Assembly (NCBI GenBank): GCA_021324435.1
Contig: JAJPIZ010000009.1
Span: forward strand, 124,001 to 188,000
Source: Anaerolineae bacterium
Lineage (GTDB): Bacteria; Chloroflexota; Anaerolineae; Anaerolineales; Villigracilaceae
Direction of reading: 5' to 3'
Length of the DNA: 64,000 bases
Part shown: positions 1 to 64,000 of the stretch, piece by piece
Numbering within the stretch: position 1 is the stretch's first letter
Layout of the letters: every line of letters starts with the position of its first letter
Notes under the pieces: model-generated
What the model saw: only the letters and a program-made list of their open reading frames with translations
What the model was told of the DNA's origin: nothing
The model's database searches: none
Program-made: the position numbers and the translations under genes

Positions 1-535
1 TAAATTGCGCGCGGATTTCGTTCCAACTCATCGAATGAATCGGCAACCGAAAATGCGCGCCCATCCCGGCACGGACGACTTTCGGCGCGAAGGCGTCCGT
101 TGTTTCTGGCGGAATCAGCACAGCCTGCACGCCCGCCGCGTCCGCGGAACGAAGCAATGTCCCGAGGTTGCCGGGATCGCGGATGGAATCCAGAATCAAA
201 ATGAAATTGGGCGATGGATGAATGGTTAATGGAACCTGGTTGAGGACGGCGATGATTCCTTGAGAAGTTTCGGTTTCGCTCAGCGATTGCAGTAAACCGC
301 TTTCCACTTTCTCAACTTCTATCTTCTTATCTTCTAACTTCTTGACCAACTCTCTTCCCCGCTCGCTCAATTCATCCGAATACAATACAAATCGAATCGG
401 CCAATTTGCCGCGAATGCATCTTCGATAAGTCGCACGCCTTCAGCAAGGAACGCGCCCGCCTCGCGCCGTTCCTTTGGGCGGCCAGCGAGGGCACGGACG
501 AGTTTCAATTTTTGGTTTTGGAATGAAGAAATCAT
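1..535 (-). CDS. TrmH/SpoU-family RNA 2'-O-methyltransferase (partial, runs off left edge)
   Basis: Reading the minus strand from the ATG at 535-533 gives 178 codons with no stop before the window edge. The first ~100 residues form an RNA-binding-type substrate domain (LAEGVRLIEDA, typical of RlmB/TrmH proteins). Then follows the SpoU signature LDSIRDPGNLGTLLRSADAAG-type motif (~residues 115-135) and a VVRAGMGAHFRLPI segment. The family transfers a methyl group from SAM to a ribose 2'-OH of rRNA or tRNA using a trefoil-knot fold; the C-terminal knot lies outside the window. The linker is rich in Lys/Glu and in sequence resembling intergenic repeats. The exact target (23S or tRNA) cannot be told. 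Confidence 0.85.
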   Translation of the reverse strand, partial: MISSFQNQKLKLVRALAGRPKERREAGAFLAEGVRLIEDAFAANWPIRFVLYSDELSERGRELVKKLEDKKIEVEKVESGLLQSLSETETSQGIIAVLNQVPLTIHPSPNFILILDSIRDPGNLGTLLRSADAAGVQAVLIPPETTDAFAPKVVRAGMGAHFRLPIHSMSWNEIRAQF

Positions 536-596
536 GGTTAATGGAACATGGAGAATGGATTTAAGCGGTGCCCATTCTCCATTAACCATCCTCCCA
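536..596. repeat. Short intergenic inverted repeat (TTAATGG/CCATTAA type)
   Basis: ATGGAGAATGG (548-558) and its complement (572-582) form an 11-bp stem with a 13-nt loop that overlaps the stop codon of the macro-domain gene. Related TTAATGG/CCATTAACCAT words occur at 18601-18641 and inside the adjacent methyltransferase gene near 220-240, so this is a dispersed motif and not a clear terminator. Confidence 0.5.
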
Positions 597-1136
597 ACTT
601 TTTATGAACGCTCTGATCGTCACGTCGTCGAACAAGACCAGCCGCACCAGTTTGATTTGGGACTTGTTCTGCGAAAAATATTTTTCGATGGCTTTGAACA
701 TGACGCCCGCGGCGCGTTCTTTTGGAAACCCAAAGATTCCGGTGGAGATGGCGGGAAACGAAATGGAGATCAGATTCAATTGATCCGCAACTTCCAGTGA
801 CCCGTGAACGGCCGCGGCGAGTTTGGCATCTTCATCGCCATCGCCCCAAACCGGGCCTACCGCGTGGATCACATATTTCGCAGGCAGAAGCCCGCCCGAG
901 GTCCACGCGGGATGCGAGTGTGAGACCGGGCCATGCTCGCGAATCCATTCATCTGATTCCTGCTGAATGATTCGTCCGCCATGTCGAACGATCGCTCCTG
1001 CCACACCCGCGCCATGCTGCAAATGTTCATTGGCGGCATTGACGATGGCGTTGGTCGTCTCTGCGGTGATATCGCCCTGCACGATTTGAAGCGTCTGACC
1101 GGTCGGAAGAGTTCGATCCACCAGAACTTTGTTCAT
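582..1136 (-). CDS. Macro-domain ADP-ribose/O-acetyl-ADP-ribose hydrolase-like protein
   Basis: 184 aa, a complete stand-alone macro domain. The ADP-ribose-binding signatures are visible: IVQGDIT (~19-25), NAIVNAANEHL with GAGVAGAIVRHGG (~30-54), and the late glycine-rich loop AISTGIFGFP (~128-137). Such proteins bind ADP-ribose and often remove it from proteins, nucleic acids or O-acetyl-ADP-ribose in the cytoplasm. A TACAAT box lies at 1148-1143, only 6 nt before the ATG and without a ribosome-binding site, suggesting a leaderless mRNA. It sits just downstream of the ribosomal operon but beyond a terminator hairpin. The family call is firm, the substrate unknown. Confidence 0.92.
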   Translation of the reverse strand: MNKVLVDRTLPTGQTLQIVQGDITAETTNAIVNAANEHLQHGAGVAGAIVRHGGRIIQQESDEWIREHGPVSHSHPAWTSGGLLPAKYVIHAVGPVWGDGDEDAKLAAAVHGSLEVADQLNLISISFPAISTGIFGFPKERAAGVMFKAIEKYFSQNKSQIKLVRLVLFDDVTIRAFIKSWEDG

Positions 1137-1160
1137 GAAAGTATTGTACCCCGTTAAAAC

Positions 1161-1191
1161 AGTAGAGCGAGATATTATCTCGCTCTACAAA
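1161..1191 (-). terminator. Rho-independent terminator of infC-rpmI-rplT
   Basis: Just past the rplT stop the minus strand has GTAGAGCGAGATA followed by its complement TATCTCGCTCTAC, then TGTTTT. The long near-perfect stem directly after the last gene of the operon makes a terminator likely. A very similar palindrome lies at 43155-43184, so it may belong to a repeat family used as terminators. Confidence 0.7.
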
Positions 1192-1192
1192 T

Positions 1193-1537
1193 TTATTTCG
1201 CTTTTGCCACCACCGCCGCGAAGGCTTTCGGGTCGCGCACGGCGATGTCTGCCAGCATCTTGCGGTTGAGGGCGATGTTGGCTTTCTTCATCGCCGCCAC
1301 GAGGCGACTATAGGTCGTCCCGTTCAGGCGGGCCGCCGCATTGATACGGGCGATCCACAACTTGCGCAGGTCGCGCTTGCGGACTCGGCGGTCGCGCGTG
1401 GCGTACCACAGACTCTTCAGCATGGCCTCGTTGGCGCGCTTGAACAAAAAGTGCTTCGCGCCGCGCTGTCCTTTGGTGATCTTTAAAATTTTCTTGTGAC
1501 GACGGTGTCCGAACGGACCACCCTTGATACGTGTCAT
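1193..1537 (-). CDS. rplT: 50S ribosomal protein L20
   Basis: 114 aa, normal length for bL20. It opens MTRIKGG and contains the highly basic N-terminal helix ([15 protein letters not shown]) and the family core [21 protein letters not shown]. It binds 23S rRNA during early 50S assembly. It is the third gene of the infC-rpmI-rplT operon, the arrangement found across bacteria. A 180-bp gap separates it from rpmI, unusually long for this operon, and is filled with a dispersed repeat. In several bacteria L20 also represses this operon; no L20-binding leader could be assigned here. Confidence 0.98.
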
Positions 1538-1559
1538 TTGTTACCTCCTGCGAACCTCG

Positions 1560-1705
1560 GGGCGTCGGCTTGTACTGCGCTTTTCAGTGCAGGTTGTGCC
1601 AGTTGTGTACACCCAGGAGCCGCAATAAAAACGGATATTGTTTCACCGCCAAGCACGCGAAGAGCGCTAAGAAAATTTTTGATTCTTTGCGATCTTTGCG
1701 GCCTT
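1560..1705. repeat. Dispersed CACGAAG/TTTGCG-type repeat between rplT and rpmI
   Basis: The gap between two operon genes carries phrases such as CACCGCCAAGCACGCGAAGAG and TTCTTTGCGATCTTTGCGGC (about 1648-1710). The same style of sequence recurs at 15308-15421, 15965-16186, 18118-18202 and 57660-57711. It has no open frame and no recognisable promoter, so it is best read as a repeat that has landed within the operon. Confidence 0.55.
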
Positions 1706-1718
1706 CGGGGTTCAAAAG

Positions 1719-1949
1719 CTACTCTTCCATGTTCGGCGCGAGACGCTTCACATTCTTGATGATGCGTCGGCCTTTGACGGTCTGCATCTCAGCGAGTTGG
1801 TTCTTCACGCGCTTCGATGTGTTTCGGCGCAGGTGGCTCTTGCCACCTTTGGTGCGCACAAGTTTGCCCGAACCCGTCAGGCGAAAACGCTTCGAGGTCG
1901 CCTTGTGGGTCTTCAGCTTGAATTTGCCGGATTTGGCTTTGCGAGGCAC
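1719..1949 (-). CDS. rpmI: 50S ribosomal protein L35
   Basis: 76 aa, slightly longer than the usual ~65. The bL35 core is clear: PRKAKSGKFKLKTHKATSKRF, then RLTGSGKLVRTKGGKSHLRR and a basic C-terminal part (RRIIKNVKRLAP). It is a small basic protein bound to 23S rRNA in the 50S subunit. It is the middle gene of infC-rpmI-rplT, with 133 bp between the infC stop and its ATG. The extra C-terminal residues (NMEE) are the only oddity. Confidence 0.97.
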   Translation of the reverse strand: MPRKAKSGKFKLKTHKATSKRFRLTGSGKLVRTKGGKSHLRRNTSKRVKNQLAEMQTVKGRRIIKNVKRLAPNMEE

Positions 1950-2082
1950 TGTGACGTACTCCTTTCAGACAAAATAAAACGCTTGTACTTGGTATTCTTC
2001 CAAGTGCGGAACTTCTTTCGCCGCGGACGATCAACATCGTTGGGAATTTCAACTGCTCTCGTAGCCGTCCCCGGCGACGAGC

Positions 2083-2616
2083 TTACTTCGCTTCTTCCTT
2101 GACCTCAGCCGGATTCTCGGCTTTGTCTTTTTTCTTGGCTGGAGCTTTTCCCGGCGCCAACACGACCAGCATTGTTCGGCCTTCCATCATTGGGGCCTGC
2201 TCGATTGTGCTGACATCTGCCAGTGACTGCGCGATCTCTTTCAGATCCTCCAGCGCAATCTCAGGATAATCCATCTCGCGGCCGCGGAACTTGATCGTGA
2301 CTCGGACTTTGTGTCCCTGCAAAAGCCAGCGGCGGGCATCGTCCACTTTAAAACCGCGGTGGGCTTCATTTGTCTTCGGCCTCAGGCGGATTTCCTTGAC
2401 CTCGATCTTGGTCTGCGCCTTCTTGGCCTCACGTTCCTTTTTGGCGCGTTCATAAATGAACTTGCCAAAATCCATTACGCGGCAGACGGGGGGATTTGCC
2501 CCGGGTGAAACCTCCACCAGATCCAACTCGGCATCGCGGGCAATCTGCAGAGCCTGCTTGATGGACACAACTCCGATGTTGCCGCCATCCGGCCCAATCA
2601 ATCGGACTTCCGCCAC
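2083..2616 (-). CDS. infC: Translation initiation factor IF-3 (N-terminus interrupted by an apparent one-base frame break)
   Basis: 177 aa from a GTG at 2616-2614. IF-3N (VAEVRLIGPDG to about residue 70), a Lys/Glu-rich linker helix and IF-3C ending VLAPGK are all present, plus a short K/A/E-rich tail. IF-3 binds the 30S subunit, blocks 50S joining and checks start codons. A TGA lies immediately upstream in this frame. In the next frame, from an ATC at 2654-2652 behind a GAGGAG site, the codons read ISANEFRVNE. Joining the two across the break gives RVNEGIRVAEVRLIG, the usual IF-3 start. One missing G in a GGG run at about 2623-2625 explains it. The true gene is therefore probably 2083-2654 with a rare AUC start, as expected for infC. 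Confidence 0.93.
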   Translation of the reverse strand: MAEVRLIGPDGGNIGVVSIKQALQIARDAELDLVEVSPGANPPVCRVMDFGKFIYERAKKEREAKKAQTKIEVKEIRLRPKTNEAHRGFKVDDARRWLLQGHKVRVTIKFRGREMDYPEIALEDLKEIAQSLADVSTIEQAPMMEGRTMLVVLAPGKAPAKKKDKAENPAEVKEEAK

Positions 2617-2651
2617 ACGGATGCCTCATTTACTCGAAATTCGTTTGCGCT

Positions 2652-2666
2652 GATATGCTTCTCCTC
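2652..2666 (-). promoter_or_regulatory. infC: Probable native infC ribosome-binding site with AUC start codon
   Basis: On the minus strand GAGGAG (2666-2661) is followed by a 6-nt spacer and ATC (2654-2652), which opens the frame ISANEFRVNE. Non-canonical AUU/AUC starts are a known autoregulatory feature of infC in other bacteria. The GTG at 2616 also has a GAGG at a workable distance, so it could serve as start if the frame break is real. Confidence 0.6.
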
Positions 2667-2673
2667 ATTTCAA

Positions 2674-2743
2674 AAACGGACGACCAGCCGACGGCTGGTT
2701 TTTTAGCGGGCGAATGATACCACGCGCGGCGGGGAATCGTCAA
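2674..2743 (-). promoter_or_regulatory. Promoter and leader hairpin of the infC operon
   Basis: Minus-strand boxes TTGACG (2743-2738) and TATCAT (2719-2714), 18 bp apart, precede infC. The leader then contains CCAGCCGTCGGCTGG (about 2697-2683), bracketed by A-rich and T-rich tracts that could extend the stem. This could be an attenuator or a protein-binding leader. The hairpin is seen, its role is inferred. Confidence 0.5.
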
Positions 2744-2794
2744 TAAAATGACCCAACCTTTTGCATTATGATTGGATAGATATAGTGGAGGACG

Positions 2795-3370
2795 ATGCTG
2801 GACGAACACCAGGCCATTCAGAAATTAAAACGAGGCGACATCGCTGGGTTGGAATTCCTGGTTGCGCGCTATCAGGTGAAAGCTGTACGTGCCGCCTACC
2901 TGATCACGCGGGACCTCGGGCTGGCCGAGGACATCGTACAGGATTCTTTTCTCCGGGCGTTTCGCTCCATTCGCGGCTTCGATGCGACGCGTCCGTTCGA
3001 GCCGTGGTTCATGCGGAGCGTGGTCAATGCTTCAGTGAAGATGATGCAGAGGTCGGCGCGGCAGGTTCCCCTTTCAGGGACTTTGGAGATCGGGGAAGAT
3101 GCGGATGAATCTCTTTTTGCGGAACCGGCCGCGACGGTTGAGTCGGTCGAGGCGCAGGTCGAGTCTATCGAAGTCCAACATCAAATCTGGGACGCCATGC
3201 AAAAGTTGTCGCCGCGCCAAAGAGCTGTAATCGTCCAAAGATATTTTTTGGAAATGAGCGAGGCCGAGATGGCGAAAGAATCCGGCACAGCGGCAGGCAC
3301 GATCAAATGGTTGTTGAACGCGGCGCGGGAACGATTGCGCAGCGTGCTCGCAGATAGGAGCGAGAAATGA
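2795..3370 (+). CDS. ECF-type RNA polymerase sigma-70 factor
   Basis: 191 aa, typical size for group 4 sigma factors. Region 2 spans about residues 22-90 (YLITRDLGLAEDIVQDSFLRAFRSIRGFD). Region 4 spans about 128-185 (MQKLSPRQRAVIVQRYFLEMSEAEMAKESGTAAGTIK), with an acidic linker. It directs RNA polymerase to a small regulon when released by an anti-sigma factor. The stop codon overlaps the start of the next gene by ATGA (3367-3370), so the pair is translationally coupled and very likely a sigma/anti-sigma unit. Confidence 0.95.
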   Translation: MLDEHQAIQKLKRGDIAGLEFLVARYQVKAVRAAYLITRDLGLAEDIVQDSFLRAFRSIRGFDATRPFEPWFMRSVVNASVKMMQRSARQVPLSGTLEIGEDADESLFAEPAATVESVEAQVESIEVQHQIWDAMQKLSPRQRAVIVQRYFLEMSEAEMAKESGTAAGTIKWLLNAARERLRSVLADRSEK

Positions 3371-5574
3371 ACGACAAACGCATGAAAGACGCGTTGGAAG
3401 CCCTCGCCCGCCGCGGCGTCCCCGAGAACACCAATTTGTGGCCGAACATTTCGGCGCGACTCGAAAGGGAATCTCCGATGACTACTCTTCGCACTCGCCC
3501 GTTTGTGGCGATCCTGATTGCCCTGTTGGTTCTGCTGATTCTGAGTGGCGTGGTTTATGCGTTGGGAAGATCGCTGGGCTATCTCCCCGGTTTTGGACTC
3601 GTTGAGCAAGGTGCGCCGATTCGTGTTTTGAAGGAGCCGGTCAGCGTCACGCGGGATGGCGTGACGGTGACTGTGAAAAGCGCTGTGCTCACCTCGGATA
3701 AATCCGACATCTACTATTTTGTATCTGGCGTACCTCGCTCTGCTTACCCTGAAGGCGAAGCGGCAACCGGTGGTTGTATTAAGCCACCCTACCTGCGCCT
3801 GCCTGATGGTACCAAGATGGATGTGGTTGGCAATATGCTGCCCATTCCTGCGGATGTGACCGAGGCCGTGTTTGTCCTGCCTTGTATTTTCAATACCCTG
3901 CCCGGCGCAGTTCCCGAAAATTGGGAGTTGCCGCTGCAGTTCGTTCCCGCGCCGCCAGAGTTGACGGTGATTCCGGTGACGGAAATCCTGCCTTCGCCTT
4001 CGCCAGCGCCCGAAGCGAATGCAACCATTCCTCCAGAAAACCCGCTGGTGATTACAAAAGTTCTTGACATTGGGAATAGTTTTGTTTTGATGGGCGAGTT
4101 CCGCTACGATGCCCTGGGCAAAAATGCGCTCACCGATGGTTCATCGTGGTGGATAAAAGATGTCAAGCTTATTGATTCGATTGGCACAGAGATTCCGCCA
4201 ACCTTCACCAATGATATCGAACCGCCAACGCCCACCAGCCCAAATGCCGAGGTATGGGTTTATAAAGTTGATAAAAACTTTGTCCCGCCGCTGACAATCA
4301 CGTATGAGGTTGAACACACTAGCCCTGTAGGAGCGAAAGAGCAGGCTGAATTTGAATTCGATGCCGGACAGAATCCGCAGGCAGGAGGCGAATGGATCGT
4401 GAATAAAGACTTCAAAATGGGCGGATACAATATCCGGCTGGTTTCGATATCTTCCAGTTCATACGGTTACTCCTTTCAGTTCAAAGCCGATCCCGGCGCA
4501 AGCGCGAATTGGATCAGTGTGGATATCGTTGGATATACTCCCAATTGCGGAGGAGGAGGCGGCGGGGACGATTTTCCCGTTGAATTCAGCTGGGAAGTTT
4601 GTTTCGCTGAAATTCCCGGTTCCTCCTGGGAATTCCCCAAAGGAAATTTGACGGCCATTCTCAATTTTCAGGCAGTGACGAGAGAGGAAAAAACCTTCCA
4701 GGTTGAATGGAGTCCAGACGCGTTGTTCGTTACGCCGACGCCGCAGGCGGGGCTTTGTCTCACGTTCGATAAATGGAATCAAGTGACAGGTCGGAACGAC
4801 ACGCTTCCGGCTGGAGTTAGCGGTAAGTTGGTCACAACCGTAAATGAAGGTGGGATGCTTCCTGCGATCTATATCGGCAATTTGGATGGGACGAACCTGC
4901 AAAGGATGGATGAGGGATCATGGCCCTCGCTTTCCATGGATGGGACGCGTCTGGCCTACAACGCGGCGGATGGGATCCGCGTTCGCGATCTTGCCAGCGG
5001 CCAGACGATTGCGATTGGAACAGACGGCTACCGCATTCTCTGGTCGCCCGATAACACGCGCCTGATGTTTACGAATACGTTTGCATTGTATGTGGTTAAC
5101 GCGGATGGTTCGGGACTCCAGAAGATCAACACAGCCCCAGCGCAGGTGATTTCGCCCACAGGCTGGGTTGATCGCCAGACCGTCGTCTATGCAGTGATGA
5201 GCGGGGACGGATTTACGTTTACGTCATATAACTTGCAAAGCGGCGAGACGAAATCCTTGTTCGCGATTCAAAACAAGGCAGGCTATGGCGCGATCTCGCC
5301 GGATGGACAGTGGATCGTGTTCGCAGACCGCGTCGTTGGCGAAATGAATTGGGGTATCTTCATCTCGCGGCTGGACGGCTCGGAGCGCAAGATGGTTGTA
5401 GAGCCGCAAGTTTCCACCGCCTTTAACTCGTTTTGGGGACCGGATGGGCAGTGGCTGATTCTCAATACTCAAGATACAAAAGGAGAAAATCGTGCCGTGC
5501 TGGTGAATCCATTTACGTGCCAGGTCGTTTCGCTGAATCAAGTGAATGGCGTGGTGGAGGGGTGGAGCCGGTAA
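3367..5574 (+). CDS. Membrane-bound anti-sigma-like protein with C-terminal TolB-like beta-propeller
   Basis: 735 aa. Residues 1-44 are cytoplasmic and include ALEALARRGVPENTNLWPNISARLE, the position expected for a sigma-binding segment. One transmembrane helix follows (~46-66, FVAILIALLVLLILSGVVYAL). The outside part has Ig-like/DUF4179-like beta domains to ~450. The last ~250 residues carry repeated WD40-like blades (WPSLSMDGTRLAYNAADG, LWSPDNTRLMFTN, AISPDGQWIVFAD, FWGPDGQWLILNT). It overlaps the sigma gene by 4 bp. Inference: the propeller senses an extracellular or envelope signal and controls sigma release. No zinc-finger anti-sigma motif (HxxxCxxC) is present. Confidence 0.8.
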   Translation: MNDKRMKDALEALARRGVPENTNLWPNISARLERESPMTTLRTRPFVAILIALLVLLILSGVVYALGRSLGYLPGFGLVEQGAPIRVLKEPVSVTRDGVTVTVKSAVLTSDKSDIYYFVSGVPRSAYPEGEAATGGCIKPPYLRLPDGTKMDVVGNMLPIPADVTEAVFVLPCIFNTLPGAVPENWELPLQFVPAPPELTVIPVTEILPSPSPAPEANATIPPENPLVITKVLDIGNSFVLMGEFRYDALGKNALTDGSSWWIKDVKLIDSIGTEIPPTFTNDIEPPTPTSPNAEVWVYKVDKNFVPPLTITYEVEHTSPVGAKEQAEFEFDAGQNPQAGGEWIVNKDFKMGGYNIRLVSISSSSYGYSFQFKADPGASANWISVDIVGYTPNCGGGGGGDDFPVEFSWEVCFAEIPGSSWEFPKGNLTAILNFQAVTREEKTFQVEWSPDALFVTPTPQAGLCLTFDKWNQVTGRNDTLPAGVSGKLVTTVNEGGMLPAIYIGNLDGTNLQRMDEGSWPSLSMDGTRLAYNAADGIRVRDLASGQTIAIGTDGYRILWSPDNTRLMFTNTFALYVVNADGSGLQKINTAPAQVISPTGWVDRQTVVYAVMSGDGFTFTSYNLQSGETKSLFAIQNKAGYGAISPDGQWIVFADRVVGEMNWGIFISRLDGSERKMVVEPQVSTAFNSFWGPDGQWLILNTQDTKGENRAVLVNPFTCQVVSLNQVNGVVEGWSR

Positions 5575-5588
5575 CTCTCATAAGGATG

Positions 5589-5640
5589 AAACAGGCGGAG
5601 AGCCTCCAGCCCTCCGCCTGTTGCCTTTCCTCTATTTTCT
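5589..5640. terminator. Hairpin between convergent genes (probable bidirectional terminator)
   Basis: ACAGGCGGAG (5591-5600) pairs with CTCCGCCTGT (5612-5621), followed on the plus strand by a pyrimidine-rich T tract. It lies between the stop of the anti-sigma-like gene and the end of thrS on the opposite strand. Confidence 0.65.
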
Positions 5641-5649
5641 TCTTTCCTC

Positions 5650-7461
5650 TCACAACTCCTTCGCCCGCCTCGCAATCCGATCCTTTGCCCGCGCAATAAA
5701 CTCACTGAGCGCGATGTTGTTCTGCTGGCTGCCATCGCGCACGCGCAGTGAGACTTGATTCGCTTTCATCTCATTCTCGCCAACCACCAGCATGTACGGC
5801 ACTTTCATCAACTGTGCCGAACGGATCTTGGCATTCATGCGTTGCGCGCTGATGTCCGCGCTGGCGCGGATGCCCTGCTCGCGCAATTGCTGGACGATGC
5901 CCTGAGCGTACTCGTTCTGCCCATCCGTGATCGGGATGACGCGCACCTGTTCGGGCGAGAGCCAGACGGGAAACGCGCCCGCGTAATGCTCGATCAGGAA
6001 ACCAACCATGCGCTCGTGCGTTGACAACGGCGCGCGGTGGATGCACAGCGGCACTTCCTCGTTGCCTTCCTTGTTCGTGAACTTCAAATCGAAACGCGCG
6101 GGCTGGGCAAAATCCACTTGATTCGTGGCGAGCGAGAATTCCTTGCCGATCACGCTCCAAATCTGGACGTCAATCTTGGGGCCGTAAAACGCGGCTTCAT
6201 CCTCCGCCTCGACAAAAGGCACATTGCCGTTCTTCATGGCGCGGCGTACCATGTCTTCCGTCTTGAGCCACAGGCGTTCGTTATCCACGTACTTCTTGCC
6301 AAGCCCTTCCTTGCTGTGCAGGGACAAGCGCATCACGTACTTCTCGATTCCAAACAACTTGAAGTATTTGAGATACAAGTCAATTACGCCGAGGAATTCC
6401 TGCTCGAACTGGTCCTCCGTGACGTACATGTGGGCGTCATTCATCTGCAATGAGCGGACGCGCATCAGGCCGAAGAGTTCGCCGGATTTTTCGTAACGGT
6501 AGCACGTCCCATATTCTGCGAGACGAATCGGCAGGTCGCGATACGAGCGGCCCTTCGACGCGAAAATCTTGTGGTGCATCGGGCAGTTCATCGGCTTGAC
6601 GTAATATTTCACGCCTTCGAGTTCCATCGGAGGGTACATGCTCTCTGCATAATAAGGCAGATGTCCCGAGCGAATGAACAGATCCTCTTTCGTCAGGTTC
6701 GGCGTGCGGACGCGCAGATAGCCAGCTTTCTCTTCCATCTCTTTGGCAAGTTTCTCCAACTCCTCGATCATCACGCCGCCATTCGGAAGCCACAGCGGCA
6801 GGCCGGGACCGACCTCGTCATCGAATGTGAAGATTTCCAATTCCTTGCCGAGTTTGCGATGATCACGCTTTTTGGCTTCCTCGATCTGCCAGAGATAATC
6901 TTCAAGTTCCTTTTTGCTTTCCCAGGCCGTGCCATAGATGCGTTGAAGCATTTTGTTGTGTTCGTCGCCGCGCCAATACGCGCCTGCCACGTTCATCAAT
7001 TTAATGGCGTCGGGCTTGATTTGTTTCGTGTTTTCGACGTGCGGGCCGCGGCATAAGTCCACGAAGGAATCGTGTTGATAGATCGAAATCTCCGGCTTCT
7101 CTTTGAGAGGGTTGCCATATTCATCGAGGCCACCTTTTTCGAGTCCGTCAATCAACTCAAGTTTGTAAGGTTGGTCTTTGAAGATTTTGCGCGCCTCCTC
7201 CGCTGAGACAACTTTTTTCTGAAACTCGAATTTGCCCGCGATGATCTGGCGCATGCGTTTCTCGATTTGCTCAAGGTCTTCGGGCGTGAGATTGCGCGGA
7301 AGATCGAAATCATAGTAGAACCCGTTCTCGATAGGCGGGCCGATGGTGATCTTTCCATCCGGGAACATCTCCAGCACGGCCTGCGCCATGATGTGCGCGG
7401 CAGAGTGACGGATTCGATAAAGATTTGAATCCTCGTATCGTTCACTGTTTTGATGTGACAT
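5650..7461 (-). CDS. thrS: Threonyl-tRNA synthetase
   Basis: 603 aa from the ATG at 7461, which has a good AAAGGAAG site; the open frame extends further upstream but that part is leader and repeat DNA. The protein begins directly at the N2 editing-type domain (RHSAAHIMAQAVLEMFP). It therefore lacks the N-terminal TGS domain present in the ~640-aa E. coli enzyme. The class II core follows: motif 2 YGTCYRYEKSGE...RVRSLQMNDAHMY, zinc ligand in KPMNCPMHH, motif 3 with IHRAPLSTHERMVGFLIEHY. The anticodon-binding domain is C-terminal (QVRVIPITD to RAKDRIARRAKEL). It charges tRNA-Thr in the cytoplasm and is controlled by the T-box leader upstream. Confidence 0.97.
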   Translation of the reverse strand: MSHQNSERYEDSNLYRIRHSAAHIMAQAVLEMFPDGKITIGPPIENGFYYDFDLPRNLTPEDLEQIEKRMRQIIAGKFEFQKKVVSAEEARKIFKDQPYKLELIDGLEKGGLDEYGNPLKEKPEISIYQHDSFVDLCRGPHVENTKQIKPDAIKLMNVAGAYWRGDEHNKMLQRIYGTAWESKKELEDYLWQIEEAKKRDHRKLGKELEIFTFDDEVGPGLPLWLPNGGVMIEELEKLAKEMEEKAGYLRVRTPNLTKEDLFIRSGHLPYYAESMYPPMELEGVKYYVKPMNCPMHHKIFASKGRSYRDLPIRLAEYGTCYRYEKSGELFGLMRVRSLQMNDAHMYVTEDQFEQEFLGVIDLYLKYFKLFGIEKYVMRLSLHSKEGLGKKYVDNERLWLKTEDMVRRAMKNGNVPFVEAEDEAAFYGPKIDVQIWSVIGKEFSLATNQVDFAQPARFDLKFTNKEGNEEVPLCIHRAPLSTHERMVGFLIEHYAGAFPVWLSPEQVRVIPITDGQNEYAQGIVQQLREQGIRASADISAQRMNAKIRSAQLMKVPYMLVVGENEMKANQVSLRVRDGSQQNNIALSEFIARAKDRIARRAKEL

Positions 7462-7477
7462 TCTTGCTTCCTTTCTG

Positions 7478-7597
7478 TGACCTCTCCAACCCTCACCCTT
7501 TCCCTCTCCCTTCCTCCCCTCGAAGGGAGGAAGGGAGAGGGTGCGCCGCTTGCCCGCTGTATTTTGCGACAAGGCGCGGGAGAGGAATGGTGAGGTA
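7478..7597. repeat. GC-rich palindromic element in the thrS leader
   Basis: CCCTCTCCCTTCCTCCC and its complement (7500-7541) form a 17-bp-class stem with a tiny loop. It lies within a longer pair of imperfect arms (CTCTCCAACCCTCACC ... GGTGAGG). It is a member of a palindrome family also found at 9894-9990, 14608-14655, 33914-33975 and 54835-54899. It separates the T-box terminator from the thrS ribosome-binding site. Confidence 0.65.
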
Positions 7598-7603
7598 CTA
7601 AAC

Positions 7604-7866
7604 AAAAAACTCTCGCCCAAACGGGACGAGAGTTTTGCTCACGTGGTTCCACCCGAGTTTATGTCTTGCGACATATCTCTTTGAGCCGATAACGGGGCTT
7701 ACCGTTCTTCTTAATCGCTGATTGCTAAGTGCCAATCGCTTTCAGATTCACGCTCGCGGGTGGTTTTCGGCGGTTGCTTCTGGAACAAGCTCTCAATCGT
7801 CGGCTTGTTCTTCCTGTCAGAAACGGGAGCCGCTTACTCGTCCCGGTTGAGGCGTTTATGTATGTG
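7604..7866 (-). promoter_or_regulatory. T-box riboswitch (Thr) of thrS
   Basis: Read on the minus strand, stem I has AGUA on its 5' side (about 7838-7832) and an apical GAACAAGC/GCUUGUUC stem. The 3' side GAAAACCA places the codon ACC (threonine, 7764-7762) in the specifier position before the conserved purine. The T-box proper GGGUGGAACCACG is at 7654-7642. A terminator follows: AAAACTCTCG (7636-7627 on this strand) pairing with CGAGAGTTTT, then T's to ~7603. Uncharged tRNA-Thr should pair with the specifier and the T-box bulge and let transcription read into thrS. Confidence 0.92.
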
Positions 7867-7871
7867 CCGCT

Positions 7872-7899
7872 ATTATATGCGTGTTCGGATGCTTGTCAA
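7872..7899 (-). promoter_or_regulatory. Strong sigma-70-type promoter of thrS
   Basis: Minus-strand TTGACA (7899-7894) and TATAAT (7877-7872) are both perfect consensus, with a 16-bp spacer. Transcription would begin near 7865, at the 5' edge of the T-box leader. Confidence 0.85.
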
Positions 7900-7901
7900 G
7901 C

Positions 7902-7944
7902 AAAATAAAAATCGGGAAGAGATAGCCTCCTCCCGATTTAACCC
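7902..7944 (-). terminator. Rho-independent terminator after the DUF981 gene
   Basis: On the minus strand AAATCGGGA and TCCCGATTT flank a 13-nt loop and are followed by TTATTTTG. It stands between the DUF981 gene and the thrS promoter. Confidence 0.8.
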
Positions 7945-7953
7945 GGGCTGTTT

Positions 7954-8541
7954 TTATGGAGCAGGAGTTACCATCGTGGCGGGGACCCATTTGGCAAAGC
8001 TTGCCATATGGCCCCACAGCGAACCATAGAAGGTAATGCCCCACAGCAAAGCCGTTCCCAGCAGGAGCGCAATTCCAATCCAGCGGACAACTTGATTTTT
8101 CCTGAACCACATCAGGAAGGGGAAGACGCCGAGGCCAGCGAGGCCCGCCAGAATGAAGCCCACGGCTGAGATCAGGGGCTCTTTCGTCAATTGCAGAGAA
8201 TAGATGCGGATGCCCACGATCAACGCGTCAATCGCGGCGAAGAAGGAATAGATGCTGACCGGCAGGAGGTTCCAGCCCTGCCACAATGAAATGGATGTAG
8301 CGAGGAAGACCAGCCCGAAGAGCGTAGTGGCGTCGCCGTAGCCCACGTTGTAAGCGCCGGGCAGGGGCCAGGTGAACGAGATCTGCAGGCCGGTGACCAG
8401 GCTGCAAAGGCCCGTGACAAAGAAGGCGGACGCGTAAGGGCGCTGATCTTTTTCGTCAATACCTCTCCACAGATAGTAGGCGAGCAAGACGGTGCCAGCG
8501 ACGAGGTTGATCATGACGAGCGTGAGGAAATCAATAAACAT
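7954..8541 (-). CDS. DUF981-family multi-pass membrane protein
   Basis: 195 aa from the ATG at 8541 (MFIDFLTLVMINLVAG), preceded by an AGGAG-like site; upstream in-frame codons look non-coding. About six hydrophobic helices are visible, with the family hallmark NVGYGDATTLFGLVFLATSISL in the centre and short charged loops (RGIDEKDQRPYA). The family is widespread in Chloroflexota and Archaea and has no established function. The short C-terminal tail is VPATMVTPAP. The gene stands alone, ending in its own terminator ahead of thrS. Confidence 0.75.
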   Translation of the reverse strand: MFIDFLTLVMINLVAGTVLLAYYLWRGIDEKDQRPYASAFFVTGLCSLVTGLQISFTWPLPGAYNVGYGDATTLFGLVFLATSISLWQGWNLLPVSIYSFFAAIDALIVGIRIYSLQLTKEPLISAVGFILAGLAGLGVFPFLMWFRKNQVVRWIGIALLLGTALLWGITFYGSLWGHMASFAKWVPATMVTPAP

Positions 8542-8655
8542 GAGAGGCTCCTTTGTGTAATGCGGGAAATTGAACTGACTTTGTCTTTTATAACCCTCCT
8601 CTGAACATTCGGACACTGTAGTCCATAATTGAATTTGTATGACATTTGGTATGAA

Positions 8656-8684
8656 TCAAAAAAGCCCCGAAACTAGGGGCCTTC
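8656..8684 (-). terminator. Terminator downstream of tRNA-Val
   Basis: Minus strand GGCCCCTAGTTTCGGGGCTTTTTT: a 5-bp GC stem (GCCCC/GGGGC) followed by six T's, immediately 3' of the tRNA. Confidence 0.8.
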
Positions 8685-8687
8685 CTG

Positions 8688-8761
8688 TGGGCGGAATAGG
8701 GCTCGAACCTACGACCTCTGCTATGTCAAAGCAGTGCTCTAACCAACTGAGCTATCCGCCC
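8688..8761 (-). tRNA. tRNA-Val (anticodon GAC)
   Basis: 74 nt. The acceptor arm GGGCGGA pairs with TCCGCCC, the D-arm is GCTC-AGTTGGTTA-GAGC, and the anticodon arm CTGCT-TTGACAT-AGCAG gives anticodon GAC. The variable loop AGGTC and T-arm GTAGG-TTCGAGC-CCTAT follow, with discriminator A. No CCA is encoded. All arms fold without mismatch in the acceptor stem. It stands alone with a terminator behind it. Confidence 0.97.
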
Positions 8762-8912
8762 GAGAGACGCACATTATAACGAGGGTGTATTGATTTGACA
8801 ATAGGATGGAAATAAACCTCGCGATATGTCCTCAAATCGAGGAAAATCCGATGAGATATTTTTCTTCGACGGCTCCACGACCGACTTAGAAAATTTGTGC
8901 TATACTTTGCCT

Positions 8913-9155
8913 ATGTCCGCCATCATCCGCGCTTCCGAGATCGGATCGTATCTTTACTGCCGCCGCGCCTGGTGGTATCGCAAGCAGGGCGTGGAATCGG
9001 AGAACCAGACGGAGCTTGCCACTGGGACTGAACTGCATCGCCAGCACGGACGCAAGGTCATCGCGGCGGGTCTGCTCCGGACGTTGGGCGGACTCCTGTT
9101 GCTGACGGCTTTGATTCTGCTCGCAGTTTACGTCACCACACTTTTGCTGAAATAG
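8913..9155 (+). CDS. Small membrane protein resembling the N-terminal part of Cas4 (one Fe-S cysteine)
   Basis: 80 aa from the ATG at 8913. TATACT (8901-8906) is 6 nt upstream with no ribosome-binding site, so the mRNA may be leaderless. Residues 1-47 match the start of Cas4/DUF83 nucleases (IRASEIGSYLYCRRAWWYRKQG ... LATGTELHRQHG), including the single N-terminal cysteine. A transmembrane helix follows (~52-76, LLRTLGGLLLLTALILLAVYVTTLL). The nuclease core is absent here but is found in the gene at 9381-9893, which has a membrane helix at its own N-terminus. Inference: the two chains pair in the membrane. No function is established. Confidence 0.75.
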   Translation: MSAIIRASEIGSYLYCRRAWWYRKQGVESENQTELATGTELHRQHGRKVIAAGLLRTLGGLLLLTALILLAVYVTTLLLK

Positions 9156-9164
9156 GAATCTGAA

Positions 9165-9368
9165 ATGACCGTTTTGAATTACTTGAAGGCATGCCGGCCC
9201 AAAGAAGTGTCGCAACACTTGGAACGAACGTTGCCCGCCGTGAAGGCATCAAATAAGGAACAATTGGTCGCCGCCGCTCGAAAAGCGGATGGAGGATTTG
9301 TCCGGTTCGGGACTTGCACGTGTGAAGAAAGTTATCAAAGGAACGAAAAGCTCTCACTGACCTACTGA
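9165..9368 (+). CDS. Small hypothetical ORF between the two Cas4-like genes
   Basis: 67 codons, Lys/Ala-rich (KEVSQHLERTLPAVKASNKEQLVAAARKADGG) with a CTC motif near the end. The ATG is 9 nt after the upstream stop, and GGAATCTG offers a weak site. I do not recognise it. No membrane segment or known motif is visible. Neither strand gives a better alternative, so it may be a real small gene or just a spacer. Confidence 0.3.
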   Translation: MTVLNYLKACRPKEVSQHLERTLPAVKASNKEQLVAAARKADGGFVRFGTCTCEESYQRNEKLSLTY

Positions 9369-9380
9369 TTACTGAAAACC

Positions 9381-9893
9381 ATGCTTTACATTGCCATCCT
9401 TCTCTTCATCCTCGCTATTATTTTTTTACTGCAAGGCAACCGTCAGCGACGGGAAGCGGGCCTGCCAGGCGGACGCGTCGTCTACACCGATACGCGCGCC
9501 TGGGGCGAAGTGGAGAAGCCGCTCTTTTATGCAGAATTGGGATTGACCGGCAAACCTGATTATTTGGTGGAACACGATGGGAAGTTGATTCCGGTCGAAG
9601 TGAAATCGGGGCGCACGCCCGAGGCTCCGTATGATTCGCATATCTTCCAGGTCGCGGCCTATTGTCTTTTGGTGGAGAAAACGTTTGGCAGGCGTCCGCC
9701 GTATGGGATCATCCATTATCCAAACCGTGATTTCGCCGTGGATTACACGTCCGAACTCGAGTCCGCGTTGCTGGATGAACTGGCGGAGATGAAGCGTGAT
9801 GAATATCGGACGAATGTCCCGAGGTCCCATGAAGACGCGGCGCGTTGCCGCAAATGCGGATTCAAGAAAGTGTGCGATCAAAGTTTGGCTTAG
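9381..9893 (+). CDS. Membrane-anchored Cas4-like PD-(D/E)XK nuclease
   Basis: 170 aa. An N-terminal transmembrane helix (~2-20, LYIAILLFILAIIFLLQG) precedes a RecB/Cas4 nuclease domain. The active-site residues are visible as GKPDYLVEHDGKLIPVEVKSG (D near 56, E and K near 70-72), followed by QVAAYCLLVE. The C-terminal cluster CRKCGFKKVC supplies three cysteines. Cas4-type nucleases hold a 4Fe-4S cluster with one N-terminal and three C-terminal cysteines. The missing N-terminal one is in the protein encoded at 8913-9155. No cas1, cas2 or repeat array is present, so a CRISPR role is not supported; DNA repair or envelope-associated DNA processing is speculation. Confidence 0.85.
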   Translation: MLYIAILLFILAIIFLLQGNRQRREAGLPGGRVVYTDTRAWGEVEKPLFYAELGLTGKPDYLVEHDGKLIPVEVKSGRTPEAPYDSHIFQVAAYCLLVEKTFGRRPPYGIIHYPNRDFAVDYTSELESALLDELAEMKRDEYRTNVPRSHEDAARCRKCGFKKVCDQSLA

Positions 9894-9990
9894 ACCTCAT
9901 CCATCCCCACCCCGCCATCCCCTTTCCTCTCTCATTGGGAGAGGAAAGGGGAGGATGTCACCAAGTGACAGGAGGGGTTAGGAGAGGTCA
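9894..9990. repeat. GC-rich palindromic element upstream of nadK
   Basis: CCTTTCCTCTC(tcattg)GGGAGAGGAAAGG forms the central stem (about 9929-9957), with outer CCTC/GAGG arms. It is the same family as 7478-7597, 14608-14655, 33914-33975 and 54835-54899. The nadK -10 box (TATAAT, 9997-10002) lies right behind it. Confidence 0.65.
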
Positions 9991-10011
9991 ACAAGGTATA
10001 ATTATTTCATC

Positions 10012-10863
10012 ATGCCCGACGCATTCATTCCGAAACGCCCTGTTGTCGTTTCATATCCAAAAATACCGGACGCGTTCGCCGAAGCGGACTTGATCGTCAA
10101 ATTCCTGAAGGGCAAGGGCTTTGATGTTCCTCAAGGCTCGGTCTACGACGAAGAGTTGCGCAAGCGCGTCAAGCAGGGCGAATTCGACATTATGATCGCG
10201 GTCGGCGGCGATGGGACCATGTTGCGGGCGGGTCATTTATGCGCTCCATGCGGCGTGCCGATTCTGGGAATCAACCTGGGCCGCCTCGGTTTTTTGATGC
10301 AAGTCGAGCGCGGGGAATGGCGTGAGATGTTCGAGCGTTTGTTCAACGGTGAAGCCTGGATCGAGAATCGCATGATGCTTTCGGCGCAACATGTGCGCGG
10401 CGGCGAGGTACTTGGGCACTGGCAGGCGCTCAACGAAGCCGTGGTCAGCCGCGGGTTGAATCTGCGCCCTGTGCGACTCGCGGCCAGTGTGGATGGACGA
10501 CTGCTAACGACCTATGTTTGCGATGGACTCATCGCGGCCACACCGACCGGTTCGACGGCTTACGCGCTCGCCGCGGGCGGACCGATCCTGCCGCCTGATT
10601 TGCGAAATATTCTCATCGTCCCGATTGCGCCGCATTTGTCGGTGGATCGCGCGGTGGTGTTGGCCGAAGGTTCATCCATCAGCATCATCGTCAAGAGTGA
10701 CAACTCGGTCGTCAGCGTGGACGGTCAGCCGCCGCTCCCGCTGGCTGAAGATGATCACGTGGACGTGCGCGCCGCGGAATACGCCGCAAAATTCGTCCGC
10801 TTTGGAGACCCGGGTTATTTCTATCGAAACTTGAACGCGCATATGAATCAACCTCATATCTAG
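10012..10863 (+). CDS. nadK: NAD kinase
   Basis: 283 aa, usual length. The nucleotide-binding GGDGTML is at 65-71 (catalytic Asp), followed by ILGINLGRLGFL, LNEAVVSRG and TPTGSTAYALAAGGPI, all diagnostic of PpnK. The enzyme phosphorylates NAD+ to NADP+ using ATP or polyphosphate in the cytoplasm. TATAAT (9997-10002) is 9 nt before the ATG and no ribosome-binding site is visible, suggesting a leaderless or near-leaderless mRNA. It is followed 80 bp later by the GxxExxY gene. Confidence 0.97.
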   Translation: MPDAFIPKRPVVVSYPKIPDAFAEADLIVKFLKGKGFDVPQGSVYDEELRKRVKQGEFDIMIAVGGDGTMLRAGHLCAPCGVPILGINLGRLGFLMQVERGEWREMFERLFNGEAWIENRMMLSAQHVRGGEVLGHWQALNEAVVSRGLNLRPVRLAASVDGRLLTTYVCDGLIAATPTGSTAYALAAGGPILPPDLRNILIVPIAPHLSVDRAVVLAEGSSISIIVKSDNSVVSVDGQPPLPLAEDDHVDVRAAEYAAKFVRFGDPGYFYRNLNAHMNQPHI

Positions 10864-10945
10864 AAACTTGGCCATCAATTCGGTAAATTCACCGCAGATG
10901 AACTCAGATGAACTCTTGATGATTGATGAAAACGAGGTGGATGAT

Positions 10946-11338
10946 ATGCCCTCTCGAGACGTGAATGAAATTACCCAGCAAATCATTGGTTGCGCTTACA
11001 AAGTCAGCAACAGCTTGGGTATTGACTTTGTGGAGAAAGTTTATGAGAATGCACTCGCGCACATTCTTCGGAAGGATGGGTTAATAGTTGCTCAACAACA
11101 TCCTGTAAAGGTTACCTTTGAAGGTGTTGTCGTAGGGGAATTTTTTGCTGATCTGCTTGTAGAGCAAAGAGTCCTAGTGGAACTGAAGGCGGTCTCTGCG
11201 CTAATGCAGGAACATACAGCCCAGGCGTTGAATTATCTTCGCGCGACCGGGTTGGAGGGAGGTCTGTCTTCTGATAAACTTCGGAAAGCCGAAAGTGGAA
11301 ATCAAGTGCCTCCTTCCTTCGGTGTATTGGAAGTCTGA
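10946..11338 (+). CDS. GxxExxY-family protein with frame-disrupted C-terminus
   Basis: 130 aa from the ATG at 10946, behind a GAGG; earlier in-frame starts (10868 TTG, 10898 ATG) lie in a GATGAACTCAGATGAAC-type repeat. The family signature GIDFVEKVYENAL, QQHPVKVTFEGVVVGEFFADLLVE and VELKAVSALMQEHTAQALNYLRATG is intact. The usual ending (LLINFGKPKVEIK) is present, but in another frame that stops at 11348. A GGAGGGAG duplication at about 11260-11268 explains the 4-bp shift. The family is found next to many unrelated genes and may be a nuclease-like fold; its role is not established. Confidence 0.8.
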   Translation: MPSRDVNEITQQIIGCAYKVSNSLGIDFVEKVYENALAHILRKDGLIVAQQHPVKVTFEGVVVGEFFADLLVEQRVLVELKAVSALMQEHTAQALNYLRATGLEGGLSSDKLRKAESGNQVPPSFGVLEV

Positions 11339-11421
11339 CAAACCATGAGACCCTCGTTCATCAAACCTTTGATTTTTCATCTGTGTTTATCTGTGGTTAA
11401 AAAATTCAAAATCGCTGATGG

Positions 11422-11943
11422 ATGCCTATGACCCAATCTGCCACGTTGTACTGCTATGTTCATCCCAATCGTCCCACCACACTGCGTTGCAATCGTTGCG
11501 AGCGGCCCATCTGCACGCAGTGCGCAGTCCGCACACCGACCGGATATCGGTGCAGGAACTGTGTGCGCGAATTGCAAAAGACCTTCGACACTGCGGTCTG
11601 GTATGACTATGTGATCGGCCTGACGGTCACGGTCGTTCTTTCTGCCATTGCCAGCGTCATCGTCTCGGCCATCTCTTTCCTCGGCGGCTTTTTTATGATT
11701 TTTATTTCCCTCGCGATCGCGGCGGGAGCCGGGACCATCATCGCCAACATCCTCCTGCGTTTGATTCGTCGCCGTTCGCGCGTCCTGTTTTTTGTGATCG
11801 CCGCCAGCATCGTCATCGGCGCGCTCCCCGTGGCTTTGTTCTTTTTGTTTACCGGTAATTTCTTCTCGATCATCTGGCAGGGAATCTATGTGTTCGTCGC
11901 CACACCCACCGTTTACGCACGATTTTCAGGTATCCAGTTATAA
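11422..11943 (+). CDS. B-box-type zinc-finger membrane protein
   Basis: 173 aa. Residues ~10-50 hold a cysteine/histidine cluster (CYVHPNRPTTLRCNRC, then CTQC, then CRNC) like the B-box/zinc-ribbon heads found in many Chloroflexota membrane proteins. About three to four transmembrane helices follow (from VIGLTVTVVLSAIASVIVSA on), with a basic loop LLRLIRRRSRVL. Its stop is 3 bp before the recN start, so the two may be co-transcribed. No enzymatic domain is visible; a scaffold or regulatory role is only a guess. Confidence 0.7.
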   Translation: MPMTQSATLYCYVHPNRPTTLRCNRCERPICTQCAVRTPTGYRCRNCVRELQKTFDTAVWYDYVIGLTVTVVLSAIASVIVSAISFLGGFFMIFISLAIAAGAGTIIANILLRLIRRRSRVLFFVIAASIVIGALPVALFFLFTGNFFSIIWQGIYVFVATPTVYARFSGIQL

Positions 11944-11946
11944 ATT

Positions 11947-13680
11947 ATGCTGACCGAACTTCACATTCAAAATTTCGCCATCATAGACAAACTCGATCTC
12001 AAACTTGGCGCGGGACTCATCATCCTCACGGGTGAGACCGGCGCGGGCAAGTCCATCATCCTCGACGCGGTGGATATGCTCGTGGGCGGCCGCGCGGACG
12101 CGACAGTGGTCAGAGCAGAATCAGACGCGGCAGTGGTCGAGGGTGTGTTCGCGCTCAAAGGTCCGGAAAAAGAAGCGGTGAACGAAATCCTCAAGCGCGA
12201 AGAATTATTGGATGATCCCAACTATGTGACCGTCGCGCGCGAAGTCCGGCGTGAGGGACGCAGTGTGGCCCGCGTCAATGGCCGGACCGTGAACCTGACT
12301 CTGCTCAAGGAACTTGGTTCGGCGCTGATAGATATCCATGGCCAATCCGAGCACTTGTCTTTGCTCGATCCGCGCGCGCATCTTGGTTTGTTGGATCGTT
12401 ACGCCGAAGTCGCCAAGCCGCTCGCTGAATATCGTCAGACCTATCAAAAGTTATTGAACGTCCGCAAGGAGTTGAACGATCTACGTCAGGCGCAGGTGGA
12501 CGCCGACCGCCGCGTGGAGATGCTGATGTTTCAGGCGCAGGAGATCGAGGACGCCAAGCTCAAGCCCGGCGAAGATGAAGAATTGAAAAAGGAACGCGAC
12601 CGACTGGCCAACGCCGAGTCGCTCGCGCGGTACGCGCAACACGCGCTGGAAGTGTTGGACGAAGGCTCGCAGGAATCGCCCGCGGCCAGCGACTTGGTGG
12701 GGCAGGCCGCGCAGGCCTTGGCCGCGCTTGCCAAAATTGACAAGGCGCAGGAGGAACTCGCCGACGAAGCCGCCACGCTCGAAGACACACTGGCGGATGT
12801 GATTCGTTCTCTGCGCGATTACCTCGATGAAATCGAATTCAACCCCAAACGTTTGGAGGAAGCCGAAGAACGTTTGAATTTGATTCACAATCTCACGCGC
12901 AAGTATGGCGGAAGCATTCCGTCCGTGATCGCCTTCGGCGCGGACGCGCGCAAGCAGTTGGAAAATATTTCAGGCGCAAGCGAGCGCATCGGCGCGTTGG
13001 AAGCCGAGGAAGATAAATTACTGCAAACTTTATCCAGGCAGGCGCAGGCGCTTTCGGACAAACGTAAAGCCGCCGCGGAGAAATTAGGCAAGGGCATCGA
13101 GATCGAACTGGATGACCTCAAGATGGCTGCCGCCCGCTTCGGCGTGGACTTTCAGACGCGTCCCGATCCGAACGGCATTCCCCTGGCGGACGGTTCACGC
13201 GTGGCGTTCGATCAAAATGGATTTGATCGCGTGGAATTTCTTGTCGCCCCGAATCCCGGCGAGGGACTCAAACCGCTGGCGCGCATCGCCTCCGGCGGTG
13301 AGACCTCGCGCCTGATGCTGGCGTTAAAGAATATTCTGGCGAAGGCTGATGAAATCCCCTCGCTCATCTTCGATGAAATTGATCAGGGCATCGGCGGGCG
13401 CGTGGGACTCGTGGTTGGCTACAAACTCTGGCACCTCGGACGCAACCATCAGGTCTTTTGCGTGACGCACCTGCCGCAACTGGCCGCCTTCGGCGATGAA
13501 CACTATCAGGTGCAGAAACTGATTCAAGGCAACCGCACGCTGACGCGCGTCGAACGTCTCACCGGCGAGCCGCAACTGCTGGAACTGTCACAGATGCTGG
13601 GCGAAGTCGGCGAAGGGACTCTGCGCTCCGCGCACGAGTTGATGCAGGTGGCGCGGCAGATGATCAAGAGCGGGAAATAA
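11947..13680 (+). CDS. recN: DNA repair protein RecN
   Basis: 577 aa, full length. The N-terminal ATPase half has Walker A GETGAGKS (29-36) and ARVNGRTVN. The middle is a long coiled coil (~150-360) and the C-terminal half has the signature IASGGETSRLMLALK, Walker B SLIFDEIDQGIGG and VTHLPQLAAFGDEHY. RecN is an SMC-like protein that acts at double-strand breaks. The final 30 bp (13647-13676) recur exactly at 14574-14603, on the far side of an inserted MNT/HEPN pair. The ancestral gene end was thus probably split by the insertion without loss of function. Confidence 0.97.
   Translation: MLTELHIQNFAIIDKLDLKLGAGLIILTGETGAGKSIILDAVDMLVGGRADATVVRAESDAAVVEGVFALKGPEKEAVNEILKREELLDDPNYVTVAREVRREGRSVARVNGRTVNLTLLKELGSALIDIHGQSEHLSLLDPRAHLGLLDRYAEVAKPLAEYRQTYQKLLNVRKELNDLRQAQVDADRRVEMLMFQAQEIEDAKLKPGEDEELKKERDRLANAESLARYAQHALEVLDEGSQESPAASDLVGQAAQALAALAKIDKAQEELADEAATLEDTLADVIRSLRDYLDEIEFNPKRLEEAEERLNLIHNLTRKYGGSIPSVIAFGADARKQLENISGASERIGALEAEEDKLLQTLSRQAQALSDKRKAAAEKLGKGIEIELDDLKMAAARFGVDFQTRPDPNGIPLADGSRVAFDQNGFDRVEFLVAPNPGEGLKPLARIASGGETSRLMLALKNILAKADEIPSLIFDEIDQGIGGRVGLVVGYKLWHLGRNHQVFCVTHLPQLAAFGDEHYQVQKLIQGNRTLTRVERLTGEPQLLELSQMLGEVGEGTLRSAHELMQVARQMIKSGK
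13647..13676 (+). repeat. Left copy of 30-bp direct repeat flanking the MNT/HEPN cassette
   Basis: The last 30 bp of recN before the stop, starting GGTGGCGCGGCAGATGATC, are identical to 14574-14603. The left copy continues ATAA, the right GTAG, both giving a stop codon in the recN frame. Confidence 0.95.
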
Positions 13681-13693
13681 GTATAATAAGCAT

Positions 13694-14110
13694 ATGAATG
13701 TCCGACAGCAGAAGATCGAGTCAATATGTAGGAAGCGGGGGATCAAGGCGTTATACGTCTTCGGCAGTCGCGCCGCTGAAGTGCTTTATGCGCTTGACGA
13801 TGACGCGTACCAATTCCAGAAATCGCAAAGCGACTTGGATATTGGTATCCTGATCCCCTCTCCATTCTCGGTTGATGACAAAGTTGATTTGATGCTTGAA
13901 CTGGAAGGCCTCTTCAATGTGCCGCGTGTTGACCTGCTTGTGTTGCAGGAAGTGGACGCCTTCCTTGCCGCCAACATTATCCGCGGCGAACGCATCTACG
14001 CCGAGGATTCGTACCTGGCCGATGAATATGAACTCTTCGTGCTCCGCCGCGCCGGCGATTTGGCCGAACTGGAACGCGACCGTATGGCAACAATCCTGCA
14101 CGAGGCATGA
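13694..14110 (+). CDS. mntA: MNT-domain nucleotidyltransferase (antitoxin of HEPN/MNT pair)
   Basis: 138 aa. The minimal nucleotidyltransferase motif is VFGSRAAEVL (~25-34) and SDLDIGILIPSP (~51-62), with RVDLLVL providing the third acidic residue; the GS to DLD spacing is longer than usual. MntA-type antitoxins AMPylate and silence their HEPN partner. TATAAT (13682-13687) starts 2 nt after the recN stop and only 6 nt before the ATG, so the pair has its own, probably leaderless, promoter. The HEPN gene begins 4 nt after its stop. Confidence 0.9.
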   Translation: MNVRQQKIESICRKRGIKALYVFGSRAAEVLYALDDDAYQFQKSQSDLDIGILIPSPFSVDDKVDLMLELEGLFNVPRVDLLVLQEVDAFLAANIIRGERIYAEDSYLADEYELFVLRRAGDLAELERDRMATILHEA

Positions 14111-14114
14111 CGTG

Positions 14115-14570
14115 ATGCCGGGTAAAATTTCCAAACGAGTCGTCAGTGACCGCCTGATGTGGGTGGATCGGATGTTGAAAGAAATCCGTTCCCTGCCGCT
14201 GAATTCCAAACCGATCTTCATGCAAGACAGCCGGAATGTCTGGGCGGCGGAATCCTGCCTGCGCCGCGCGTTGGAGGCTATCTTTGATTTGGGCAGACAT
14301 ACCCTCGCGAAGGGATTCGGCGAGGCGGTGACGGAATATAAGGAAATCGCCGTGGCATTGAACAAAGACGAGGTAATCTCTGCCGGTGACTTTGAATTGA
14401 TGCTCAAACTGGCGGGCTATCGCAACCGCCTCGTGCACTTCTATCATGATGTGAGCGCGGATGAGTTGTACGAGATATGCGCTTCTCATCTGGAAGATGT
14501 TGAGCGGATCGCGAACACTTTACGTTCATGGCTTGCGAATCACCCAAATTCTCTGGATGAAACTTTATAA
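14115..14570 (+). CDS. hepT: HEPN-domain toxin (HepT-like, DUF86 type)
   Basis: 151 aa from the ATG at 14115 (a GTG at 14112 is also possible). Four-helix HEPN protein with the RNase motif RX4HXY as RNRLVHFY (~100-107), preceded by DSRNVWAAESCLRRALEAIFDLG. HepT is a ribonuclease toxin neutralised by its MNT partner, encoded just upstream with a 4-bp gap. The pair is bracketed by a 30-bp duplication of the recN end, evidence of insertion at this site. Confidence 0.88.
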   Translation: MPGKISKRVVSDRLMWVDRMLKEIRSLPLNSKPIFMQDSRNVWAAESCLRRALEAIFDLGRHTLAKGFGEAVTEYKEIAVALNKDEVISAGDFELMLKLAGYRNRLVHFYHDVSADELYEICASHLEDVERIANTLRSWLANHPNSLDETL

Positions 14571-14573
14571 AAC

Positions 14574-14607
14574 GGTGGCGCGGCAGATGATCAAGAGCGG
14601 GAAGTAG
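14574..14607 (+). repeat. Right copy of the recN 3'-end repeat (with stop codon)
   Basis: Positions 14574-14603 repeat recN 13647-13676 without a mismatch, followed by GTAG. It is immediately followed by the palindromic element at 14608, which would be the natural recN terminator. This suggests that this is the original recN end, separated by the insert. Confidence 0.9.
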
Positions 14608-14655
14608 CCTCTCCCCATTCCTCCTCAAATTCCAAAGAAATTTGAGGAGGAATGG
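14608..14655. terminator. Palindromic element/terminator (GGGGAGAGG family)
   Basis: CCCATTCCTCCTCAAATT and its complement form an 18-bp stem with a short AAAG-type loop, followed on the plus strand by CATTTT. It probably ends recN or hepT transcripts and belongs to the palindrome family also found at 7478, 9894, 33914 and 54835. Confidence 0.65.
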
Positions 14656-14683
14656 GGCATTTTCCATTACAATCCAAACCACC

Positions 14684-15307
14684 ATGGACGATCAATGGCT
14701 CTCCCTCCACGAAGCCGCCGAACTGCTCGGCGTCCACCCCAGCACGGTGCGCGCCTGGTCCAACAAAGGCATCCTGCCCGTGCATCGCACGCAGGGCGGG
14801 CATCGCCGCTACAAGCGCAGTGAAGTCCTTTTGTGGGCCGACACGATGCGCGGCGGACAGGCCATCGAACCGGTCAGTGTGATTCAGGCCGCGGTGCGCA
14901 ACATCCGCTTGCAAATTTCCGAGGGGCGGCTCGAAGCGGAAGCCTGGTATCAAAAATTGGATGAAGACGCGCGCGCCCAGTATCGTCAATCGGCGCGTTC
15001 GTTGTTTCAGGGCTTGATCAATTATCTGTCATCGGACGGAGATGAAGCCTCCTCCGAGGCGCATTCCATCGGATACGAATACGCTTCGCGCGCCCGCCGC
15101 TTCGGTCTCAACAACGTGGATGCGGCGCGCGCCTTTTTGTTTTTCCGCGATGCTTTGCTTCAATCTGTCATTCAGGTCTATCAGGAAGCCAACGTGCCGT
15201 CGGGTCAGGCCTGGGGCGATCTTCTGCGCAAGGTCAATGCGTTCACGGATATGATCTTGTTGAATCTGCTTGAAACGTATCGAGCCATGGAGCATGCCAA
15301 TCCATGA
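14684..15307 (+). CDS. MerR/excisionase-type HTH regulator with RsbRD-like domain
   Basis: 207 aa from the ATG at 14684, with TACAAT 10 nt upstream. Residues 4-55 are a MerR-like winged helix (SLHEAAELLGVHPSTVRAWSNKGILPVHRTQGGHRRY). Residues ~75-205 look like the RsbRD N-terminal domain of stressosome-type proteins (ARSLFQGLINYLSSDG ... GYEYASRARRFGLNNVDAARAFLFFRD). The combination suggests a DNA-binding protein whose helical globin-like domain takes a signal. No target operator was identified. Confidence 0.8.
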   Translation: MDDQWLSLHEAAELLGVHPSTVRAWSNKGILPVHRTQGGHRRYKRSEVLLWADTMRGGQAIEPVSVIQAAVRNIRLQISEGRLEAEAWYQKLDEDARAQYRQSARSLFQGLINYLSSDGDEASSEAHSIGYEYASRARRFGLNNVDAARAFLFFRDALLQSVIQVYQEANVPSGQAWGDLLRKVNAFTDMILLNLLETYRAMEHANP

Positions 15308-15421
15308 AAATCTTTAAACACGAAGCACACACCGTTCGTGCCGCGAGCACGACGGTGCGAGACGGCAAAGGGCACGAAGTTTTTACCTTTGAGTCCTTCG
15401 TGTCCTTTGTGTTTAATTGTT
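15308..15421. repeat. CACGAAG-type dispersed repeat
   Basis: TTTAAACACGAAGCACACACC ... TTCGTGTCCTTTGTGTTTAA: arms with CACGAAG and its complement CTTCGTG bracket about 90 bp. The same design is seen at 15965-16186, 18118-18202 and 57660-57711. No open frame is present. Confidence 0.65.
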
Positions 15422-15454
15422 TTGTCGCTAACTCATAAAAGGTATAATCCTCAC

Positions 15455-15964
15455 ATGGCTAACACAATCCTCGATCTTCCCCTCATCCTCGAAACCCGCC
15501 GCAATCACGCGCTCGAACATGCCACGCTTCACATGCTCGCCGGGAAATATCCCAATCAGCACATGGCCGGACATTCCAACCCCACCGGCTTTTTCATCCT
15601 CGGAAACTTTTCAACGGAAGACGTTGCCTCGGCGGTCACTCAAGCGCTGACTCGACTGCGCGCCGGCGAACGCGAACTCGCCATCCACGCCGGATGCGGG
15701 ACCAACCTCGCCACCACTGCGCTTCTCGCGGGGACCCTGGCCTGGTTCGTGCTTCGAGGCGGCAAATCTCTCCTCGGGCGGATTTTGCGCCTGCCCCTGG
15801 CGGTCGCGTTTGCGGCTGTAGGCGTTTTGCTCAGCCAGCCGCTTGGACCGGTCATCCAGCAGAGGATCACGACCGATGCTGAGATGGGCAACCTGCAACT
15901 GGTTGAGGTGCGGTCATCCCTGCGCGGCCGAATCACCGCGCACCGCGTGATTACGAAAAATTAA
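15455..15964 (+). CDS. DUF6391-family membrane protein
   Basis: 169 aa from the ATG at 15455, with TATAAT (15443-15448) exactly 6 nt upstream and no ribosome-binding site. It opens ILETRRNHALEHATLHMLAG, typical of this family (conserved His/Glu). A glycine-rich region follows, HAGCGTNLATTALLAGTLAWFVL, then one or two further hydrophobic helices (LPLAVAFAAVGVLLSQPLG). The conserved HALEHATLH suggests metal binding, but no activity is known. It precedes holA, separated by nested repeats. Confidence 0.7.
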   Translation: MANTILDLPLILETRRNHALEHATLHMLAGKYPNQHMAGHSNPTGFFILGNFSTEDVASAVTQALTRLRAGERELAIHAGCGTNLATTALLAGTLAWFVLRGGKSLLGRILRLPLAVAFAAVGVLLSQPLGPVIQQRITTDAEMGNLQLVEVRSSLRGRITAHRVITKN

Positions 15965-16186
15965 ACACGAAGGCCGCTAAGTTTCTTTCTTCTTTCCACT
16001 TTCTTCTTTGCGTTCTTAGGGTCTGTATGCAAATTCGTCTCATGTCATTCTGAGCGACCAACGGGAGCGAAGAATCTTGTTTTTTCGTTCAAAATTTGAG
16101 ATTCTTCGTCGCTTCGCTCCTCAGAATGACACATGAAATTGATTTTGCATACACACTCTAGTGTGCTTTGCGGTTAAAAAAACCTA
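15965..16186. repeat. CACGAAG-type repeat interrupted by the MITE-like element
   Basis: Left part TTAAACACGAAGGCCGCTAA ... TTTGCGTTCTTAG (to 16019) and right part TAGTGTGCTTTGCGGTTAAA (from 16159) join into one normal copy if 16020-16161 is removed. No gene lies in this 220-bp gap. Confidence 0.7.
16020..16158. mobile_element. 139-bp MITE-like inverted-repeat element with 3-bp target duplication
   Basis: It is flanked by TAG on both sides (16017-16019 and 16159-16161). Ends GGTCTGTATGCAAA and TTTTGCATACACACTC are imperfect terminal inverted repeats. Internally CATGTCATTCTGAG and CTCAGAATGACACATG pair, as do AAGAATCT and AGATTCTT. It has no coding capacity. A related GTCATTCTGAG palindrome is at 53855-53935. 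Confidence 0.7.
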
Positions 16187-17155
16187 ATGCCTAACACTTT
16201 CTTCCTCTTTGGCAACGACGAATTCGCCATCACGCGCCGCATCTCAGAATTCACCGCGGATTTTCCCGATGCCTCCAGCGCGGGAATGAACACGGCGCGG
16301 CTCGAAGCCCGCACCATGAGCGAAGACGACTTGAACAACGCGGTCAATGCGATGCCGTTTTTAGCGAAACGGCGGCTTGTGATTCTCGCGAACCCGTCCG
16401 CGAAATATACCGCGCCAAACTCGCGTAAGAAATTTGAAGAATTCCTGGAGAAGGTCCCCGATACGGCGCGGCTGGTGATGTACGAGTTTGTTGAACCGAA
16501 AGAGGCTGAGAAGCACTGGCTGGTCAAATGGGCGGAGAAGCACAGCGCGTTGATTCAAACCAAAGCCTTCATGTCGCCGCGTGCGAAAGATATGGCGGGC
16601 TGGATCATCAGCGAGACAAAGAATCAAAACGGGCAGATCGAACCCGCCGCGGCGGGCAAACTGGCCGAGATGGTCGGCGCGGATACGCGTCAGGCCGCGC
16701 AGGAAATTGCCAAGTTGTTGGCCTATGTCAATTGGGCGCGCCCGCTCAAAGTCCAGGATGTGGAAGCGGTCAGCGTCGTCACCGCCGAGCAAAACATCTT
16801 TGATTTTGTGGACGCGCTGGCCGCAGGCAACGCAAAGCAATCTCAATCTTTGCTCCATCGCTTGCTGGAAACGGAAGACTGGTTTTCACTGTGGGGCATG
16901 GTTGTGCGTCAATTTCGTTTGCTGTTGCTGGCGCGTGAAGTTTTGGATTCCAAAGGCAATAAAGACGACGTGACGCGGGCACTGGGTGTGCATCCGTTTG
17001 TGGCGGAGAAGACGGCCAATCAGGCCCGGCGATTCTCGCTGGCTTCGCTGGAAACGATTTATCACAAACTGCTTGAGATTGATGAGGCGGCAAAAACAAG
17101 CCAGGTCACACTGGACCTGGCGATGGAAACATTGGTGGTCGAGTTAACTCGATAA
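16187..17155 (+). CDS. holA: DNA polymerase III delta subunit
   Basis: 322 aa. The start MPNTFFLFGNDEFAITRRI shows the fold of the clamp-loader delta subunit (phosphate-binding-like loop without a working ATPase). It is followed by NAMPFLAKRRLVIL, RLVMYEFVE and the C-terminal collar (AGNAKQSQSLLHRLLETEDWFSLWGMVVRQFRLLLLAREV). It opens the beta sliding clamp as part of the DnaX complex. It ends 15 bp before the end of the convergent mmuM gene. Confidence 0.93.
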   Translation: MPNTFFLFGNDEFAITRRISEFTADFPDASSAGMNTARLEARTMSEDDLNNAVNAMPFLAKRRLVILANPSAKYTAPNSRKKFEEFLEKVPDTARLVMYEFVEPKEAEKHWLVKWAEKHSALIQTKAFMSPRAKDMAGWIISETKNQNGQIEPAAAGKLAEMVGADTRQAAQEIAKLLAYVNWARPLKVQDVEAVSVVTAEQNIFDFVDALAAGNAKQSQSLLHRLLETEDWFSLWGMVVRQFRLLLLAREVLDSKGNKDDVTRALGVHPFVAEKTANQARRFSLASLETIYHKLLEIDEAAKTSQVTLDLAMETLVVELTR

Positions 17156-17169
17156 GGCGAAGTTCGATT

Positions 17170-18102
17170 TCATGCCCTTGCCCACTCTGCAATGGCGCGG
17201 ATATCATCGGGCGTGGTGCGGCAACAGCCGCCGATGATCTGCGCGCCGCTTTCGTACCATTGCTTCGCCTGTTCGCTGAAAGCCTCACACGCTTCACCGT
17301 CCCAACCTTTGATCTCGGCGTTGTAGGTTTCACCGGAGTTGGGATAAACAAGGATCGGTTTGTTTGTTGCATGGCGCGCTTCGCGAATGAGTGACGAAAT
17401 ATACTGCGGTGCAGTGCAATTGACTCCCACCGCCGCGACCTGTGGGAACGAATCGAGCCAGGCGGCGCAATCCGCTAATCGCTCGCCATCGCTGATGTGA
17501 ACATCATCCTTCGCGCTGAAACTGATCCACGCGCTGACATTCGGAAATTCTTTCAACACATTGACAATCGCCTGCGCTTCGATCAAGCATGGGATGGTTT
17601 CGCAGGCCAGCATGTCTGCACCCGCCGCGATCAACGCTTCCATTCTTGGACGGTGGAACTGCTCCAGTTCCGATTGGCTTAATCCATACTCCCCGCGATA
17701 CTCCGAGCCATCGGCCAGGTACGCGCCGTACGGCCCGACCGAGGCGGCCACAAATGGACGCGGTCTCCCATTCTGATTCGTTTCCTCCCTCCAAAATTCG
17801 TCTCGCGCTTGCGCGGCAATCTGCACCGATTTTTGAATCAGTGCAATGGCTTCGTTCTTGCTCAAGCCGCGCCGCATAAAACCTTCGAGGCTGGCTTGAT
17901 AGCTGGCGGTGATGGCACAGTCTGCGCCCGCGGCGAAATAATCGTGATGCACCTGGCGGATTAGTTCTGGATTTTCGATCAGCAATTTTGCCGACCAGAG
18001 CGAATCGTTCAAGTCCGCGCCGCGGCGTTCGAGTTCAGTCGCCAGCGCGCCGTCGAGAATCATAGCGGGATATTTTTGAAGGATGGTTTCAATTGGGTTC
18101 AT
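17170..18102 (-). CDS. mmuM: Homocysteine S-methyltransferase
   Basis: 310 aa from the ATG at 18102; upstream in-frame codons fall in a dispersed repeat. The MmuM/BHMT barrel is shown by MILDGALATELERRGADLN (14-32), ITASYQASLEGF, ACETIPCLIEAQAI and the zinc ligands GVNCTAPQY (Cys) and GGCCRTTPDDIRAIAEW (two Cys). It moves a methyl group from S-methylmethionine (or a similar donor) to homocysteine, forming methionine, in the cytoplasm. It is monocistronic between holA and the alkyltransferase-like gene. Confidence 0.93.
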   Translation of the reverse strand: MNPIETILQKYPAMILDGALATELERRGADLNDSLWSAKLLIENPELIRQVHHDYFAAGADCAITASYQASLEGFMRRGLSKNEAIALIQKSVQIAAQARDEFWREETNQNGRPRPFVAASVGPYGAYLADGSEYRGEYGLSQSELEQFHRPRMEALIAAGADMLACETIPCLIEAQAIVNVLKEFPNVSAWISFSAKDDVHISDGERLADCAAWLDSFPQVAAVGVNCTAPQYISSLIREARHATNKPILVYPNSGETYNAEIKGWDGEACEAFSEQAKQWYESGAQIIGGCCRTTPDDIRAIAEWARA

Positions 18103-18117
18103 GATTCTGCGCTTGCG

Positions 18118-18202
18118 CCTCTTATTAAACACGAAGGTCATTAAGGAACGCGAAGGAAAAAGATTCGAGGTTTTTCCTTTATGTACTTCGCGTCCTTTGT
18201 GG
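18118..18202. repeat. CACGAAG-type dispersed repeat
   Basis: ATTAAACACGAAGGTCATTAA ... CTTCGCGTCCTTTGTGGTTAA brackets the gap between mmuM and the alkyltransferase-like gene. Same family as 15308-15421. Confidence 0.65.
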
Positions 18203-18586
18203 TTAAAAAAGTTTTTCCTGTCTAGGCTCGTCGGCTTCATCCAGCCCATGCCAGCCGTATTTTTTTAAATCAATTTTGTCCTTCACAAAAACAATCCCTT
18301 CTTCCTCCAGCAACTGACGTTGCTTCTGCGCGCCGGGTCGCTCGCTGATCCTGCCCTGCGAGTTGATCACGCGCTGCCACGGTACATCGTCCGGGCAGGC
18401 CGCCATCGCGCCGCCCACCCAGCGCGGACCGAAGGCTTTGTACGATTCAAAGTCCACGCCGTTCGGCGGCGGGAGCATCAGCGCGATCTGGCCGTAGGTC
18501 GCGACTTTACCGCGCGGCACCTGTCGCACGAGTTGCCACACGCGCTCGTTGAATTCCTGCGGGTTAGGAGGGGAAGTGAATTGCAT
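18203..18586 (-). CDS. Alkyltransferase-like (ATL) protein of the MGMT family
   Basis: 127 aa. The MGMT DNA-binding fold is clear (FNERVWQLVRQVPRGKVATYGQIALML, AFGPRWVGGAMAACP, WQRVINSQGRIS). At the active site PCHRV is replaced by PWQRV: Trp stands where the alkyl-accepting Cys would be. Such ATL proteins bind O6-alkylguanine and channel it to nucleotide excision repair, without removing the group themselves. The C-terminal 25 residues are charged (KYGWHGLDEADEPRQEKLF). Confidence 0.9.
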   Translation of the reverse strand: MQFTSPPNPQEFNERVWQLVRQVPRGKVATYGQIALMLPPPNGVDFESYKAFGPRWVGGAMAACPDDVPWQRVINSQGRISERPGAQKQRQLLEEEGIVFVKDKIDLKKYGWHGLDEADEPRQEKLF

Positions 18587-18592
18587 GAGAAC

Positions 18593-18645
18593 TCCATTTC
18601 ATGGTTAATGGATCATGGATTTGCACCATTAACTATTAACCATGA
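18593..18645. repeat. Short inverted repeat (ATGGTTAAT/ATTAACCAT)
   Basis: ATGGTTAAT (18601-18609) and ATTAACCAT (18633-18641) flank a 23-nt loop between two minus-strand genes. Same words as at 536-596. Confidence 0.5.
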
Positions 18646-18649
18646 TCTA

Positions 18650-19645
18650 TCATTGCTCTCTAAGTATCGCGTCAATCTTCTGCAACTCTTCATCGCTGAA
18701 CTTCAAGTTGTTCAACGCGGCGAGGTTGTCTTCGAGTTGCTGGACACTGCTCGCACCAATTAACGCTGACGTCACTGCCGGTTTGCGCAGAACCCAGGCC
18801 AGCGCCATCTGCGCCAGGGATTGTCCGCGTTGATGGGCGAGTTCATTTAATTTTTTGGCGCGCGGCAAATTCTTGTTGACGGTTTCGGGCGTGAGCCAGA
18901 CGCGTTCGGTTTTGGTGGCGCGCGCGCCAGATGGGATTCCGTTCAGGTAACGGTCCGTAAGCTGTCCCTGCGCGAGAGGCGAGAATACGATACATCCCAC
19001 GCCCTCCTCGGTCAACACATCCAGTAATCCATTTTCAATCCAGCGATTGAACATGTTGTACGACGGCTGGTGGATGAGACACGGCGTGCCCAGGTCGTTC
19101 AGAATTTTGATGGCGTCCTCGGTCTGTTCGGGACTGTAAGACGAGATGCCGACATATAAAGCTTTGCCCTGCCTGACGGCGGAATCGAGCGCGCCCATTG
19201 TTTCTTCGAGCGGCGTGTCGGGGTCGGGACGATGGCTGTAGAAAATGTCAACGTACTCCAACCCCATGCGTTTGAGCGAACCATTCAGGCTGGCGAGCAG
19301 ATATTTGCGCGAGCCCCATTCGCCGTACGGACCGGGCCACATGTCGTAACCGGCTTTGGTAGAGATGATGAGTTCATCGCGGTAGGGATGGAAATCCTGC
19401 GCGAAGAGTTTGCCGAAGTTCTCTTCTGCTGAGCCGGGCGGAGGGCCGTAGTTGTTGGCGAGGTCGAAGTGTGTGACGCCGAGGTCGAAGGCGCGGCGCG
19501 CGATGGCGCGGCTGTTTTCAAAAATATCCACGCCACCGAAGTTGTACCACCAGCCGAGCGAGATGGCCGGCAGTTTCAGTCCGCTGTGGCCGACGCGGTT
19601 GTAGAGCATTTTGTCGTAACGGGTTTGTAAGGCGAGGTAGGGCAT
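18650..19645 (-). CDS. Aldo/keto reductase, YghZ (L-glyceraldehyde-3-phosphate reductase) type
   Basis: 331 aa TIM barrel. YNRVGHSGLKLPAISLGWWYNFGG at the start and FDLANNYGPPPGSAEENFGK (catalytic Asp/Tyr) are typical of the YghZ/KCNAB branch, with STKAGYDMWPGPYGEWGSRKYL (Lys) and YSHRPDPDTPLEETM (His). The NADPH site is VTSALIGASSVQQLEDN near the C-terminus. It reduces small aldehydes such as L-glyceraldehyde 3-phosphate or methylglyoxal. Its first ~23 codons overlap the end of the upstream AT-rich gene. Confidence 0.92.
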   Translation of the reverse strand: MPYLALQTRYDKMLYNRVGHSGLKLPAISLGWWYNFGGVDIFENSRAIARRAFDLGVTHFDLANNYGPPPGSAEENFGKLFAQDFHPYRDELIISTKAGYDMWPGPYGEWGSRKYLLASLNGSLKRMGLEYVDIFYSHRPDPDTPLEETMGALDSAVRQGKALYVGISSYSPEQTEDAIKILNDLGTPCLIHQPSYNMFNRWIENGLLDVLTEEGVGCIVFSPLAQGQLTDRYLNGIPSGARATKTERVWLTPETVNKNLPRAKKLNELAHQRGQSLAQMALAWVLRKPAVTSALIGASSVQQLEDNLAALNNLKFSDEELQKIDAILREQ

Positions 19646-20154
19646 GATGATTTCCTTTTATCCTTCTTCGATAATTTCGTTGCTATAAGGCCAATGCTGT
19701 TATAACGTTTTATGTCGCGATTGTATATTGATGCAAATACGATCACAAATAATAGCATTGGAAAGAAGCCATCGAGTGTAAAATGCGCAGAGATAATGGA
19801 CCAAATTATCAGGGCTATATATGAGAACAAAATCAATATATGGAAAAAGAGTAGTCCCGTGGAAATCGATGCTTCAACTGTAATTTCGTTTTTCATCTTT
19901 GAATATTTTATTGTGCCCTCGGCCAAGAAAATCCAGTTAGAAAAAGGATATATTATCCTTGCGAAAGGAATACCAAACTCAAATTTTAGACGGAAAAGAT
20001 TTTTCACAGATGTTTCCTCAACATATAATAAGAATGGTAAAAAACTCTCTTTGCTTAGAGCTTTTATATAACTGGATGGGGTCAGATTCCTGCTGAAAGA
20101 GAAATTCTTCTTGTAAAGAACAGTTCTATTAACACTAGTAGCTTTTTGTGGCAT
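19576..20154 (-). CDS. AT-rich hypothetical membrane protein
   Basis: 192 codons, much richer in A+T than the neighbours, rich in Lys, Ser, Phe and Ile. Two transmembrane helices are visible (~100-122 LLFFHILILFSYIALIIWSII, ~128-147 FFPMLLFVIVFASIYN), after a ~95-residue soluble N-terminal part. The C-terminal ~25 residues overlap the start of the aldo/keto reductase and look like out-of-frame sequence, so the original stop may be lost. I do not recognise a family. Base use unlike its neighbours suggests acquisition by transfer. Confidence 0.55.
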   Translation of the reverse strand: MPQKATSVNRTVLYKKNFSFSRNLTPSSYIKALSKESFLPFLLYVEETSVKNLFRLKFEFGIPFARIIYPFSNWIFLAEGTIKYSKMKNEITVEASISTGLLFFHILILFSYIALIIWSIISAHFTLDGFFPMLLFVIVFASIYNRDIKRYNSIGLIATKLSKKDKRKSSCPTSPYKPVTTKCSTTASATAD

Positions 20155-20164
20155 TGCTTATCCC

Positions 20165-20926
20165 CTACCATTTCCACTTTTTCAGCACATCCATCGCCTT
20201 GTAATTCGTCAAATCCAATTGCAAAGGGGTAATCGAAACATATCCTTCGGCCAGCGCGCCGAAGTCGGTGCCTTCTTCAGCCACGCCGGTGGGGGACTGG
20301 CCGCCGATCCAGTAATACGGTTTGCCGCGGGGGTCGAGGCGCTGATCGAGCGCGTCGCGGTAGACGCGCAGCCCCTGCCGCGTGATCATGTAGCCTTTGA
20401 GTTGACTTTCTTTGAGATACGGCACATTGATGTTCAGCACTACGCCTTCGGGCAAGCCGTCCGCCATCACTTTCTCGACGACGCGGCGCGCCACGGAGGC
20501 AGAAGTGCTGTAATCAAGCACCTCTTTGAATCCTTCCGGCGAATCGAGCGAGACTGCCACGCCTCTCACGCCGCTGATGACCGCCTCCATCGCGGCCGTG
20601 ACCGTCCCGGAATAAGTCACGTCGTGGCTGATGTTGGCGTTGGGGTTGATGCCCGAAACGACGATGTCAATCGGGTCGGTCAGGCCGAGCAGACACAGCG
20701 CGACACAATCCGACGGCGCGCCGTCGGACATGAACGCGGCGGTTCCATCCGCCAACAGCGTCTCGCGCACGCGCAAGGGACGATCCAGAGTCTTGACATG
20801 CCCCGAAGCAGACCAGTTGCGGTCCGGCGCGAAGATGGTCACACGGCCCAGTTTACGCATCTCCTGCGCGAGGGCGAGCAGTCCCGGCGCTTGAACGCCG
20901 TCATCGTTGGTAACTAATATATGCAT
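20165..20926 (-). CDS. surE: 5'/3'-nucleotidase SurE
   Basis: 253 aa. The diagnostic metal site is at the start, ILVTNDDGVQAPG (Asp-Asp 8-9). FAPDRNWSASGH, SGINPNANISHDVTYSGTVTAAMEA and the late VSITPLQLDLTNY all match SurE. It is a divalent-metal nucleoside monophosphate phosphatase of the cytoplasm, linked to stationary-phase survival. A TATAAT box on the minus strand lies about 45 nt upstream, in the space shared with the divergent lipoprotein gene. Confidence 0.96.
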   Translation of the reverse strand: MHILVTNDDGVQAPGLLALAQEMRKLGRVTIFAPDRNWSASGHVKTLDRPLRVRETLLADGTAAFMSDGAPSDCVALCLLGLTDPIDIVVSGINPNANISHDVTYSGTVTAAMEAVISGVRGVAVSLDSPEGFKEVLDYSTSASVARRVVEKVMADGLPEGVVLNINVPYLKESQLKGYMITRQGLRVYRDALDQRLDPRGKPYYWIGGQSPTGVAEEGTDFGALAEGYVSITPLQLDLTNYKAMDVLKKWKW

Positions 20927-21000
20927 ATTGATTTCCGATTTCAGATTTTCAATTTACGATTGTGGGACGATTATAACGCGCCTACCTGTATAATATTTCC

Positions 21001-22074
21001 ATGCGCCGTATTTCTTTTTACTTTTCTCTTCTCTCTCTTCTCTCTGTTCTCTTTCTTCTTTCCTGTACCCCTCCCCCCTCGCCCCTTTCCCCTGTTCTTT
21101 ACATCTTTCGCCTCGACCCTCCCGCGCTGGTCGAATTTTCCGCAGGTTACCAACCCGTGCACGAGATCCCATTTTCGATTCCAGCAGGATGTCAACTGAA
21201 TAATGTTTATCCGTCGCCGCGCGGCGCGTATCTCGCCGTGGAATTGGACTGTGCCTTCGGTCAGACCGTTGTGTGGGTGGACACGGACACAGGCGAAGTG
21301 AGACAGGCATACACCGAATCGGACAGTCACTTCCTGGCGTGGGACTCGAACGGTCAGGCCGCATATCTCAAAGTGGATTCGACGGGCAATCCCCACATCG
21401 CTCGTGTGGGCGTTTTGTCCAGCGCGAAAGAGAACTTTGTTCCGATCACCGAGCTGACTTACGATCTCTCGCCCAAACCGAACAGCGACGATTTCACGTT
21501 CACTTTTTCACGCGGCATGGGACTTGGAAGTGAAATGTGGCTGGCTCAACAGAATGGAAATGTCGTTCAGCAAGTCGCGGCGGATAAGAATAATTACCTG
21601 TCCTTCGCGCGCTGGTCACCGGATGGAAAACAAATTGCGTTCATTAAGATTCCCGATTCGCCTACGCCGTTCACGGTGGGTGAGTTGTGGGTGATGGAGG
21701 CGGACGGCTCGAACGCGCGCAAACTGGCAGATGCGGATGCAGGTCACGGGTATGCCGCGAGTTGGTCGCTGGATGGGAAAAGACTCGCGTTTGTGGTGCG
21801 CGAAAACCCCGATGATGTCAAGGCCGATCAAAACGCGAGCGCGCTGGTCAGCAATATTTATATTGTTGAGGTTCAAAGCGACAAATTGACTCAACTCACG
21901 CACTTTCAAAACGCGCGCGTCGAAACGCCGGTCTGGTCGCCGGACGGAAACACAATTGCATTCACGGTCGTCTTAGATGATAAAATCAATGTGTATCGCG
22001 CGGACGTTTTATCAGGCGAGACGACGTTAATCATAACGGAGTCCGCTTGTTGTCCCGCGTGGATGCGGAAGTGA
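21001..22074 (+). CDS. TolB-like beta-propeller lipoprotein
   Basis: 357 aa. Signal peptide with lipobox LLSC (Cys ~22) gives a membrane-anchored lipoprotein. The rest contains propeller blades: SPRGAYLAVELD, WSPDGKQIAFIK, WSLDGKRLAFVV, WSPDGNTIAFTV. TATAAT (20989-20994) is exactly 6 nt before the ATG, with no ribosome-binding site. It is the first of three exported-protein genes with gaps of 3-6 bp, so they form an operon with the M23 peptidase. Likely a binding or sensing role at the cell surface. Confidence 0.85.
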   Translation: MRRISFYFSLLSLLSVLFLLSCTPPPSPLSPVLYIFRLDPPALVEFSAGYQPVHEIPFSIPAGCQLNNVYPSPRGAYLAVELDCAFGQTVVWVDTDTGEVRQAYTESDSHFLAWDSNGQAAYLKVDSTGNPHIARVGVLSSAKENFVPITELTYDLSPKPNSDDFTFTFSRGMGLGSEMWLAQQNGNVVQQVAADKNNYLSFARWSPDGKQIAFIKIPDSPTPFTVGELWVMEADGSNARKLADADAGHGYAASWSLDGKRLAFVVRENPDDVKADQNASALVSNIYIVEVQSDKLTQLTHFQNARVETPVWSPDGNTIAFTVVLDDKINVYRADVLSGETTLIITESACCPAWMRK

Positions 22075-22080
22075 ATCAAG

Positions 22081-22767
22081 ATGAAACATATTGTTGTGTT
22101 GCTAATCGCGTTTGTGTTGGTCGGCTGTGGGGCACAGGCGACGCCGTTCGTTCCAACATCTGTCGAGTCTCCGCGTGCGCTCGTGTCTCAATCGCTCGCC
22201 ACGCCGACCGCGCAACCGACCCAAACGCCAACAGACACTCCCACGCCTGGACCATTCAGTGTGCAATTCACGCCGGTTCCAAGTGAAACGCCATTGCCGA
22301 CGCTTGAACTGCCAACCGAAGTGCGCTTCCCCCCTGAGTTGCAAATTTGGGATGGACTGCCGACTTATCTTGCCGAATCGAAACCGAACTTTTATTTTCG
22401 TTTGCGCTTCGATCCAGGCGTGTGGGCTTTGACCACCGACAACTTTGGTTTCCCCGCGCTTGCTCATCGAACCATTTCGAATTGTGTGATGTCTTCCATT
22501 TCTGGACATGGCCTGCCGCTCAACGTGACTGTCGAACACAACACACATCACATCGGCCCGATCAATTACGATATCAACACGGCTTCGTTGAACGGCGTAA
22601 AACAGTTTGTCAGTTACGCAGGCGGCGACTTGAGCGCGAACATTTACACGGCTTTTCAAGTTTCGTTTGTGGATCAATCCGATCAGTGCATTGCGGACGC
22701 AGAGACCGTTCTTGCCACCCTCACATCGGTTCCCGTTTCGCAAGCGACTCCCATCCCGACACCCTAG
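22081..22767 (+). CDS. Lipoprotein of unknown function with Thr/Pro linker
   Basis: 228 aa. The lipobox is LVGC (Cys ~16). Residues 20-60 are a disordered Thr/Pro/Gln linker (TPTAQPTQTPTDTPTPGPF), and ~75-210 form one soluble domain of mixed strands (FYFRLRFDPGVWALTTDNFGFPAL). I do not recognise the domain. It is located 6 bp after the propeller lipoprotein and 3 bp before the M23 peptidase, so the three are probably expressed and used together at the envelope. Confidence 0.75.
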   Translation: MKHIVVLLIAFVLVGCGAQATPFVPTSVESPRALVSQSLATPTAQPTQTPTDTPTPGPFSVQFTPVPSETPLPTLELPTEVRFPPELQIWDGLPTYLAESKPNFYFRLRFDPGVWALTTDNFGFPALAHRTISNCVMSSISGHGLPLNVTVEHNTHHIGPINYDINTASLNGVKQFVSYAGGDLSANIYTAFQVSFVDQSDQCIADAETVLATLTSVPVSQATPIPTP

Positions 22768-22770
22768 CCA

Positions 22771-25320
22771 GTGACTCGTCCTTTGCCACGCCTCTTCGTC
22801 GCTCTCTTCCTGCTCGCGGGAATTTCACTCGCTCTTGGCGGATCGTGGGCGGGTCACGCGTCTGCTGCGCCTGCGCAAGTCATCTCGCCGTTTTTGTATC
22901 CACCGTTTCCAGGCTCGGCCTCGGAAGAATCCATCTTCGATCATTCCAGCCCAAACTATAGCCAGACCGATAATCGCGTCGTTTCCTACGGCAATCATAT
23001 CGCCAACAAAAACTGCCCCTCGCCCGAGCCGCCGGGAACCAAACCGCCGCAATCCGGAGTGTGCGACGCGGGTTATGGCATTTACTGGTCATATGATCTC
23101 GGCGGCTGGATGGCGTACAACGGCCACGATGGCATTGATTATGGAATCAGTTATCGTCCGGTTTACGCCGCGTCGGATTCGGACCGCGTCATGTATTCCG
23201 GCTGGTGGGACCCGCAGAATCATTCCACCGCCCTCGGCATCTACGTCAAACTTCATCATACCAACGGATATATCACCTGGTATGGCCATATGAGTTCCAT
23301 TGCAGTGCAGGCTTGCCCGACGGACGGCTGTGTTTTCCTCCCGCATGGCGAGATGCTCGGCGTCAGCGGCACGACCGGAAATTCCACCGGGCCGCATTTG
23401 CATTTTCAAGTCACCGCGCCGAACGGCAAGTCGGTTGATCCTTACGGCTGGGGTTCGAGTGACACAGATCCCTGGCCATACAATCAATCTGAGTCGTTGT
23501 GGGTGATGTATCCATCGCTGGTGTACAACGGCATCAAAGCTTTGCCCTCCGGCAGTGTGGCGCTCGATTATCCGCCGAGCCTGGCCACCGGCATTCTCAT
23601 TGATGATTCGAGTTCCAGTTTTGTGCAAAGCCCGGCTCAATGCTGGAACGACATCAACGTATTGGCGAGCCAGGCCGAAAATGCCAACATGAGTTATTCC
23701 AAGCCGCGCCTCACCGGGCCGACCTGCATTGGTCAATGGATTTTCCCTTCCGGATCAACGCCCGGCATCTACGCGATTTACATTCGCGTTCCGTCAGTCC
23801 ATGCCACCACTGCGGGCGCGATCTATTCCATCCAACACGCGGGCCGCACCGATAAAGTCGTCATCAATCAAAATGTTTTTCCAAACGGCTTTTACGTCAA
23901 AGATGGATGGGTGTACGTCGGCAAATATAATTTTGACGGAGTCAGTCAGGAGTTTATTCAACTCACGAATCAGACGCAGGATGAATCGTCGGTGGTGAGC
24001 ACGTTGGAAGTCGGGGCAGATGCGGTGCGTTTTGTCAGTTTGGGACTCCCGACTCCGACTCCGCCGATCACGGTCACGCTTTCCCCAACCTTTACGCCCA
24101 CTCCCTCGCGGACTCCAACCATCACGAAGACTCCGACAATTACCAATACACCGACCATCACGAAAACTCCAACTGCGACGCGAACGCCAACTGCGACATT
24201 GACTGCTTCGGCCACGCCTTCGCAAACGCCCACGCGTACGCCAACGAAGACCAACACGCCCACGGCCACGCGCACACCGACCAAGACCAGCACGCCTTCG
24301 CGAACGCCAACCCCGTCCCGCACGCCGACTCCGTCGCGCACGCCGCCTCCAACCGCGACGCCGCTTTATGTGAAAATCAAAGTTTACTTTGCGGACCGCT
24401 TCCGACTTGCCGCCAATACGCCTCCGTTCGAGGTGAACGGCGTGCGCTGGGAATCGTCATCGGCCAATTTGCCTCTGGCCGCGTTGACCGAATACTTCAA
24501 AGGCCCGGGCTACACGGAGAAGTTGTACGGTTACGTTGGCATCTACAATGGATTCATCGGTGTGGATCGTTTTGATGTGACAGACGGCGTTGCGCATGTA
24601 TATCTCAAAGGTTCGTGCGTGCCAAATGGCAAAGTGTTTACGATTGCTGATCTCATCACATTGAATCTAAAGCAGTTCTCCGCAATTCAAGCGGTCAAGA
24701 TTTACGATCAGTTTGGCCAGACTCTGAATCCATCCGCGCCTGGCGATTCCGAACCGTTCTGTTTGAGTCCATCCTTCGTGCCAAGCCCAACAACGACGAT
24801 TACGCCGACTGTGACGAAGACGCCTCCTCCTTCGCGCACACCCACGAAGACCCCAACTCCCTCGCGTACCCCGCCGTGGACTTCGACGCCGCGGCCCAGC
24901 GCCACGCCGCAGTACACGCTCGTCAATGTATATTTTGTGGATAAGAATCGCTACAACGCGGGGACTCCACCTTATGAGGCGGCGGGCAAACGCTGGGCGC
25001 CGAGCAATAATTTGCCGGGCGCCGTTCTAAACGAATATTTCAAAGGCCCCGGTTACACCGAGAAATACACATATGGCTGGATCGCGCTCTACAACGGTGT
25101 CACGGGCTACAGCAAACTAGAAATCAAGGATGGTGTGGCCCGCGTCTATCTGACCGGTCAATGCAACAGCCAGGGTGCAGTGTACAACATTGCTGCCCTA
25201 TTGAAGATGAACTTGAAACAGTTCAGTTACGTTCACTATGTGAAAATCTACGATCAGAACGGCAACACCGAAGTGCCGGATGGTCTGAGCGATTCCATCC
25301 CCGGCTGTTTGGAACCGTGA
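22771..25320 (+). CDS. Secreted M23 metallopeptidase with two GerMN-like repeats
   Basis: 849 aa from a GTG 3 bp after the upstream stop. Signal peptide ~1-32. The M23/LytM domain spans ~110-230, with zinc motif HDGID (119-123) and HLH (209-211). A beta domain spans ~250-420, then a Thr/Pro/Arg/Ser linker (~430-530, TPSRTPTPSRTP). Two homologous ~120-residue modules follow (about 535-655 and 715-849), each with EYFKGPGYTEK, DGVA(H/R)VYLKG/TG and LNLKQFS..VKIYDQ(F/N)G. They look like GerMN domains, joined by a second Thr/Pro linker. It should cleave peptidoglycan peptide cross-links; the repeats may bind the wall. Confidence 0.9.
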   Translation: MTRPLPRLFVALFLLAGISLALGGSWAGHASAAPAQVISPFLYPPFPGSASEESIFDHSSPNYSQTDNRVVSYGNHIANKNCPSPEPPGTKPPQSGVCDAGYGIYWSYDLGGWMAYNGHDGIDYGISYRPVYAASDSDRVMYSGWWDPQNHSTALGIYVKLHHTNGYITWYGHMSSIAVQACPTDGCVFLPHGEMLGVSGTTGNSTGPHLHFQVTAPNGKSVDPYGWGSSDTDPWPYNQSESLWVMYPSLVYNGIKALPSGSVALDYPPSLATGILIDDSSSSFVQSPAQCWNDINVLASQAENANMSYSKPRLTGPTCIGQWIFPSGSTPGIYAIYIRVPSVHATTAGAIYSIQHAGRTDKVVINQNVFPNGFYVKDGWVYVGKYNFDGVSQEFIQLTNQTQDESSVVSTLEVGADAVRFVSLGLPTPTPPITVTLSPTFTPTPSRTPTITKTPTITNTPTITKTPTATRTPTATLTASATPSQTPTRTPTKTNTPTATRTPTKTSTPSRTPTPSRTPTPSRTPPPTATPLYVKIKVYFADRFRLAANTPPFEVNGVRWESSSANLPLAALTEYFKGPGYTEKLYGYVGIYNGFIGVDRFDVTDGVAHVYLKGSCVPNGKVFTIADLITLNLKQFSAIQAVKIYDQFGQTLNPSAPGDSEPFCLSPSFVPSPTTTITPTVTKTPPPSRTPTKTPTPSRTPPWTSTPRPSATPQYTLVNVYFVDKNRYNAGTPPYEAAGKRWAPSNNLPGAVLNEYFKGPGYTEKYTYGWIALYNGVTGYSKLEIKDGVARVYLTGQCNSQGAVYNIAALLKMNLKQFSYVHYVKIYDQNGNTEVPDGLSDSIPGCLEP

Positions 25321-25412
25321 ATCGGACGATGGACAATTGACCGTGGACGATAAACCGCGAGCAACTTTCATGCTTGCGGTCTTTTCATGGTCTATGGTCT
25401 TACGTCTGTTGT
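25321..25412 (+). terminator. Terminator and GACCGTGGACGA-type repeat after the M23 gene
   Basis: ACCGCGAGCA (25354-25363) pairs with TGCTTGCGGT (25371-25380), followed by CTTTT. The flanks (GGACAATTGACCGTGGACGA and GGTCTATGGTCTTACG) are of a dispersed repeat type seen at 37376-37412 and, in frame, within the ABC transporter gene near 34715-34780. Confidence 0.7.
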
Positions 25413-26471
25413 CTATTTCTTCATCGCTTCTTTGAAATGGACCAACGCCTGAATGGGAGTCGGGTCCACGTCGTACCCCATTGCCAGATAATACGCCATG
25501 TAATCGCCGAACAGAATCATCGTCCACATGTGGGCCAGGGGAGAGTCGCCGCGCGCGTCGAGGAAGTCTGTATTCAGGCCTTCGAGCATGAAGGCTTCTT
25601 TGGTGAGGTCAAGTCGTTTGCGGTTGCGCGGATGATCAGACGGCGCACGCAAAAAGAGATTCATGGTGTGCGGCATCAAGACTTCTTCGGGGAATTGAGT
25701 CCCGGCCAGCGTGTTGTGATCGGCTTCGGGAATGAACTCAAAGTTTGACGCGGCTTTGGCAATCTCGTTGAGTTGAGTTTTCATGCGACGCGCCACCGGA
25801 GCCAGAATTCCCGCGCCGAAGACGGTCACCCAGCGCCCCATCAATTGACCGGCGTAACGCTTGGCTGGATTCTTGACCGCGGGGACATCCGGGCGCAAAT
25901 GTTGTTGAGTCCGCTTCATCGCTTCGACCGCGCCGGTTAATTCTTGTGAGGGGTCAGGAATCAATTTCAATCGCGCGAATACGGCCAGCAAAAGCCCGAA
26001 CGAGAAACCGACTGCGGCGCGCGGCTGACCCGTGTGATCGAATTTCCATACAGGAACATTTTTTTCTTTGGCGCGCTTTGCCAGTTCGCCGCCGGTGCAA
26101 ATGGCAACGACGGTGCAATCGTTTTTCAGTGCGGCGTCGAACGCGTCGAGGGTTTCTTCGGTGTTGCCCGAATGTGATGAAGCGATGAACAAAGTCTCTT
26201 TGCCGCGCGCGAAGGCGGGGAGGCCATAGTCGCGGTGGACGATGACAGGCGCGGAACAACTCGATGAAACGAAGGCCGCTACCAGGTCCGCACCGATCGC
26301 TGAGCCGCCCATGCCTGCGATCACCACGCGTTGAATGTCCTTCACGTTTGGCAATGCCTGAGTCTGTCCCAAATCCCAGGCGGATTTCAATTGATCGGGC
26401 AGGCCGTCAATTTCGGCCAGCATGTTTTGTGTGTCCAGTTTTTTGAAGAGATCGAGATCGTCGAGGTTCAT
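25413..26471 (-). CDS. Bifunctional phosphoglucose/phosphomannose isomerase
   Basis: 352 aa. SIS-domain enzyme of the archaeal-type PGI/PMI family: VIAGMGGSAIGADLVAAF (~49-66), FIASSHSGNTEETLDA (~95-110), then a C-terminal SIS half with VFGAGILAPVARRMKTQLNE and EADHNTLAG (catalytic Glu/His region). It interconverts glucose-6-P or mannose-6-P with fructose-6-P in the cytoplasm. It starts 2 bp after the end of the S10 peptidase gene and is likely co-transcribed with it. Confidence 0.92.
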   Translation of the reverse strand: MNLDDLDLFKKLDTQNMLAEIDGLPDQLKSAWDLGQTQALPNVKDIQRVVIAGMGGSAIGADLVAAFVSSSCSAPVIVHRDYGLPAFARGKETLFIASSHSGNTEETLDAFDAALKNDCTVVAICTGGELAKRAKEKNVPVWKFDHTGQPRAAVGFSFGLLLAVFARLKLIPDPSQELTGAVEAMKRTQQHLRPDVPAVKNPAKRYAGQLMGRWVTVFGAGILAPVARRMKTQLNEIAKAASNFEFIPEADHNTLAGTQFPEEVLMPHTMNLFLRAPSDHPRNRKRLDLTKEAFMLEGLNTDFLDARGDSPLAHMWTMILFGDYMAYYLAMGYDVDPTPIQALVHFKEAMKK

Positions 26472-26472
26472 G

Positions 26473-27993
26473 TTATATCGCGCTCTGAATGAATTCAGCC
26501 AAATCCTTTTTGAGTTCGGCCAGCGACGGCAGATGAATGTACATCATGTGCCCGGCTTCGTAATAGCCCATGCTCACATTTTTGCGCACCGACTCGTGCA
26601 GGCCAAGATGATTGAAGGTGTACTCGGTGGCGAAGTATGGCGTGCCGAGATCGTAATAACCGTTGGCAACGAAAACTCTGAGATACGGGTTGTACGTCAT
26701 CGCGGCGCGCAGAGTCTCGCCGACGTTAACGAATTGATTCTCAAAGTCTGCATATGACCATGGATGCACAAAGCCGCTCAGGATTTCATACGACAGATCG
26801 GATTCAAATTTGAGTTCGGCGCGGACGTAATCGTAGAATGCGGCAGTGTACGGGCCCTGGACATTTGTCAGCAATGGATCATATTCGGGTCTTTCCGTGA
26901 CGCCGAGGCGGTCGCGGCCAACGAAGCGGCTGTCGAGGCGTCCGACGGTGAGTCCGCGATCGCGCAGGAGTTCCTTGAAGAAATGTTGATCGTTGATGCG
27001 CAGATTGCTGCGATCAATAAACTCCGGCGAGAGACCGGTGTAACGCGACATCTTCTCGATGATCTGCGCGCGTTCGCCTTTGGTGAGTGCATCGCCTTTG
27101 AGCAAGGCCGCGGCGTATTCGCCCTGCGCGAACTTCTCCACTTCTTTGAGCAAAGTCTCCAATGGTTTGCGGACTTTGAGTTTATGGTGATACCAGGCCG
27201 TCGCGGCGTAGGCGGGCAGGAACATCACGTACGGGACTTCGTTGTTGATGGTGAAATCGAGCGTGGTGAAATCCAGCACCGCAGAGATGAGCATGATGCC
27301 GTTGAGATACATGCCGTGCCGTTCCTGCAAATAACCGGAGAGGCCCGCGGCGCGCGTCGTGCCATAACTTTCACCGATCAAAAACTTGGGTGAGAGCCAG
27401 CGATTGTAGCGCGTCGTGTAAAGCCGAATGAAATCGCCGACCGACGTGATGTCCTTTTTGAAGCCATGCCACTCTTTCGGTTTCTCGCCCTCGACCGGGC
27501 GGCTGTAGCCGGTGTTCATGGGGTCAATGAAGACGAGGTCAGTTTGATCGAGCAGGGAGTATTCGTTGTCGGTCAACTTGAACGGAGGCTTGGGAAGATT
27601 GCCATCGTCTTCCAACACGACGCGGCGCGGACCGAGCATGCCGAGGTGCAACCACACGGAGGAAGAGCCGGGTCCGCCGTTGAATGAAAAGGTCAGCGGG
27701 CGTTTGGCTTTATCTTCCACGTCGTCTTTGGTGTAGGCGATAAAAAAGATTTGCGCCCGCGGCTTCTCGCCCTCGAACTCTTTTTCGCGGTCAGGAGTCT
27801 CTTCTTTCATCACCATCGTACCGGTGATGACGGTGTATTTGATCTCCCTGCCGTTGATCGTGATCGAGTGCCTGGTCTCGACCAGTTTATCAACGGCCTT
27901 TGGCTTCTCTTCTTTTTTCTCGTCTTTCCCTTCGCCCTTGCCAGGGATAGGCTTTTCTTCTTCGGGCTTCTTGGGTTCTTCTACATTGGGCAT
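26473..27993 (-). CDS. Peptidase S10 (serine carboxypeptidase-like)
   Basis: 506 aa alpha/beta-hydrolase. The oxyanion region is TFSFNGGPGSSSVWLHLGML and the nucleophile motif is LIGESYGTTRAAGLS (Ser). The Asp/His are in FVANGYYDLGTPY and EAGHMMYIH. The first ~45 residues are a Lys/Glu/Pro-rich low-complexity segment, and there is no signal peptide. The family removes C-terminal residues from peptides, usually at acidic pH. A cytoplasmic location is implied but unusual for S10 proteins. Confidence 0.92.
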   Translation of the reverse strand: MPNVEEPKKPEEEKPIPGKGEGKDEKKEEKPKAVDKLVETRHSITINGREIKYTVITGTMVMKEETPDREKEFEGEKPRAQIFFIAYTKDDVEDKAKRPLTFSFNGGPGSSSVWLHLGMLGPRRVVLEDDGNLPKPPFKLTDNEYSLLDQTDLVFIDPMNTGYSRPVEGEKPKEWHGFKKDITSVGDFIRLYTTRYNRWLSPKFLIGESYGTTRAAGLSGYLQERHGMYLNGIMLISAVLDFTTLDFTINNEVPYVMFLPAYAATAWYHHKLKVRKPLETLLKEVEKFAQGEYAAALLKGDALTKGERAQIIEKMSRYTGLSPEFIDRSNLRINDQHFFKELLRDRGLTVGRLDSRFVGRDRLGVTERPEYDPLLTNVQGPYTAAFYDYVRAELKFESDLSYEILSGFVHPWSYADFENQFVNVGETLRAAMTYNPYLRVFVANGYYDLGTPYFATEYTFNHLGLHESVRKNVSMGYYEAGHMMYIHLPSLAELKKDLAEFIQSAI

Positions 27994-28022
27994 CTTATTT
28001 TGTCCTAGTTACTGAATTCGGA

Positions 28023-29003
28023 TTATTTTTCTGACTTTGCTTCTTGTATAAATCGCAACTGATAGGCTAAATCATGTTGCTCAAACTTTACTTCGTTAGG
28101 TGTTGCGGCGGCCTCTTCTTGAACACGCTTGACAGCCTCTTCACAATATTTCAGATTATTATCTATCAGGATACATGAACGTCCCAGTGAAAGCGCCGCT
28201 ATGCCTGTAGTCCCGCTTCCTGCAAACGGGTCTACCACTAGGCCGTTTTCAGGGCAAAGTAGTTTAATAAAGAACAAAGGAAGGTCAACAGGAAAAACTG
28301 CAGGATGGCCCTTATTTTTACCGACTAGTGGAATAGAGAGTACATTGGATGGCAGAACAGTTTGTTTACCCACCCATTTGGATATGTCTCTGCCAAAACC
28401 ACTTTCATTTGCAGAATTATGACGGCTCAAATCATTCTTGCCAAGGTTTTTCAATCTTGACTCAACCCATTCGCCAATGGGTTTTCGTACACCATCTGGA
28501 TTAAAAAATGGTCGCTTTGATTTTGCGAGATGGAAACAATATTCCCATCCATCTCGAAGACGGTTGGGCCAGTATCCTGGCATGGGGTTTGGCTTATACC
28601 ATAAGTAGTCTTCTATAGAGTACCATCCCGCCTTGCTAAGCGCTTCGATTGTCTGCCAAACATAACGGTGACGCACGCCGTCAACCACTTTGTCTTTTAT
28701 ATTAATTACTAAGCTACCGGTTGGCTTAAGCGCATTATAGAATGGCTCATGAAAACTCAAAAACCATTCGACGAAATCGTCCGGATGAATGCTATCATAG
28801 TGTTTATGTCTTGCATCAGCATAAGGAGGAGACGTAACTATAAGATCCACTTTCTCTTTAAAAGCCAATAGTTCCACGCGGCTGTCGCCGTTAATAATTG
28901 CACAGGTTGCGCCGGCCTTTGCAAGGGTCGTTTGACGGAAAAGAATCGTTTTGGACTCTTTGATTCTTCTTGGCTTTGGCTTGTTTTTTACTGTCGTTGC
29001 CAT
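28023..29003 (-). CDS. Type II DNA methyltransferase (beta class, TSPPY; probably N4-cytosine)
   Basis: 326 aa. Catalytic motif IV TSPPYAD (57-63) precedes SAM-binding motif I VDPFAGSGTTGIAAL (~259-273), the beta-class order. TSPPY is most often seen in N4-cytosine enzymes, so m4C is the likely product. A target-recognition region lies between (~120-230). The gene follows the putative endonuclease by 9 bp on the same strand. Codon use is more AT-rich than in neighbouring housekeeping genes, fitting a transferred restriction system. Confidence 0.9.
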   Translation of the reverse strand: MATTVKNKPKPRRIKESKTILFRQTTLAKAGATCAIINGDSRVELLAFKEKVDLIVTSPPYADARHKHYDSIHPDDFVEWFLSFHEPFYNALKPTGSLVINIKDKVVDGVRHRYVWQTIEALSKAGWYSIEDYLWYKPNPMPGYWPNRLRDGWEYCFHLAKSKRPFFNPDGVRKPIGEWVESRLKNLGKNDLSRHNSANESGFGRDISKWVGKQTVLPSNVLSIPLVGKNKGHPAVFPVDLPLFFIKLLCPENGLVVDPFAGSGTTGIAALSLGRSCILIDNNLKYCEEAVKRVQEEAAATPNEVKFEQHDLAYQLRFIQEAKSEK

Positions 29004-29012
29004 AATCGATTT

Positions 29013-29969
29013 CTATTTCTGACAGAAGAAGTTGACAAGACGATATGGATCATGAAAATATCCATTCTCGTCAACAAGTTTCGCCTTTTTGCAATAATCG
29101 CCGAAGACTTGTAAAAGTTGATCTGGTATCTCAATTTGTGATGATAACTTTTCTGGGGAATATTCGTCAATCAAGACAGCCAAAACTGCTTGCATTATTT
29201 CCTCATAACCGTAATTAGCAAAAAAGGGCCAAAAGAAATCTGAGAGCCAAACTTCTGTGTTGACCGAGTGTGATTTGCCGGATTTCTTTTCAACTTTTAC
29301 ATATCTTGTTCCTCGATCCATTGCAATACCGAAAATACAACAGTATGGCCCCGTTCTGTTTTTGTCGTTTATTGCGTAAGACTCAAGTGCTTGGATCGCT
29401 TTGGGCCAATCCTGGCCTCCCATTGTGTTACTTCGATTCTTCACTGAAACATAAAGATTCAGGGGTTGTTTGTTTTGGTCAATAAAAGCAATCACTGCAT
29501 TGAAATCACCTTCAGCCGCACCTATGTCTGAAACACTGATAAATCTTTTTGATTTCTGGGCACATGTAAGCGCGAGGAATTGATACCTCCATCCTGAATT
29601 CATTCTCTCTTTTTGCAATGTGCGATTACGAAACTGTTCTCTGCCCACTTCTAGAAAATGTTTTCCATACAACTGATGAGCGGTCGCTGCTGGATCACCG
29701 ACATATTTCTTAAAATAATCAAATAGTTTTTTGCCTTCTCGCTTGTGGATCAGATCTATTTCTTCGGGAGAAGCATTGATTGGGATAGATAATATTTGCC
29801 TGCTTGATTTCTTGTTTGCGTTGATGATTGCGGCTGAAATAAGATCCCTTAGCTCGTTTGCTGAAATCTTGTATATGTGTGGAACAAGTGTTGAATCATC
29901 GAGAAGGCCATAATAACGGTTTTTGGCATCGTTTATGCGCGGATAATCTTGAGGAATGATTTTCGCCAT
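29013..29969 (-). CDS. Probable Type II restriction endonuclease partner
   Basis: 318 aa, AT-rich. I do not recognise a named family, but a PD-(D/E)XK-like core is visible: EGDFNAVIAFI (Asp ~155) followed 20 residues later by YVSVKNRSNTMGGQDW (SVK 175-177). This is consistent with an active site in which one acidic residue is replaced. It lies 9 bp upstream of the methyltransferase, the usual layout for a restriction pair. The N-terminal ~140 residues would be for DNA recognition. The recognition site cannot be read from sequence. Confidence 0.7.
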   Translation of the reverse strand: MAKIIPQDYPRINDAKNRYYGLLDDSTLVPHIYKISANELRDLISAAIINANKKSSRQILSIPINASPEEIDLIHKREGKKLFDYFKKYVGDPAATAHQLYGKHFLEVGREQFRNRTLQKERMNSGWRYQFLALTCAQKSKRFISVSDIGAAEGDFNAVIAFIDQNKQPLNLYVSVKNRSNTMGGQDWPKAIQALESYAINDKNRTGPYCCIFGIAMDRGTRYVKVEKKSGKSHSVNTEVWLSDFFWPFFANYGYEEIMQAVLAVLIDEYSPEKLSSQIEIPDQLLQVFGDYCKKAKLVDENGYFHDPYRLVNFFCQK

Positions 29970-29974
29970 TTTCT

Positions 29975-30286
29975 CTACCTTATGTATTTAGTTGAATAAA
30001 CTAAATTTGCCTCACGAACGACCTCGTCGCGAAAATACTTGCTGAGGAAACCGACTGTGTTCAAATCCACCTTGCGGCCAAAGATTTTGCTCAGCTCTTC
30101 CTGCATAGCAAAAAAAGCAAACCCCAGCGTTTTTCCTGACTCGAACTCCATCAGAACATCAATATCGCTGTTGGAGCCGAAATCGTCGCGCAAAACCGAA
30201 CCGAAAAAGGCCAGTTTTCGGATGTGATTCCTTCGGCAGAACTCCACCAATTCCCTACGCGGAACTTTGATTTTGAACTTGTTCAT
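29975..30286 (-). CDS. Orphan MNT-domain nucleotidyltransferase
   Basis: 103 aa, complete minimal nucleotidyltransferase: FFGSVLRDDFGSNSDIDVLMEF (~28-49) with KVDLNTVGF as the third acidic element. Such proteins are normally antitoxins of HEPN toxins. Here no HEPN gene is adjacent: upstream is rsmI and 5 bp downstream starts the restriction endonuclease. It is probably the first gene of the MNT-REase-MTase unit. Confidence 0.85.
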   Translation of the reverse strand: MNKFKIKVPRRELVEFCRRNHIRKLAFFGSVLRDDFGSNSDIDVLMEFESGKTLGFAFFAMQEELSKIFGRKVDLNTVGFLSKYFRDEVVREANLVYSTKYIR

Positions 30287-30303
30287 AAGTTGATTATAGC
30301 AAA

Positions 30304-31131
30304 CTAGGAATGACTCTCGGTGACTCTTTTATACACTTCTCGCTTGGGCCAGCCTGATTTCTCAGCCAACTCAGCGGAAATTTCCTTTGCAGACTTTTCA
30401 CTTTTCAACGCTTTTCTGATCGCGGCCAGTAATTTTTCTTCGGTCCATCGTTCATCCTCTTCGGTCTTCTTTCCTTCAACCACCAATGTGAATTCCCCGC
30501 GCGCGGGCTGAGACTTGAAATGCTCGATCGCCGCGCTCACATTTCCGCGCCAGTATTCCTCGAACATCTTGGTCATCTCGCGCGCTACGCAGATGCGGCG
30601 ATCTCCAAGCGTGGACAACACATCCTTCAATGACTCGATGATGCGATACGGCGATTCGAGGAAGATCAATGTATAAGATTGATCGGAAATTTCTTTCAGT
30701 TTGGCGCGTCGCTCGCTGGCTTTGTGCGGAAGATAACCGAGATAGAGAAACGTGTCCGTGGGCAGGCCGGAGACGGTCAAGGCGGCGAGAGGGGCCGAGG
30801 GACCGGGGACCGGCCTCACGTCGAAGTTTGAAGCGAGGGCGGCCTTGACCAATTCGTAGCCCGGGTCATTGATTGCCGGAGTCCCTGCATCCGAGACCAA
30901 CGCTACGTCGCCCTCATGAAGCTTGGCAAGGATCGAATCCAATTTGGTCAGTTTGTTGTGTTCAAAATAACTGGTGATTGGAGTGGCAATGTCGAAGTGC
31001 CTGAGCAGGATTCCGGTATGGCGTGTATCTTCCGCCGCGATCAATTTCGCTTCACGCAAAATGCGAACGGCGCGCGGGGACATGTCTTCGAGATTGCCGA
31101 TGGGAGTGGCGACAAGGTAGAGCGTGCCCAT
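30304..31131 (-). CDS. rsmI: 16S rRNA (cytidine1402-2'-O)-methyltransferase
   Basis: 275 aa from the ATG at 31131; TACAAT (31143-31138) is exactly 6 nt upstream, with no ribosome-binding site. The tetrapyrrole-methylase fold is shown by LYLVATPIGNLEDMSPRAVRIL, IAAEDTRHTGILL, VALVSDAGTPAINDPGYELV and RPVPGPSAPLAALTVSGLPT. It methylates the ribose of C1402 at the ribosomal P site. The C-terminal RsmI helix-turn-helix (SAKEISAELAEKSGWPKREVYKRV) is present. Confidence 0.97.
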   Translation of the reverse strand: MGTLYLVATPIGNLEDMSPRAVRILREAKLIAAEDTRHTGILLRHFDIATPITSYFEHNKLTKLDSILAKLHEGDVALVSDAGTPAINDPGYELVKAALASNFDVRPVPGPSAPLAALTVSGLPTDTFLYLGYLPHKASERRAKLKEISDQSYTLIFLESPYRIIESLKDVLSTLGDRRICVAREMTKMFEEYWRGNVSAAIEHFKSQPARGEFTLVVEGKKTEEDERWTEEKLLAAIRKALKSEKSAKEISAELAEKSGWPKREVYKRVTESHS

Positions 31132-31146
31132 TGCGCCATTGTAACG

Positions 31147-31182
31147 CAAAAGCCCTCCCGAATTTCGGGAGGGCTTCATCAA
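31147..31182 (-). terminator. Terminator after the cupredoxin-fold lipoprotein gene
   Basis: Minus strand AAGCCCTCCCGAAA/TTCGGGAGGGCTTTTG: a 12-bp GC-rich stem with a minimal loop and a short T run, just after the gene's stop and before rsmI. Confidence 0.8.
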
Positions 31183-31191
31183 CAAAACTTT

Positions 31192-31647
31192 TTATGGCGT
31201 GACGATGACCGTTCCGATGAGTGTTGATGTGGCAGTGGAGTGATACACAAACGTTCCGGCTTCGTTGAACGTATAAGTGAACGTGGCGCCGGGCGCAAGC
31301 GGGCCACTGTCGAACACGCCTGTATCAGATGTAAAGGCTTGTGCCGATGTATCGTTGTTCGTCCAGGTGACGGTCGTCCCGATTTTGACCTGGATCACGC
31401 TCGGTGAAAAACCTGTGCTGGTGACCGAGACCGCGTTGACTGCGGCTGGTGTGGCCGCGGACGACTGATTCGCTGAAGGTGTGGCGCTGGGCGGTGAGGG
31501 CGGAGTGTGAGTCGCCTTGATGTGTTTCGCTTTGGCTGGCTGGGCTGAACCTGGACTGAAGATTTTGCTCAACCCCAGGTGCATGGAACAGGATGACAGC
31601 AACAGCGCGCCTGTCAGGAGAAGGGGTACGGTTAAATAGCGTTTCAT
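31192..31647 (-). CDS. Cupredoxin-fold lipoprotein lacking type 1 copper ligands
   Basis: 151 aa from the ATG at 31647. Lipobox LLSSC (Cys ~20), then a Pro/Thr/Ser/Ala linker. A plastocyanin-like domain (~75-151) follows: VTSTGFSPSVIQVKIGTTVTW, DTGVFDSGPLAPGATFTYTF and EAGTFVYHS. Aligned by eye with copper-binding relatives (PHTVTS ... YYCTIHPxMxGTV), all four ligands are changed: His to Gln (SAQAFTS), Cys to Ser, His to Thr, Met to Leu (YHSTATSTLIGTV). The fold is kept, so a copper-free structural or binding role outside the membrane is inferred. Confidence 0.88.
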   Translation of the reverse strand: MKRYLTVPLLLTGALLLSSCSMHLGLSKIFSPGSAQPAKAKHIKATHTPPSPPSATPSANQSSAATPAAVNAVSVTSTGFSPSVIQVKIGTTVTWTNNDTSAQAFTSDTGVFDSGPLAPGATFTYTFNEAGTFVYHSTATSTLIGTVIVTP

Positions 31648-31787
31648 TGTTTGCCTCCAAGCAACGGGCGCAATCCTACATCTCAAAGATTAATCCATTC
31701 TGTAAGCTGTTTAGCCGAAGATGAGCAAGGTTGATTTGTCTTCGTGTTGTATAATCTCGTGATTGCAAAGCGGAGCAAGGAGAGACC

Positions 31788-32441
31788 ATGATCGTCGTTT
31801 CAGACATGATGGGCACATTGACCACCGGCTCGCCCTTCCTGGGCGTGGTGGATTGGGTGAAACACAACCAAAGCAAACTGCGCGCCAATCTTTATATGGC
31901 CGCCGTTATGCCGTCGTACCTGCTGGCGAAGAACGGACTGATTGACTGGCAGGCATGGGGCCAGAAGTTAATGGTGAACAGCCTCGGCTATATCAGGGAC
32001 GCGGATGAGGAAAAACTTCATCACGTCTCGGAATGGGTGGTGGAACACAACCTGTGGGCCAAACGCCGCGAAGATGTGATCGCGCGTCTGGTCGAGCATC
32101 GCGAGACTGGCGCGGAGGTGTACATTGCCAGCAGTGTATTCGAGCCGTTCATCGAGCCGTTTGCGCGGCGCATCCATGTGAAATTCATTGGCACGCCGGT
32201 GAAGATCACAAATGGACGCGTCCAACCCGCGGGCGAATTGGTTGCTGATCAAAAGAAGATCGAGCAAGTGTTAAGCCGTCTCGGCGTGGATCGCGTGGAC
32301 GTGGCTTACGGCGACACATGGATGGACATCCCTTTGCTTGAACATGCCGAGCATCCTGTGGCGGTCTATCCCGATGAAAAGTTGAAAGCCATCGCGCAGG
32401 AGCGCGGCTGGGAAATTTTGGGCGACACGCCGAAGTATTAG
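31788..32441 (+). CDS. HAD-superfamily protein with altered motif I
   Basis: 217 aa, HAD subfamily I with a helical cap. Motif I is VVSDMMGTLT: the nucleophile Asp6 is kept, but the general acid Asp (position 8) is Met. Motif II is around YIASSVF, motif III LVADQKKIE, and motif IV YGDTWMDIPLL. Loss of the +2 Asp usually removes phosphomonoesterase activity; phosphonatase or dehalogenase-like chemistry tolerates other residues. It has a GGAG site and TATAAT at 31750-31755. Its end overlaps the convergent hydrolase gene by 4 bp. Confidence 0.82.
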   Translation: MIVVSDMMGTLTTGSPFLGVVDWVKHNQSKLRANLYMAAVMPSYLLAKNGLIDWQAWGQKLMVNSLGYIRDADEEKLHHVSEWVVEHNLWAKRREDVIARLVEHRETGAEVYIASSVFEPFIEPFARRIHVKFIGTPVKITNGRVQPAGELVADQKKIEQVLSRLGVDRVDVAYGDTWMDIPLLEHAEHPVAVYPDEKLKAIAQERGWEILGDTPKY

Positions 32442-33247
32442 CCGGGACTTTTCAGAAAGCTCACAACCTGTTCATGGATCGAGTCGGATTGTAGAGGGCC
32501 TCGGTGGTTAAGCCCGCTCGTCTCGATCAACGTCGCAGTTTTCCAAACTTGCGCGATGGCGCGGCTGTCACTGATCGGCGTCACGTTATCCGTCACATCA
32601 TGAAACATCAGGGCGGGAATATGGATTTGCGGTGTCAGACTCTCATTGGTAATGGACTCCAACAACTCCTGTCCAAAGTTTTCATAAAGCATTTCACGCA
32701 ACCCTGCCATGATCTCATCCGATAGTCCGGCCACGACTTGAAAACGCGGCAGTGAGTCTAAAAGCCGATTGAACGCGCCGAAATACACCAGTCTAGCAGG
32801 AGGCGGGAACTTTCGCTTGACCAGCGCATACGACGTGATCAGTGTCCCGAATGAATGGGCAATGATTGCATAGAATTTTCCTTCGCGTTCCGCAATCAAA
32901 TCCATGGTCGGTGCGATTTCAAGGATGTTGGTTGTGATCCCATCCGATTCGCCGTGCGCGGGTTGATCGTAAGCCACGACGCGATACCCTGCTTTCAATA
33001 ATGGATCAACGAAGCCGGTCATCTGCGCGCGACTTCCGCCCCAGCCGTGCATCAACAGGATGGATGGACCAGTGTTTCCCCAAGTCGTGACCGCCAGTTC
33101 GCCCGCTTCAAACGGGACCCGATCATTGCTCCCGCGTTCGAGCACGGCCTGATCCGACGATTTCGCTTCGTACTTGCCCGGGCTGAAAAACGCGCGATAC
33201 ACCTTTTTCACGATTGCCTGAGATTCAGTAGCCGATGCCTTCATCAT
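32438..33247 (-). CDS. Alpha/beta hydrolase
   Basis: 269 aa. LLMHGWGGSRAQM (oxyanion hole), VVAYDQPAHGESDG, nucleophile elbow IAHSFGTLITS (Ser ~140) and FHDVTDNVTPISDSR (Asp) with GLNHRGPL (His) complete the triad. A soluble esterase or lipase-like enzyme; substrate unknown. AAAGGAG lies before the ATG at 33247. The 18-bp palindrome at 33265-33282, just upstream, is the same as the one in the promoter of the next gene, a TetR regulator, so it is probably repressed by it. Confidence 0.88.
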   Translation of the reverse strand: MMKASATESQAIVKKVYRAFFSPGKYEAKSSDQAVLERGSNDRVPFEAGELAVTTWGNTGPSILLMHGWGGSRAQMTGFVDPLLKAGYRVVAYDQPAHGESDGITTNILEIAPTMDLIAEREGKFYAIIAHSFGTLITSYALVKRKFPPPARLVYFGAFNRLLDSLPRFQVVAGLSDEIMAGLREMLYENFGQELLESITNESLTPQIHIPALMFHDVTDNVTPISDSRAIAQVWKTATLIETSGLNHRGPLQSDSIHEQVVSFLKSPG

Positions 33248-33264
33248 TTCTCCTTTTTAAAATA

Positions 33265-33282
33265 ACTTACTACCTAGTAAGT
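33265..33282. promoter_or_regulatory. TetR operator 1 (hydrolase promoter)
   Basis: ACTTACTA-CC-TAGTAAGT, a perfect 8+8 bp palindrome 17 bp upstream of the hydrolase ATG. It matches operator 2 except for the central two bases. Confidence 0.85.
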
Positions 33283-33298
33283 TTCGACGACAAAAAAA

Positions 33299-33871
33299 TT
33301 AAGCGAGCAAATCCTGCTTGTGTTGCGTTACCACCGCGTGGAATTTTTTCGTGCCCATGGCGCGCGCCATTTGCAATGCGCCCTGCAGGCTGGCGAGAAT
33401 CAACGAGGCTTTGTCCGCAGGCTCGCCGTTGAAATGAAATGCGCCCGCGTCCCTGCCTTCTTTCAGCGTATCCTCAAGCCAGGCCAGCAGTTCAGCGGTC
33501 AATGCCCTGGTTTGTTCACGGACGGTATCGGGCAGTGAATTGAACTCGGTTTCCAATGAGCCTGCCAGACAGACCTTGCCATGATCCGCGCGGGTGTTGG
33601 TGTAAATGCTGAAGAACCAATCCAGCTTTTCTTCGGGAGATAAATCTTTGACGCGCGCGTTGTTGGTCCACAACTTGAAGCGATCCCGATAACGTTGGAT
33701 GACCGCGGCCCCAAGCGCCTCCTTGGTGGGGAAATGATAATGGACGGCGGCATTCTTCACGCCCAACTCGGTCGCGATATGAGCGTAACTGAAACCGTTA
33801 TAGCCCTTGTCCTGCAACAGAGACTCAGCCAGGTCCAAAATCGTCCTTTGTGTATTGGTGCTTCTTGGCAT
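33299..33871 (-). CDS. TetR-family transcriptional repressor
   Basis: 190 aa from the ATG at 33871 (a TTG at 33880 is also in frame). The N-terminal HTH spans ~8-55 (RTILDLAESLLQDKGYNGFSYAHIATELGVKNAAVHYHFPTKEAL). The C-terminal ligand domain has GKVCLAGSLETEFNSLP, typical of the AcrR/NemR-like group with a Cys near the pocket. Its own promoter spacer is an 18-bp palindrome, and the same palindrome precedes the hydrolase gene downstream. This fits autorepression and joint control, released by an unknown small molecule. Confidence 0.92.
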   Translation of the reverse strand: MPRSTNTQRTILDLAESLLQDKGYNGFSYAHIATELGVKNAAVHYHFPTKEALGAAVIQRYRDRFKLWTNNARVKDLSPEEKLDWFFSIYTNTRADHGKVCLAGSLETEFNSLPDTVREQTRALTAELLAWLEDTLKEGRDAGAFHFNGEPADKASLILASLQGALQMARAMGTKKFHAVVTQHKQDLLA

Positions 33872-33884
33872 TGGCGGCAATATT

Positions 33885-33908
33885 ACTTACTAGTTAGTAA
33901 GTTGTCAA
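33885..33908 (-). promoter_or_regulatory. TetR gene promoter with operator 2 in the spacer
   Basis: Minus strand TTGACA (33908-33903), a 17-bp spacer, then TAATAT. The palindrome ACTTACTA-AC-TAGTAAGT (33902-33885) fills the spacer and part of the -10. Bound repressor would block RNA polymerase directly. Confidence 0.85.
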
Positions 33909-33913
33909 GCCTT

Positions 33914-33975
33914 TTACCCCCACTGCCTTCGGCACCTCCCCCAAATCCTTTGGATTTGGGGGAGGCTGGGAGGGG
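33914..33975. repeat. GC-rich palindromic element
   Basis: CCTCCCCCAAATCC and GGATTTGGGGGAGG pair around a TTT loop, inside weaker outer arms. It lies between tetR and the end of the ABC transporter gene. Family as at 7478, 9894, 14608 and 54835. Confidence 0.65.
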
Positions 33976-35964
33976 CTAAACTCTTTCTCGTTTGAATTGC
34001 GTTTCGTAAAGCTGGGCATACAATCCGTTGATTGCCAGCAACTCATCGTGCGTGCCGCGTTCGACGATCCGTCCTCGATCCATCACTAAAATCAAATCCG
34101 CCGCGAGGATTGTGGACAGGCGGTGGGCGATGACGATGCTCGTGCGCCCGGCCATGACGCGCTTCAAGGCGTCTTGAATCAATGCTTCGGATTCGCTGTC
34201 GAGGTGGCTGGTGGCTTCGTCTAAAACCAAAATGCGCGGGTCTTTGAGAATCACGCGCGCCAGCGCAATGCGCTGTTTCTCGCCGCCGCTCAAGCGATAG
34301 CCGCGCTCGCCCACGATCGTGTCGTAACGCTCGGGCAGATCCATGATGAAGTTGTGGATGTTGGCGGCTTTGGCGGCGGCTTCGATCTCGGCCTGCGTGG
34401 CGTCCATTTTGGCGTAGGTCAAATTGGTGCGGATGGTGTCGTGGAACAGGTAGGTTTCCTGCGTCACCATGCCGATGGCGGATGAAAGCGAATCGAGCGT
34501 CACATCTTTCAAATCATGACCGTCAATGCGGATTACGCCATCGGTCGGGTCATACAGGCGCGGGATGAGATAAGTCAGAGTGGTCTTGCCCGCGCCGGAA
34601 GGGCCGACCAGAGCGATCAACTGTCCGGGCGAGGCTTTAAACGAGATTCCTTCCAGGGCCACCTCGCGGGCCTGGGATGTGGAGTCCGCTTCGAGGTCGG
34701 ATGAAGAGCCGTTTCTTCTCGGACCATAGGCGGTTGACTGCTGACCGTCCTCGGTCTTCGGTCCTCGGTCTTTATCCGTCAACGAAAGCACCGCTGTGAC
34801 GTTGTCCATGCTCCCGTAGCGTTTGACTTCGCTCAGGAGTTTGTCTTCATCCACGGTGTATCTGAACGTGACGTTATCGAAAACCAATTCGCCTTTGACA
34901 TCCTTCAATTCCATTGCATCTTTTTTCTCCTCGATGTCATGCGGCAAGTCAAGCAGTTCGAAGACGCGCTCGAACGAGACCATTGAAGTGGAAAAGTCCA
35001 CCGGCGCGGAGGCGAGACCTTGTAGCGAACCATACAATTGTTCGAGATACGCGCCGAAGGCCACGATGGTGCCGATGGTGAACGTGCCGAGGATGACGTA
35101 ATAGCCGCCGAGGCCATAGACCAGCGCCGTGCCCACTGCGCTGACCAGGCCGAGGATCATGAAGAAAGTGGAGCCGAGCACGGCGCGGCGCACGCCAATG
35201 TCGCGCACGTTGGCCGCGCGCTGGCTGAAGCGATTGCTTTCATCTTTTGCGCGTCCGAAGAGTTTGACCAGCAACGCGCCGCCGATGTTGAGGGTCTCGT
35301 TCATATGGGCGTTCATCTGCGCGTTCAAGTCCATGGCTTTGCGGGCGGTGTCGCGTAATGTGATGCCGAGTCGCGAGGCGGCGATGATGAACAACGGCAG
35401 GACCAACACGCTGAGAATGGTCAGCCGCCATTCGAGGGTAAGCATAACGGCCAGCAACGCGACCGTCTCAATGATGTTTGTGACGATCCCGACGATGGTA
35501 TTGCTGATAGCGTTCTGCGCGCCGACCACGTCATTGTTGAGGCGGCTCATCAATTCGCCGACTTTTGTGTTGGTAAAGAATCGCAGAGACATTCTCTGCA
35601 GGCGCGAGAACAAGGCCACGCGCAAATCATAGATCACACCTTCGCCAACCGCCGCGTTCAACCGCCGCTGGAGGACGGAGATTCCCCCACTGAGAATTGG
35701 AAGGAATAACAAAGCCAGCGCCAGCGTGACAAGTCTGTTGAAATCCTTTTGCGGGAGCACCTGGTCAATCATGGTGCGGAAGATGAGCGGCGAGATCAGG
35801 CTCACGCCCGTGCTGAGCAGGATCATCACCAGCATCCCGCTGATCTGCCACCAGTAAGGCCGCGCGTACGAAAGCACGCGCAAAAGCAATTCGCGGGTGA
35901 CCTTGGGCTTCTGGTCACCCGAACGCATATAAGAAAACCAACCGCCACCATGCCACATGTTCAA
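33976..35964 (-). CDS. ABC exporter, fused membrane and ATPase domains (MsbA/LmrA type)
   Basis: 662 aa. Six transmembrane helices (~40-330), then the nucleotide-binding domain: Walker A LVGPSGAGKTTL, Q-loop VTQETYLF, signature YRLSGGEKQRIALAR, Walker B RILVLDEATSHLD and H-loop VIAHRLS. It works as a homo- or heterodimeric exporter of lipids, drugs or peptides. Oddity: between the first NBD strand (FRYTVDEDKLLSEV) and ALEGISFKASPG there is a ~35-residue polar insert (DRGPKTEDGQQSTAYGPRR). Its DNA resembles intergenic GACCGAAGACCGAGGACGG repeats. The insert is in frame and should form a surface loop. Confidence 0.95.
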   Translation of the reverse strand: MNMWHGGGWFSYMRSGDQKPKVTRELLLRVLSYARPYWWQISGMLVMILLSTGVSLISPLIFRTMIDQVLPQKDFNRLVTLALALLFLPILSGGISVLQRRLNAAVGEGVIYDLRVALFSRLQRMSLRFFTNTKVGELMSRLNNDVVGAQNAISNTIVGIVTNIIETVALLAVMLTLEWRLTILSVLVLPLFIIAASRLGITLRDTARKAMDLNAQMNAHMNETLNIGGALLVKLFGRAKDESNRFSQRAANVRDIGVRRAVLGSTFFMILGLVSAVGTALVYGLGGYYVILGTFTIGTIVAFGAYLEQLYGSLQGLASAPVDFSTSMVSFERVFELLDLPHDIEEKKDAMELKDVKGELVFDNVTFRYTVDEDKLLSEVKRYGSMDNVTAVLSLTDKDRGPKTEDGQQSTAYGPRRNGSSSDLEADSTSQAREVALEGISFKASPGQLIALVGPSGAGKTTLTYLIPRLYDPTDGVIRIDGHDLKDVTLDSLSSAIGMVTQETYLFHDTIRTNLTYAKMDATQAEIEAAAKAANIHNFIMDLPERYDTIVGERGYRLSGGEKQRIALARVILKDPRILVLDEATSHLDSESEALIQDALKRVMAGRTSIVIAHRLSTILAADLILVMDRGRIVERGTHDELLAINGLYAQLYETQFKRERV

Positions 35965-35974
35965 GTCTCCAAGT

Positions 35975-36060
35975 CTGATTAGTCTAAGTAGTCTAAATAG
36001 TCTGACTGGTCAAAGCCGACCACTCAGACCGGTGAGACTATAAGACCGTTCGGATTATTC
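35975..36060. repeat. Tandem AGTCTAA-type short repeats
   Basis: AAGTCTGATTAGTCTAAGTAG-TCTAAATAGTCTGACTGG: about six copies of an AGTC-TNA unit upstream of the ABC transporter, followed by an inverted pair (GGTCAAAGCCGACC). No gene is seen in the 160-bp gap apart from the MOSC promoter at its right end. Confidence 0.6.
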
Positions 36061-36125
36061 CGCAACTGGACGAAGGGGGAGGTTAATGAAAGTCTGATGT
36101 GAAAGCAAAAAGGTATAATCTGAAC

Positions 36126-36773
36126 ATGCAACTTATAAGCGTCAACATCGGACAAAAGCGAACACAACTAAAAGGCAGCGAAGTCGAAACGACAGGGATT
36201 TACAAAGTCCCAACACGTGAGCCTGTGGAGATTAAGTCCCTTGGTATCGAGCAGGACTTCATTTGCGACCAGAAGAATCACGGCGGGCCGGATCAAGCGA
36301 TTTACGTCTACGGCGCGGTGGATTACACGTGGTGGTCGCGCGAATTGGGACGGGAACTTGAACCAGGAACGTTTGGCGACAATCTGACTATCTCTGATTT
36401 GGAAAGCGCCCCATTCAACATCGGCGATCGTTTGCATGTCGGCTCGTTGATTCTGGAAGTCACTGCGCCGCGTATCCCATGTTCCACGTTTGCGGCGCGC
36501 ATGGGCGACCCGCAATTTGTGAAGAAGTATCGTCATGCCGAAAGACCGGGTCTGTACTGCCGCGTGATTCAAGAGGGAGTCGTTCGGGCGGGCGATGAAG
36601 TGAAACTTGAGCGATACAAAGGCGAAACGCTATCCGTTCTACAGATGTTCAGAGATCATTACAACAAGGATAAAAGCGAGGAGGTCCTGCGTCGCATTCT
36701 GCGTGCGCCGATCAGCATTCGTTCGCGAATCAAAGCCGAAAGAGATTTGCAGGAATTTCTGGAGCAAGCATGA
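36126..36773 (+). CDS. MOSC-domain protein (YiiM-like)
   Basis: 215 aa from the ATG at 36126; TATAAT (36114-36119) is exactly 6 nt upstream, and no ribosome-binding site is seen. The MOSC core has QDFICDQKNHGGPDQAIYVYG, TFGDNLTISDLE and APRIPCSTFAARMG, where the Cys is the predicted molybdenum or sulfur ligand. YiiM-like proteins reduce hydroxylated nucleobases (such as 6-hydroxylaminopurine) with the molybdenum cofactor. Its last 4 bp overlap the next gene (ATGA). Confidence 0.9.
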   Translation: MQLISVNIGQKRTQLKGSEVETTGIYKVPTREPVEIKSLGIEQDFICDQKNHGGPDQAIYVYGAVDYTWWSRELGRELEPGTFGDNLTISDLESAPFNIGDRLHVGSLILEVTAPRIPCSTFAARMGDPQFVKKYRHAERPGLYCRVIQEGVVRAGDEVKLERYKGETLSVLQMFRDHYNKDKSEEVLRRILRAPISIRSRIKAERDLQEFLEQA

Positions 36774-37141
36774 ATCACATGACCTGGACCGGTTGGGTTG
36801 CCGTTGTGTTGATCGCTTTGACTGCAGGCTGGGTGCTCTTCGACGGCACGCGTGCCTTGATCGTCGGTGATTACGTCACGCCGAAGACAGGCGAGTACGC
36901 CGGTCAACTCGGACCGTGGGTCGGAGCCGTGAAAGCGATTGGCATAGAGCCGCGTTCCACGCTGATGAAGTCCGTTTTTGTTGTTTATGGTCTTGCGGCG
37001 CTGGCAATATCGGTTTGCTTCATCGTTGGCCTGCCGTGGGCGCGGGCTACTTTAATTGTCATTGCCATTTTAGGATCGTGGTATTTGCCGGTTGGGACGG
37101 TCGCAAACTTGATCGCGCTGATTTTGCTCATAAGGAAATAA
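36770..37141 (+). CDS. Small membrane protein of unknown function
   Basis: 123 aa with four hydrophobic helices (~8-26, 42-55 weak, 66-90, 93-120): WVAVVLIALTAGWVLFDGTRAL, VFVVYGLAALAISVCFIVGLPWA, ATLIVIAILGSWYLPVGTVANLIALILL. It overlaps the MOSC gene by 4 bp and so is translationally coupled. It has no recognisable domain; it may be one of the many small proteins with a DUF-type four-helix fold. Confidence 0.7.
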   Translation: MNHMTWTGWVAVVLIALTAGWVLFDGTRALIVGDYVTPKTGEYAGQLGPWVGAVKAIGIEPRSTLMKSVFVVYGLAALAISVCFIVGLPWARATLIVIAILGSWYLPVGTVANLIALILLIRK

Positions 37142-37144
37142 AGA

Positions 37145-37381
37145 ATGCCGCCACGTCCGCGTTACCCGATGCCCACTTTCATCCGCAAGGCTCTGACTAA
37201 ACGCGGGGTGATGGGCGCGTATCTTGCGCGCCCAGCGTATCAACGCAACGATTACATCGGCTGGATCACACGCGCGAAACTGGAAGCGACGAAGCAAAAG
37301 CGCTTGAATCAAATGCTGGATGAATTGAAACACGGGGGAGTGTACATGAAGATGAAGTGGAAACCAAAACAAAGACCATAG
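37145..37381 (+). CDS. YdeI/OmpD-associated-type small protein
   Basis: 78 aa. The segment ARPAYQRNDYIGWITRAKLEATKQKRLNQMLDEL is the typical C-terminal helix of YdeI/OmpD-associated proteins, including the R-x-x-D-Y-x-x-W-I pattern. The usual longer N-terminal domain is absent, so this is a short version. It starts 3 bp after the membrane protein gene and closes a three-gene unit with the MOSC gene. The function is unknown. Confidence 0.75.
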   Translation: MPPRPRYPMPTFIRKALTKRGVMGAYLARPAYQRNDYIGWITRAKLEATKQKRLNQMLDELKHGGVYMKMKWKPKQRP

Positions 37382-37456
37382 ACGATTGACCATCGTCTAT
37401 GGTCTTTGGCCAAAGAAAGAGACCAGGTTTGCAGTGAGCCTGCTCTCTTTTTTGTC
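37376..37456 (+). terminator. Two successive hairpins after the MOSC operon
   Basis: ACCATAGACGAT and ATCGTCTATGGT (37377-37404) form a 12-bp stem followed by CTTTGG. A second hairpin, AAAGAGACCAGG ... CCTGCTCTCTTTTTT (37414-37454), has a strong T run. The first belongs to the dispersed ATGGTCTATGG-type repeats. Confidence 0.75.
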
Positions 37457-37470
37457 GGTAAACCAACTTG

Positions 37471-38022
37471 CTATTTCATCGCGTCACCGGTCGAGGAAAC
37501 GACGTACCACACTCCGCCCACGCCTTGTCCGTTTTCGTCACCGGCGGCGTGATCGCTCTTGTAATAGTAGAGCGGATGACCATTGTATGTGACTTGAATC
37601 GAACCGTCGGGGCGCGTGGTGGTGCCCAACAGCGACGCGTCCACTCCGGTTCCGGCAACCGGCTGACCGGTCACGGTAAGAGGCGGCCAGTTAGTGGCGC
37701 ATCCGCCACTGCAAGTGCTCGTGCCCGCGGTGTCTTTCGTGAATAGATAAAGTGTCATCCCGTTTGCATCCACCAGAAAACCGCCGGTTCCAACCGCGAC
37801 CGTCGCGGCTTGACCGCCGGCTGATGAACTTGATGAGGCGGCTGTGGTCGGCTCTGTGGTTGGATACACATCATAGCCATATGGGTTGTTACTGGAAGAC
37901 GATTGTGCAGGGACTTCTGTTGCCGCAGGCGCGGGAGCCGAGGTCGCTGTGGCTTGTGGTCCGCAGGCGGCGAGAAGCAGGGCGAGCGCCAGCAGGGCGC
38001 TCAGTGTGAGTTTATGTTTCAT
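37471..38022 (-). CDS. Lipoprotein with COG4315-type secreted repeats
   Basis: 183 aa from the ATG at 38022, behind GGAGGAG. Lipobox LLAAC (Cys ~20), then a Ser/Thr/Pro/Ala linker (~22-72). Two tandem repeats of the secreted repeat family follow: LVDANGMTLYLFTKD with CSGGCATNWPPLTV, and GSIQVTYNGHPLYYYKSDHAAGD with GGVWYVV. Proteins of this type are exported and of unknown function. It lies downstream of the sigma/anti-sigma pair on the same strand, and may be its target. Confidence 0.88.
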   Translation of the reverse strand: MKHKLTLSALLALALLLAACGPQATATSAPAPAATEVPAQSSSSNNPYGYDVYPTTEPTTAASSSSSAGGQAATVAVGTGGFLVDANGMTLYLFTKDTAGTSTCSGGCATNWPPLTVTGQPVAGTGVDASLLGTTTRPDGSIQVTYNGHPLYYYKSDHAAGDENGQGVGGVWYVVSSTGDAMK

Positions 38023-38125
38023 ATCTACTCTCCTCCAAAAAGAGTATGTTGAGGCAATCTTGCCTACATTGTTGAGTACGCCCATGCTCACAAAATTGGA
38101 TTTGGTCATTCTGAAATTTTGATGA

Positions 38126-38164
38126 GAAAAAAGCCCGACCGTGATTTCATGGCGGGCCTTTTCT
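38126..38164 (-). terminator. Terminator after the anti-sigma factor gene
   Basis: Minus strand GGCCCGCC-ATGAAATCAC-GGTCGGGCTTTTTTC: an 8-bp stem with one mismatch and six T's, 13 bp beyond the stop. Confidence 0.8.
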
Positions 38165-38176
38165 GCAGAATGGAAT

Positions 38177-38902
38177 TTAGAAATCCACACGCAACACTTT
38201 TGGACCGGTGGGTTTGGGGCTTCCACCGGATGGCTCGAGCGTGATGCCGAGGCCAACGAAACTCATCAACGGTTGCGGCGAGGCAATCACGGCCATGCTG
38301 AAAGGTTGGTCCGCTTCGGGCGCAAGGAAGCCCCCGCTCGTTCGATCTCCCTGCGGATCAATCAGCCACATCTGATATGTTTTGCCGGCGGGCGCGGGCG
38401 GCAGATGCCAGGCAAAGACCGCCAGCAGGTTGCGATGTTTATCCACCAGCAGACTCCCCGCGACTCCATCTTGATTGAACGAAATAGACTGCGTGCCCGG
38501 ATAGGCCAGCATGGCAATCGCAGTCTGCTCTGCATAACGTTCGCGGCTTTGTTCGGCTTGCAATTCGCTGAGTGAATACACCTGTGAGATTGAAACGATA
38601 TTCAACACAATCAGCAGAACAAACGCGCCGGACACGGCGACTTGACTCCATGACCATTTGAATTGAGGACGCGTCCTCGCGGCAAGACGCTTTTGCAGAG
38701 TCCGCTTCAGGGCCGGACCTGGGGCCTTGGGAGGCAGGGCCGCGAGCAGTCCCGCGCTGACGCGTTGATAGTCCGCCAGTTCGGCGCGGCAGGAGTCGCA
38801 GGTCTGCAAATGGATTCTGAGCGCGGCGGCCTCGTCCGTATCCAACGCGCCGAGCGCGTAGGCGGAAAGATTCTCTTGAAATGTCTTGTGCATGTCGTCC
38901 AT
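38177..38902 (-). CDS. Anti-sigma factor, RskA type with zinc-finger head
   Basis: 241 aa. The cytoplasmic anti-sigma domain has the zinc motif HLQTCDSCRAEL (HxxxCxxC, ~31-42) and an N-terminal NLSAYALGALDTDEAAAL helix. One membrane helix follows at ~88-108 (VAVSGAFVLLIVLNIVSIS), then an outside RskA domain (LLVDKHRNLLAVFAWHLPPAPAGKTYQMWLID and PLMSFVGLGITLEPSGGS). It holds the sigma factor encoded just upstream on the same strand until proteolysis or a signal releases it. Confidence 0.95.
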   Translation of the reverse strand: MDDMHKTFQENLSAYALGALDTDEAAALRIHLQTCDSCRAELADYQRVSAGLLAALPPKAPGPALKRTLQKRLAARTRPQFKWSWSQVAVSGAFVLLIVLNIVSISQVYSLSELQAEQSRERYAEQTAIAMLAYPGTQSISFNQDGVAGSLLVDKHRNLLAVFAWHLPPAPAGKTYQMWLIDPQGDRTSGGFLAPEADQPFSMAVIASPQPLMSFVGLGITLEPSGGSPKPTGPKVLRVDF

Positions 38903-38953
38903 GTATGCTTTCTCTATTTCTATTTACGGCGCAACATCTGCTTTTGGATTTAT

Positions 38954-39508
38954 CTAACGCTCATCTTTCAACCATGTGCGGCGCAGGGACTCCATGGCGG
39001 CGCGCATACGCGTCTTGACCGTGCCGAGCGGCCAGCCGAGTTCTTCTGAAATTTCGCTTTGGCTCATGCCTTGATAGTAGGCAAGTTCGATGACCTGCCT
39101 TTGTTCCTCCGGCAAATCGTGGACGATGAAGTACAGGCTTTGCCAGCGGGCTTCATCTGAACTTTGACTGCCATCGGGAATCATTGACCAGAGAGTATCC
39201 GGGTCATTTGAATCGGAGAGCAGAGGGCGGCGTCCCTCCATGCGCAGACGGTCGAGGGCTGTGCGCCGGGCGATGGTCAACAGCCAGACGATGAGCGAGC
39301 CGCGCTCGGCCAAAAAGAGACGGGCGCGGCTCCAGAGTTTAAGAAAAGTATCTTGTGTGGCTTCCTCGGCCAGCATCGGGTCGTTGAGGATATGCAGGGT
39401 CAGCGCGTGGACGCGTGAGGCGTAGCGATCATACAAAGCCAGGAAGGCTTGCTGGTCGCCGTGCGCCACGCGTTGAATGAGGCTTAGATCATCGGGATGT
39501 GAATCCAC
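38954..39508 (-). CDS. ECF sigma factor, SigK/SigL-like
   Basis: 184 aa. Region 2 is YDRYASRVHALTLHILNDPMLAEEATQDTFLKLWSRA (~26-62) and region 4 LPEEQRQVIELAYYQGMSQSEISEELGWPLGTVKTRMRAAME (~130-172). It lies 51 bp upstream of the RskA-type anti-sigma gene, the usual sigK-rskA order. Its regulon is unknown, but the COG4315 lipoprotein next door is a natural candidate. The start at 39508 is supported by a purine-rich stretch upstream. Confidence 0.95.
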   Translation of the reverse strand: MDSHPDDLSLIQRVAHGDQQAFLALYDRYASRVHALTLHILNDPMLAEEATQDTFLKLWSRARLFLAERGSLIVWLLTIARRTALDRLRMEGRRPLLSDSNDPDTLWSMIPDGSQSSDEARWQSLYFIVHDLPEEQRQVIELAYYQGMSQSEISEELGWPLGTVKTRMRAAMESLRRTWLKDER

Positions 39509-39539
39509 AGAAGTATTTTATCATCCTAAAAAGATCGGG

Positions 39540-40835
39540 CTATTCCTGTGTTGCAGGCGGCATGGGCGCAGGAACTTCAAGCGGCGAGGTTTGCAAATGG
39601 CTTTCGAGGCGGACAAAGAAATTCCATGTCAGTGTAACGGCCAAGAAATACAGGATCGCCGTTGCAATGAACAGCGGTGTGAAACCATATCTTTCCTGCA
39701 CCACGCCGGAGACGTACGGCCCAACGGCCCAGCCAATGTTCCATGAGAGGCTCAGGATGCTGTTGACGAATCCCTGCTGATGTTCCGGTGTGTGTTCCAT
39801 GCAGAAGGCGGAATACAGCGGCGTAGCCATGTTCATCAGTGTGGTTCGCAAGAGAAAAGCAACGGACGAAAGCCACAGGAATGGCGAGAAACCAATCATC
39901 AAGAGAAAAACCAGACTGCCAAATTGAGTCGCGACCACTGCTTTGACCTTTCCGCCGACGCGAGTGGAAAGGCGCGGCGCGAGGATGCTTCCCACGCCGA
40001 TCAATAGTGACGAAAGACTGAAGAGCAAACCCAGAAGCGCATCGCTGATGTTGAACTTGTCTTTGAAGAACACATTCATGTATGGAATCAGAATCGCCGC
40101 GCCGAAGCCGATCAGGATTTGCGGCAGTGTCATTTTGACGGTCAGCGCGGTCAGGCCGGAAGCAGGCCTGATAGACGGCGACCCGCTTCCGGCGTCGGTT
40201 TGAGGCGCAGTTTTCGGTTCCTTCATCAACCAAATTGGAATCAAACTTGTCGTCCCAAGCAGGACGCTTGTGATGAGCACAGCCCGATACGCCATCGCAC
40301 TGTGCTCGCTCACGTTCAGCATCGCGCCGAAGACGGCAGGCAATTGACCCGCGAATAAACTTCCGACCGCGCCGGAGATCGTTTGCAATCCATAGTTCAG
40401 ACTGAAGAGCATGGTGCGATTCTCTTTGTCGGAGAGTTTCATCATGAGCGGCGCCTGGCTGACAATGAAGAGCATGTTGAACACGCCGGTGAGGAAGGCC
40501 GAGGCGGCAATGATGACCGGCTGGCGGAACGTGATCTGCGCCATCATGAACAAACTGGCAAAGGTGATGCCGATGATGATCGAGGCTTTGCGACCGATGC
40601 GGTCGGAGACGCGCCCGGCGAGAATCCCGAAGACCAGCCCCGCGGCGGACGGCATCGAGTTGACCAGGCCGAGGAAGTCGCGCGCAAATCCGCTCTGCAA
40701 CATGTAGAAATTGAAGAACAATTGCCAGCCGCTCAAGATTACGCCGTCAATGATGGTCATCAACAGCAGAAGCCGCGCGGCGCGGTTAAAACTGCGGATG
40801 GGTTGAAGATAGTGTTGATTGAGGGAATTGAACAT
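39540..40835 (-). CDS. Major facilitator superfamily transporter
   Basis: 431 aa with 12 predicted membrane helices. The MFS loop 2-3 signature appears as GRVSDRIGRKASIIIGITFA (~75-94). The long central loop (~200-225) is low in complexity (TAPQTDAGSGSPSIRPA). The second half ends with a hydrophilic tail (HLQTSPLEVPAPMPPATQE). The substrate cannot be told; the family exports drugs, sugars or metabolites. It follows the HAD hydrolase gene, separated by a hairpin. Confidence 0.92.
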   Translation of the reverse strand: MFNSLNQHYLQPIRSFNRAARLLLLMTIIDGVILSGWQLFFNFYMLQSGFARDFLGLVNSMPSAAGLVFGILAGRVSDRIGRKASIIIGITFASLFMMAQITFRQPVIIAASAFLTGVFNMLFIVSQAPLMMKLSDKENRTMLFSLNYGLQTISGAVGSLFAGQLPAVFGAMLNVSEHSAMAYRAVLITSVLLGTTSLIPIWLMKEPKTAPQTDAGSGSPSIRPASGLTALTVKMTLPQILIGFGAAILIPYMNVFFKDKFNISDALLGLLFSLSSLLIGVGSILAPRLSTRVGGKVKAVVATQFGSLVFLLMIGFSPFLWLSSVAFLLRTTLMNMATPLYSAFCMEHTPEHQQGFVNSILSLSWNIGWAVGPYVSGVVQERYGFTPLFIATAILYFLAVTLTWNFFVRLESHLQTSPLEVPAPMPPATQE

Positions 40836-40852
40836 TTTTTAGAGAGAATAAC

Positions 40853-40874
40853 GGCGCAGGATTCGTCCTGCGCC
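40853..40874 (-). terminator. GC-rich hairpin after the HAD hydrolase gene
   Basis: GGCGCAGGA(TTCG)TCCTGCGCC, a 9-bp stem with tetraloop, followed on the minus strand by GTTATTCTCTCT. An almost identical stem sits at 53795-53819 after the dodecin gene. Confidence 0.6.
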
Positions 40875-40903
40875 GGTGTCTTGGTGATAGCTTCAAACCT
40901 TGC

Positions 40904-41500
40904 TTATTTCAAAAGTTCTTTTAACTCAGCAAGCGTTTGTGGAGGACTTCGGAACACGATGCCCTGCATTCCGAGTTTGCGAGCGGCTTCGATGTTCGCA
41001 GGCACGTCATCAACGAAGACCGCTTCATTTGCCCTGACTTGTAACTGCCCCAGCGCAATTTGATAAATCTTCGGCTCCGGCTTCATCACGCCAACTTCCG
41101 CCGAGATGATGAGCGCATCGAAGGCGTCGTCGAATTTGCTTTTGATGACGTAATCGCGCAAATCGGGCCAGGCGTTGGAAATGATACCTGTTTTGTAACG
41201 CGGGCGGAGCGAACGGACGAAATCCAGCAGGCCGCGGTCAATCACATCGCCGGCGAAGAATTCCTCGCGAATGGCTTTTGCCTCGGAAGCGGGGCGTCCC
41301 AGTCCGCGCACGACGGAGGCCCAGTGTTGTTCGGTTGAAATTGCGCCGATCGAGGCCTTGAGGCTCGAGTCGGATTCGAAGACAAATCTGCTGATGTCTT
41401 CATAAGTCATGTTCAGGCGCTCCGCAAGTCGTTCGCGGGGCGCCTGATATTCGGTTCTGATGATGACACCCCCAAGGTCGAAGAAGACAGCGCGAATCAT
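40904..41500 (-). CDS. HAD-family hydrolase (subfamily IA)
   Basis: 198 aa from the ATG at 41500. Motif I AVFFDLGGVIIR (Asp8; the second acidic position is Gly, as in many epoxide-hydrolase N-domain-like members), motif II GIISNAWPDLR, motif III KPEPKIYQIAL and motif IV VFVDDVPANIEAARKLGM. The helical cap lies between ~20 and 85. A cytoplasmic phosphatase or haloacid dehalogenase-like enzyme of unknown substrate. The start follows the zinc-ribbon gene's stop by 11 bp, so both are probably co-transcribed. Confidence 0.9.
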   Translation of the reverse strand: MIRAVFFDLGGVIIRTEYQAPRERLAERLNMTYEDISRFVFESDSSLKASIGAISTEQHWASVVRGLGRPASEAKAIREEFFAGDVIDRGLLDFVRSLRPRYKTGIISNAWPDLRDYVIKSKFDDAFDALIISAEVGVMKPEPKIYQIALGQLQVRANEAVFVDDVPANIEAARKLGMQGIVFRSPPQTLAELKELLK

Positions 41501-41511
41501 GCAGAGAAAAG

Positions 41512-42000
41512 TTATCTCTTCTTCTTTTTTCCCGCGGACTTCTTGGCGGCGGGCTTGCTCTTCTTGACGGCCTTCTTGGGTTTGGCCTTGGGCTTGGCCG
41601 CTTTCTTGGCGACAGGTTTCCTCTTTGCCGCGGGCTTGGCCTTGGCGGCTTTCTTGGCCGCAGGAGCGTGCTTGCGCCGCGCCGGGGAGGCCGCCGGAGT
41701 GGCTTCCTTCTTCTGCATCATGGGCATTGGAGCAGGCTCCGATTTCTTCTCCATGGCCGGGGCGGGCGTAGATGGCGCTGGCATGGAGGGAGCAGCAGGT
41801 TCTGAGGCGGCAATGGCTGTCTCCCAACCGGGCGTGAACATCTCAAGGCGCTCACGTGAGACCGGGTTGGCTCGCTTGCAACGCGGACAAATGGCATCGT
41901 AGTGATGCAGGTTCTCGGCGTGCATTTTCCGCAATGCCGCGATCTTCTCGTCCATGCCCAGGGTGAAAGGAGTTTGACAGTAAAAACAACGTAGATTCAT
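41512..42000 (-). CDS. Zinc-ribbon protein with histone-H1-like Lys/Ala/Pro tail
   Basis: 162 aa. Residues 1-50 form a zinc ribbon with CFYC (5-8) and CPRC (~38-41) around HAENLHHYDAI. A Pro/Ala/Met-rich linker follows. The last ~55 residues repeat AKKAAKAKPAAKRKPVAKK-like units ending KKSAGKKKKR, like histone H1 tails of eukaryotes and some bacteria. The tail should bind nucleic acids in a charge-dependent manner. A similar tail ends the nucleotidyltransferase at 48838-49719. A nucleoid or RNA role is inferred. Confidence 0.8.
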   Translation of the reverse strand: MNLRCFYCQTPFTLGMDEKIAALRKMHAENLHHYDAICPRCKRANPVSRERLEMFTPGWETAIAASEPAAPSMPAPSTPAPAMEKKSEPAPMPMMQKKEATPAASPARRKHAPAAKKAAKAKPAAKRKPVAKKAAKPKAKPKKAVKKSKPAAKKSAGKKKKR

Positions 42001-42091
42001 TTGTGCCTCCTTGTATTGGTTAGTCTTAGTATAGCCGATTTTAATACTTCAATTCAAGCCATTTTGGAGGGAAATTTGATATCAGAGCGGA

Positions 42092-43105
42092 TTATGGATT
42101 GACCCCCGTCGCGATTCGCCCTGCCAGCAGGTCGTCCAGAGTCTGTTGCACCAGCCGTTCTTTTCCGGGACTTAGGAGGGTTGGGTCCACATCCGAAAGC
42201 CCCAGCGGCGACTGAACGTTTTGTCCGCCCTGGCCGGCGAGCAGGCTGGGCCAGGCGGTTTGGATGGCCTTAATTTCGTCGGGGCGAAGGGTCATCACCC
42301 AGCCAGACGGCCTCGGGTCCGGTAAGGAAACGCCGATGACCTGGGTGCCTGTCGTGCCAAGGTAGTCCATCAGTTCCTTGGTGGCGCTGTCCGGATAAAC
42401 GTAGATCGTGTACACCTTGTGCTGGACGATCAGATAGTCCGCGTAGTAGGGATACTCGTTGGGCTTCGCGTCGCTGGGGATCAGGCTGAATTGTGGATAC
42501 GTGTAAGGCAAATAGTAAAAGGGCTGGCATAGGCCGCAGAAGAAGGCCATGCCATTGGTGAAAGCAACCATCGCCTTTTGGGCGTCAACATTGTCCTTTG
42601 GGGCGATCATGCCGGTGTGGTAATCATCGCTGATCATAGCCGCGGTGTAGCCCGCGATAAAGGCAGGAATGTCCACCTGACTGTTCCTCGCCAGCACGCT
42701 GATATTGCCTCCCGCGCTGACACCGGGGATGTTCACCGCCAAAAACTGGACCTCTGGCGCGGCCGCGGCCAGTGAGGCGATACCCGGATCGGGCGGAAGG
42801 GCAACAACAATTTGGAGGCCCGGCTCGAGGTCCGCGGGAGTGAGCGAGTTGCGCACCTGAAAGCGCATCCCTGATTGCTGGGCGAGGTCATATACGACCT
42901 TTTGATACTCATCGGAGGTTGCCTTGTCCATGTTTGCCGGGACAACCAGGATTGCCAGCGGGACAACCGGTGTGGCGGTGAGAGTAGGGAGGGGAATGGC
43001 TGTATCGGTTGGAGCCGCGGTCGGAGTCGTTTTTGATCCGCCAAGACTACAAGCGCTGAAGATAAATGAAAGGAGAACAATGAAAGTGATGAGTTTTACA
43101 CGCAC
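42092..43105 (-). CDS. BMP/PnrA-like substrate-binding lipoprotein
   Basis: 337 aa from a GTG at 43105, behind CGGAG. Lipobox FSAC (Cys ~19) and a Thr/Pro linker (TPTAAPTDTAIPLPTLTATP), then a periplasmic-binding fold. Elements such as PEVQFLAVNIPG, IPAFIAGYTAAMISDDYHTGMIAP and KAMVAFTNGMAFF resemble the BMP family, which binds nucleosides. No ABC permease genes are nearby, so it may act as a stand-alone sensor or serve a distant transporter. Confidence 0.78.
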   Translation of the reverse strand: MRVKLITFIVLLSFIFSACSLGGSKTTPTAAPTDTAIPLPTLTATPVVPLAILVVPANMDKATSDEYQKVVYDLAQQSGMRFQVRNSLTPADLEPGLQIVVALPPDPGIASLAAAAPEVQFLAVNIPGVSAGGNISVLARNSQVDIPAFIAGYTAAMISDDYHTGMIAPKDNVDAQKAMVAFTNGMAFFCGLCQPFYYLPYTYPQFSLIPSDAKPNEYPYYADYLIVQHKVYTIYVYPDSATKELMDYLGTTGTQVIGVSLPDPRPSGWVMTLRPDEIKAIQTAWPSLLAGQGGQNVQSPLGLSDVDPTLLSPGKERLVQQTLDDLLAGRIATGVNP

Positions 43106-43149
43106 AGGTTTGCTCCGATGAAAAGATTGCTGGAATTATACTGCCTCGT

Positions 43150-43192
43150 GTAAAAAAGTAGCGCAAGATATTATCTTGCGCCACTTTTTTTG
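43150..43192. terminator. Long palindrome between the BMP-like and Hsp20 genes
   Basis: GTAGCGCAAGATA and TATCTTGCGCCAC (43155-43184) form a 13-bp stem followed on the plus strand by seven T's. It is related to the palindrome at 1161-1191. Since both flanking genes are on the minus strand, the T run is on the unused side (the minus strand continues GCTACTTTTTT, which also works). Confidence 0.65.
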
Positions 43193-43206
43193 TTTTAGAT
43201 TATTTT

Positions 43207-43599
43207 TTACTTTGCCGCGACTTTGATTGTCTTGGGTCGGGCTGATTCAGCCTTGGGCAGACGAAGAGTCAAGACGCCATCTGCGATCTTGGCCTCGACC
43301 TTGTCCGCGTCCAAAGGGGACGGCAGGCGCAGTTCGCGTCGGAAGGACCCGTTGGGCAATTCCTTCAGAAGATACTCGTTTTCGTCCTGCGGGAATGTGC
43401 CTTCGATGCGGACGACATCTTCCAGAACTTGAATGTGCAAATCATCTGCTTTGAGGCCGGGCACGAGGGCGGTCAAGACGAACGCCTCGTCTTCGTCGCG
43501 AACGTTGACGGCCAGAAAGCGCGCGCTGTGCGAACCGTCGGCGGCGGCCATCCAGCGGCGGGCCATGCGATGCGGGAACGGATAAGCATAGAAATTCAT
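43207..43599 (-). CDS. Hsp20/alpha-crystallin small heat shock protein
   Basis: 130 aa. The alpha-crystallin domain spans ~28-120: VNVRDEDEAFVLTALVPGLKADDLHIQVLED, GSFRRELRLPSPLDADKVEAKIADGVLTLRLPK. The A-x-x-x-G-V-L motif is ADGVLTLRLP. ATP-independent holdase that keeps unfolded proteins soluble in the cytoplasm. The flexible N-terminus is short and aromatic (FYAYPFPHRMARRWM). GGAG precedes the ATG. No CIRCE or HAIR element was recognised. Confidence 0.95.
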   Translation of the reverse strand: MNFYAYPFPHRMARRWMAAADGSHSARFLAVNVRDEDEAFVLTALVPGLKADDLHIQVLEDVVRIEGTFPQDENEYLLKELPNGSFRRELRLPSPLDADKVEAKIADGVLTLRLPKAESARPKTIKVAAK

Positions 43600-43696
43600 T
43601 TTGGTTTCTCCTTGTTTCGATTCAAACGTTCAATGGCATTTATCTTAGTGGTCGTGCGTAAGAAACACAAAAATGAAGGATAGATTTTTTGTAAGA

Positions 43697-43737
43697 AAAG
43701 ACCCGCCGCAGAAACTCTGCGGCGGGTTGTGATGAGA
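43697..43737 (-). terminator. Terminator of the subtilase gene
   Basis: Minus strand CCCGCCGCAGA-GTTT-CTGCGGCGGGTCTTTTCTT: a 10-bp GC stem with T-rich tail, 18 bp past the stop. Confidence 0.85.
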
Positions 43738-43752
43738 AGACTCTTGTGGAAT

Positions 43753-45954
43753 CTACTTGATGAACGTGTAAACAGCCGCGTGAGCGACTTCCGTTCCGCC
43801 GGTGCTGATCGTCAATTTGGCCTGATGATCGCCTCCAGCCGCGCCTTTGACGGAAGACATGGTGACGGTGAATGTGCCTGATTCACCCGCGCCCAATGAC
43901 AGACTCGCCGGGCTGACGGAGTAAGCCACACTGCTGTCACCCGCGCCGACCGCGATGTCAAATGTCGCCGCGCCACTGCTCAGGTTGGTGAGAGTCACAT
44001 CAAAGGTCAGGGTCTGACCGGAGCCGGATGGCACCGCGCCAAAGCTGACGCTGACCGGGGCCAGCGCGACCGTCGCGTTGACCGCCGCGAACAGATTCTC
44101 GCGTCCCGCGCCGATGATGTTCACATCCTTTTCCAGTGTGGTGCTGGACGATCTCTTCAACACGCCTTGATCGGCGGTGTTGACAATGGCCGAGCGGATT
44201 TGCGCGGCAGACCAATCAGGATGCAACCAGCGTACCACCGCGGCAGAACCAGCTAGGTGCGGCGTGGCCATCGAAGTGCCCTGGAAGAAAGCGAAGCATG
44301 GGGGCGTCGCGCAGAACTGATGCGGAATGGAACTCAGCACATTCACGCCGGGCGCGACCACATCCGGTTTGACGCGGAAGTCTACATCTGTCGGGCCTTG
44401 ACTGCTGAAGCCGGCCATGAAGTCATCGTTGCCGGTGACCAGATAGGCAGGAGTAGCAGAGATGGTAGTTGGTTGTCCATTATGCGTCTTGAGAACAGCC
44501 GCATCTGTCGCCGAGACCATGTAAGCGAAGATGGTCGGTTGGTTGGGTGTGCCATCCTGGCCCATCGCAATCGGGTCGCCTGCGACGCTGTTTGAAACGA
44601 CCACCGCGAGCGCGCCCGCGTTTTGCGCGTTGCGAATCTTGGTGGAGAAGGTACAAGCGCCGCGCGCGATCAAAGCGATTTGGCCGGTCAGGCTTCCACC
44701 GGGCAGGGCAGAACAAGCAGTGTTCAAACCATTGATGCCCGTGCCGCTGACTGCGGCAAGGTTCGCGGTGAGGTCGCTGGAAACAGTCGCAAAACCGCCG
44801 GAGGCGCCGGCTACGGTGTCAGCGCCGCTGGTGATCGGCGTCCCGATGAAGTGGCCTACGGTGGCCGCGCCCGCTGTCAGGGCGAATTGAGCCGAACCGG
44901 GTGATTCAACAGTGTAGTGACCGGGTCCGCTGTTGCCAGCCGCGACCGCCACAACCATGTTGGCTTCGTCGAGGTTGTCCACTGCGATGGTCAGCAAATC
45001 TTGAATGCCGCTGGCTCCACCGCCGAGGCTCATGTTGGCAACATCGAAGCCATCGGCATAGGCGGCTTCGAGCGCGTTGAGAATATCTTCACTGCGGGCA
45101 TTGCCGACATTGCCGGGGAAGACGTTGTAATTGCCAAGCAAAGCGCGAGGCGCCACGCCGGAAATTCCGTGAGGAATGGAAACACCGTCCACACTGGCAG
45201 GTGTGTTGTAGTTACAAGCGACTGTGCCGGCCACATGTGTGCCATGTTCCTGCAAGGCTTCGGCAGTGTAATGCTGGCTGGGTGTCTTGTTGTTGAAGAC
45301 CTTCGCCGCGATGACTTTATTGTTGGTGAAGTTGGGGTCGCCCAACTGAGTCTGAGCGGGATAGCCGGCATCCGAGAAGCATGGATGCGTGATGTCAATG
45401 CCGGTATCCACGATGGCTACTTTGACTCCCTCCCCGGCGTTGGAGGGACCGCCGCCGACATTCCACGCGTCAAACGCGGAGATCAGAGAAAGATCAGGAT
45501 CGTCATCGGTGGGGTAATACAGACCTTCGTATTCAACATGCTGAACCATCGGCGCGCTGGCGAGTTTGTCCAGCGAAGTGCCGTTCAACTGCACAGACAC
45601 CGCGTTCAGTGAGATATCAAATTGGCCCGTGATTTTCGCCTTGGGCGCATTGGCCTGCAACCATCTCTTGAAGTCATTGCGCTCGGCGGAAAGTTGCGCG
45701 CGATAGGATTTTACAGTGCTACTGCTGAAGTCAATCTTTTTGCCTTGCGGCGGTTTGGTTTTTACATACGTGGCGAGCGGATCGCCTTTGAGTTGCACAA
45801 GCGCGCTGGATGTATCCACGCGCGGCCCGTTGTTTGTTGCATCCGAATTCCCTCCCCCGCCTCCGCCTGAACCGGCCCAGGCCGGGCTAACCAGACTGAA
45901 TGCCATCGCCAGGATCGCGATGACGACCAGGAAATTGAAAAGTCTCTTGTTCAT
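43753..45954 (-). CDS. Secreted subtilisin-like serine protease (S8) with PA domain
   Basis: 733 aa from the ATG at 45954, behind GAGGAG. Signal peptide ~1-27 (ending PAWA), a Gly/Ser stretch, then an inhibitor_I9-like propeptide (~50-145). The catalytic triad is VAIVDTGID (Asp183), EHGTHVAGT (His237) and GTSMATPHLAGS (Ser ~590). A PA domain is inserted (~400-510, GQIALIARGACTFSTKIRNAQNAGALAVVV). The C-terminal ~100 residues are a beta-sandwich domain. It degrades proteins outside the cell. Expression is preceded by a c-di-GMP-I riboswitch, so second-messenger control is expected. Confidence 0.96.
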   Translation of the reverse strand: MNKRLFNFLVVIAILAMAFSLVSPAWAGSGGGGGGNSDATNNGPRVDTSSALVQLKGDPLATYVKTKPPQGKKIDFSSSTVKSYRAQLSAERNDFKRWLQANAPKAKITGQFDISLNAVSVQLNGTSLDKLASAPMVQHVEYEGLYYPTDDDPDLSLISAFDAWNVGGGPSNAGEGVKVAIVDTGIDITHPCFSDAGYPAQTQLGDPNFTNNKVIAAKVFNNKTPSQHYTAEALQEHGTHVAGTVACNYNTPASVDGVSIPHGISGVAPRALLGNYNVFPGNVGNARSEDILNALEAAYADGFDVANMSLGGGASGIQDLLTIAVDNLDEANMVVAVAAGNSGPGHYTVESPGSAQFALTAGAATVGHFIGTPITSGADTVAGASGGFATVSSDLTANLAAVSGTGINGLNTACSALPGGSLTGQIALIARGACTFSTKIRNAQNAGALAVVVSNSVAGDPIAMGQDGTPNQPTIFAYMVSATDAAVLKTHNGQPTTISATPAYLVTGNDDFMAGFSSQGPTDVDFRVKPDVVAPGVNVLSSIPHQFCATPPCFAFFQGTSMATPHLAGSAAVVRWLHPDWSAAQIRSAIVNTADQGVLKRSSSTTLEKDVNIIGAGRENLFAAVNATVALAPVSVSFGAVPSGSGQTLTFDVTLTNLSSGAATFDIAVGAGDSSVAYSVSPASLSLGAGESGTFTVTMSSVKGAAGGDHQAKLTISTGGTEVAHAAVYTFIK

Positions 45955-46042
45955 ATATGTCTCCTCGTTGATTGAGATTGGCGTTTGAACAATAAACGAA
46001 TCAGAATGTGTTGTATATTTTCCGGGCACCTCCGAAACAAAA

Positions 46043-46137
46043 ACTGCCGAAGAAATTTCTCTTCGGCAGTCTGGCGATCTGCAAGCAGACCCATGACTTT
46101 GCGCCCCCGCCTCGCGGCGGGTTTGCTTTTTCGAGAT
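46043..46137 (-). promoter_or_regulatory. c-di-GMP-I (GEMM) riboswitch with expression-platform terminator
   Basis: Minus strand from ~46137: AAAAAGCAAACC, then a CGCC-GCGA-GGCG hairpin with a GNRA tetraloop, then GGGGCGCAAAGTCATGGGTC, a GUCUGC/GCAGAU hairpin and CGCCAGACTGCCG. These match the GEMM-I consensus (GCAAACC, GCAAAG, GCCAG..UGCCG). The CTGCCGAAGA at the 3' edge also forms the left arm of a terminator (stem 46070-46060/46053-46043, then TTTTTG), so ligand binding and termination compete. The switch governs the subtilase gene 90 nt downstream. Confidence 0.85.
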
Positions 46138-46143
46138 GCGTTT

Positions 46144-46172
46144 AGTATAGCGATTTTCTAGACAAATTTCAA
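46144..46172 (-). promoter_or_regulatory. Promoter of the riboswitch-subtilase transcript
   Basis: Minus strand TTGAAA (46172-46167), 17-bp spacer, TATACT (46149-46144). The start would be near 46137, right at the aptamer's 5' edge. The divergent LytM gene has TATAAT at 46198-46203. Confidence 0.75.
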
Positions 46173-46211
46173 CCCATACCCGGATTCTTTAAGGCAGTAT
46201 AATCCGCCCCG

Positions 46212-46928
46212 ATGTCCAAACGTTTATTCCTTCTTTTTGCTCTCGTCGTTGCGCTTGTGACCGCCGCGGTCTATTTATATTTCCGCTATTATCGCCCGAC
46301 GAGTTTGCGCGCCATGCAGGTCTTCGCGTGGATGAAAGACCCCGCTTCTCAACCGGACCTGGCCACGGCCGCGGGGTCAAAGTGCGGATCGGCCCCTTTT
46401 ATTTTTCCCACTACCGGCGTCCCGGGCTTTATCTGGAATGACTCCTTTCGCCCCGGTCACCATCATCAGGGCGTGGATATTTTCGCAGGTACTGACATCA
46501 ATGTGACGAAAGTGATTGCCGCGTACCCGGGTTTTCTCACTCGTCTGCCAGATTGGAAGTCATCGGTCATCGTGCGCGTGCCAAATGACCCGCTTCAACC
46601 GGGGCGGCAGATTTGGGTCTACTACACTCACATGGCTGACCCGCGCGGTAATTCGTTCATTTCTTCCGATTTTCCGCCAGGCACATCCGAAAAACCGGTG
46701 GAGGCGGGAACTCTGCTTGGTTATCAGGGTGATTATTCCGGCGATCCGAACAATCCGGTGGGTGTTCATTTGCATATTTCGATTGTCAAAGATAAAGATG
46801 GGCATTTCTTGAACGAGTTGGACATCAGCAACACCTATGATCCCTCGCCGTACTTTGGGTTGGCGTTGAACGCGGACCAAAATCCGGATAAAGTGCCGGT
46901 GTGTGAGGCGGGCGCAAGTGACCAGTAA
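46212..46928 (+). CDS. M23/LytM metallopeptidase, membrane-anchored
   Basis: 238 aa. An N-terminal membrane helix (~4-24, LFLLFALVVALVTAAVYLYF) serves as signal or anchor. The M23 domain follows: GHHHQGVDIFAG (HxxxD) and VGVHLHISIV (HxH). It should cleave peptidoglycan or other Gly-rich peptides outside the membrane. TATAAT (46198-46203) is 8 nt before the ATG with no ribosome-binding site. Its C-terminal end (GASDQ) is encoded by the first unit of a CAGTAATCAGTTTTCAGT repeat array. Confidence 0.9.
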   Translation: MSKRLFLLFALVVALVTAAVYLYFRYYRPTSLRAMQVFAWMKDPASQPDLATAAGSKCGSAPFIFPTTGVPGFIWNDSFRPGHHHQGVDIFAGTDINVTKVIAAYPGFLTRLPDWKSSVIVRVPNDPLQPGRQIWVYYTHMADPRGNSFISSDFPPGTSEKPVEAGTLLGYQGDYSGDPNNPVGVHLHISIVKDKDGHFLNELDISNTYDPSPYFGLALNADQNPDKVPVCEAGASDQ

Positions 46929-46984
46929 TCAGTTTTCAGTAATCAGTTTTCAGTTTTCAGTATTCAGTTTTCAGTATTCAGTGA
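46922..46984. repeat. Tandem CAGTAATCAGTTTT repeats
   Basis: About six units of (C)AGTNNTCAGTTTT follow the LytM stop, the first overlapping its last codons. Similar units (CAGTAACCAGTAATCAGTGTTCAG) are at 48108-48150. Confidence 0.75.
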
Positions 46985-46996
46985 GGCAGGGTTGTG

Positions 46997-47656
46997 ATGG
47001 ATGATTTCAAAGACAAAGTGGTTTTGATTACGGGCGCGGGGAAGGGAAAAGGACGCGCGTTGGCAGAAGTATTTGTGCAACGTGGCGCGTTCGTGGCTGT
47101 CAATGATATTTCGCCGATTAATTTAGACGACATGGTTGCAAAGGGCGGCGGGAAAGTCAGGGCTTATCCAGAAGATGTGGCGAAGAAGATCGCTATTCAA
47201 ACCATCATCAAACAAACGGAAGATGATTTCGGGAGCATTGATATTCTGATCAATCATGCGGCGGTCGAACCGCGCGTCGCTCTGCTCGACATGGACGAAT
47301 GGGACTGGCATCGCGTGCTGGATGTCAATCTCACCGGCGCGTTCATGACGATGCAGTCTGTGGGGCGTGTGATGCGCGAGCGAGGCTCCGGCGTAATCGT
47401 CAATTTGGTGACGGCGCCCGCCTCAGGGTCCAAAAATGAAGCGGCTTACGTCGCGAGTCTGCATGGTCTGATTGGTCTCACGCGTCAGGCCTCGGTTGAA
47501 TTGTCCGAATACAATGTTCATATTCATGCTGTGGGAACGGGCATCGCTGAATTTCATCGCGCTGAAATGAGCGTTCCAAGGAGTTTTATTGAATCCGTCT
47601 TGTATTTGTGCAAAACCTCATTGAATGGACAGATCGTGAATGTGGAGGAAGGATGA
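46997..47656 (+). CDS. Degenerate short-chain dehydrogenase/reductase (catalytic Lys missing)
   Basis: 219 aa from the ATG at 46997. The Rossmann start is VVLITGAGKGKGRALAE (TGxxxGxG kept), with NHAAVEP for the NNAG motif. At the active site the family motif YxxSK is YVASLHGLIGLTR: Tyr is kept but the Lys is Leu, and the Ser position upstream is replaced (LVTAPA). The PG after the sixth strand is GTG. Normal oxidoreductase activity is therefore unlikely; a binding or regulatory role is inferred. The gene overlaps the DinB-type gene by 4 bp (ATGA). Confidence 0.85.
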   Translation: MDDFKDKVVLITGAGKGKGRALAEVFVQRGAFVAVNDISPINLDDMVAKGGGKVRAYPEDVAKKIAIQTIIKQTEDDFGSIDILINHAAVEPRVALLDMDEWDWHRVLDVNLTGAFMTMQSVGRVMRERGSGVIVNLVTAPASGSKNEAAYVASLHGLIGLTRQASVELSEYNVHIHAVGTGIAEFHRAEMSVPRSFIESVLYLCKTSLNGQIVNVEEG

Positions 47657-48129
47657 TCGAGTTGTTTGAGTATCGAAGACAATTAATAGATCGCTTTGAA
47701 AAAGCCGCGAACGAATTTCGCGCGGCGTGTCTGGCAGTCAAGAATCCATTCGCGCCGCTCGAGGCGGATGGATGGAATGTACATCAGATTGCCGTACACA
47801 CGCGCGATGTGGATAAACTGGTTTATGGTTTGCGTGTCCGCCGCACGCTGGAAGAAGCGAATCCCATGTTTCCCAATTTCGATGGTGATGCTTACATGGC
47901 CGCTCATTACAATCCAAAGGAACCATTGCGTGATGTCTTGGATGGACTTGTTTCGAGTGTTGAAACTTTGGCGAAGATTCTGCGCGGCTTGCCCGAAGAG
48001 GCATGGTCGCGCGAGTCGCAGCACGCGACACAGGGCGGCGGTTTGACTCTGCAAATCTGGGTCGAACGCGGGCTGGCTCACTTGCAGGAGCATCTCTCGG
48101 CAGTGCAGGCAGTGACCAGTAACCAGTAA
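47653..48129 (+). CDS. DinB/YfiT-like four-helix protein
   Basis: 158 aa from the ATG at 47653, overlapping the SDR stop. Four-helix DinB fold: RRQLIDRFEKAANEFRAACLA, DGWNVHQIAVHTRDVDKLVYGLRV and LQIWVERGLAHLQEHLSAVQ. The histidines (QIAVHTRD and EHL) could form the usual three-residue metal site. Such proteins are thiol transferases or metal enzymes of often unknown substrate. Its last residues (VTSNQ) come from an intergenic CAGTGACCAGTAACC repeat, so the C-terminus was extended by it. Confidence 0.85.
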   Translation: MIELFEYRRQLIDRFEKAANEFRAACLAVKNPFAPLEADGWNVHQIAVHTRDVDKLVYGLRVRRTLEEANPMFPNFDGDAYMAAHYNPKEPLRDVLDGLVSSVETLAKILRGLPEEAWSRESQHATQGGGLTLQIWVERGLAHLQEHLSAVQAVTSNQ

Positions 48130-48150
48130 CCAGTAATCAGTGTTCAGTAA
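48108..48150. repeat. CAGTAACCAGTAATCAGT repeats at the DinB gene end
   Basis: Four imperfect copies of (A/C)CAGTAA(C/T) continue from the coding end into the gap. Same family as 46922-46984. Confidence 0.6.
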
Positions 48151-48161
48151 GCAATCCGGGT

Positions 48162-48198
48162 TAAGAAAAATTCCCGCTTCACATCGAGGCGGGAATTC
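48162..48198. terminator. Terminator between convergent DinB and PAP2 genes
   Basis: AATTCCCGC(CTTCACATC-type loop)GCGGGAATT: a 9-bp stem (48168-48193) with T/A-rich flanks on both sides, usable by both transcripts. Confidence 0.75.
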
Positions 48199-48214
48199 GT
48201 TTTGGGTCTGCGCG

Positions 48215-48775
48215 CTACCAAAGAGGGAAATGAATTGAGGACGTAAGCCACGCTAAAAACGGATGATGTGTTTCAAGCGCGATCAGCCCCATGAAAATTC
48301 CTACCGCGAGACCCGCCAGGACGTCCGATATATAATGCACGCCCATTGCGACGCGCGCCAGCGAAACCAGCGGCGCCCATAGCCACAAAATCAATGCCAG
48401 CCAGCCGGGGCCGAGTCCCGCCGCGACGACTGCGATCAGGAATGCGCGTGCCGCGTGACCAGAGGGGAACGAATGCGGGTCGGTGTTGCGATAAATACCG
48501 CCCCACTCGCCCTCGGGGCGTCTGCGGCGGATGATGAATTTGAGAGACATCACCAGCGCGGCCAGAATGGAAATCCCTGCCAGCATGACGATGGCCCACT
48601 GTTTCCAAAACGAATCGCCGCGCCACCAAAGGATCAAGAGTCCCAGTCCCCAGAACCATGAATCGCCGGAGTGGGCAAAGAAGATGGAAATGTTGCGGAG
48701 CGCGCCGGGCTTTTCGGCCACGCGCAATTGATCGGAAAGTCTCGCATCGAGTTGCAGAATGGGTTTGAAATTCAT
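48215..48775 (-). CDS. PAP2-family membrane phosphatase
   Basis: 186 aa with six membrane helices. The three phosphatase motifs are visible: KFIIRRRRPEG (KxxxxxxRP), SFPSGHAARAF (PSGH), and ARVAMGVHYISDVLAG (SRxxxxxHxxxD, with Ala for Ser). It dephosphorylates lipid phosphates such as undecaprenyl pyrophosphate or phosphatidic acid at the outer face of the membrane. It stands alone between two terminators. Confidence 0.92.
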   Translation of the reverse strand: MNFKPILQLDARLSDQLRVAEKPGALRNISIFFAHSGDSWFWGLGLLILWWRGDSFWKQWAIVMLAGISILAALVMSLKFIIRRRRPEGEWGGIYRNTDPHSFPSGHAARAFLIAVVAAGLGPGWLALILWLWAPLVSLARVAMGVHYISDVLAGLAVGIFMGLIALETHHPFLAWLTSSIHFPLW

Positions 48776-48785
48776 ATGCCTTCAA

Positions 48786-48824
48786 TAAACATGTCACTCT
48801 GAGTTTCAGGGTGACATGTTTTCT
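48786..48824 (-). terminator. Hairpin terminator after the nucleotidyltransferase gene
   Basis: ACATGTCAC and GTGACATGT (48790-48819) pair, with a CCTGAAACTCAGA loop on the minus strand and TTTATT after it. It resembles the GTCATTCTGAG repeat words. Confidence 0.6.
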
Positions 48825-48837
48825 TTTCACAGAAATT

Positions 48838-49719
48838 TTATCGCCGCTTCTTTTTCGTTTTTGTCTTTGCCACAGGTTTCTTTACAACCTTCTTCTTTGC
48901 TGTCTTTTTCTTCGGTGCCGGTTTTTTCATCTTCTTGGGCGATGCGGCGCGATTTCGTTTTGCGAGGTCGGCCCGCATCATTTCGAGTTGGTGCGGCTTG
49001 TCCACATCCATGCAGGGTTCGGCTTCCTTCCAGAGAATGGCGCGGCCTTTGATCCCGATTCGCCGGCTGACGCGCTCTACGAAATCCTGCAGAGTTGCCT
49101 GACGCGTCAATAGGAGAAAGAGAGTGCCCCAGCCCATGACTTTGGCCTGCGCGGCAGGGTTCTTGCGATTGGCGATCAAGGCCTCCCACACGTCAAGGTG
49201 TTCGCGCGCCAGGCGGACGTGAGCAATGTTCATATCCGCGCCGCAGACCTGCATGTCTTTCAACTTGGTATAAGTCCGCCTGGATTCGGGGAAGCGCGCC
49301 TCCATCACTTCGCGGGGACAGACCCCGTAATAAAGATCGTCCTTTGTTTCCATGCAGGTATTGATCAGCCAATCAATCTGCTGGCTGGTGACGGCGGGAA
49401 TATCCGATGAAACGATGAGGACGTACTGCGCGTTCCCGTTCACTTCGCGGACCTTGTTGACGCCTGCCACAATGTTAGCCAGCATTCGCCCCTCATTGGC
49501 GAGGAAGTACAGCGGCTTTTTGCAGGTCACGCCGCTTTTGGGCGTCAGGCCGATGACGATGACGTTATCCACGTTCTTGGCTCCGCCTAATGCATCCAAC
49601 ACCCATTGGATCATGGGCTTGCCCGCCACATCGAGCAGGGCCTTGGATTCGCCTTTGGAATATAAATACAACGGATCGTTTGGCTGAGGGATTCCGCCAG
49701 CGGTTACGATTGCGTCCAT
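48838..49719 (-). CDS. MobA-like nucleotidyltransferase with Lys-rich C-terminal tail
   Basis: 293 aa. The NTP-transferase start is DAIVTAGGIPQPND with GESKALLDVAGKPMIQWVLDAL (1-45), and VLIVSSDIPAVT is the metal-binding Asp region. It would attach a nucleotide to a sugar phosphate, cofactor or similar acceptor; the substrate is unknown. The last ~40 residues are KKMKKPAPKKKTAKKKVVKK-like, highly basic, resembling the tail of the zinc-ribbon protein at 41512-42000. It lies downstream of the quinate-dehydrogenase-like gene, separated by a palindromic repeat. Confidence 0.85.
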   Translation of the reverse strand: MDAIVTAGGIPQPNDPLYLYSKGESKALLDVAGKPMIQWVLDALGGAKNVDNVIVIGLTPKSGVTCKKPLYFLANEGRMLANIVAGVNKVREVNGNAQYVLIVSSDIPAVTSQQIDWLINTCMETKDDLYYGVCPREVMEARFPESRRTYTKLKDMQVCGADMNIAHVRLAREHLDVWEALIANRKNPAAQAKVMGWGTLFLLLTRQATLQDFVERVSRRIGIKGRAILWKEAEPCMDVDKPHQLEMMRADLAKRNRAASPKKMKKPAPKKKTAKKKVVKKPVAKTKTKKKRR

Positions 49720-49729
49720 AAATTATCCT

Positions 49730-49810
49730 CCTGTCGTTGCGAGTGGCGCTTTGCGCCACGAAGCAATCTCCGCACAAAGGGGAGATCGCTTCGCTTCGCT
49801 CGCAATGACG
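49730..49810. repeat. GTTGCGAG/CTCGCAA palindromic element
   Basis: GTCGTTGCGAGTGGCGC ... CTTCGCTCGCAATGACG: imperfect ~75-bp palindrome with AAGCAATCTC/GAGATCGCTT inside. A second copy is at 61452-61556. Confidence 0.8.
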
Positions 49811-50716
49811 TTAATTTAGTTCCTGCAATTGCGGCTCGAAACCGAGTTTACCGAGCATCTCGGTCAACTCAGGCCAGGTCAGCGGGCGGCCTTTGCCGGA
49901 GACCGCCACCAGCGCGGCTTCCATCATGTTCGTGCCGAAGGAGCGGCCATCCAATACAGGCGTGGTCGTGATCAGATATTTCACGCCGCACTTCTTGAAG
50001 AGTTCCACATCTTCCGGCGTGGTGGTGTTGGTGACAATGACCTTGCCTTGCATGTTATCGGGCATGTGGCGCTTGATGTAGTGGCAGTCGCCCGCGACCA
50101 CCGTCGCCCAGTCATACCATTTGGTGAATTTCGGCGTGCGCTGTTCCTGTTTCTCGCCGGTGGGATACAACCATTCAAAGGGGAAGCGCGTCACGATGGG
50201 AATCAATATCGCGGCCAGTGTTTTCAATCCGCCGATGGAACGGATGGGGATGGGAATATCGAGCGCGAACATCATGTCGCAGAAGACGGTTTCGTATCCG
50301 GCCTCGACGAAGGATTTGGAGAGGCCCCAGCGATCCACGCCCACGGTGACCATGACTTTGCGTCCGCGCGAGTTGATGTAGTCGCCGATTTTTTTGTCGA
50401 GGAAGGCCGGCGCTTTGTTTTCGAGCGTGTTCTTCAAGCCGCCGCCGTCCACCACCGGAGTCTTTTTGACGAAGCGCACCAGTTTTTGAACAGAATGGAA
50501 CGGATAAAATTTTCCCTCAATAATTGCTCCCAGGTCCGCGCCGCCAACGCCGAAGGCGTCCACCGTGCCGTCAAGTTCTTTGTATTTTTGGGCGGCGGCC
50601 TCCATATCACCGTCGGTGCCAATACGTTCGATGCTGACTTTTTCGCCGAGCAGCGTCACCTCGACTGCTTTGTCTCGCTTTGACGAACCAATGCTAATGC
50701 TGACTGCACGTTTCAT
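49811..50716 (-). CDS. Quinate 5-dehydrogenase-like protein (putative)
   Basis: 301 aa. The sequence pattern RAVSISIGSSKRDKAVEV, ERIGTDGDMEAA, VDAFGVGGADLGAI, TPVVDGGGLKNTLE and VMVTVGVDRWGLSKSF is one I recall from proteins labelled quinate 5-dehydrogenase in clostridia and Chloroflexota. Experimental support for that label is unknown to me. The C-terminal half has DCHYIKRHMPDNMQGK and VIVTNTTTPEDVELFKKCG, a Rossmann-like strand-loop. GGAGG precedes the ATG. Cytoplasmic, function unproven. Confidence 0.6.
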   Translation of the reverse strand: MKRAVSISIGSSKRDKAVEVTLLGEKVSIERIGTDGDMEAAAQKYKELDGTVDAFGVGGADLGAIIEGKFYPFHSVQKLVRFVKKTPVVDGGGLKNTLENKAPAFLDKKIGDYINSRGRKVMVTVGVDRWGLSKSFVEAGYETVFCDMMFALDIPIPIRSIGGLKTLAAILIPIVTRFPFEWLYPTGEKQEQRTPKFTKWYDWATVVAGDCHYIKRHMPDNMQGKVIVTNTTTPEDVELFKKCGVKYLITTTPVLDGRSFGTNMMEAALVAVSGKGRPLTWPELTEMLGKLGFEPQLQELN

Positions 50717-50812
50717 AAATGTTCCTCCTTGCGAATGAGTTGAAATGAGTATACACCGAAGTCAAACGTGTGAGAATGACTCTTCGATAGGTTCAGGATT
50801 TTATAACGGGAC

Positions 50813-52828
50813 TCAGGTTTGAGGTCCGGCTTGGAGCGTGAAATAGAAAGTCGAGCCTTTGCCTTCTTCACTCTCCAGCCAGATGCGCCCGCCATGAGTC
50901 TCAACGATCCTTTTGACGAGCGCCAGCCCAACGCCGGTGCCCTCACTCCTGGGGTCGAGTTTGTTGAATAGACCGAAGATGCGGTCATGAAATTGCGGCG
51001 CGATGCCCACGCCGTTATCGCGCACAAAGAAGACAGGCTTGCCATCTTCGTATCCAGACAGACCGACTTCGACCAGCGGATCGTTTTGATCGCCCATGAA
51101 TTTTGCGGAATTGTCAATCAGATTTTGCAGGATTTCCAACAGGCGGGCGCGGTCGCCGTAAACGGCCGGAAGATCACTTTGGATGTTTACGCGGACGTGG
51201 TTGGCGGTGAGGCGGCCATGCAGAAGTTCCACTGCTTCGCGCGCCAGCGCTTCAAACGGGACCTCTTCGGGCGGATTCATCAACCGACCGATGCGCGACA
51301 GCTCGAGCAGCTCGTTCAACAACCTCTGCATTTTTTCAGCGGCGTCGGAGATGCGCAAGATATCTTTGTTCACGCGTTCTGCGTTGTTTTCTCCGACGTC
51401 ATCCCGCAGAAGCCCCACAAAACCTTTGATGGTGATGAGCGGCGCTTTGAGATCGTGCGAAACGGTGTACGTGAAGCGTTCCAGTTCGGCGTTCTTTATC
51501 TCCAGTTCGTTGATAAGCGACTCGCGCTCGACCTCCGCCCATTTGCGGGCGGTGATGTCGCGGACAATCGTCAGGACCCGTTCCGGGCCGCTGGCCACCA
51601 GGCGCGCTTCAAAATAACGCGGCCCATCGGCGGTTTCCATTTCATATTCAAACGTATAGGTTTGGCCTGTGTTCAGCACGCGGTCGATTCCAAACAGGGT
51701 CGGGTCTGAAATCGAAGCGGGAAGCACATCCTTGATTTTCTTGTGAAGAAAATCCTCCGGCGGGACGACCGTCACCATGTCGTTGGACTTGATAAAGTCG
51801 AGAAAGGTCCCGTCTTTGTTTAATTCGAAAATCATGTCGGGAATCGCGTCGAGCAATGCGCGCGTGCGATGTTCGCTTTCACGCAGGGCCTGTTCCGCTT
51901 TTTTCTTTTCGGTAATGTCATAGAACATAGCCAGGATGTTGGTCTGACCGGACAATTCCATCAACTCATAAAAAGCCAGGGCGTTTCGGATTTCTCCACT
52001 GGGTTGTTTGAAATCATACTCAACGTTCTGGAGGGACCGTTTCTCTTTCAACTCTTTGACGAATTCATCCCGTTCGGGCTGACCGCCATCCCACGTGCCC
52101 AATTCGACTGCGGTCTTGCCGATCGAATTTACCGGATCCAGTCCACTGATTTGCCAGAAGGCTTGATTGGCCTCGATGAAACGCCCATCCTCCAAATTTG
52201 TGATGCAGATGGCCACCGCGCTCGATTGAAAGAACTTGCGAAAGCGTTCCTCGCTGGCGCGCACTTCCTCCAGTGACTGCCGCGCGCCTCTTAAGATGGT
52301 ATACATCAACATGGCAGTGAGGATGAAAACCCCGGTCAGATCAATGGCAATGTTATATACATCATCGGGAATAAACTGAAATATTCCCTGCACTTCGGCA
52401 AACGCCATTCCCCAAATCGAGAGAATACTGAAGAAGACCAGCGCCGCCGCGATTTCCCAACCCATTACCAGACCACAGATAATGATGATGACCAGTTGAC
52501 CCATGACGGCCACGTCGCGCACTCCGTCTGCGGTCCACGCCTGATAAACCATCGCGCCCCACGAGAAAAATACAAGGAAGATACTTGCCGGCTGAGTATA
52601 GCCGCGGCGGATCACCGCCATCAGGATAAAAATAATAAGGATCAACCCTTCCAACACAAGGCTGGTCCTGTTTATGAAACTTATTCCTCTCGCAACGCGC
52701 GGGATCAACACCAGGATCAATACCGCGATCCCTGCCCAGCAGATGAAATAAAGAAGCTGCGCCCGCCTCGTCTTTTCTTTATCGGCAAAGACCGGAGAGA
52801 CCAAAAAATCCCGGATACGTCTAATCAC
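50813..52828 (-). CDS. Membrane sensor histidine kinase with two PAS domains
   Basis: 671 aa. Six membrane helices span ~25-185. PAS domains are at ~195-310 (FRKFFQSSAVAICITNLEDGRFIEANQAFW) and ~325-435 (LLDAIPDMIFELNKDGTFLDF). HisKA follows with FTYTVSHDLKAPLITIKGFVG (phospho-His ~457), then HATPase with N-box LQNLIDNSAKFMG, G1 FVRDNGVGIAPQFHDRIF and G2 GTGVGLALVKRIVETHGG. The C-terminal kinase is of the phytochrome-like group (FNKLDPRSEG). No response regulator is adjacent, so its partner is elsewhere. Confidence 0.95.
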   Translation of the reverse strand: MIRRIRDFLVSPVFADKEKTRRAQLLYFICWAGIAVLILVLIPRVARGISFINRTSLVLEGLILIIFILMAVIRRGYTQPASIFLVFFSWGAMVYQAWTADGVRDVAVMGQLVIIIICGLVMGWEIAAALVFFSILSIWGMAFAEVQGIFQFIPDDVYNIAIDLTGVFILTAMLMYTILRGARQSLEEVRASEERFRKFFQSSAVAICITNLEDGRFIEANQAFWQISGLDPVNSIGKTAVELGTWDGGQPERDEFVKELKEKRSLQNVEYDFKQPSGEIRNALAFYELMELSGQTNILAMFYDITEKKKAEQALRESEHRTRALLDAIPDMIFELNKDGTFLDFIKSNDMVTVVPPEDFLHKKIKDVLPASISDPTLFGIDRVLNTGQTYTFEYEMETADGPRYFEARLVASGPERVLTIVRDITARKWAEVERESLINELEIKNAELERFTYTVSHDLKAPLITIKGFVGLLRDDVGENNAERVNKDILRISDAAEKMQRLLNELLELSRIGRLMNPPEEVPFEALAREAVELLHGRLTANHVRVNIQSDLPAVYGDRARLLEILQNLIDNSAKFMGDQNDPLVEVGLSGYEDGKPVFFVRDNGVGIAPQFHDRIFGLFNKLDPRSEGTGVGLALVKRIVETHGGRIWLESEEGKGSTFYFTLQAGPQT

Positions 52829-52885
52829 GCGGTTCTCTTTCGATCATCATTATATATCATTGTCCTGCCTCGGGCTGAATAGAAA

Positions 52886-53215
52886 TTATCTTGGAATAAT
52901 CACTACCCTCATTACATATTTATTCACGCCGCCAAATCGGTATTTGTATTCCTCATCCCCGCGCATGAAGTCGAACTCGGTTCGGCCATGTTCGCACGCC
53001 CATTGGATTTGATGGGCGAGCAGAACCCAGCCGGGGAAAAGTTCGATGAAGTCGCGGCCCACGCCGGAGTTGTAGCCCCATAGTTTGTTTTTGTAGTCGA
53101 AATTCACAGCCGCCGCGGCTTTGACTCCGCCCACTTCGAGAAAGGCCAGCCACAAGTATCCATGCTGAAACGCGGACGCGAGCGCGGCGGTCATTTGGGC
53201 GCGCCTCGTCTGTTT
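52886..53215 (-). pseudogene. C-terminal remnant of a GNAT (BioF2-like) acetyltransferase
   Basis: The frame starting within 53317 encodes a usable C-terminal half: MTAALASAFQHGYLWLAFLEVGGVKAAAAVNF, GVGRDFIELFPGWVLL and EFDFMRGDEEYKYRFGG. These are hallmarks of the Acetyltransf_6 (BioF2-like) domain, which is normally ~350 aa with an N-terminal half. Only ~110 residues of it remain. Upstream of about 53215 the frame reads antisense to a different gene, so the gene is 5'-truncated at a junction. Confidence 0.7.
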
Positions 53216-53416
53216 ACAAACACAGATGAACTGAGCCGCAAGACCCGCAAAACAATTCTGAAATTTTATATTCCCTATTTCATCGTCGCCTACTTGATTG
53301 CATTCTTCCTGCCCCAAAATGGAAAATTTCTGGCGATCATCGGGTTGATCATCCTTGGTTATTTTATCGTCAGCGTATTCTTCCTGAGATATTTCCTCGC
53401 CTCCTCATCAAGGTAA
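53162..53416 (+). CDS. Small two-helix membrane protein, probably 5'-truncated
   Basis: 84 codons as an open frame, but only the part from about 53215 (TNTDELSRKTRKTILKF) looks genuine. Two membrane helices follow: FYIPYFIVAYLIAFFLP and LAIIGLIILGYFIVSVFFLRYF. The first ~18 codons are antisense to the acetyltransferase remnant. No good start codon or ribosome-binding site is seen at the junction. I do not recognise a family. Either a small gene with an unusual start or the remnant of one cut at the same junction. Confidence 0.45.
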   Translation: MLKRGRERGGHLGAPRLFTNTDELSRKTRKTILKFYIPYFIVAYLIAFFLPQNGKFLAIIGLIILGYFIVSVFFLRYFLASSSR

Positions 53417-53569
53417 AACGAGGGCGGGAAATCGCCAGCGGTGATAACGCCCATTAAACGCGCGCCCGCTTCGAGGTCCGAAGAGAGGCGGGCAAGAAAT
53501 CTTCTTGACAGCCGTGCTATACTTTTCATAGAAAGGTCGCGCCGTTTTTTGTCAGCAAAGGAGAGCAAA

Positions 53570-53788
53570 ATGGCAGAGAGCGTCTATAAAGTCATCGAGT
53601 TGGTTGGGACAAGCACCGAGTCGTGGGAGAAGGCCGCCGCGGCCGCGGTCGCCACTGCTTCCAAAAGCCTGTCAGACCTGCGCATCGCCGAGGTCGTGCA
53701 ACTGGACATGCAGATCGAGGACGGCAAGGTGGCGCAATATCGGGCCAAACTAAAAGTATCGTTCAAATATCATCAAGGTGACGACTAG
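53570..53788 (+). CDS. Dodecin (flavin-binding)
   Basis: 72 aa from the ATG at 53570, behind AAAGGAGAG. Dodecin signature: VYKVIELVGTSTESWEKAAAAAVATASKSLSDLRIAEVVQLD, ending KLKVSFKY. Dodecins form 12-mers that store or buffer riboflavin, FMN or CoA in the cytoplasm. The flavin-stacking Trp is usually at ~36; here the sequence has Leu (SDLRIAEV), so the ligand may differ. A hairpin at 53795-53819 follows the stop. Confidence 0.93.
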   Translation: MAESVYKVIELVGTSTESWEKAAAAAVATASKSLSDLRIAEVVQLDMQIEDGKVAQYRAKLKVSFKYHQGDD

Positions 53789-53794
53789 CAAATG

Positions 53795-53830
53795 GGCGCA
53801 GGAAAATCTCTCCTGCGCCTGTGATTTTGG
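53795..53830 (+). terminator. Terminator after dodecin
   Basis: GGCGCAGGA-AAATCTC-TCCTGCGCC, then TGTGATTTT: 9-bp perfect stem. Confidence 0.75.
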
Positions 53831-53849
53831 AAAATTGGAGTGATTAACA

Positions 53850-53938
53850 TCGAGAATATATGTCATTCTGAGGGAGCAAAGCGACCGAAGAATCTCGCCG
53901 CTACGCTCAGGGTGACACACAGTTATATGTTTGAATTT
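53850..53938. repeat. GTCATTCTGAG-type palindromic element
   Basis: ATATGTCATTCTGAGGGAGC ... CTCAGGGTGACACACAG with AAGAATCTCG in the middle. It shares words with the MITE-like element at 16020-16158 but lacks its GTATGCAAA ends. Confidence 0.65.
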
Positions 53939-53972
53939 AGGTACTTCTAGAAAATTAACTTAGAGGTGTGTG

Positions 53973-54446
53973 ATGAAAAATTATGTCAAACCCACGGATG
54001 CTGAACTTCGTCAGATTTTGTCTTCCATGCAATACGAGGTGACTCAGCACGAAGGCACCGAGCCGCCTTTCAACAACGAGTATTGGAACAACAAACACGC
54101 CGGACTCTACGTGGATGTAGTCTCGGGCGAGCCGCTGTTTAGCTCACTGGACAAATACGACTCGGGCACGGGCTGGCCGAGTTTCACCAAACCGTTGGAG
54201 CCGAATAACATTGTCACTCATACAGACTTTAAACTTTTCCTGCCGCGCACGGAAGTACGATCCAAGCACGCCGATTCTCATCTGGGTCATGTCTTCGACG
54301 ATGGCCCGGCACCGACCGGTCTGCGGTATTGCATGAACTCCGCGGCGTTGCGATTCATTCCCGTGGAACGATTGAAAGAGGAGGGGTACGAAGAGTATCT
54401 ATCCTTGTTCAGTAAGGAAACGAAAGATCAAAGCGATGAAAGGTGA
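53973..54446 (+). CDS. msrB: Peptide methionine (R)-S-oxide reductase
   Basis: 157 aa from the ATG at 53973 (a GTG is one codon earlier), with AGAGG upstream. MsrB fold: [65 protein letters not shown], where the catalytic Cys lies in RYCMNS. The zinc-binding CxxC pairs are absent, as in the B. subtilis-type enzyme. It repairs oxidised methionine. The stop lies inside the next gene (11-bp overlap). Confidence 0.97.
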
Positions 54447-54825
54447 AAACGCAAAAGACTTGACCGCGCTCCTGACGGATCTGTCGAAGGAAGAGTATTG
54501 CTACCTCACCACCACCGGCCGCGTCAGCGGAAAGCCGCATGAGATCGAGATATGGTTCGGCGTGCTGGACGGCAAACTGTATCTTTTATCCGGCGGCGGA
54601 GCGGACTCGGATTGGGTCAAGAATTTAATGAAGAATCCAAAGGTCAAGGTGCGAATCGCAAAGCATAAATTTATCGGCCATGCGCGCGCATTGAAGGATG
54701 TGAAAGAAGACGCGCCAGTGAGAAAGTTGCTGGATGGCAAATATCAAGGCTGGCGCGAGGGACGTCGGTTGAGCAAATGGGCGCGGACGGCATTGGCCGT
54801 GGAGATTGAGCTCGATTCGCGCTGA
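54436..54825 (+). CDS. Split-barrel flavin/F420-type oxidoreductase-like protein
   Basis: 129 aa. [53 protein letters not shown] is the core of the PNPOx-like/DDN deazaflavin-dependent nitroreductase group, which binds F420 or a flavin in a split beta-barrel. Chloroflexota are known to make F420, so that cofactor is possible. It overlaps msrB by 11 bp and is probably co-transcribed with it, suggesting a redox-stress link. Confidence 0.85.
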
Positions 54826-54834
54826 GCAGAGCGC

Positions 54835-54899
54835 CCTACCCGTCACTTCGTGACACCCTCCCCAAATTCGAAGAATTTGGGGAGGGATGGGGTGGGGCT
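54835..54899. repeat. GC-rich palindromic element
   Basis: CCCTCCCCAAATTC and GAATTTGGGGAGGG pair around GAA, with outer CCTACCCGTCACTTCGTGAC. It directly abuts the left end of the SDR remnant at 54900. Family as at 7478, 9894, 14608 and 33914. Confidence 0.7.
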
Positions 54900-55199
54900 T
54901 TGAGGATTAAAGTATGGCATCCAAGAAAAACCGGCGTGCAGGTACAGGCCCTTTGCCGGGGTGTGGTGGCGACGGAATTCCACACGCACGTCGGCACGGA
55001 GACGAGCCGATTCCCGGCCGCGATCATCATGCAACCCGAAGATGTAGTGACCGCTTCATTGGCCGGACTCAAACTGGGCGAGGTGGTCTGCGTCCCGGGT
55101 TTGCAAGACCCCAAATTGCTGGCGCAAATCTTTGAAAGCGAGCAACGCTTCTTTGAGGAGACGAGGGGCGGAAGGCTGGCGGAGAGATATAAAGCGTAG
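54900..55199 (+). pseudogene. C-terminal remnant of a short-chain dehydrogenase
   Basis: 99 codons open from a TTG. GVQVQALCRGVVATEFH is the sixth-strand region of an SDR (usually CPG, here CRG). It is followed by IMQPEDVVTASLAGLKLGEVVCVPGLQD and a helical end (FFEETRGGRLAERYKA). The Rossmann start and the Ser-Tyr-Lys active site are missing. No ribosome-binding site is seen. The break coincides with the palindromic element at 54835-54899. Confidence 0.75.
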
Positions 55200-55256
55200 C
55201 CGTTATTTCAGCGATGCCTGCAAAGTTACATTCATAAAGCGTTATAATACGCGGCG

Positions 55257-55570
55257 ATGAACATCCAAGACATCGTCTCTGCCATTCAAGGGAAACACAT
55301 TCTCATCACGGACCACGCGGACGAAGAGGCGCAGACAATCGTCTTACATTTGACGAAATATTCTTTAGCGTGTTGCAGGGCGAGATCATCGAAGATTATC
55401 CAACGGACAAGCCTTATCCGAGTTGCTTGATTTATGGAAACAATTTCGAGAATGAACCGATCCACAGTGTTTGGGCTTACAATGCACAGACTCGCTGGGC
55501 TGTGTTGATCACAGTTTATCGTCCCGATCCAGACCGCTGGATCAATTGGCGCGAAAGGAGAAAGGAATGA
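55257..55570 (+). pseudogene. DUF4258 protein with one-base frame break (toxin-like partner of YgiT zinc finger)
   Basis: From the ATG at 55257 (TATAAT at 55243-55248, 8 nt away) the frame gives MNIQDIVSAIQGKHILITDHADEEAQT, the typical DUF4258 start. Then it is lost. The rest, LTFDEIFFSVLQGEIIEDYP through CLIYGN to ITVYRPDPDRWINW, is intact in another frame ending at 55570. One missing base near 55338 would rejoin them (EEAQT-x-RLTFDE). DUF4258 proteins with a YgiT partner are candidate toxins. Whether this copy is dead or mis-assembled is open. Confidence 0.75.
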
Positions 55571-55809
55571 GACCTTTTAAAAAATGCCCTGTTTGCGGCG
55601 GGGAACTGGTTGAAAAGGAAGTGGAAAAACTGCTGAAAGGCGGCGTGAACACTGCCGTGCTGAAAGTGACTGCCGAAGTGTGCCTGCGATGTGGCGAGCG
55701 CCTTTATTCGGAAGAGACGGTGCGCCGTTTTGAGCAAATCCGCCAGAAACTGGCAAGCGAAGATGTGGCGGAATTTCAGTTGCTGGGACAGACCTATCAG
55801 GTTGCATAA
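55567..55809 (+). CDS. YgiT-type zinc-finger protein (MqsA N-domain-like antitoxin)
   Basis: 80 aa from the ATG at 55567, overlapping the DUF4258 stop by 4 bp. The zinc motif is KKCPVCGGELVEKEVEK (CxxC) and AEVCLRCGERLYSEETVRRFEQI (CxxC), as in the N-terminal half of MqsA/YgiT. The HTH part of full MqsA is absent. Such short zinc fingers commonly follow DUF4258 genes as antitoxin candidates. Confidence 0.88.
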   Translation: MRPFKKCPVCGGELVEKEVEKLLKGGVNTAVLKVTAEVCLRCGERLYSEETVRRFEQIRQKLASEDVAEFQLLGQTYQVA

Positions 55810-55825
55810 CAGGAAACGATAAGAT

Positions 55826-56052
55826 CATGGAGGAACCAATGGCTTGCCCATACCGACTTGAATCAAGCACTATTAGAGAAACCACTTCCCAACACGAAGG
55901 TCCCGCGGGGCGACATTGACGAGGCGCTTCGCTTGATTAGAGAAATTATGCGACTATTTGCAGACCATCTTTTGCAGAACCAAGTTGATTACAACCAGAT
56001 TATTGTTGTTGGCGACGCCGAAGTACTTGCACGATTATTGGAATCGTTGTAA
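55826..56052 (+). pseudogene. C-terminal remnant of a HEPN/AbiU2-like protein
   Basis: The open frame encodes WRNQWLAHTDLNQALLEK, then GDIDEALRLIREIMRLFADHLLQN and VVGDAEVLARLLESL. RNQWLAH fits the HEPN RNase-type R-X5-H spacing, and the RN..AH.D pattern resembles the AbiU2-like proteins whose N-terminal ~130 residues are missing here. It has no proper start (TTG at 55858 or an out-of-frame ATG at 55828). It sits just after the DUF4258/YgiT pair. Confidence 0.5.
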
Positions 56053-56174
56053 AACTCTTCTTAAAGTCGCTTGACCCAGGGATAGTCAATTGATCCAAAA
56101 AACATCTAGGACTGGCCTCATCCGCCGGTCTTTTCTTTTATCCAGTACAATCCATCTACACACAGGAGAGAGCC

Positions 56175-57509
56175 ATGGGCGTCATGCTACAAACTTTTTA
56201 CTGGGACTGTCCGCGCGAGGAGAAAAAAGAATTCCAGTGGTGGAATACGGTCCGCGAACAAATCCCCTCGCTGGCGAAAGCCGGATTCACCGCGCTGTGG
56301 CTTCCGCCCGTCCACAAAGCGGCGAATCTCGCCGGTCCCTCGATGGGCTACGACCCCTACGATTATTACGACCTCGGCGAGTTCGACCAGAAAGGGACGA
56401 TCCCCACCTGGTTCGGCTCGAAGAAGGACTTGCTGGCGCTGATCGCCGAGGCGCATCAAAACAAGATGGGCGTCATCGCCGACATCGTCATCAACCACAA
56501 TTCCGGCGCGGATGCGCAGGAGGTCAACCCGATCACGGGTCAATCGCGCTGGACGTTGTTTAATCCAAAGAGCGGCAAGTTTCCGCGCAATTGGGAATCG
56601 TTTCATCCCAACATGTACGAGTCATGGGACGAGTCGGCGTTCGGCGACATGCCCGATCTGTCGCACCGCAATCCGTACGTTTACGCGGAACTTCTCAAAT
56701 TGGCGCGCTGGCTGATTGAAGAAATCGGCTTCGACGGCTTCCGCTACGACTTTGTCAAAGGCTACGGCGCGAATACGATTACCGCGATTCAGGAATATCG
56801 CTACATGCGCGATGGCAAGCAAGTCATTCCATACGGTGTGGCCGAATTCTGGGACAACGCGCGCGCCATCGAGAACTGGGTGGACCTCGCCAATTTTTCC
56901 AACAGCAATCCGGTGGATGCCTTCGATTTCCCTCTGCGCGAAATGCTCAAGGGTCTGTGCGACTCGTACGGCTTCAACCTGCACAACCTCGAAACCTGGG
57001 AGACCGTCCTGCAAAAGCAACCGCAGACCACTGTCACCTTTGTCGAGAACCACGACCTGCGCGACGAGGGCCGTCCCATCGTCAACGACAAACTGCTCGC
57101 CTACAGTTACATCCTAACGCACGAAGGCTATCCCTGCGTCTTCTGGCGCGACTATTTCAATTACAACCTCGCACTGCGCGACACATCCAACGGCATTGAT
57201 GCTCTCATTCAAGTCCACGAAAGATATGCGGGCGGCGCGGCGCAGACTCTTTATCTCAGCGACGATCTTTACATCATGCAACGCACGGGCTATGACGACA
57301 AACCCGGATTGATCTATGTGCTCAACAACCGCGGCGACATCTGGCAGGGCAACTGGGTCACCACACGATGGAGCAACGCATCCTTCCGCCCCTTGGCCTG
57401 GTGGAGCAAAAACGATCTCTCGCGCCCCGACGATCAATCCACGGGGCCCGATGGCCGCGGTCAATTCTTCGCGCCGCCGAGAGGGTTTACAGTCTACACT
57501 CCGCGCTGA
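56175..57509 (+). CDS. Alpha-amylase (GH13), cytoplasmic
   Basis: 444 aa, no signal peptide. (beta/alpha)8 barrel of GH13: DIVINHNSG (103-111), GFDGFRYDFVKG with nucleophile Asp192, VAEFWD with acid Glu224 and FVENHD with Asp294. C-terminal beta domain after ~360. Related to liquefying-type bacterial amylases (MLQTFYWDCP...WWNTVREQIPSLAKAGFTALWLPP). It hydrolyses alpha-1,4-glucans, here probably internal glycogen or imported maltodextrin. AGGAGAG precedes the ATG, and TACAAT is upstream at ~56148. Confidence 0.96.
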   Translation: MGVMLQTFYWDCPREEKKEFQWWNTVREQIPSLAKAGFTALWLPPVHKAANLAGPSMGYDPYDYYDLGEFDQKGTIPTWFGSKKDLLALIAEAHQNKMGVIADIVINHNSGADAQEVNPITGQSRWTLFNPKSGKFPRNWESFHPNMYESWDESAFGDMPDLSHRNPYVYAELLKLARWLIEEIGFDGFRYDFVKGYGANTITAIQEYRYMRDGKQVIPYGVAEFWDNARAIENWVDLANFSNSNPVDAFDFPLREMLKGLCDSYGFNLHNLETWETVLQKQPQTTVTFVENHDLRDEGRPIVNDKLLAYSYILTHEGYPCVFWRDYFNYNLALRDTSNGIDALIQVHERYAGGAAQTLYLSDDLYIMQRTGYDDKPGLIYVLNNRGDIWQGNWVTTRWSNASFRPLAWWSKNDLSRPDDQSTGPDGRGQFFAPPRGFTVYTPR

Positions 57510-57711
57510 GCCTCTTCGCGCTGAGCGGAGGAAAAATAAACGCGAATTTTACGAATGTGCGAATGCCGCGAATACATTCGTAAAATTTGCAAATTCGCGC
57601 CATTCGCGTTTGAAAATGCGACGAAGCATTCACCATGCTCAAGCCGCCGCCTTGAGCGAAAAGAGTCTTTTGATCTTACTTTGTGACCTTTGTGTCCTTC
57701 GTGGTTAAAAA
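57510..57711. repeat. GCGAATTTTACGAATG and CACGAAG-type repeats between amylase and deacylase genes
   Basis: CGCGAATTTTACGAATGTGC and CATTCGTAAAATTTGC-AAATTCGCG are arms of an imperfect palindrome (57541-57610). The right end is the TTTGTGTCCTTCGTGGTTAA word of the CACGAAG family. No gene is seen in this 200-bp gap. Confidence 0.65.
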
Positions 57712-58200
57712 ATGAGCGACACCGACATCCACCAGCAACTCTGTGACCTCCTCGACCGCGCGGGCGCGGCGTACCGCGTCGTTGAACATGAACCGGAGGG
57801 CCGCACGGAATTCATTGCCAAAATCCGCGGCAACAAGCCGGAGCAGGCGATCAAATCCATCGTGGTGCAGGTCCGTTTTGGAAAGAAGGATAGTAAATAT
57901 TATCTGGCCAACGTCCCCGGTCACTGCCGCATTGACCTCGACGCGCTCAAGAAACTATTCAACGCCGAGAGCGCCGCGTTCGCCGCGCGCGAAAAGGCCG
58001 AAGCGTTGACCGGATGTGTGATCGGCGCGATTCCACCCTTCTCTTTCAGCGACCAGTTATCGGTCCTGGCCGACCCGTTGATTCATCAAAATCAAGAAGT
58101 CGTCTTCAACGCCGGCCGCCTCGACCGATCCATCTTCATGAAATCCGAAGATTTTTTTCGCATCGCAAATCCAAAAACGGCAGACATTGCGTTGAAATAA
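57712..58200 (+). CDS. YbaK/EbsC-type aminoacyl-tRNA deacylase-like protein
   Basis: 162 aa. YRVVEHEPEGRTEFIAKIRGNKPEQAIKSIVVQVRFG, YYLANVPGHCRIDLDALKKLF and TGCVIGAIPPFSF match the YbaK/ProX fold, which removes wrong amino acids from tRNA (Ala or Cys from tRNA-Pro). The conserved Lys of the active site is IKSIVV. The C-terminal VVFNAGRLDRSIFMKSEDFFRI is typical. No ribosome-binding site is visible; the ATG directly follows a repeat. Confidence 0.9.
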   Translation: MSDTDIHQQLCDLLDRAGAAYRVVEHEPEGRTEFIAKIRGNKPEQAIKSIVVQVRFGKKDSKYYLANVPGHCRIDLDALKKLFNAESAAFAAREKAEALTGCVIGAIPPFSFSDQLSVLADPLIHQNQEVVFNAGRLDRSIFMKSEDFFRIANPKTADIALK

Positions 58201-58247
58201 CGCGTCTTTGAATTTCAACTTATTTGCGCTAAGATTGGCGTGCGAAG

Positions 58248-58343
58248 ATGAAATCATTTTTGATGTCTCTGCTGGTTACTTTGCTTTTCCTGGCCGGAGT
58301 TCTTCTGCAATTGGGGCTTTCCGGTGCCGTCGTCTGGGCGTAG
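58248..58343 (+). CDS. Possible 31-aa membrane peptide
   Basis: ATG to TAG with 31 codons, mostly hydrophobic (FLMSLLVTLLFLAGVLLQLGL). It could be a single-helix small protein in the same unit as the next membrane gene, 33 bp downstream. The ribosome-binding site is weak (GCGAAG). Too short for firm judgment. Confidence 0.35.
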   Translation: MKSFLMSLLVTLLFLAGVLLQLGLSGAVVWA

Positions 58344-58376
58344 TTGAAGTTTGAACTACAATACAACGGAGGTCGA

Positions 58377-58721
58377 ATGTACGAACATCAAAAACAGCCG
58401 CTGGCAAGCCGCCGAAAATTTCTTAAGCGCCTGGCGTTGAACGCCGTGATCGGCGCGGCCATTCTCTTTGTGTCGCTGGGCATCGGCATCCTGGGCTATC
58501 ACTTCCTCGAGGGATTATCGTGGCTCGACTCGTTGTTGAACGCTTCGATGATCCTCGGTGGCATGGGCCCCGTGGATCGCTTGCAAACCCCGGCAGGAAA
58601 AATCTTCGCCTCATTCTACGCACTGTATTCGGGCGTTGTCCTGCTGGCCTCGGTCGGCGTGCTGGCCGCGCCCATCTTCCATCGCTTTTTGCATCATTTT
58701 CATCTTGCTGACGAAAAGTGA
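58377..58721 (+). CDS. Two-helix membrane protein, pore-loop-like (conserved, unknown function)
   Basis: 114 aa from the ATG at 58377 behind GGAGG. Two membrane helices (~22-44, AVIGAAILFVSLGIGILGYHFLEG, and ~82-103, FYALYSGVVLLASVGVLAAPIF). Between them lies ASMILGGMGPVDRLQTPAGKIF, in the place of a potassium-channel pore loop but without TVGYG. I recall the same layout in proteobacterial hypothetical proteins. Whether it conducts ions is unknown. Confidence 0.8.
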   Translation: MYEHQKQPLASRRKFLKRLALNAVIGAAILFVSLGIGILGYHFLEGLSWLDSLLNASMILGGMGPVDRLQTPAGKIFASFYALYSGVVLLASVGVLAAPIFHRFLHHFHLADEK

Positions 58722-58730
58722 TTGGCTGGC

Positions 58731-59084
58731 ATGACGTTTCAAATCAAACGCGTTTATGAGCCGCCGTCAAAGGATGATGGTCTGCGCATCCTCGTGGACC
58801 GGTTGTGGCCGCGCGGCTTGTCAAAGGCCCCCCTCAAACTTGACGATTGGATGAAAGAACTCGCGCCGAGCAATGAACTGCGCAAGAGATTCGGTCATCA
58901 CGAGGGCAATTGGGAGGAATTTCAAGAACTGTATTTCAAAGAATTGGATGGGCAGTCTGATGTAGTCGAACAATTGATTCAAAAGTCCCGCACAAGGAAA
59001 GTGACTCTGCTCTTCGCGGCGAAAGACACAGAACATAATAATGCGGTCGCGCTCAAGAATTATCTCGAAAGGAAGTCGCGCTGA
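58731..59084 (+). CDS. DUF488 family protein
   Basis: 117 aa from the ATG at 58731 (a TTG at 58722 is also in frame). RVYEPPSKDDGLRILVDRLWPRGLSKAPLKLDDWMKELAPSNELRKRFGHH and KVTLLFAAKDTEHNNAVALKNYL are the family hallmarks. The fold is compact, and the role is unknown. The next gene begins 2 bp after its stop. Confidence 0.92.
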   Translation: MTFQIKRVYEPPSKDDGLRILVDRLWPRGLSKAPLKLDDWMKELAPSNELRKRFGHHEGNWEEFQELYFKELDGQSDVVEQLIQKSRTRKVTLLFAAKDTEHNNAVALKNYLERKSR

Positions 59085-59086
59085 CC

Positions 59087-59452
59087 ATGCCGGAGCCGCG
59101 CGCCATCCATTTTCTAGACCAACCCATCGAAGTCCTGTTCGATACGCCTCCCGTTCGCGAAAAGACTCCAGATCCTCCCAATGGATTCGTCTGGGAAGGC
59201 CGCACGTATCATGTCGTCGAATTGCTCTCTTCGTGGAGCGACTTCACCAGGCGCGGGAAAATGGCGCGCAATATGCGTCCGTCTCATGCTGAGGTGGCGT
59301 CCGGCCGCGGCTCGCTGAACGTGGGGCGTTTCTTCTTCCGCGTGCGCGTAGATACAAATCAAATCTTCGATCTTTACTACGACCGCGCCATGAAAGATTT
59401 GGACAATCGCAAGGGTCAATGGTTTGTGTATCGGGAACTGACCCAAGAGTGA
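59087..59452 (+). CDS. DUF6504-like protein
   Basis: 121 aa. PNGFVWEGRTYHVVELLSSW and VGRFFFRVRVDTNQIFDLYYDRAMKDLDNRKGQWFVYREL look like the DUF6504 family: short, beta-rich, with conserved W and Y. The function is unknown. It starts 2 bp after the DUF488 gene and is probably translated with it. Confidence 0.75.
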   Translation: MPEPRAIHFLDQPIEVLFDTPPVREKTPDPPNGFVWEGRTYHVVELLSSWSDFTRRGKMARNMRPSHAEVASGRGSLNVGRFFFRVRVDTNQIFDLYYDRAMKDLDNRKGQWFVYRELTQE

Positions 59453-59510
59453 TTGACCTTGCCATTCATCTTGCATATACTTTTCACATCCATACGCGGA
59501 GGCGGTCTTC

Positions 59511-60062
59511 ATGAAATGTCCTGTCTGTAAAACCGAAACACTGGTATTGGTTGACCTGGCTGATAATCTCCCGGCCAATCAATGCACGAACTGCAGAGGA
59601 ATCTGGGTCTCATCCAATCAATATCTCGCGTGGGTCAGGCTTCAGCCCGCGCCTCTGCCTGAGAAGCCCATCACGACTCCGATTGACCCGAAATGGGATA
59701 CCCACACCCTCAAGTTGTGTCCTGAAGACGGTCATATCATGGCGCGTTACAAAATTTTCCCCAACTTGAAATTCTACCTGGATCGCTGTCGGCATTGCAA
59801 CGGCATCTGGTTCGACAACTATGAGTGGGATGTGCTGGTCTCGCACAACATGCAGGATAAGGTCAATCAGTTCTTCACCAAGCCGTGGCAGGAAAAGATG
59901 CGCGCGCAGGAAGTCAGTGAACGAATGGATAAAATCTATCTTGAGAAATTCGGGGCCGACGATTACGACAAGATCAAAGAAATTCGTTCATGGCTGAAGA
60001 GCAAGCCACAGCAGTCCATGCTGTTAGCGTATTTGCAGGCGGATGATCCATATAAAATCTAG
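59511..60062 (+). CDS. Double TFIIB-type zinc-ribbon protein
   Basis: 183 aa with two zf-TFIIB zinc ribbons: MKCPVCKTETLV-CTNCRGIWVS (~2-35) and LCPEDGHIMARYKI-CRHCNGIWFDNYEWDVL (~68-105). The C-terminal ~75 residues are helical and charged (QDKVNQFFTKPWQEKMRAQEVSERMDKIYLEKFGADDYDKIKEIRSWLKSK). The function is unknown; zinc or nucleic-acid binding is likely. GGAGGCGG lies before the ATG. It converges with ndh. Confidence 0.85.
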   Translation: MKCPVCKTETLVLVDLADNLPANQCTNCRGIWVSSNQYLAWVRLQPAPLPEKPITTPIDPKWDTHTLKLCPEDGHIMARYKIFPNLKFYLDRCRHCNGIWFDNYEWDVLVSHNMQDKVNQFFTKPWQEKMRAQEVSERMDKIYLEKFGADDYDKIKEIRSWLKSKPQQSMLLAYLQADDPYKI

Positions 60063-60090
60063 TAGGTCAGATTGGCAATCTGACCTACTC
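60063..60090. terminator. Bidirectional terminator between the zinc-ribbon gene and ndh
   Basis: GTAGGTCAGATT-GGC-AATCTGACCTAC, a 12-bp perfect stem between convergent stop codons, with a T-rich flank on the plus strand. Confidence 0.8.
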
Positions 60091-61335
60091 TTTGGTTATC
60101 AATCTCACCTGCGTTTCGTAGAAAAGATAATCCCACGCCCAATTGATCAGAACCACCAATCGGTTGCGGAACCCAATCAGCCGATAAATGTGAAGCGCGA
60201 CCCAGATCACCCATGCAATGAATCCGCTGAACGACAGGCCCCAGATGCGCGCCACCGCCGCGTTGCGTCCGATCGTAGCAAGCAGCCCCGGGTCTTTATA
60301 ATGGAACGCTTCGGGCTTTTCACCTTTCAGAATTTTCTTTAGATTTCTGACCGCCGCGTCCGCCTGCTGTTGCGCGACCGTTGCCAGCATCGGCAAAGGC
60401 TCACCATTGCCGTTGACGAAATAGGCCGCGTCGCCGATGACAAAGACTTCAGGATGATTCGGCAATTGCAGAGTCGGCTCGGTCACTACTCGACTTGAAG
60501 CGGCCTGCCCAACCCGGAGTTGATCTGCCAATTCAGCGGCGCGCACGCCCGCCGTCCAGATCAGGGTGCGGGTTTGAATCCGCATGCCATTGCTCAAGGT
60601 AACTTGCTCGCCGTTGTAATCGGTCAGTTTTGCATTGAGCATGATCTCGACATTCTTTTTTCGCAAGAGATTGAAAGTGGACTTACGCAGTCCATCCGGA
60701 TAACTCGGCATCACATACGGACCGGCTTCCAGAAGAAGTACGCGCACCTCTTTCAAATCCATGTGTGGATAATCTTTGACCATCACATGCGTGATCAACT
60801 CCGCCAATGCGCCGGCAGTCTCCACGCCGGTTGGCCCACCGCCGACCACAACAAAGGTCAACAACGCGCGGCGTTTGGATTCATCTGCTTCGCGGCTGGC
60901 TTGCTCGAAGATTTCCAGCAGATGATTGCGCGTGGCGACTGCGCTCTCCACGTTCTTCAATTGGAATGCATTATGTTCCAGGGCTTGCATTCCGAAGAAA
61001 TTGGTCTGCCCGCCGACCGCCAGGATCAAATAGTCGTAGGCGATGACCGAGCCATCCATTTTGACGTAGCGCGCATCGAAGTCAATGGCGCTCACTTCGC
61101 CCATTTGGAAGGTCAGGTTCTTCTGGCGGCGGAAGATGGTTCGCACGGGGTACGCAATCTGCGATGGAACCAGTCCCGCGATAGCGATCTGGTACAGCAA
61201 AGGCTGGAAGAGATGGTAATTCTGTCGGTCAATCAACGTGATGCGAACGGGTAACTTTGCTAATTTCTGCGCGGCCTTGAGTCCGCCAAAGCCCGCGCCA
61301 ACAATGACAAGGTGGGGGAGTTTCTGTGGGTTCAT
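60085..61335 (-). CDS. ndh: Type II NADH dehydrogenase
   Basis: 416 aa. FAD motif HLVIVGAGFGGLKAAQKL (8-25), NADH motif LTFVVVGGGPTGVETAGAL (~159-177), and the conserved LFQPLLYQIAIAGL and VFVIGDAAYF segments. The C-terminal ~60 residues have a membrane helix (LSFSGFIAWVIWVALHIYRLIGF). It oxidises NADH with quinone at the inner face of the membrane without pumping protons. It is monocistronic. Confidence 0.96.
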   Translation of the reverse strand: MNPQKLPHLVIVGAGFGGLKAAQKLAKLPVRITLIDRQNYHLFQPLLYQIAIAGLVPSQIAYPVRTIFRRQKNLTFQMGEVSAIDFDARYVKMDGSVIAYDYLILAVGGQTNFFGMQALEHNAFQLKNVESAVATRNHLLEIFEQASREADESKRRALLTFVVVGGGPTGVETAGALAELITHVMVKDYPHMDLKEVRVLLLEAGPYVMPSYPDGLRKSTFNLLRKKNVEIMLNAKLTDYNGEQVTLSNGMRIQTRTLIWTAGVRAAELADQLRVGQAASSRVVTEPTLQLPNHPEVFVIGDAAYFVNGNGEPLPMLATVAQQQADAAVRNLKKILKGEKPEAFHYKDPGLLATIGRNAAVARIWGLSFSGFIAWVIWVALHIYRLIGFRNRLVVLINWAWDYLFYETQVRLITKE

Positions 61336-61451
61336 TTTCGCCTCATTGCTTCAGACGATATTATATTGTGAAATATTACACTAATATTATAACCAAAACA
61401 GTCTGAATTGTAAAGATCACTCCAACCGTGGGAGTGCCTGAGACCCAATGA

Positions 61452-61556
61452 ATTCATGTCGTTGCGAGGGTGTCGCGAAGCATTCCCGAAGCAATCCCCG
61501 ACTTTATGAGGAGATTGCTTCGTCGGGCTACGCCCTCCTCGCAACGACATTTCTCT
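61452..61556. repeat. GTTGCGAGG/CCTCGCAAC palindromic element
   Basis: CATGTCGTTGCGAGGGTG and CCTCCTCGCAACGACAT are perfect outer arms around GAAGCAATCCCCGACTTTATGAGG-type inner arms. Same family as 49730-49810. Confidence 0.85.
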
Positions 61557-61579
61557 AAAACCAGTCCCCATCAAAATAA

Positions 61580-61606
61580 AATCTCCCGCAAAAGCGGGAG
61601 ATTGAT
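61580..61606 (-). terminator. Terminator of the site-2 protease gene
   Basis: Minus strand AATCTCCCGC-TTTT-GCGGGAGATTTTATTTT: a 10-bp stem plus T-rich tail, directly after the stop. Confidence 0.9.
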
Positions 61607-61607
61607 C

Positions 61608-62261
61608 CTAAGTCCAAAACCTGAACTGACTAAATCCAAGTGCAACCAACTTAAGCGGCACGCCTGCCGTCTGTGACAAAAAGGAAACGAGCCTCCAAAA
61701 GTTTTCGTAAACCAGCGGCACATTCCAAAGCAGAATGAAAACCACAATCGGGAGAATCCCGCGCGTCTGCGCCACAGCCATGCGGACGCTGTTCGGCAGA
61801 TAGGGTTCGATCGCGCCGAAGCCGTCGAACGGCGGAAGCGGAATCAAATTGAGGACGACCGCGGAAATTTGCAAAAAGGCGAGAAAGGCCAAACCCGGCC
61901 AGACTCCGCTCGACGTCACGGGGCCGAAGCGGAGAAGCAAGCCGAGCAAAATCACGAGCAGGAGATTCGCGGCGGGTCCGGCAAGCGAGACCGCGCTCAT
62001 CCATCCGCGACTGCGAAGCCGCCATGTCTCGATGTACACTGCCCCGCCGGGCAGGCCGATCCCGCCCATCACAAGAAAGAGCAAAGGCAGAAGCAATGAA
62101 TAAACCGGATGAGTGTATTTGAGTGGATTGAAAGTGAGATAGCCTTTTTCTTTTACAGTGGTATCGCCGCCAAAATATGCCACCAGCGCGTGTGAGAACT
62201 CATGCAGGCAAAGCGAGAAGACCCATCCGACGATGACAACGATAAACGTTTCAAATTTCAT
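61608..62261 (-). CDS. Site-2 protease-like M50 metallopeptidase
   Basis: 217 aa from the ATG at 62261, which overlaps the galE stop by 4 bp. Zinc motif LCLHEFSHALVAYF (HExxH, ~19-25) in the first membrane helix, and NLIPLPPFDGFGAIEPYL (NxxPxxxxDG) in a later one; five or six helices overall. It cleaves membrane proteins within the bilayer. It might act on anti-sigma factors such as the two in this window, though none is linked to it here. Confidence 0.92.
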   Translation of the reverse strand: MKFETFIVVIVGWVFSLCLHEFSHALVAYFGGDTTVKEKGYLTFNPLKYTHPVYSLLLPLLFLVMGGIGLPGGAVYIETWRLRSRGWMSAVSLAGPAANLLLVILLGLLLRFGPVTSSGVWPGLAFLAFLQISAVVLNLIPLPPFDGFGAIEPYLPNSVRMAVAQTRGILPIVVFILLWNVPLVYENFWRLVSFLSQTAGVPLKLVALGFSQFRFWT

Positions 62262-63235
62262 TTTGAATATCCATTGGGATGCGACTTGTGCCATTCCCAC
62301 GCGCTGGCGATGATGTCCTCAAGGTTATCATGCTCCGGCTTCCAGTTCAATTCACTGCGGATTTTTTTCGACGACGCGACCAGACGGGCCGAATCGCCGG
62401 GTCTGCGCGGGGACTCGATGGCGGGGATGGCATGACCCGTGACCTTGCGCGCCATCTCGATCACCTCGCGGACCGAGTAACCGTTCCCGCTTCCGACGTT
62501 GTAAATCAATCTGTCGCTTTTTTCCAGCGCGTCGAGGGCCAGCAAATGCGCGGACACTAAATCCGCGATGTGAATGTAATCGCGGATGCAGGTTCCGTCC
62601 GGGGTTGGATAATCCGTGCCGTAAATGGTCGCGGCCTCGGCTTTGCCCAAAGCAATTTGAAGCACCCGCGGAATCAAATGTGACTCGGGCTGATGCGCTT
62701 CGCCGCGACCGGGCAGGGCGCCGCAGGCGTTGAAATATCTCAGCGCGGCAAAATGCAATCCATGAATCTGACGATACCAATCCAAAGCCTGTTCGGTCAT
62801 GAGTTTGGTGTGACCGTACACGTTGGTTGGGCCGAGTGGGGATTCCTCGGTGAGCGGTTGATCGCTCGATTGATATACTGCGGCAGTGGAAGAAAGAACA
62901 AATTTTTTCACATCGGCTTGGACGGCGATGTCCATGAGAGATAACGAATTGGCAAAGTTGTTGTTATAAAAACGCGCCGGGTATTTCATTGATTCCCCGG
63001 CTTCAATGAAGGCCGCGAAGTGCATGACCGCGTCGAACTTGCCGGTCAACAGGGTTCTCGAGAGCGTGCGGCTGTCATCCAGCGCGGCCTCGATGAAGAT
63101 CGCGCCTTTCGGCACCGCCTCGCGATGACCGGTGACCAGCGAATCATAAACTGTGACCGAATGCCCAGCATTCAACAGGGCTTCCGCGGTGGCGGAGCCG
63201 ATGTATCCTGCCCCGCCCGTGACGAAAATGTTCAT
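62258..63235 (-). CDS. galE: UDP-glucose 4-epimerase
   Basis: 325 aa. NIFVTGGAGYIGSATAEALL (2-21), VMHFAAFIEAGES, SSTAAVYQSSDQPLTEE and NVYGHTKLMTEQ (Tyr-x3-Lys), RYFNACGALPG, and the C-terminal RRPGDSARLVASSKKI. Extended SDR that interconverts UDP-glucose and UDP-galactose for polysaccharides. Its stop overlaps the site-2 protease start, so the two are translationally coupled. Confidence 0.96.
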   Translation of the reverse strand: MNIFVTGGAGYIGSATAEALLNAGHSVTVYDSLVTGHREAVPKGAIFIEAALDDSRTLSRTLLTGKFDAVMHFAAFIEAGESMKYPARFYNNNFANSLSLMDIAVQADVKKFVLSSTAAVYQSSDQPLTEESPLGPTNVYGHTKLMTEQALDWYRQIHGLHFAALRYFNACGALPGRGEAHQPESHLIPRVLQIALGKAEAATIYGTDYPTPDGTCIRDYIHIADLVSAHLLALDALEKSDRLIYNVGSGNGYSVREVIEMARKVTGHAIPAIESPRRPGDSARLVASSKKIRSELNWKPEHDNLEDIIASAWEWHKSHPNGYSK

Positions 63236-63352
63236 GAAGTTTTCCTCTCAGCAAAGATGACCCATCTTACAGGGGAATGGCATTCAACGTCAAGTGCGCT
63301 TTGTAGAATGAGCAGCAGTGATATACTTTCAACAAACATTTTAGGAGGAGAT

Positions 63353-64000
63353 ATGGCCGTCAATCTAAAAAACTCAATCGTCCAATCTACATACGAAAGC
63401 ATAGTCTTCCCGAAGAAAATCCCATACTGGCTATTCTGGCCTCTTGTTGCCTTGATATGGTTTATTCTTGGAGAAACTCTTTCAAGAGGCATCGGAAATA
63501 GCCTTTTCTTTTGGGATAGACTGATCTTCACCATCGGAGTGGCGACTGTACCTACAGTTCACATCTGGCTCTTCTATTCTTTTGAAAAAATTATGAATGA
63601 GTTATTTGGTTCAATATGGGAAAGGAATAGAAAATTTGACATATGGCTGGAAAATTCAAAAAGGCGAATTTTTACTCTCCATTCCGGGCCTGCAAAAATA
63701 ATTACAGGCTTCATAGTTGTCATTGGCATAGCAACTGTCTTCTTTCTGGGCATGCCTTTTGCCGATCCGGTCTTTAACACTCTTGGCCTTCTAACTCTGA
63801 TCCTATTTTTGTGCATATGCGGCCAAGCTTTATACATCGCAATTGCACTTTTATTGCATCTCAGAGAGATCGTAAACATCCCGACAAAAGTCCCCTTTTA
63901 TTTAATGCCCACTAACAGCATATCCAAACTCCAGAATTACTATTTAGTCTTGGGGTTTTCCATTTTGGCATTTTATTTTGGCTTGGTGCTGGCGATATGG
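63353..64000 (+). CDS. Hypothetical multi-pass membrane protein (partial, runs off right edge)
   Basis: From the ATG at 63353 (behind AGGAGGAG, with TATACT at 63331-63336) the frame stays open to the window end, 216 codons. Several membrane helices are seen: YWLFWPLVALIWFILGE, LIFTIGVATVPTVHIWLFY, IITGFIVVIGIATVFFLGM, LGLLTLILFLCICGQALYIAIALLL and YYLVLGFSILAFYFGLVLAIW. It is AT-rich and not recognised. It is divergent from galE. Confidence 0.75.
   Translation, partial: MAVNLKNSIVQSTYESIVFPKKIPYWLFWPLVALIWFILGETLSRGIGNSLFFWDRLIFTIGVATVPTVHIWLFYSFEKIMNELFGSIWERNRKFDIWLENSKRRIFTLHSGPAKIITGFIVVIGIATVFFLGMPFADPVFNTLGLLTLILFLCICGQALYIAIALLLHLREIVNIPTKVPFYLMPTNSISKLQNYYLVLGFSILAFYFGLVLAIW

Follow-up and report, generated by a model that had tools for sequence, protein, structure and literature searches.

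A predicted toxin-antitoxin pair, an MNT gene followed by a HEPN gene, is inserted at the 3' end of recN in this Anaerolineae genome, and the last 30 bp of recN are repeated on either side of it. The window, meaning the whole 64,000-nucleotide stretch of DNA analysed here, contains the insert (Table 1), one congener retains the empty site, and some related pairs recur behind other genes, the ends of which are duplicated. The feature picked out in an earlier note, made from the sequence alone, is thus a real insertion scar, and the insert is free of any integrase. Our preferred explanation, to which we give a slightly better than even chance, is that the MNT/HepT module entered at the recN stop codon through an integrase-independent event which duplicated the local target.

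Table 1. Features at the recN end of the window (positions are those of the whole stretch).
Feature	Position	Strand	Evidence or remark
recN, target gene, intact	11947..13680	+	577-aa ORF; SMC_N PF02463, E 3.5e-16
Copy 1 of recN end	13647..13676	+	30 nt exact; 33 nt at 97%
Insert, 897 bp, bounded by the exact copies	13677..14573	+	Absent between recN and merR in G004
TATAAT, possible -10 box	13682..13687	+	6 nt upstream of MNT start
MNT nucleotidyltransferase, predicted antitoxin (MntA-like)	13694..14110	+	Polbeta PF18765, E 1.6e-12; NTP_transf_2 PF01909, E 1.8e-5
HEPN, predicted HepT-type RNase toxin with RX4HXY	14115..14570	+	PF01934, E 1.1e-18
Copy 2 of recN end, TAG stop	14574..14603	+	Read as displaced original end
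19-bp perfect inverted repeat with T-rich tail, terminator-like	14613..14657	+	3' of copy 2
merR-type gene	14684..15307	+	PF12728, PF00376; recN's neighbour at the empty site in G004, by synteny

The insertion scar behind recN

The exact repeat of the recN end that had been claimed beyond the HEPN gene was confirmed, the two copies starting 927 nt apart. Of the four exact direct repeats of at least 18 nt in the window this one is the longest, and as five mononucleotide shuffles of the window contained none of that length, a chance origin was ruled out. The length of recN is normal, since recN of the congeners aligns over residues 1-577 or 1-576. As the in-frame end of the gene, copy 1 finishes AAA TAA, and copy 2 finishes AAG TAG, so the two stop codons read earlier are those present. 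This difference would be expected if the duplication stops at GGGAA and the insert supplied the next bases of copy 1. Apart from a TATAAT box the insert holds only the MNT gene and the HepT-type HEPN gene, and no integrase, recombinase or transposase was found among its ORFs and profile matches. The 577-aa recN and the two-gene insert together bear out the claim of an insertion at the gene end that left recN intact and brought no integrase.

The nearest relatives compared for the states before and after insertion were the congeners. An empty site, which the earlier note had suggested looking for in related genomes, was found in the congener G004, where merR lies 63 nt past the end of the recN match and the gene order recN, merR, DUF, holA is preserved. 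The recN end is single in each of five congeners, although in one of them (G001) only 0.5 kb downstream is readable on the contig. With up to 3 mismatches allowed, a 25-nt core of the recN end occurs once in four of these five and twice only in this genome; it was not found in the fifth (G005), whose recN end diverges more. Multiple recN ends were for this reason rejected as an ordinary trait of the genus. The congeners depart from the core at 1-3 bases, or more, whereas the two 30-nt copies of the window are identical, which indicates that the second copy stems from this lineage. The MNT gene is present in this genome alone among the six of the genus.

Beyond the congeners, no second recN end was found in the readable DNA (0.5 to 17 kb) downstream of recN in 20 relatives, where the best scores were 6-14 compared to 30 here. 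The proposed search for similar inserts at other recN ends therefore yielded nothing, and an element specific to recN was rejected. In 6 of the 20 relatives read, merR was located behind recN at distances of 63 nt to 3 kb (2.4 kb in G002 and 1.5 kb in G005), so the recN neighbourhood is otherwise variable; merR was not found behind recN in G003. In G002 an Mrr-type nuclease gene lies between recN and merR (L037, 15695-17155) without a repeat of the recN end. A GC-rich stretch, CGCCAGGGTGAGGGGGGCACCCTAGCG, common to three genomes of the family (loci L015, L016 and L018) within about 120 nt after recN, could represent a small RNA or else a dispersed repeat.

The HEPN protein scored 71.4 bits against the NCBIfam HepT model, above its cut-off of 60, and the MNT protein 55.5 bits against the MntA model, under its cut-off of 60. 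PADLOC gave only weak or unnamed matches to the pair. The motif RX4HXY, given for HepT in the searched text of PMC7641770, appears in the window HEPN as R103-H108-Y110 and was present in 75 of 79 pairs. GSX10DXD was not found in the window MNT, which has a spacer of 21 residues; GSXnDXD occurs in 72 of the 79 MNT/HEPN pairs, with n = 21 in 49 of those 72. The window pair therefore resembles Type VII HepT/MntA, as described in that text (PMC7641770), in its HepT model score, its RX4HXY motif and the MNT gene upstream, and differs in a spacer of 21 rather than 10 and in the MntA model score below cut-off. If the analogy holds, HEPN would act as an RNase that MNT silences by nucleotide transfer.

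The TATAAT box noticed earlier is present, although it follows the recN stop after 1 base and not 2, and its position suggests that the MNT transcript would be leaderless. By eye, the box stands ahead of MNT in 11 of 14 close pairs; of the 79 pairs in the wider set, only 16 have a -10-like box. A sigma-70 scan found no full promoter (0.8 expected) and one terminator-like site compared to 1.1 expected in shuffles, so neither kind of signal is supported by count. Accordingly, of the terminator palindrome described after copy 2, the inverted repeat stands and its function as a terminator is not borne out by the count.

Related pairs and their flanking repeats

Within the family, 22 of 152 genomes, this one included, contain an MNT match. 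Besides the window pair there are 13 close MNT relatives (53-72% identity), all at other loci, and each is followed by a recognisable HEPN stretch, which is shortened in two of them (L068, L071) and split in two more (L067, L072). In five of the 13, the pair lies between direct repeats that consist of the upstream gene's end. The genes concerned encode a sigma-70 factor (L091, L096; repeats of 63 and 125 nt), a bidomain oxidoreductase (L087, L089; 34 and 59 nt) and Memo (L088; 55 nt). Among the remainder, L094 is flanked by a TIR-gene fragment and L099 by a palindromic repeat, L095 and L098 have distant low-complexity or weak matches only, and four have no flanking repeat. No other common sequence was seen when the unaligned flanks of the 14 close pairs were inspected by eye.

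Target repeats across the module family measure 33 to 494 nt overall and 33 to 125 nt at gene ends. The longest belongs to L144, where a whole gene of unassigned function (159 aa) lies on both sides of the MNT/HEPN pair, at 3014-3507 and again after the pair (494 nt, 75%). The repeat at L170 has 55 open codons and is probably a gene end. In the eight gene-end or whole-gene cases the start of the right copy ranges from 1 nt ahead of the HEPN stop to 31 nt beyond it, and 15-130 nt separate the left copy from MNT. For L096, where the HEPN frame is shifted and the main test overestimated the right-copy distance, the value was taken from the comparison of its sigma-70 copies.

To the loci already collected, a public-genome scan contributed the best 80 of 209 relatives, 9 of these being among the loci already. 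From 96 loci with a HEPN match, 9 duplicates, 2 remote pairs and 4 with flanks below 60 nt were removed, leaving 81 pairs whose 300-nt flanks were examined for a direct repeat with a score of at least 20. Such a repeat flanks 16 of the 81 pairs, compared to 4 of 444 shifted windows taken from these loci and 1 of 399 mismatched flanks. At a score of at least 25 the counts are 13 of 81, 2 of 444 and 1 of 399, and the lone mismatched control above 25 joins L087 with L089, which have the same target gene. A second test layout gave 18 of 82 pairs at a score of at least 20. The other 65 of the 81 pairs lack a repeat at score 20, which counts against insertion with target duplication. Among the 16 repeat-flanked pairs, the repeat is a gene 3' end in the window, L087, L088, L089, L091 and L096 and a whole gene in L144. 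In eight others (L094, L099, L113, L124, L128, L140, L154 and L178) it is intergenic, palindromic, low-complexity or a TIR fragment, and some of these may be dispersed repeats.

Gene ends were surveyed at 60 loci, comprising the best 30 sigma-70 and the best 30 oxidoreductase matches. A gene-end repeat was found within 1.5 kb downstream at none of the 55 ends without a pair, and at three of the five ends that carry one. Independent events are fewer than loci, since L091 and L096, from one genus, probably share one event and L087 and L089 share a target gene.

Other HepT pairs are also repeat-flanked (4 of 30, TIR-gene-start fragments among the repeats), so the shifted-window control does not make this behaviour special to MNT/HEPN, and flank duplication is probably broader than the family seen in the window. 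In L272 (G083:C3, 4403-9073) six TIR-gene-start fragments separate several toxin-antitoxin-like modules beside an intact TIR-HD gene, and such fragments flank HepT pairs also in L258, L264 and L265.

Within this genome, no second copy of the module was found at the DNA level in the assembly. Three other MNT regions (L276-L278) listed no direct repeat in a self-comparison, the threshold of which also missed the window's own 30-nt repeat. The window carries a further MNT gene at 30008-30256 on the minus strand, with TATAAT before its start, behind the end of another gene which we take to be rsmI.

Possible routes of insertion

In the explanation we favour, a minimal module made up of the TATAAT box and the two genes would have inserted at the recN stop codon and duplicated the local target, 30 bp in this case. 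The left copy would preserve recN, with its last base and stop provided by the insert, and the right copy would be the original end, displaced together with its stop and terminator. As to the molecular step, a staggered break might, for example, have captured a DNA fragment and then been filled in. The module could have been retained because its loss is costly (addiction), and selection of survivors would form part of the process. That the duplicated ends belong to differing local genes argues for insertion with target duplication rather than for an integrase with one fixed site.

The main rival, which we regard as rather unlikely, is that a small circular DNA holding the module plus a short gene-end copy integrated by a single crossover into the matching chromosomal gene end, a process that can also stack modules. 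The oxidoreductase loci argue for it. There carriers from several genera have a similar tail beside MNT, and other tails on the right copies; the tail beside MNT persists without that gene in G003, and in L087 the second gene-end copy precedes a second, different MNT/HEPN module. Transfer of the module with its gene end by recombination fits these tails better than fresh duplication does, which counts against our preferred explanation, and together with the stacking at L087 they suggest that modules also move between species in this way. The six TIR-gene-start fragments between the modules of L272 point in the same direction. However, such a circle requires a donor with a matching gene end for every target, and the 30-nt recN copies are identical although the congeners differ. 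No HEPN relative was found on the known plasmids, phages or viral contigs searched, and carriage on these was rejected. When the two sigma-70 copies of L096 were compared with 17 relatives, the right copy was more diverged in nearly every comparison and a mosaic test found no crossover point. At the oxidoreductase end of L223, in G003, TATAAT and MNT-like first codons are kept and the MNT gene is gone; this remnant is probably a deletion scar.

Site-specific integration at gene 3' ends, to which the earlier note had likened the feature, would need a tyrosine or serine recombinase acting in trans on a stripped integrative element. It would explain the restored gene end, and repeats of 33 to 125 nt at gene ends fall within the range of attachment sites. 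We nevertheless judge it improbable. Targets differ between hosts, members of the family standing behind sigma-70, bidomain oxidoreductase and Memo genes with those ends duplicated, and one module lies between two copies of a whole gene with a repeat of 494 nt. Such varied targets and lengths are not those of one integrase with one attachment site, the window insert holds no recombinase, and no common ends were seen by eye in the flanks of the close pairs; an enzyme bound to fixed ends or to one target is thereby made less likely. A further possibility is template switching in the course of replication or repair. This route, in which a nascent strand copies the module elsewhere and rejoins its template upstream of the exit, duplicating the stretch between, would give variable duplications beside a templated insert with no enzyme of its own and agrees with the absence of common ends, but the module is single in this assembly, so the template would be foreign DNA, and the route is here inseparable from break capture. 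We rate it the least probable of all.

Returning to insertion with target duplication, a broader extension is possible but doubtful: toxin-antitoxin modules in these bacteria may spread and stack as recombinase-free cassettes, with the flank duplicated, the host gene left whole and the module retained by addiction. If so, the flanks duplicated would be a gene 3' end here and TIR-gene starts elsewhere, and a transposase-free route would build toxin-antitoxin arrays.

Comparison with known insertion systems

Insertions of MNT-HEPN modules between close relatives were noted by Makarova et al. in 2009 (PMC2701414), and the presence or absence of the module between close relatives (there Deinococcus and Thermus) is common to both studies. 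The searched text of that paper does not contain the term 'direct repeat' or describe a duplication. Genomic islands at trmE or dusA are examples of integrative elements at gene 3' ends, which also duplicate the gene end and restore the gene. Unlike them, the window insert is only 0.9 kb and holds no integrase gene, and the target is not a single attachment site, as recN, sigma-70, oxidoreductase, Memo and other sequences are used.

The closest parallel is offered by restriction-modification systems, whose insertion with long target duplications was reportedly described by Nobusato et al. in 2000. Our literature search did not show long duplications reported at the flanks of MNT/HEPN or other toxin-antitoxin modules; the founding restriction-modification papers (Nobusato 2000; Furuta 2010) lay outside the search, so prior mention is possible. 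In the texts searched, restriction-modification systems insert with long, variable target duplications (PMC3874152, PMC3031569, PMC1643837), of about 100 bp in one account (PMC3874152). Both cases involve addiction-type genes, no linked mobile element and long variable target duplications (PMC3874152, as far as its searched text goes). Here, too, there is a single target where the insert is missing, repeat length and target vary, and no mobile element or transposase is linked. The present case differs in that a toxin-antitoxin pair is what was inserted, that most targets are 3' ends of genes which remain intact, and that the evidence was drawn from different species and not from two strains. 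Duplicated gene ends, varied targets and an empty congener site are readable scars that make the transposase-free entry of toxin-antitoxin modules testable, and through them the MNT/HEPN family links such modules to the long-target-duplication insertion known for restriction-modification systems.
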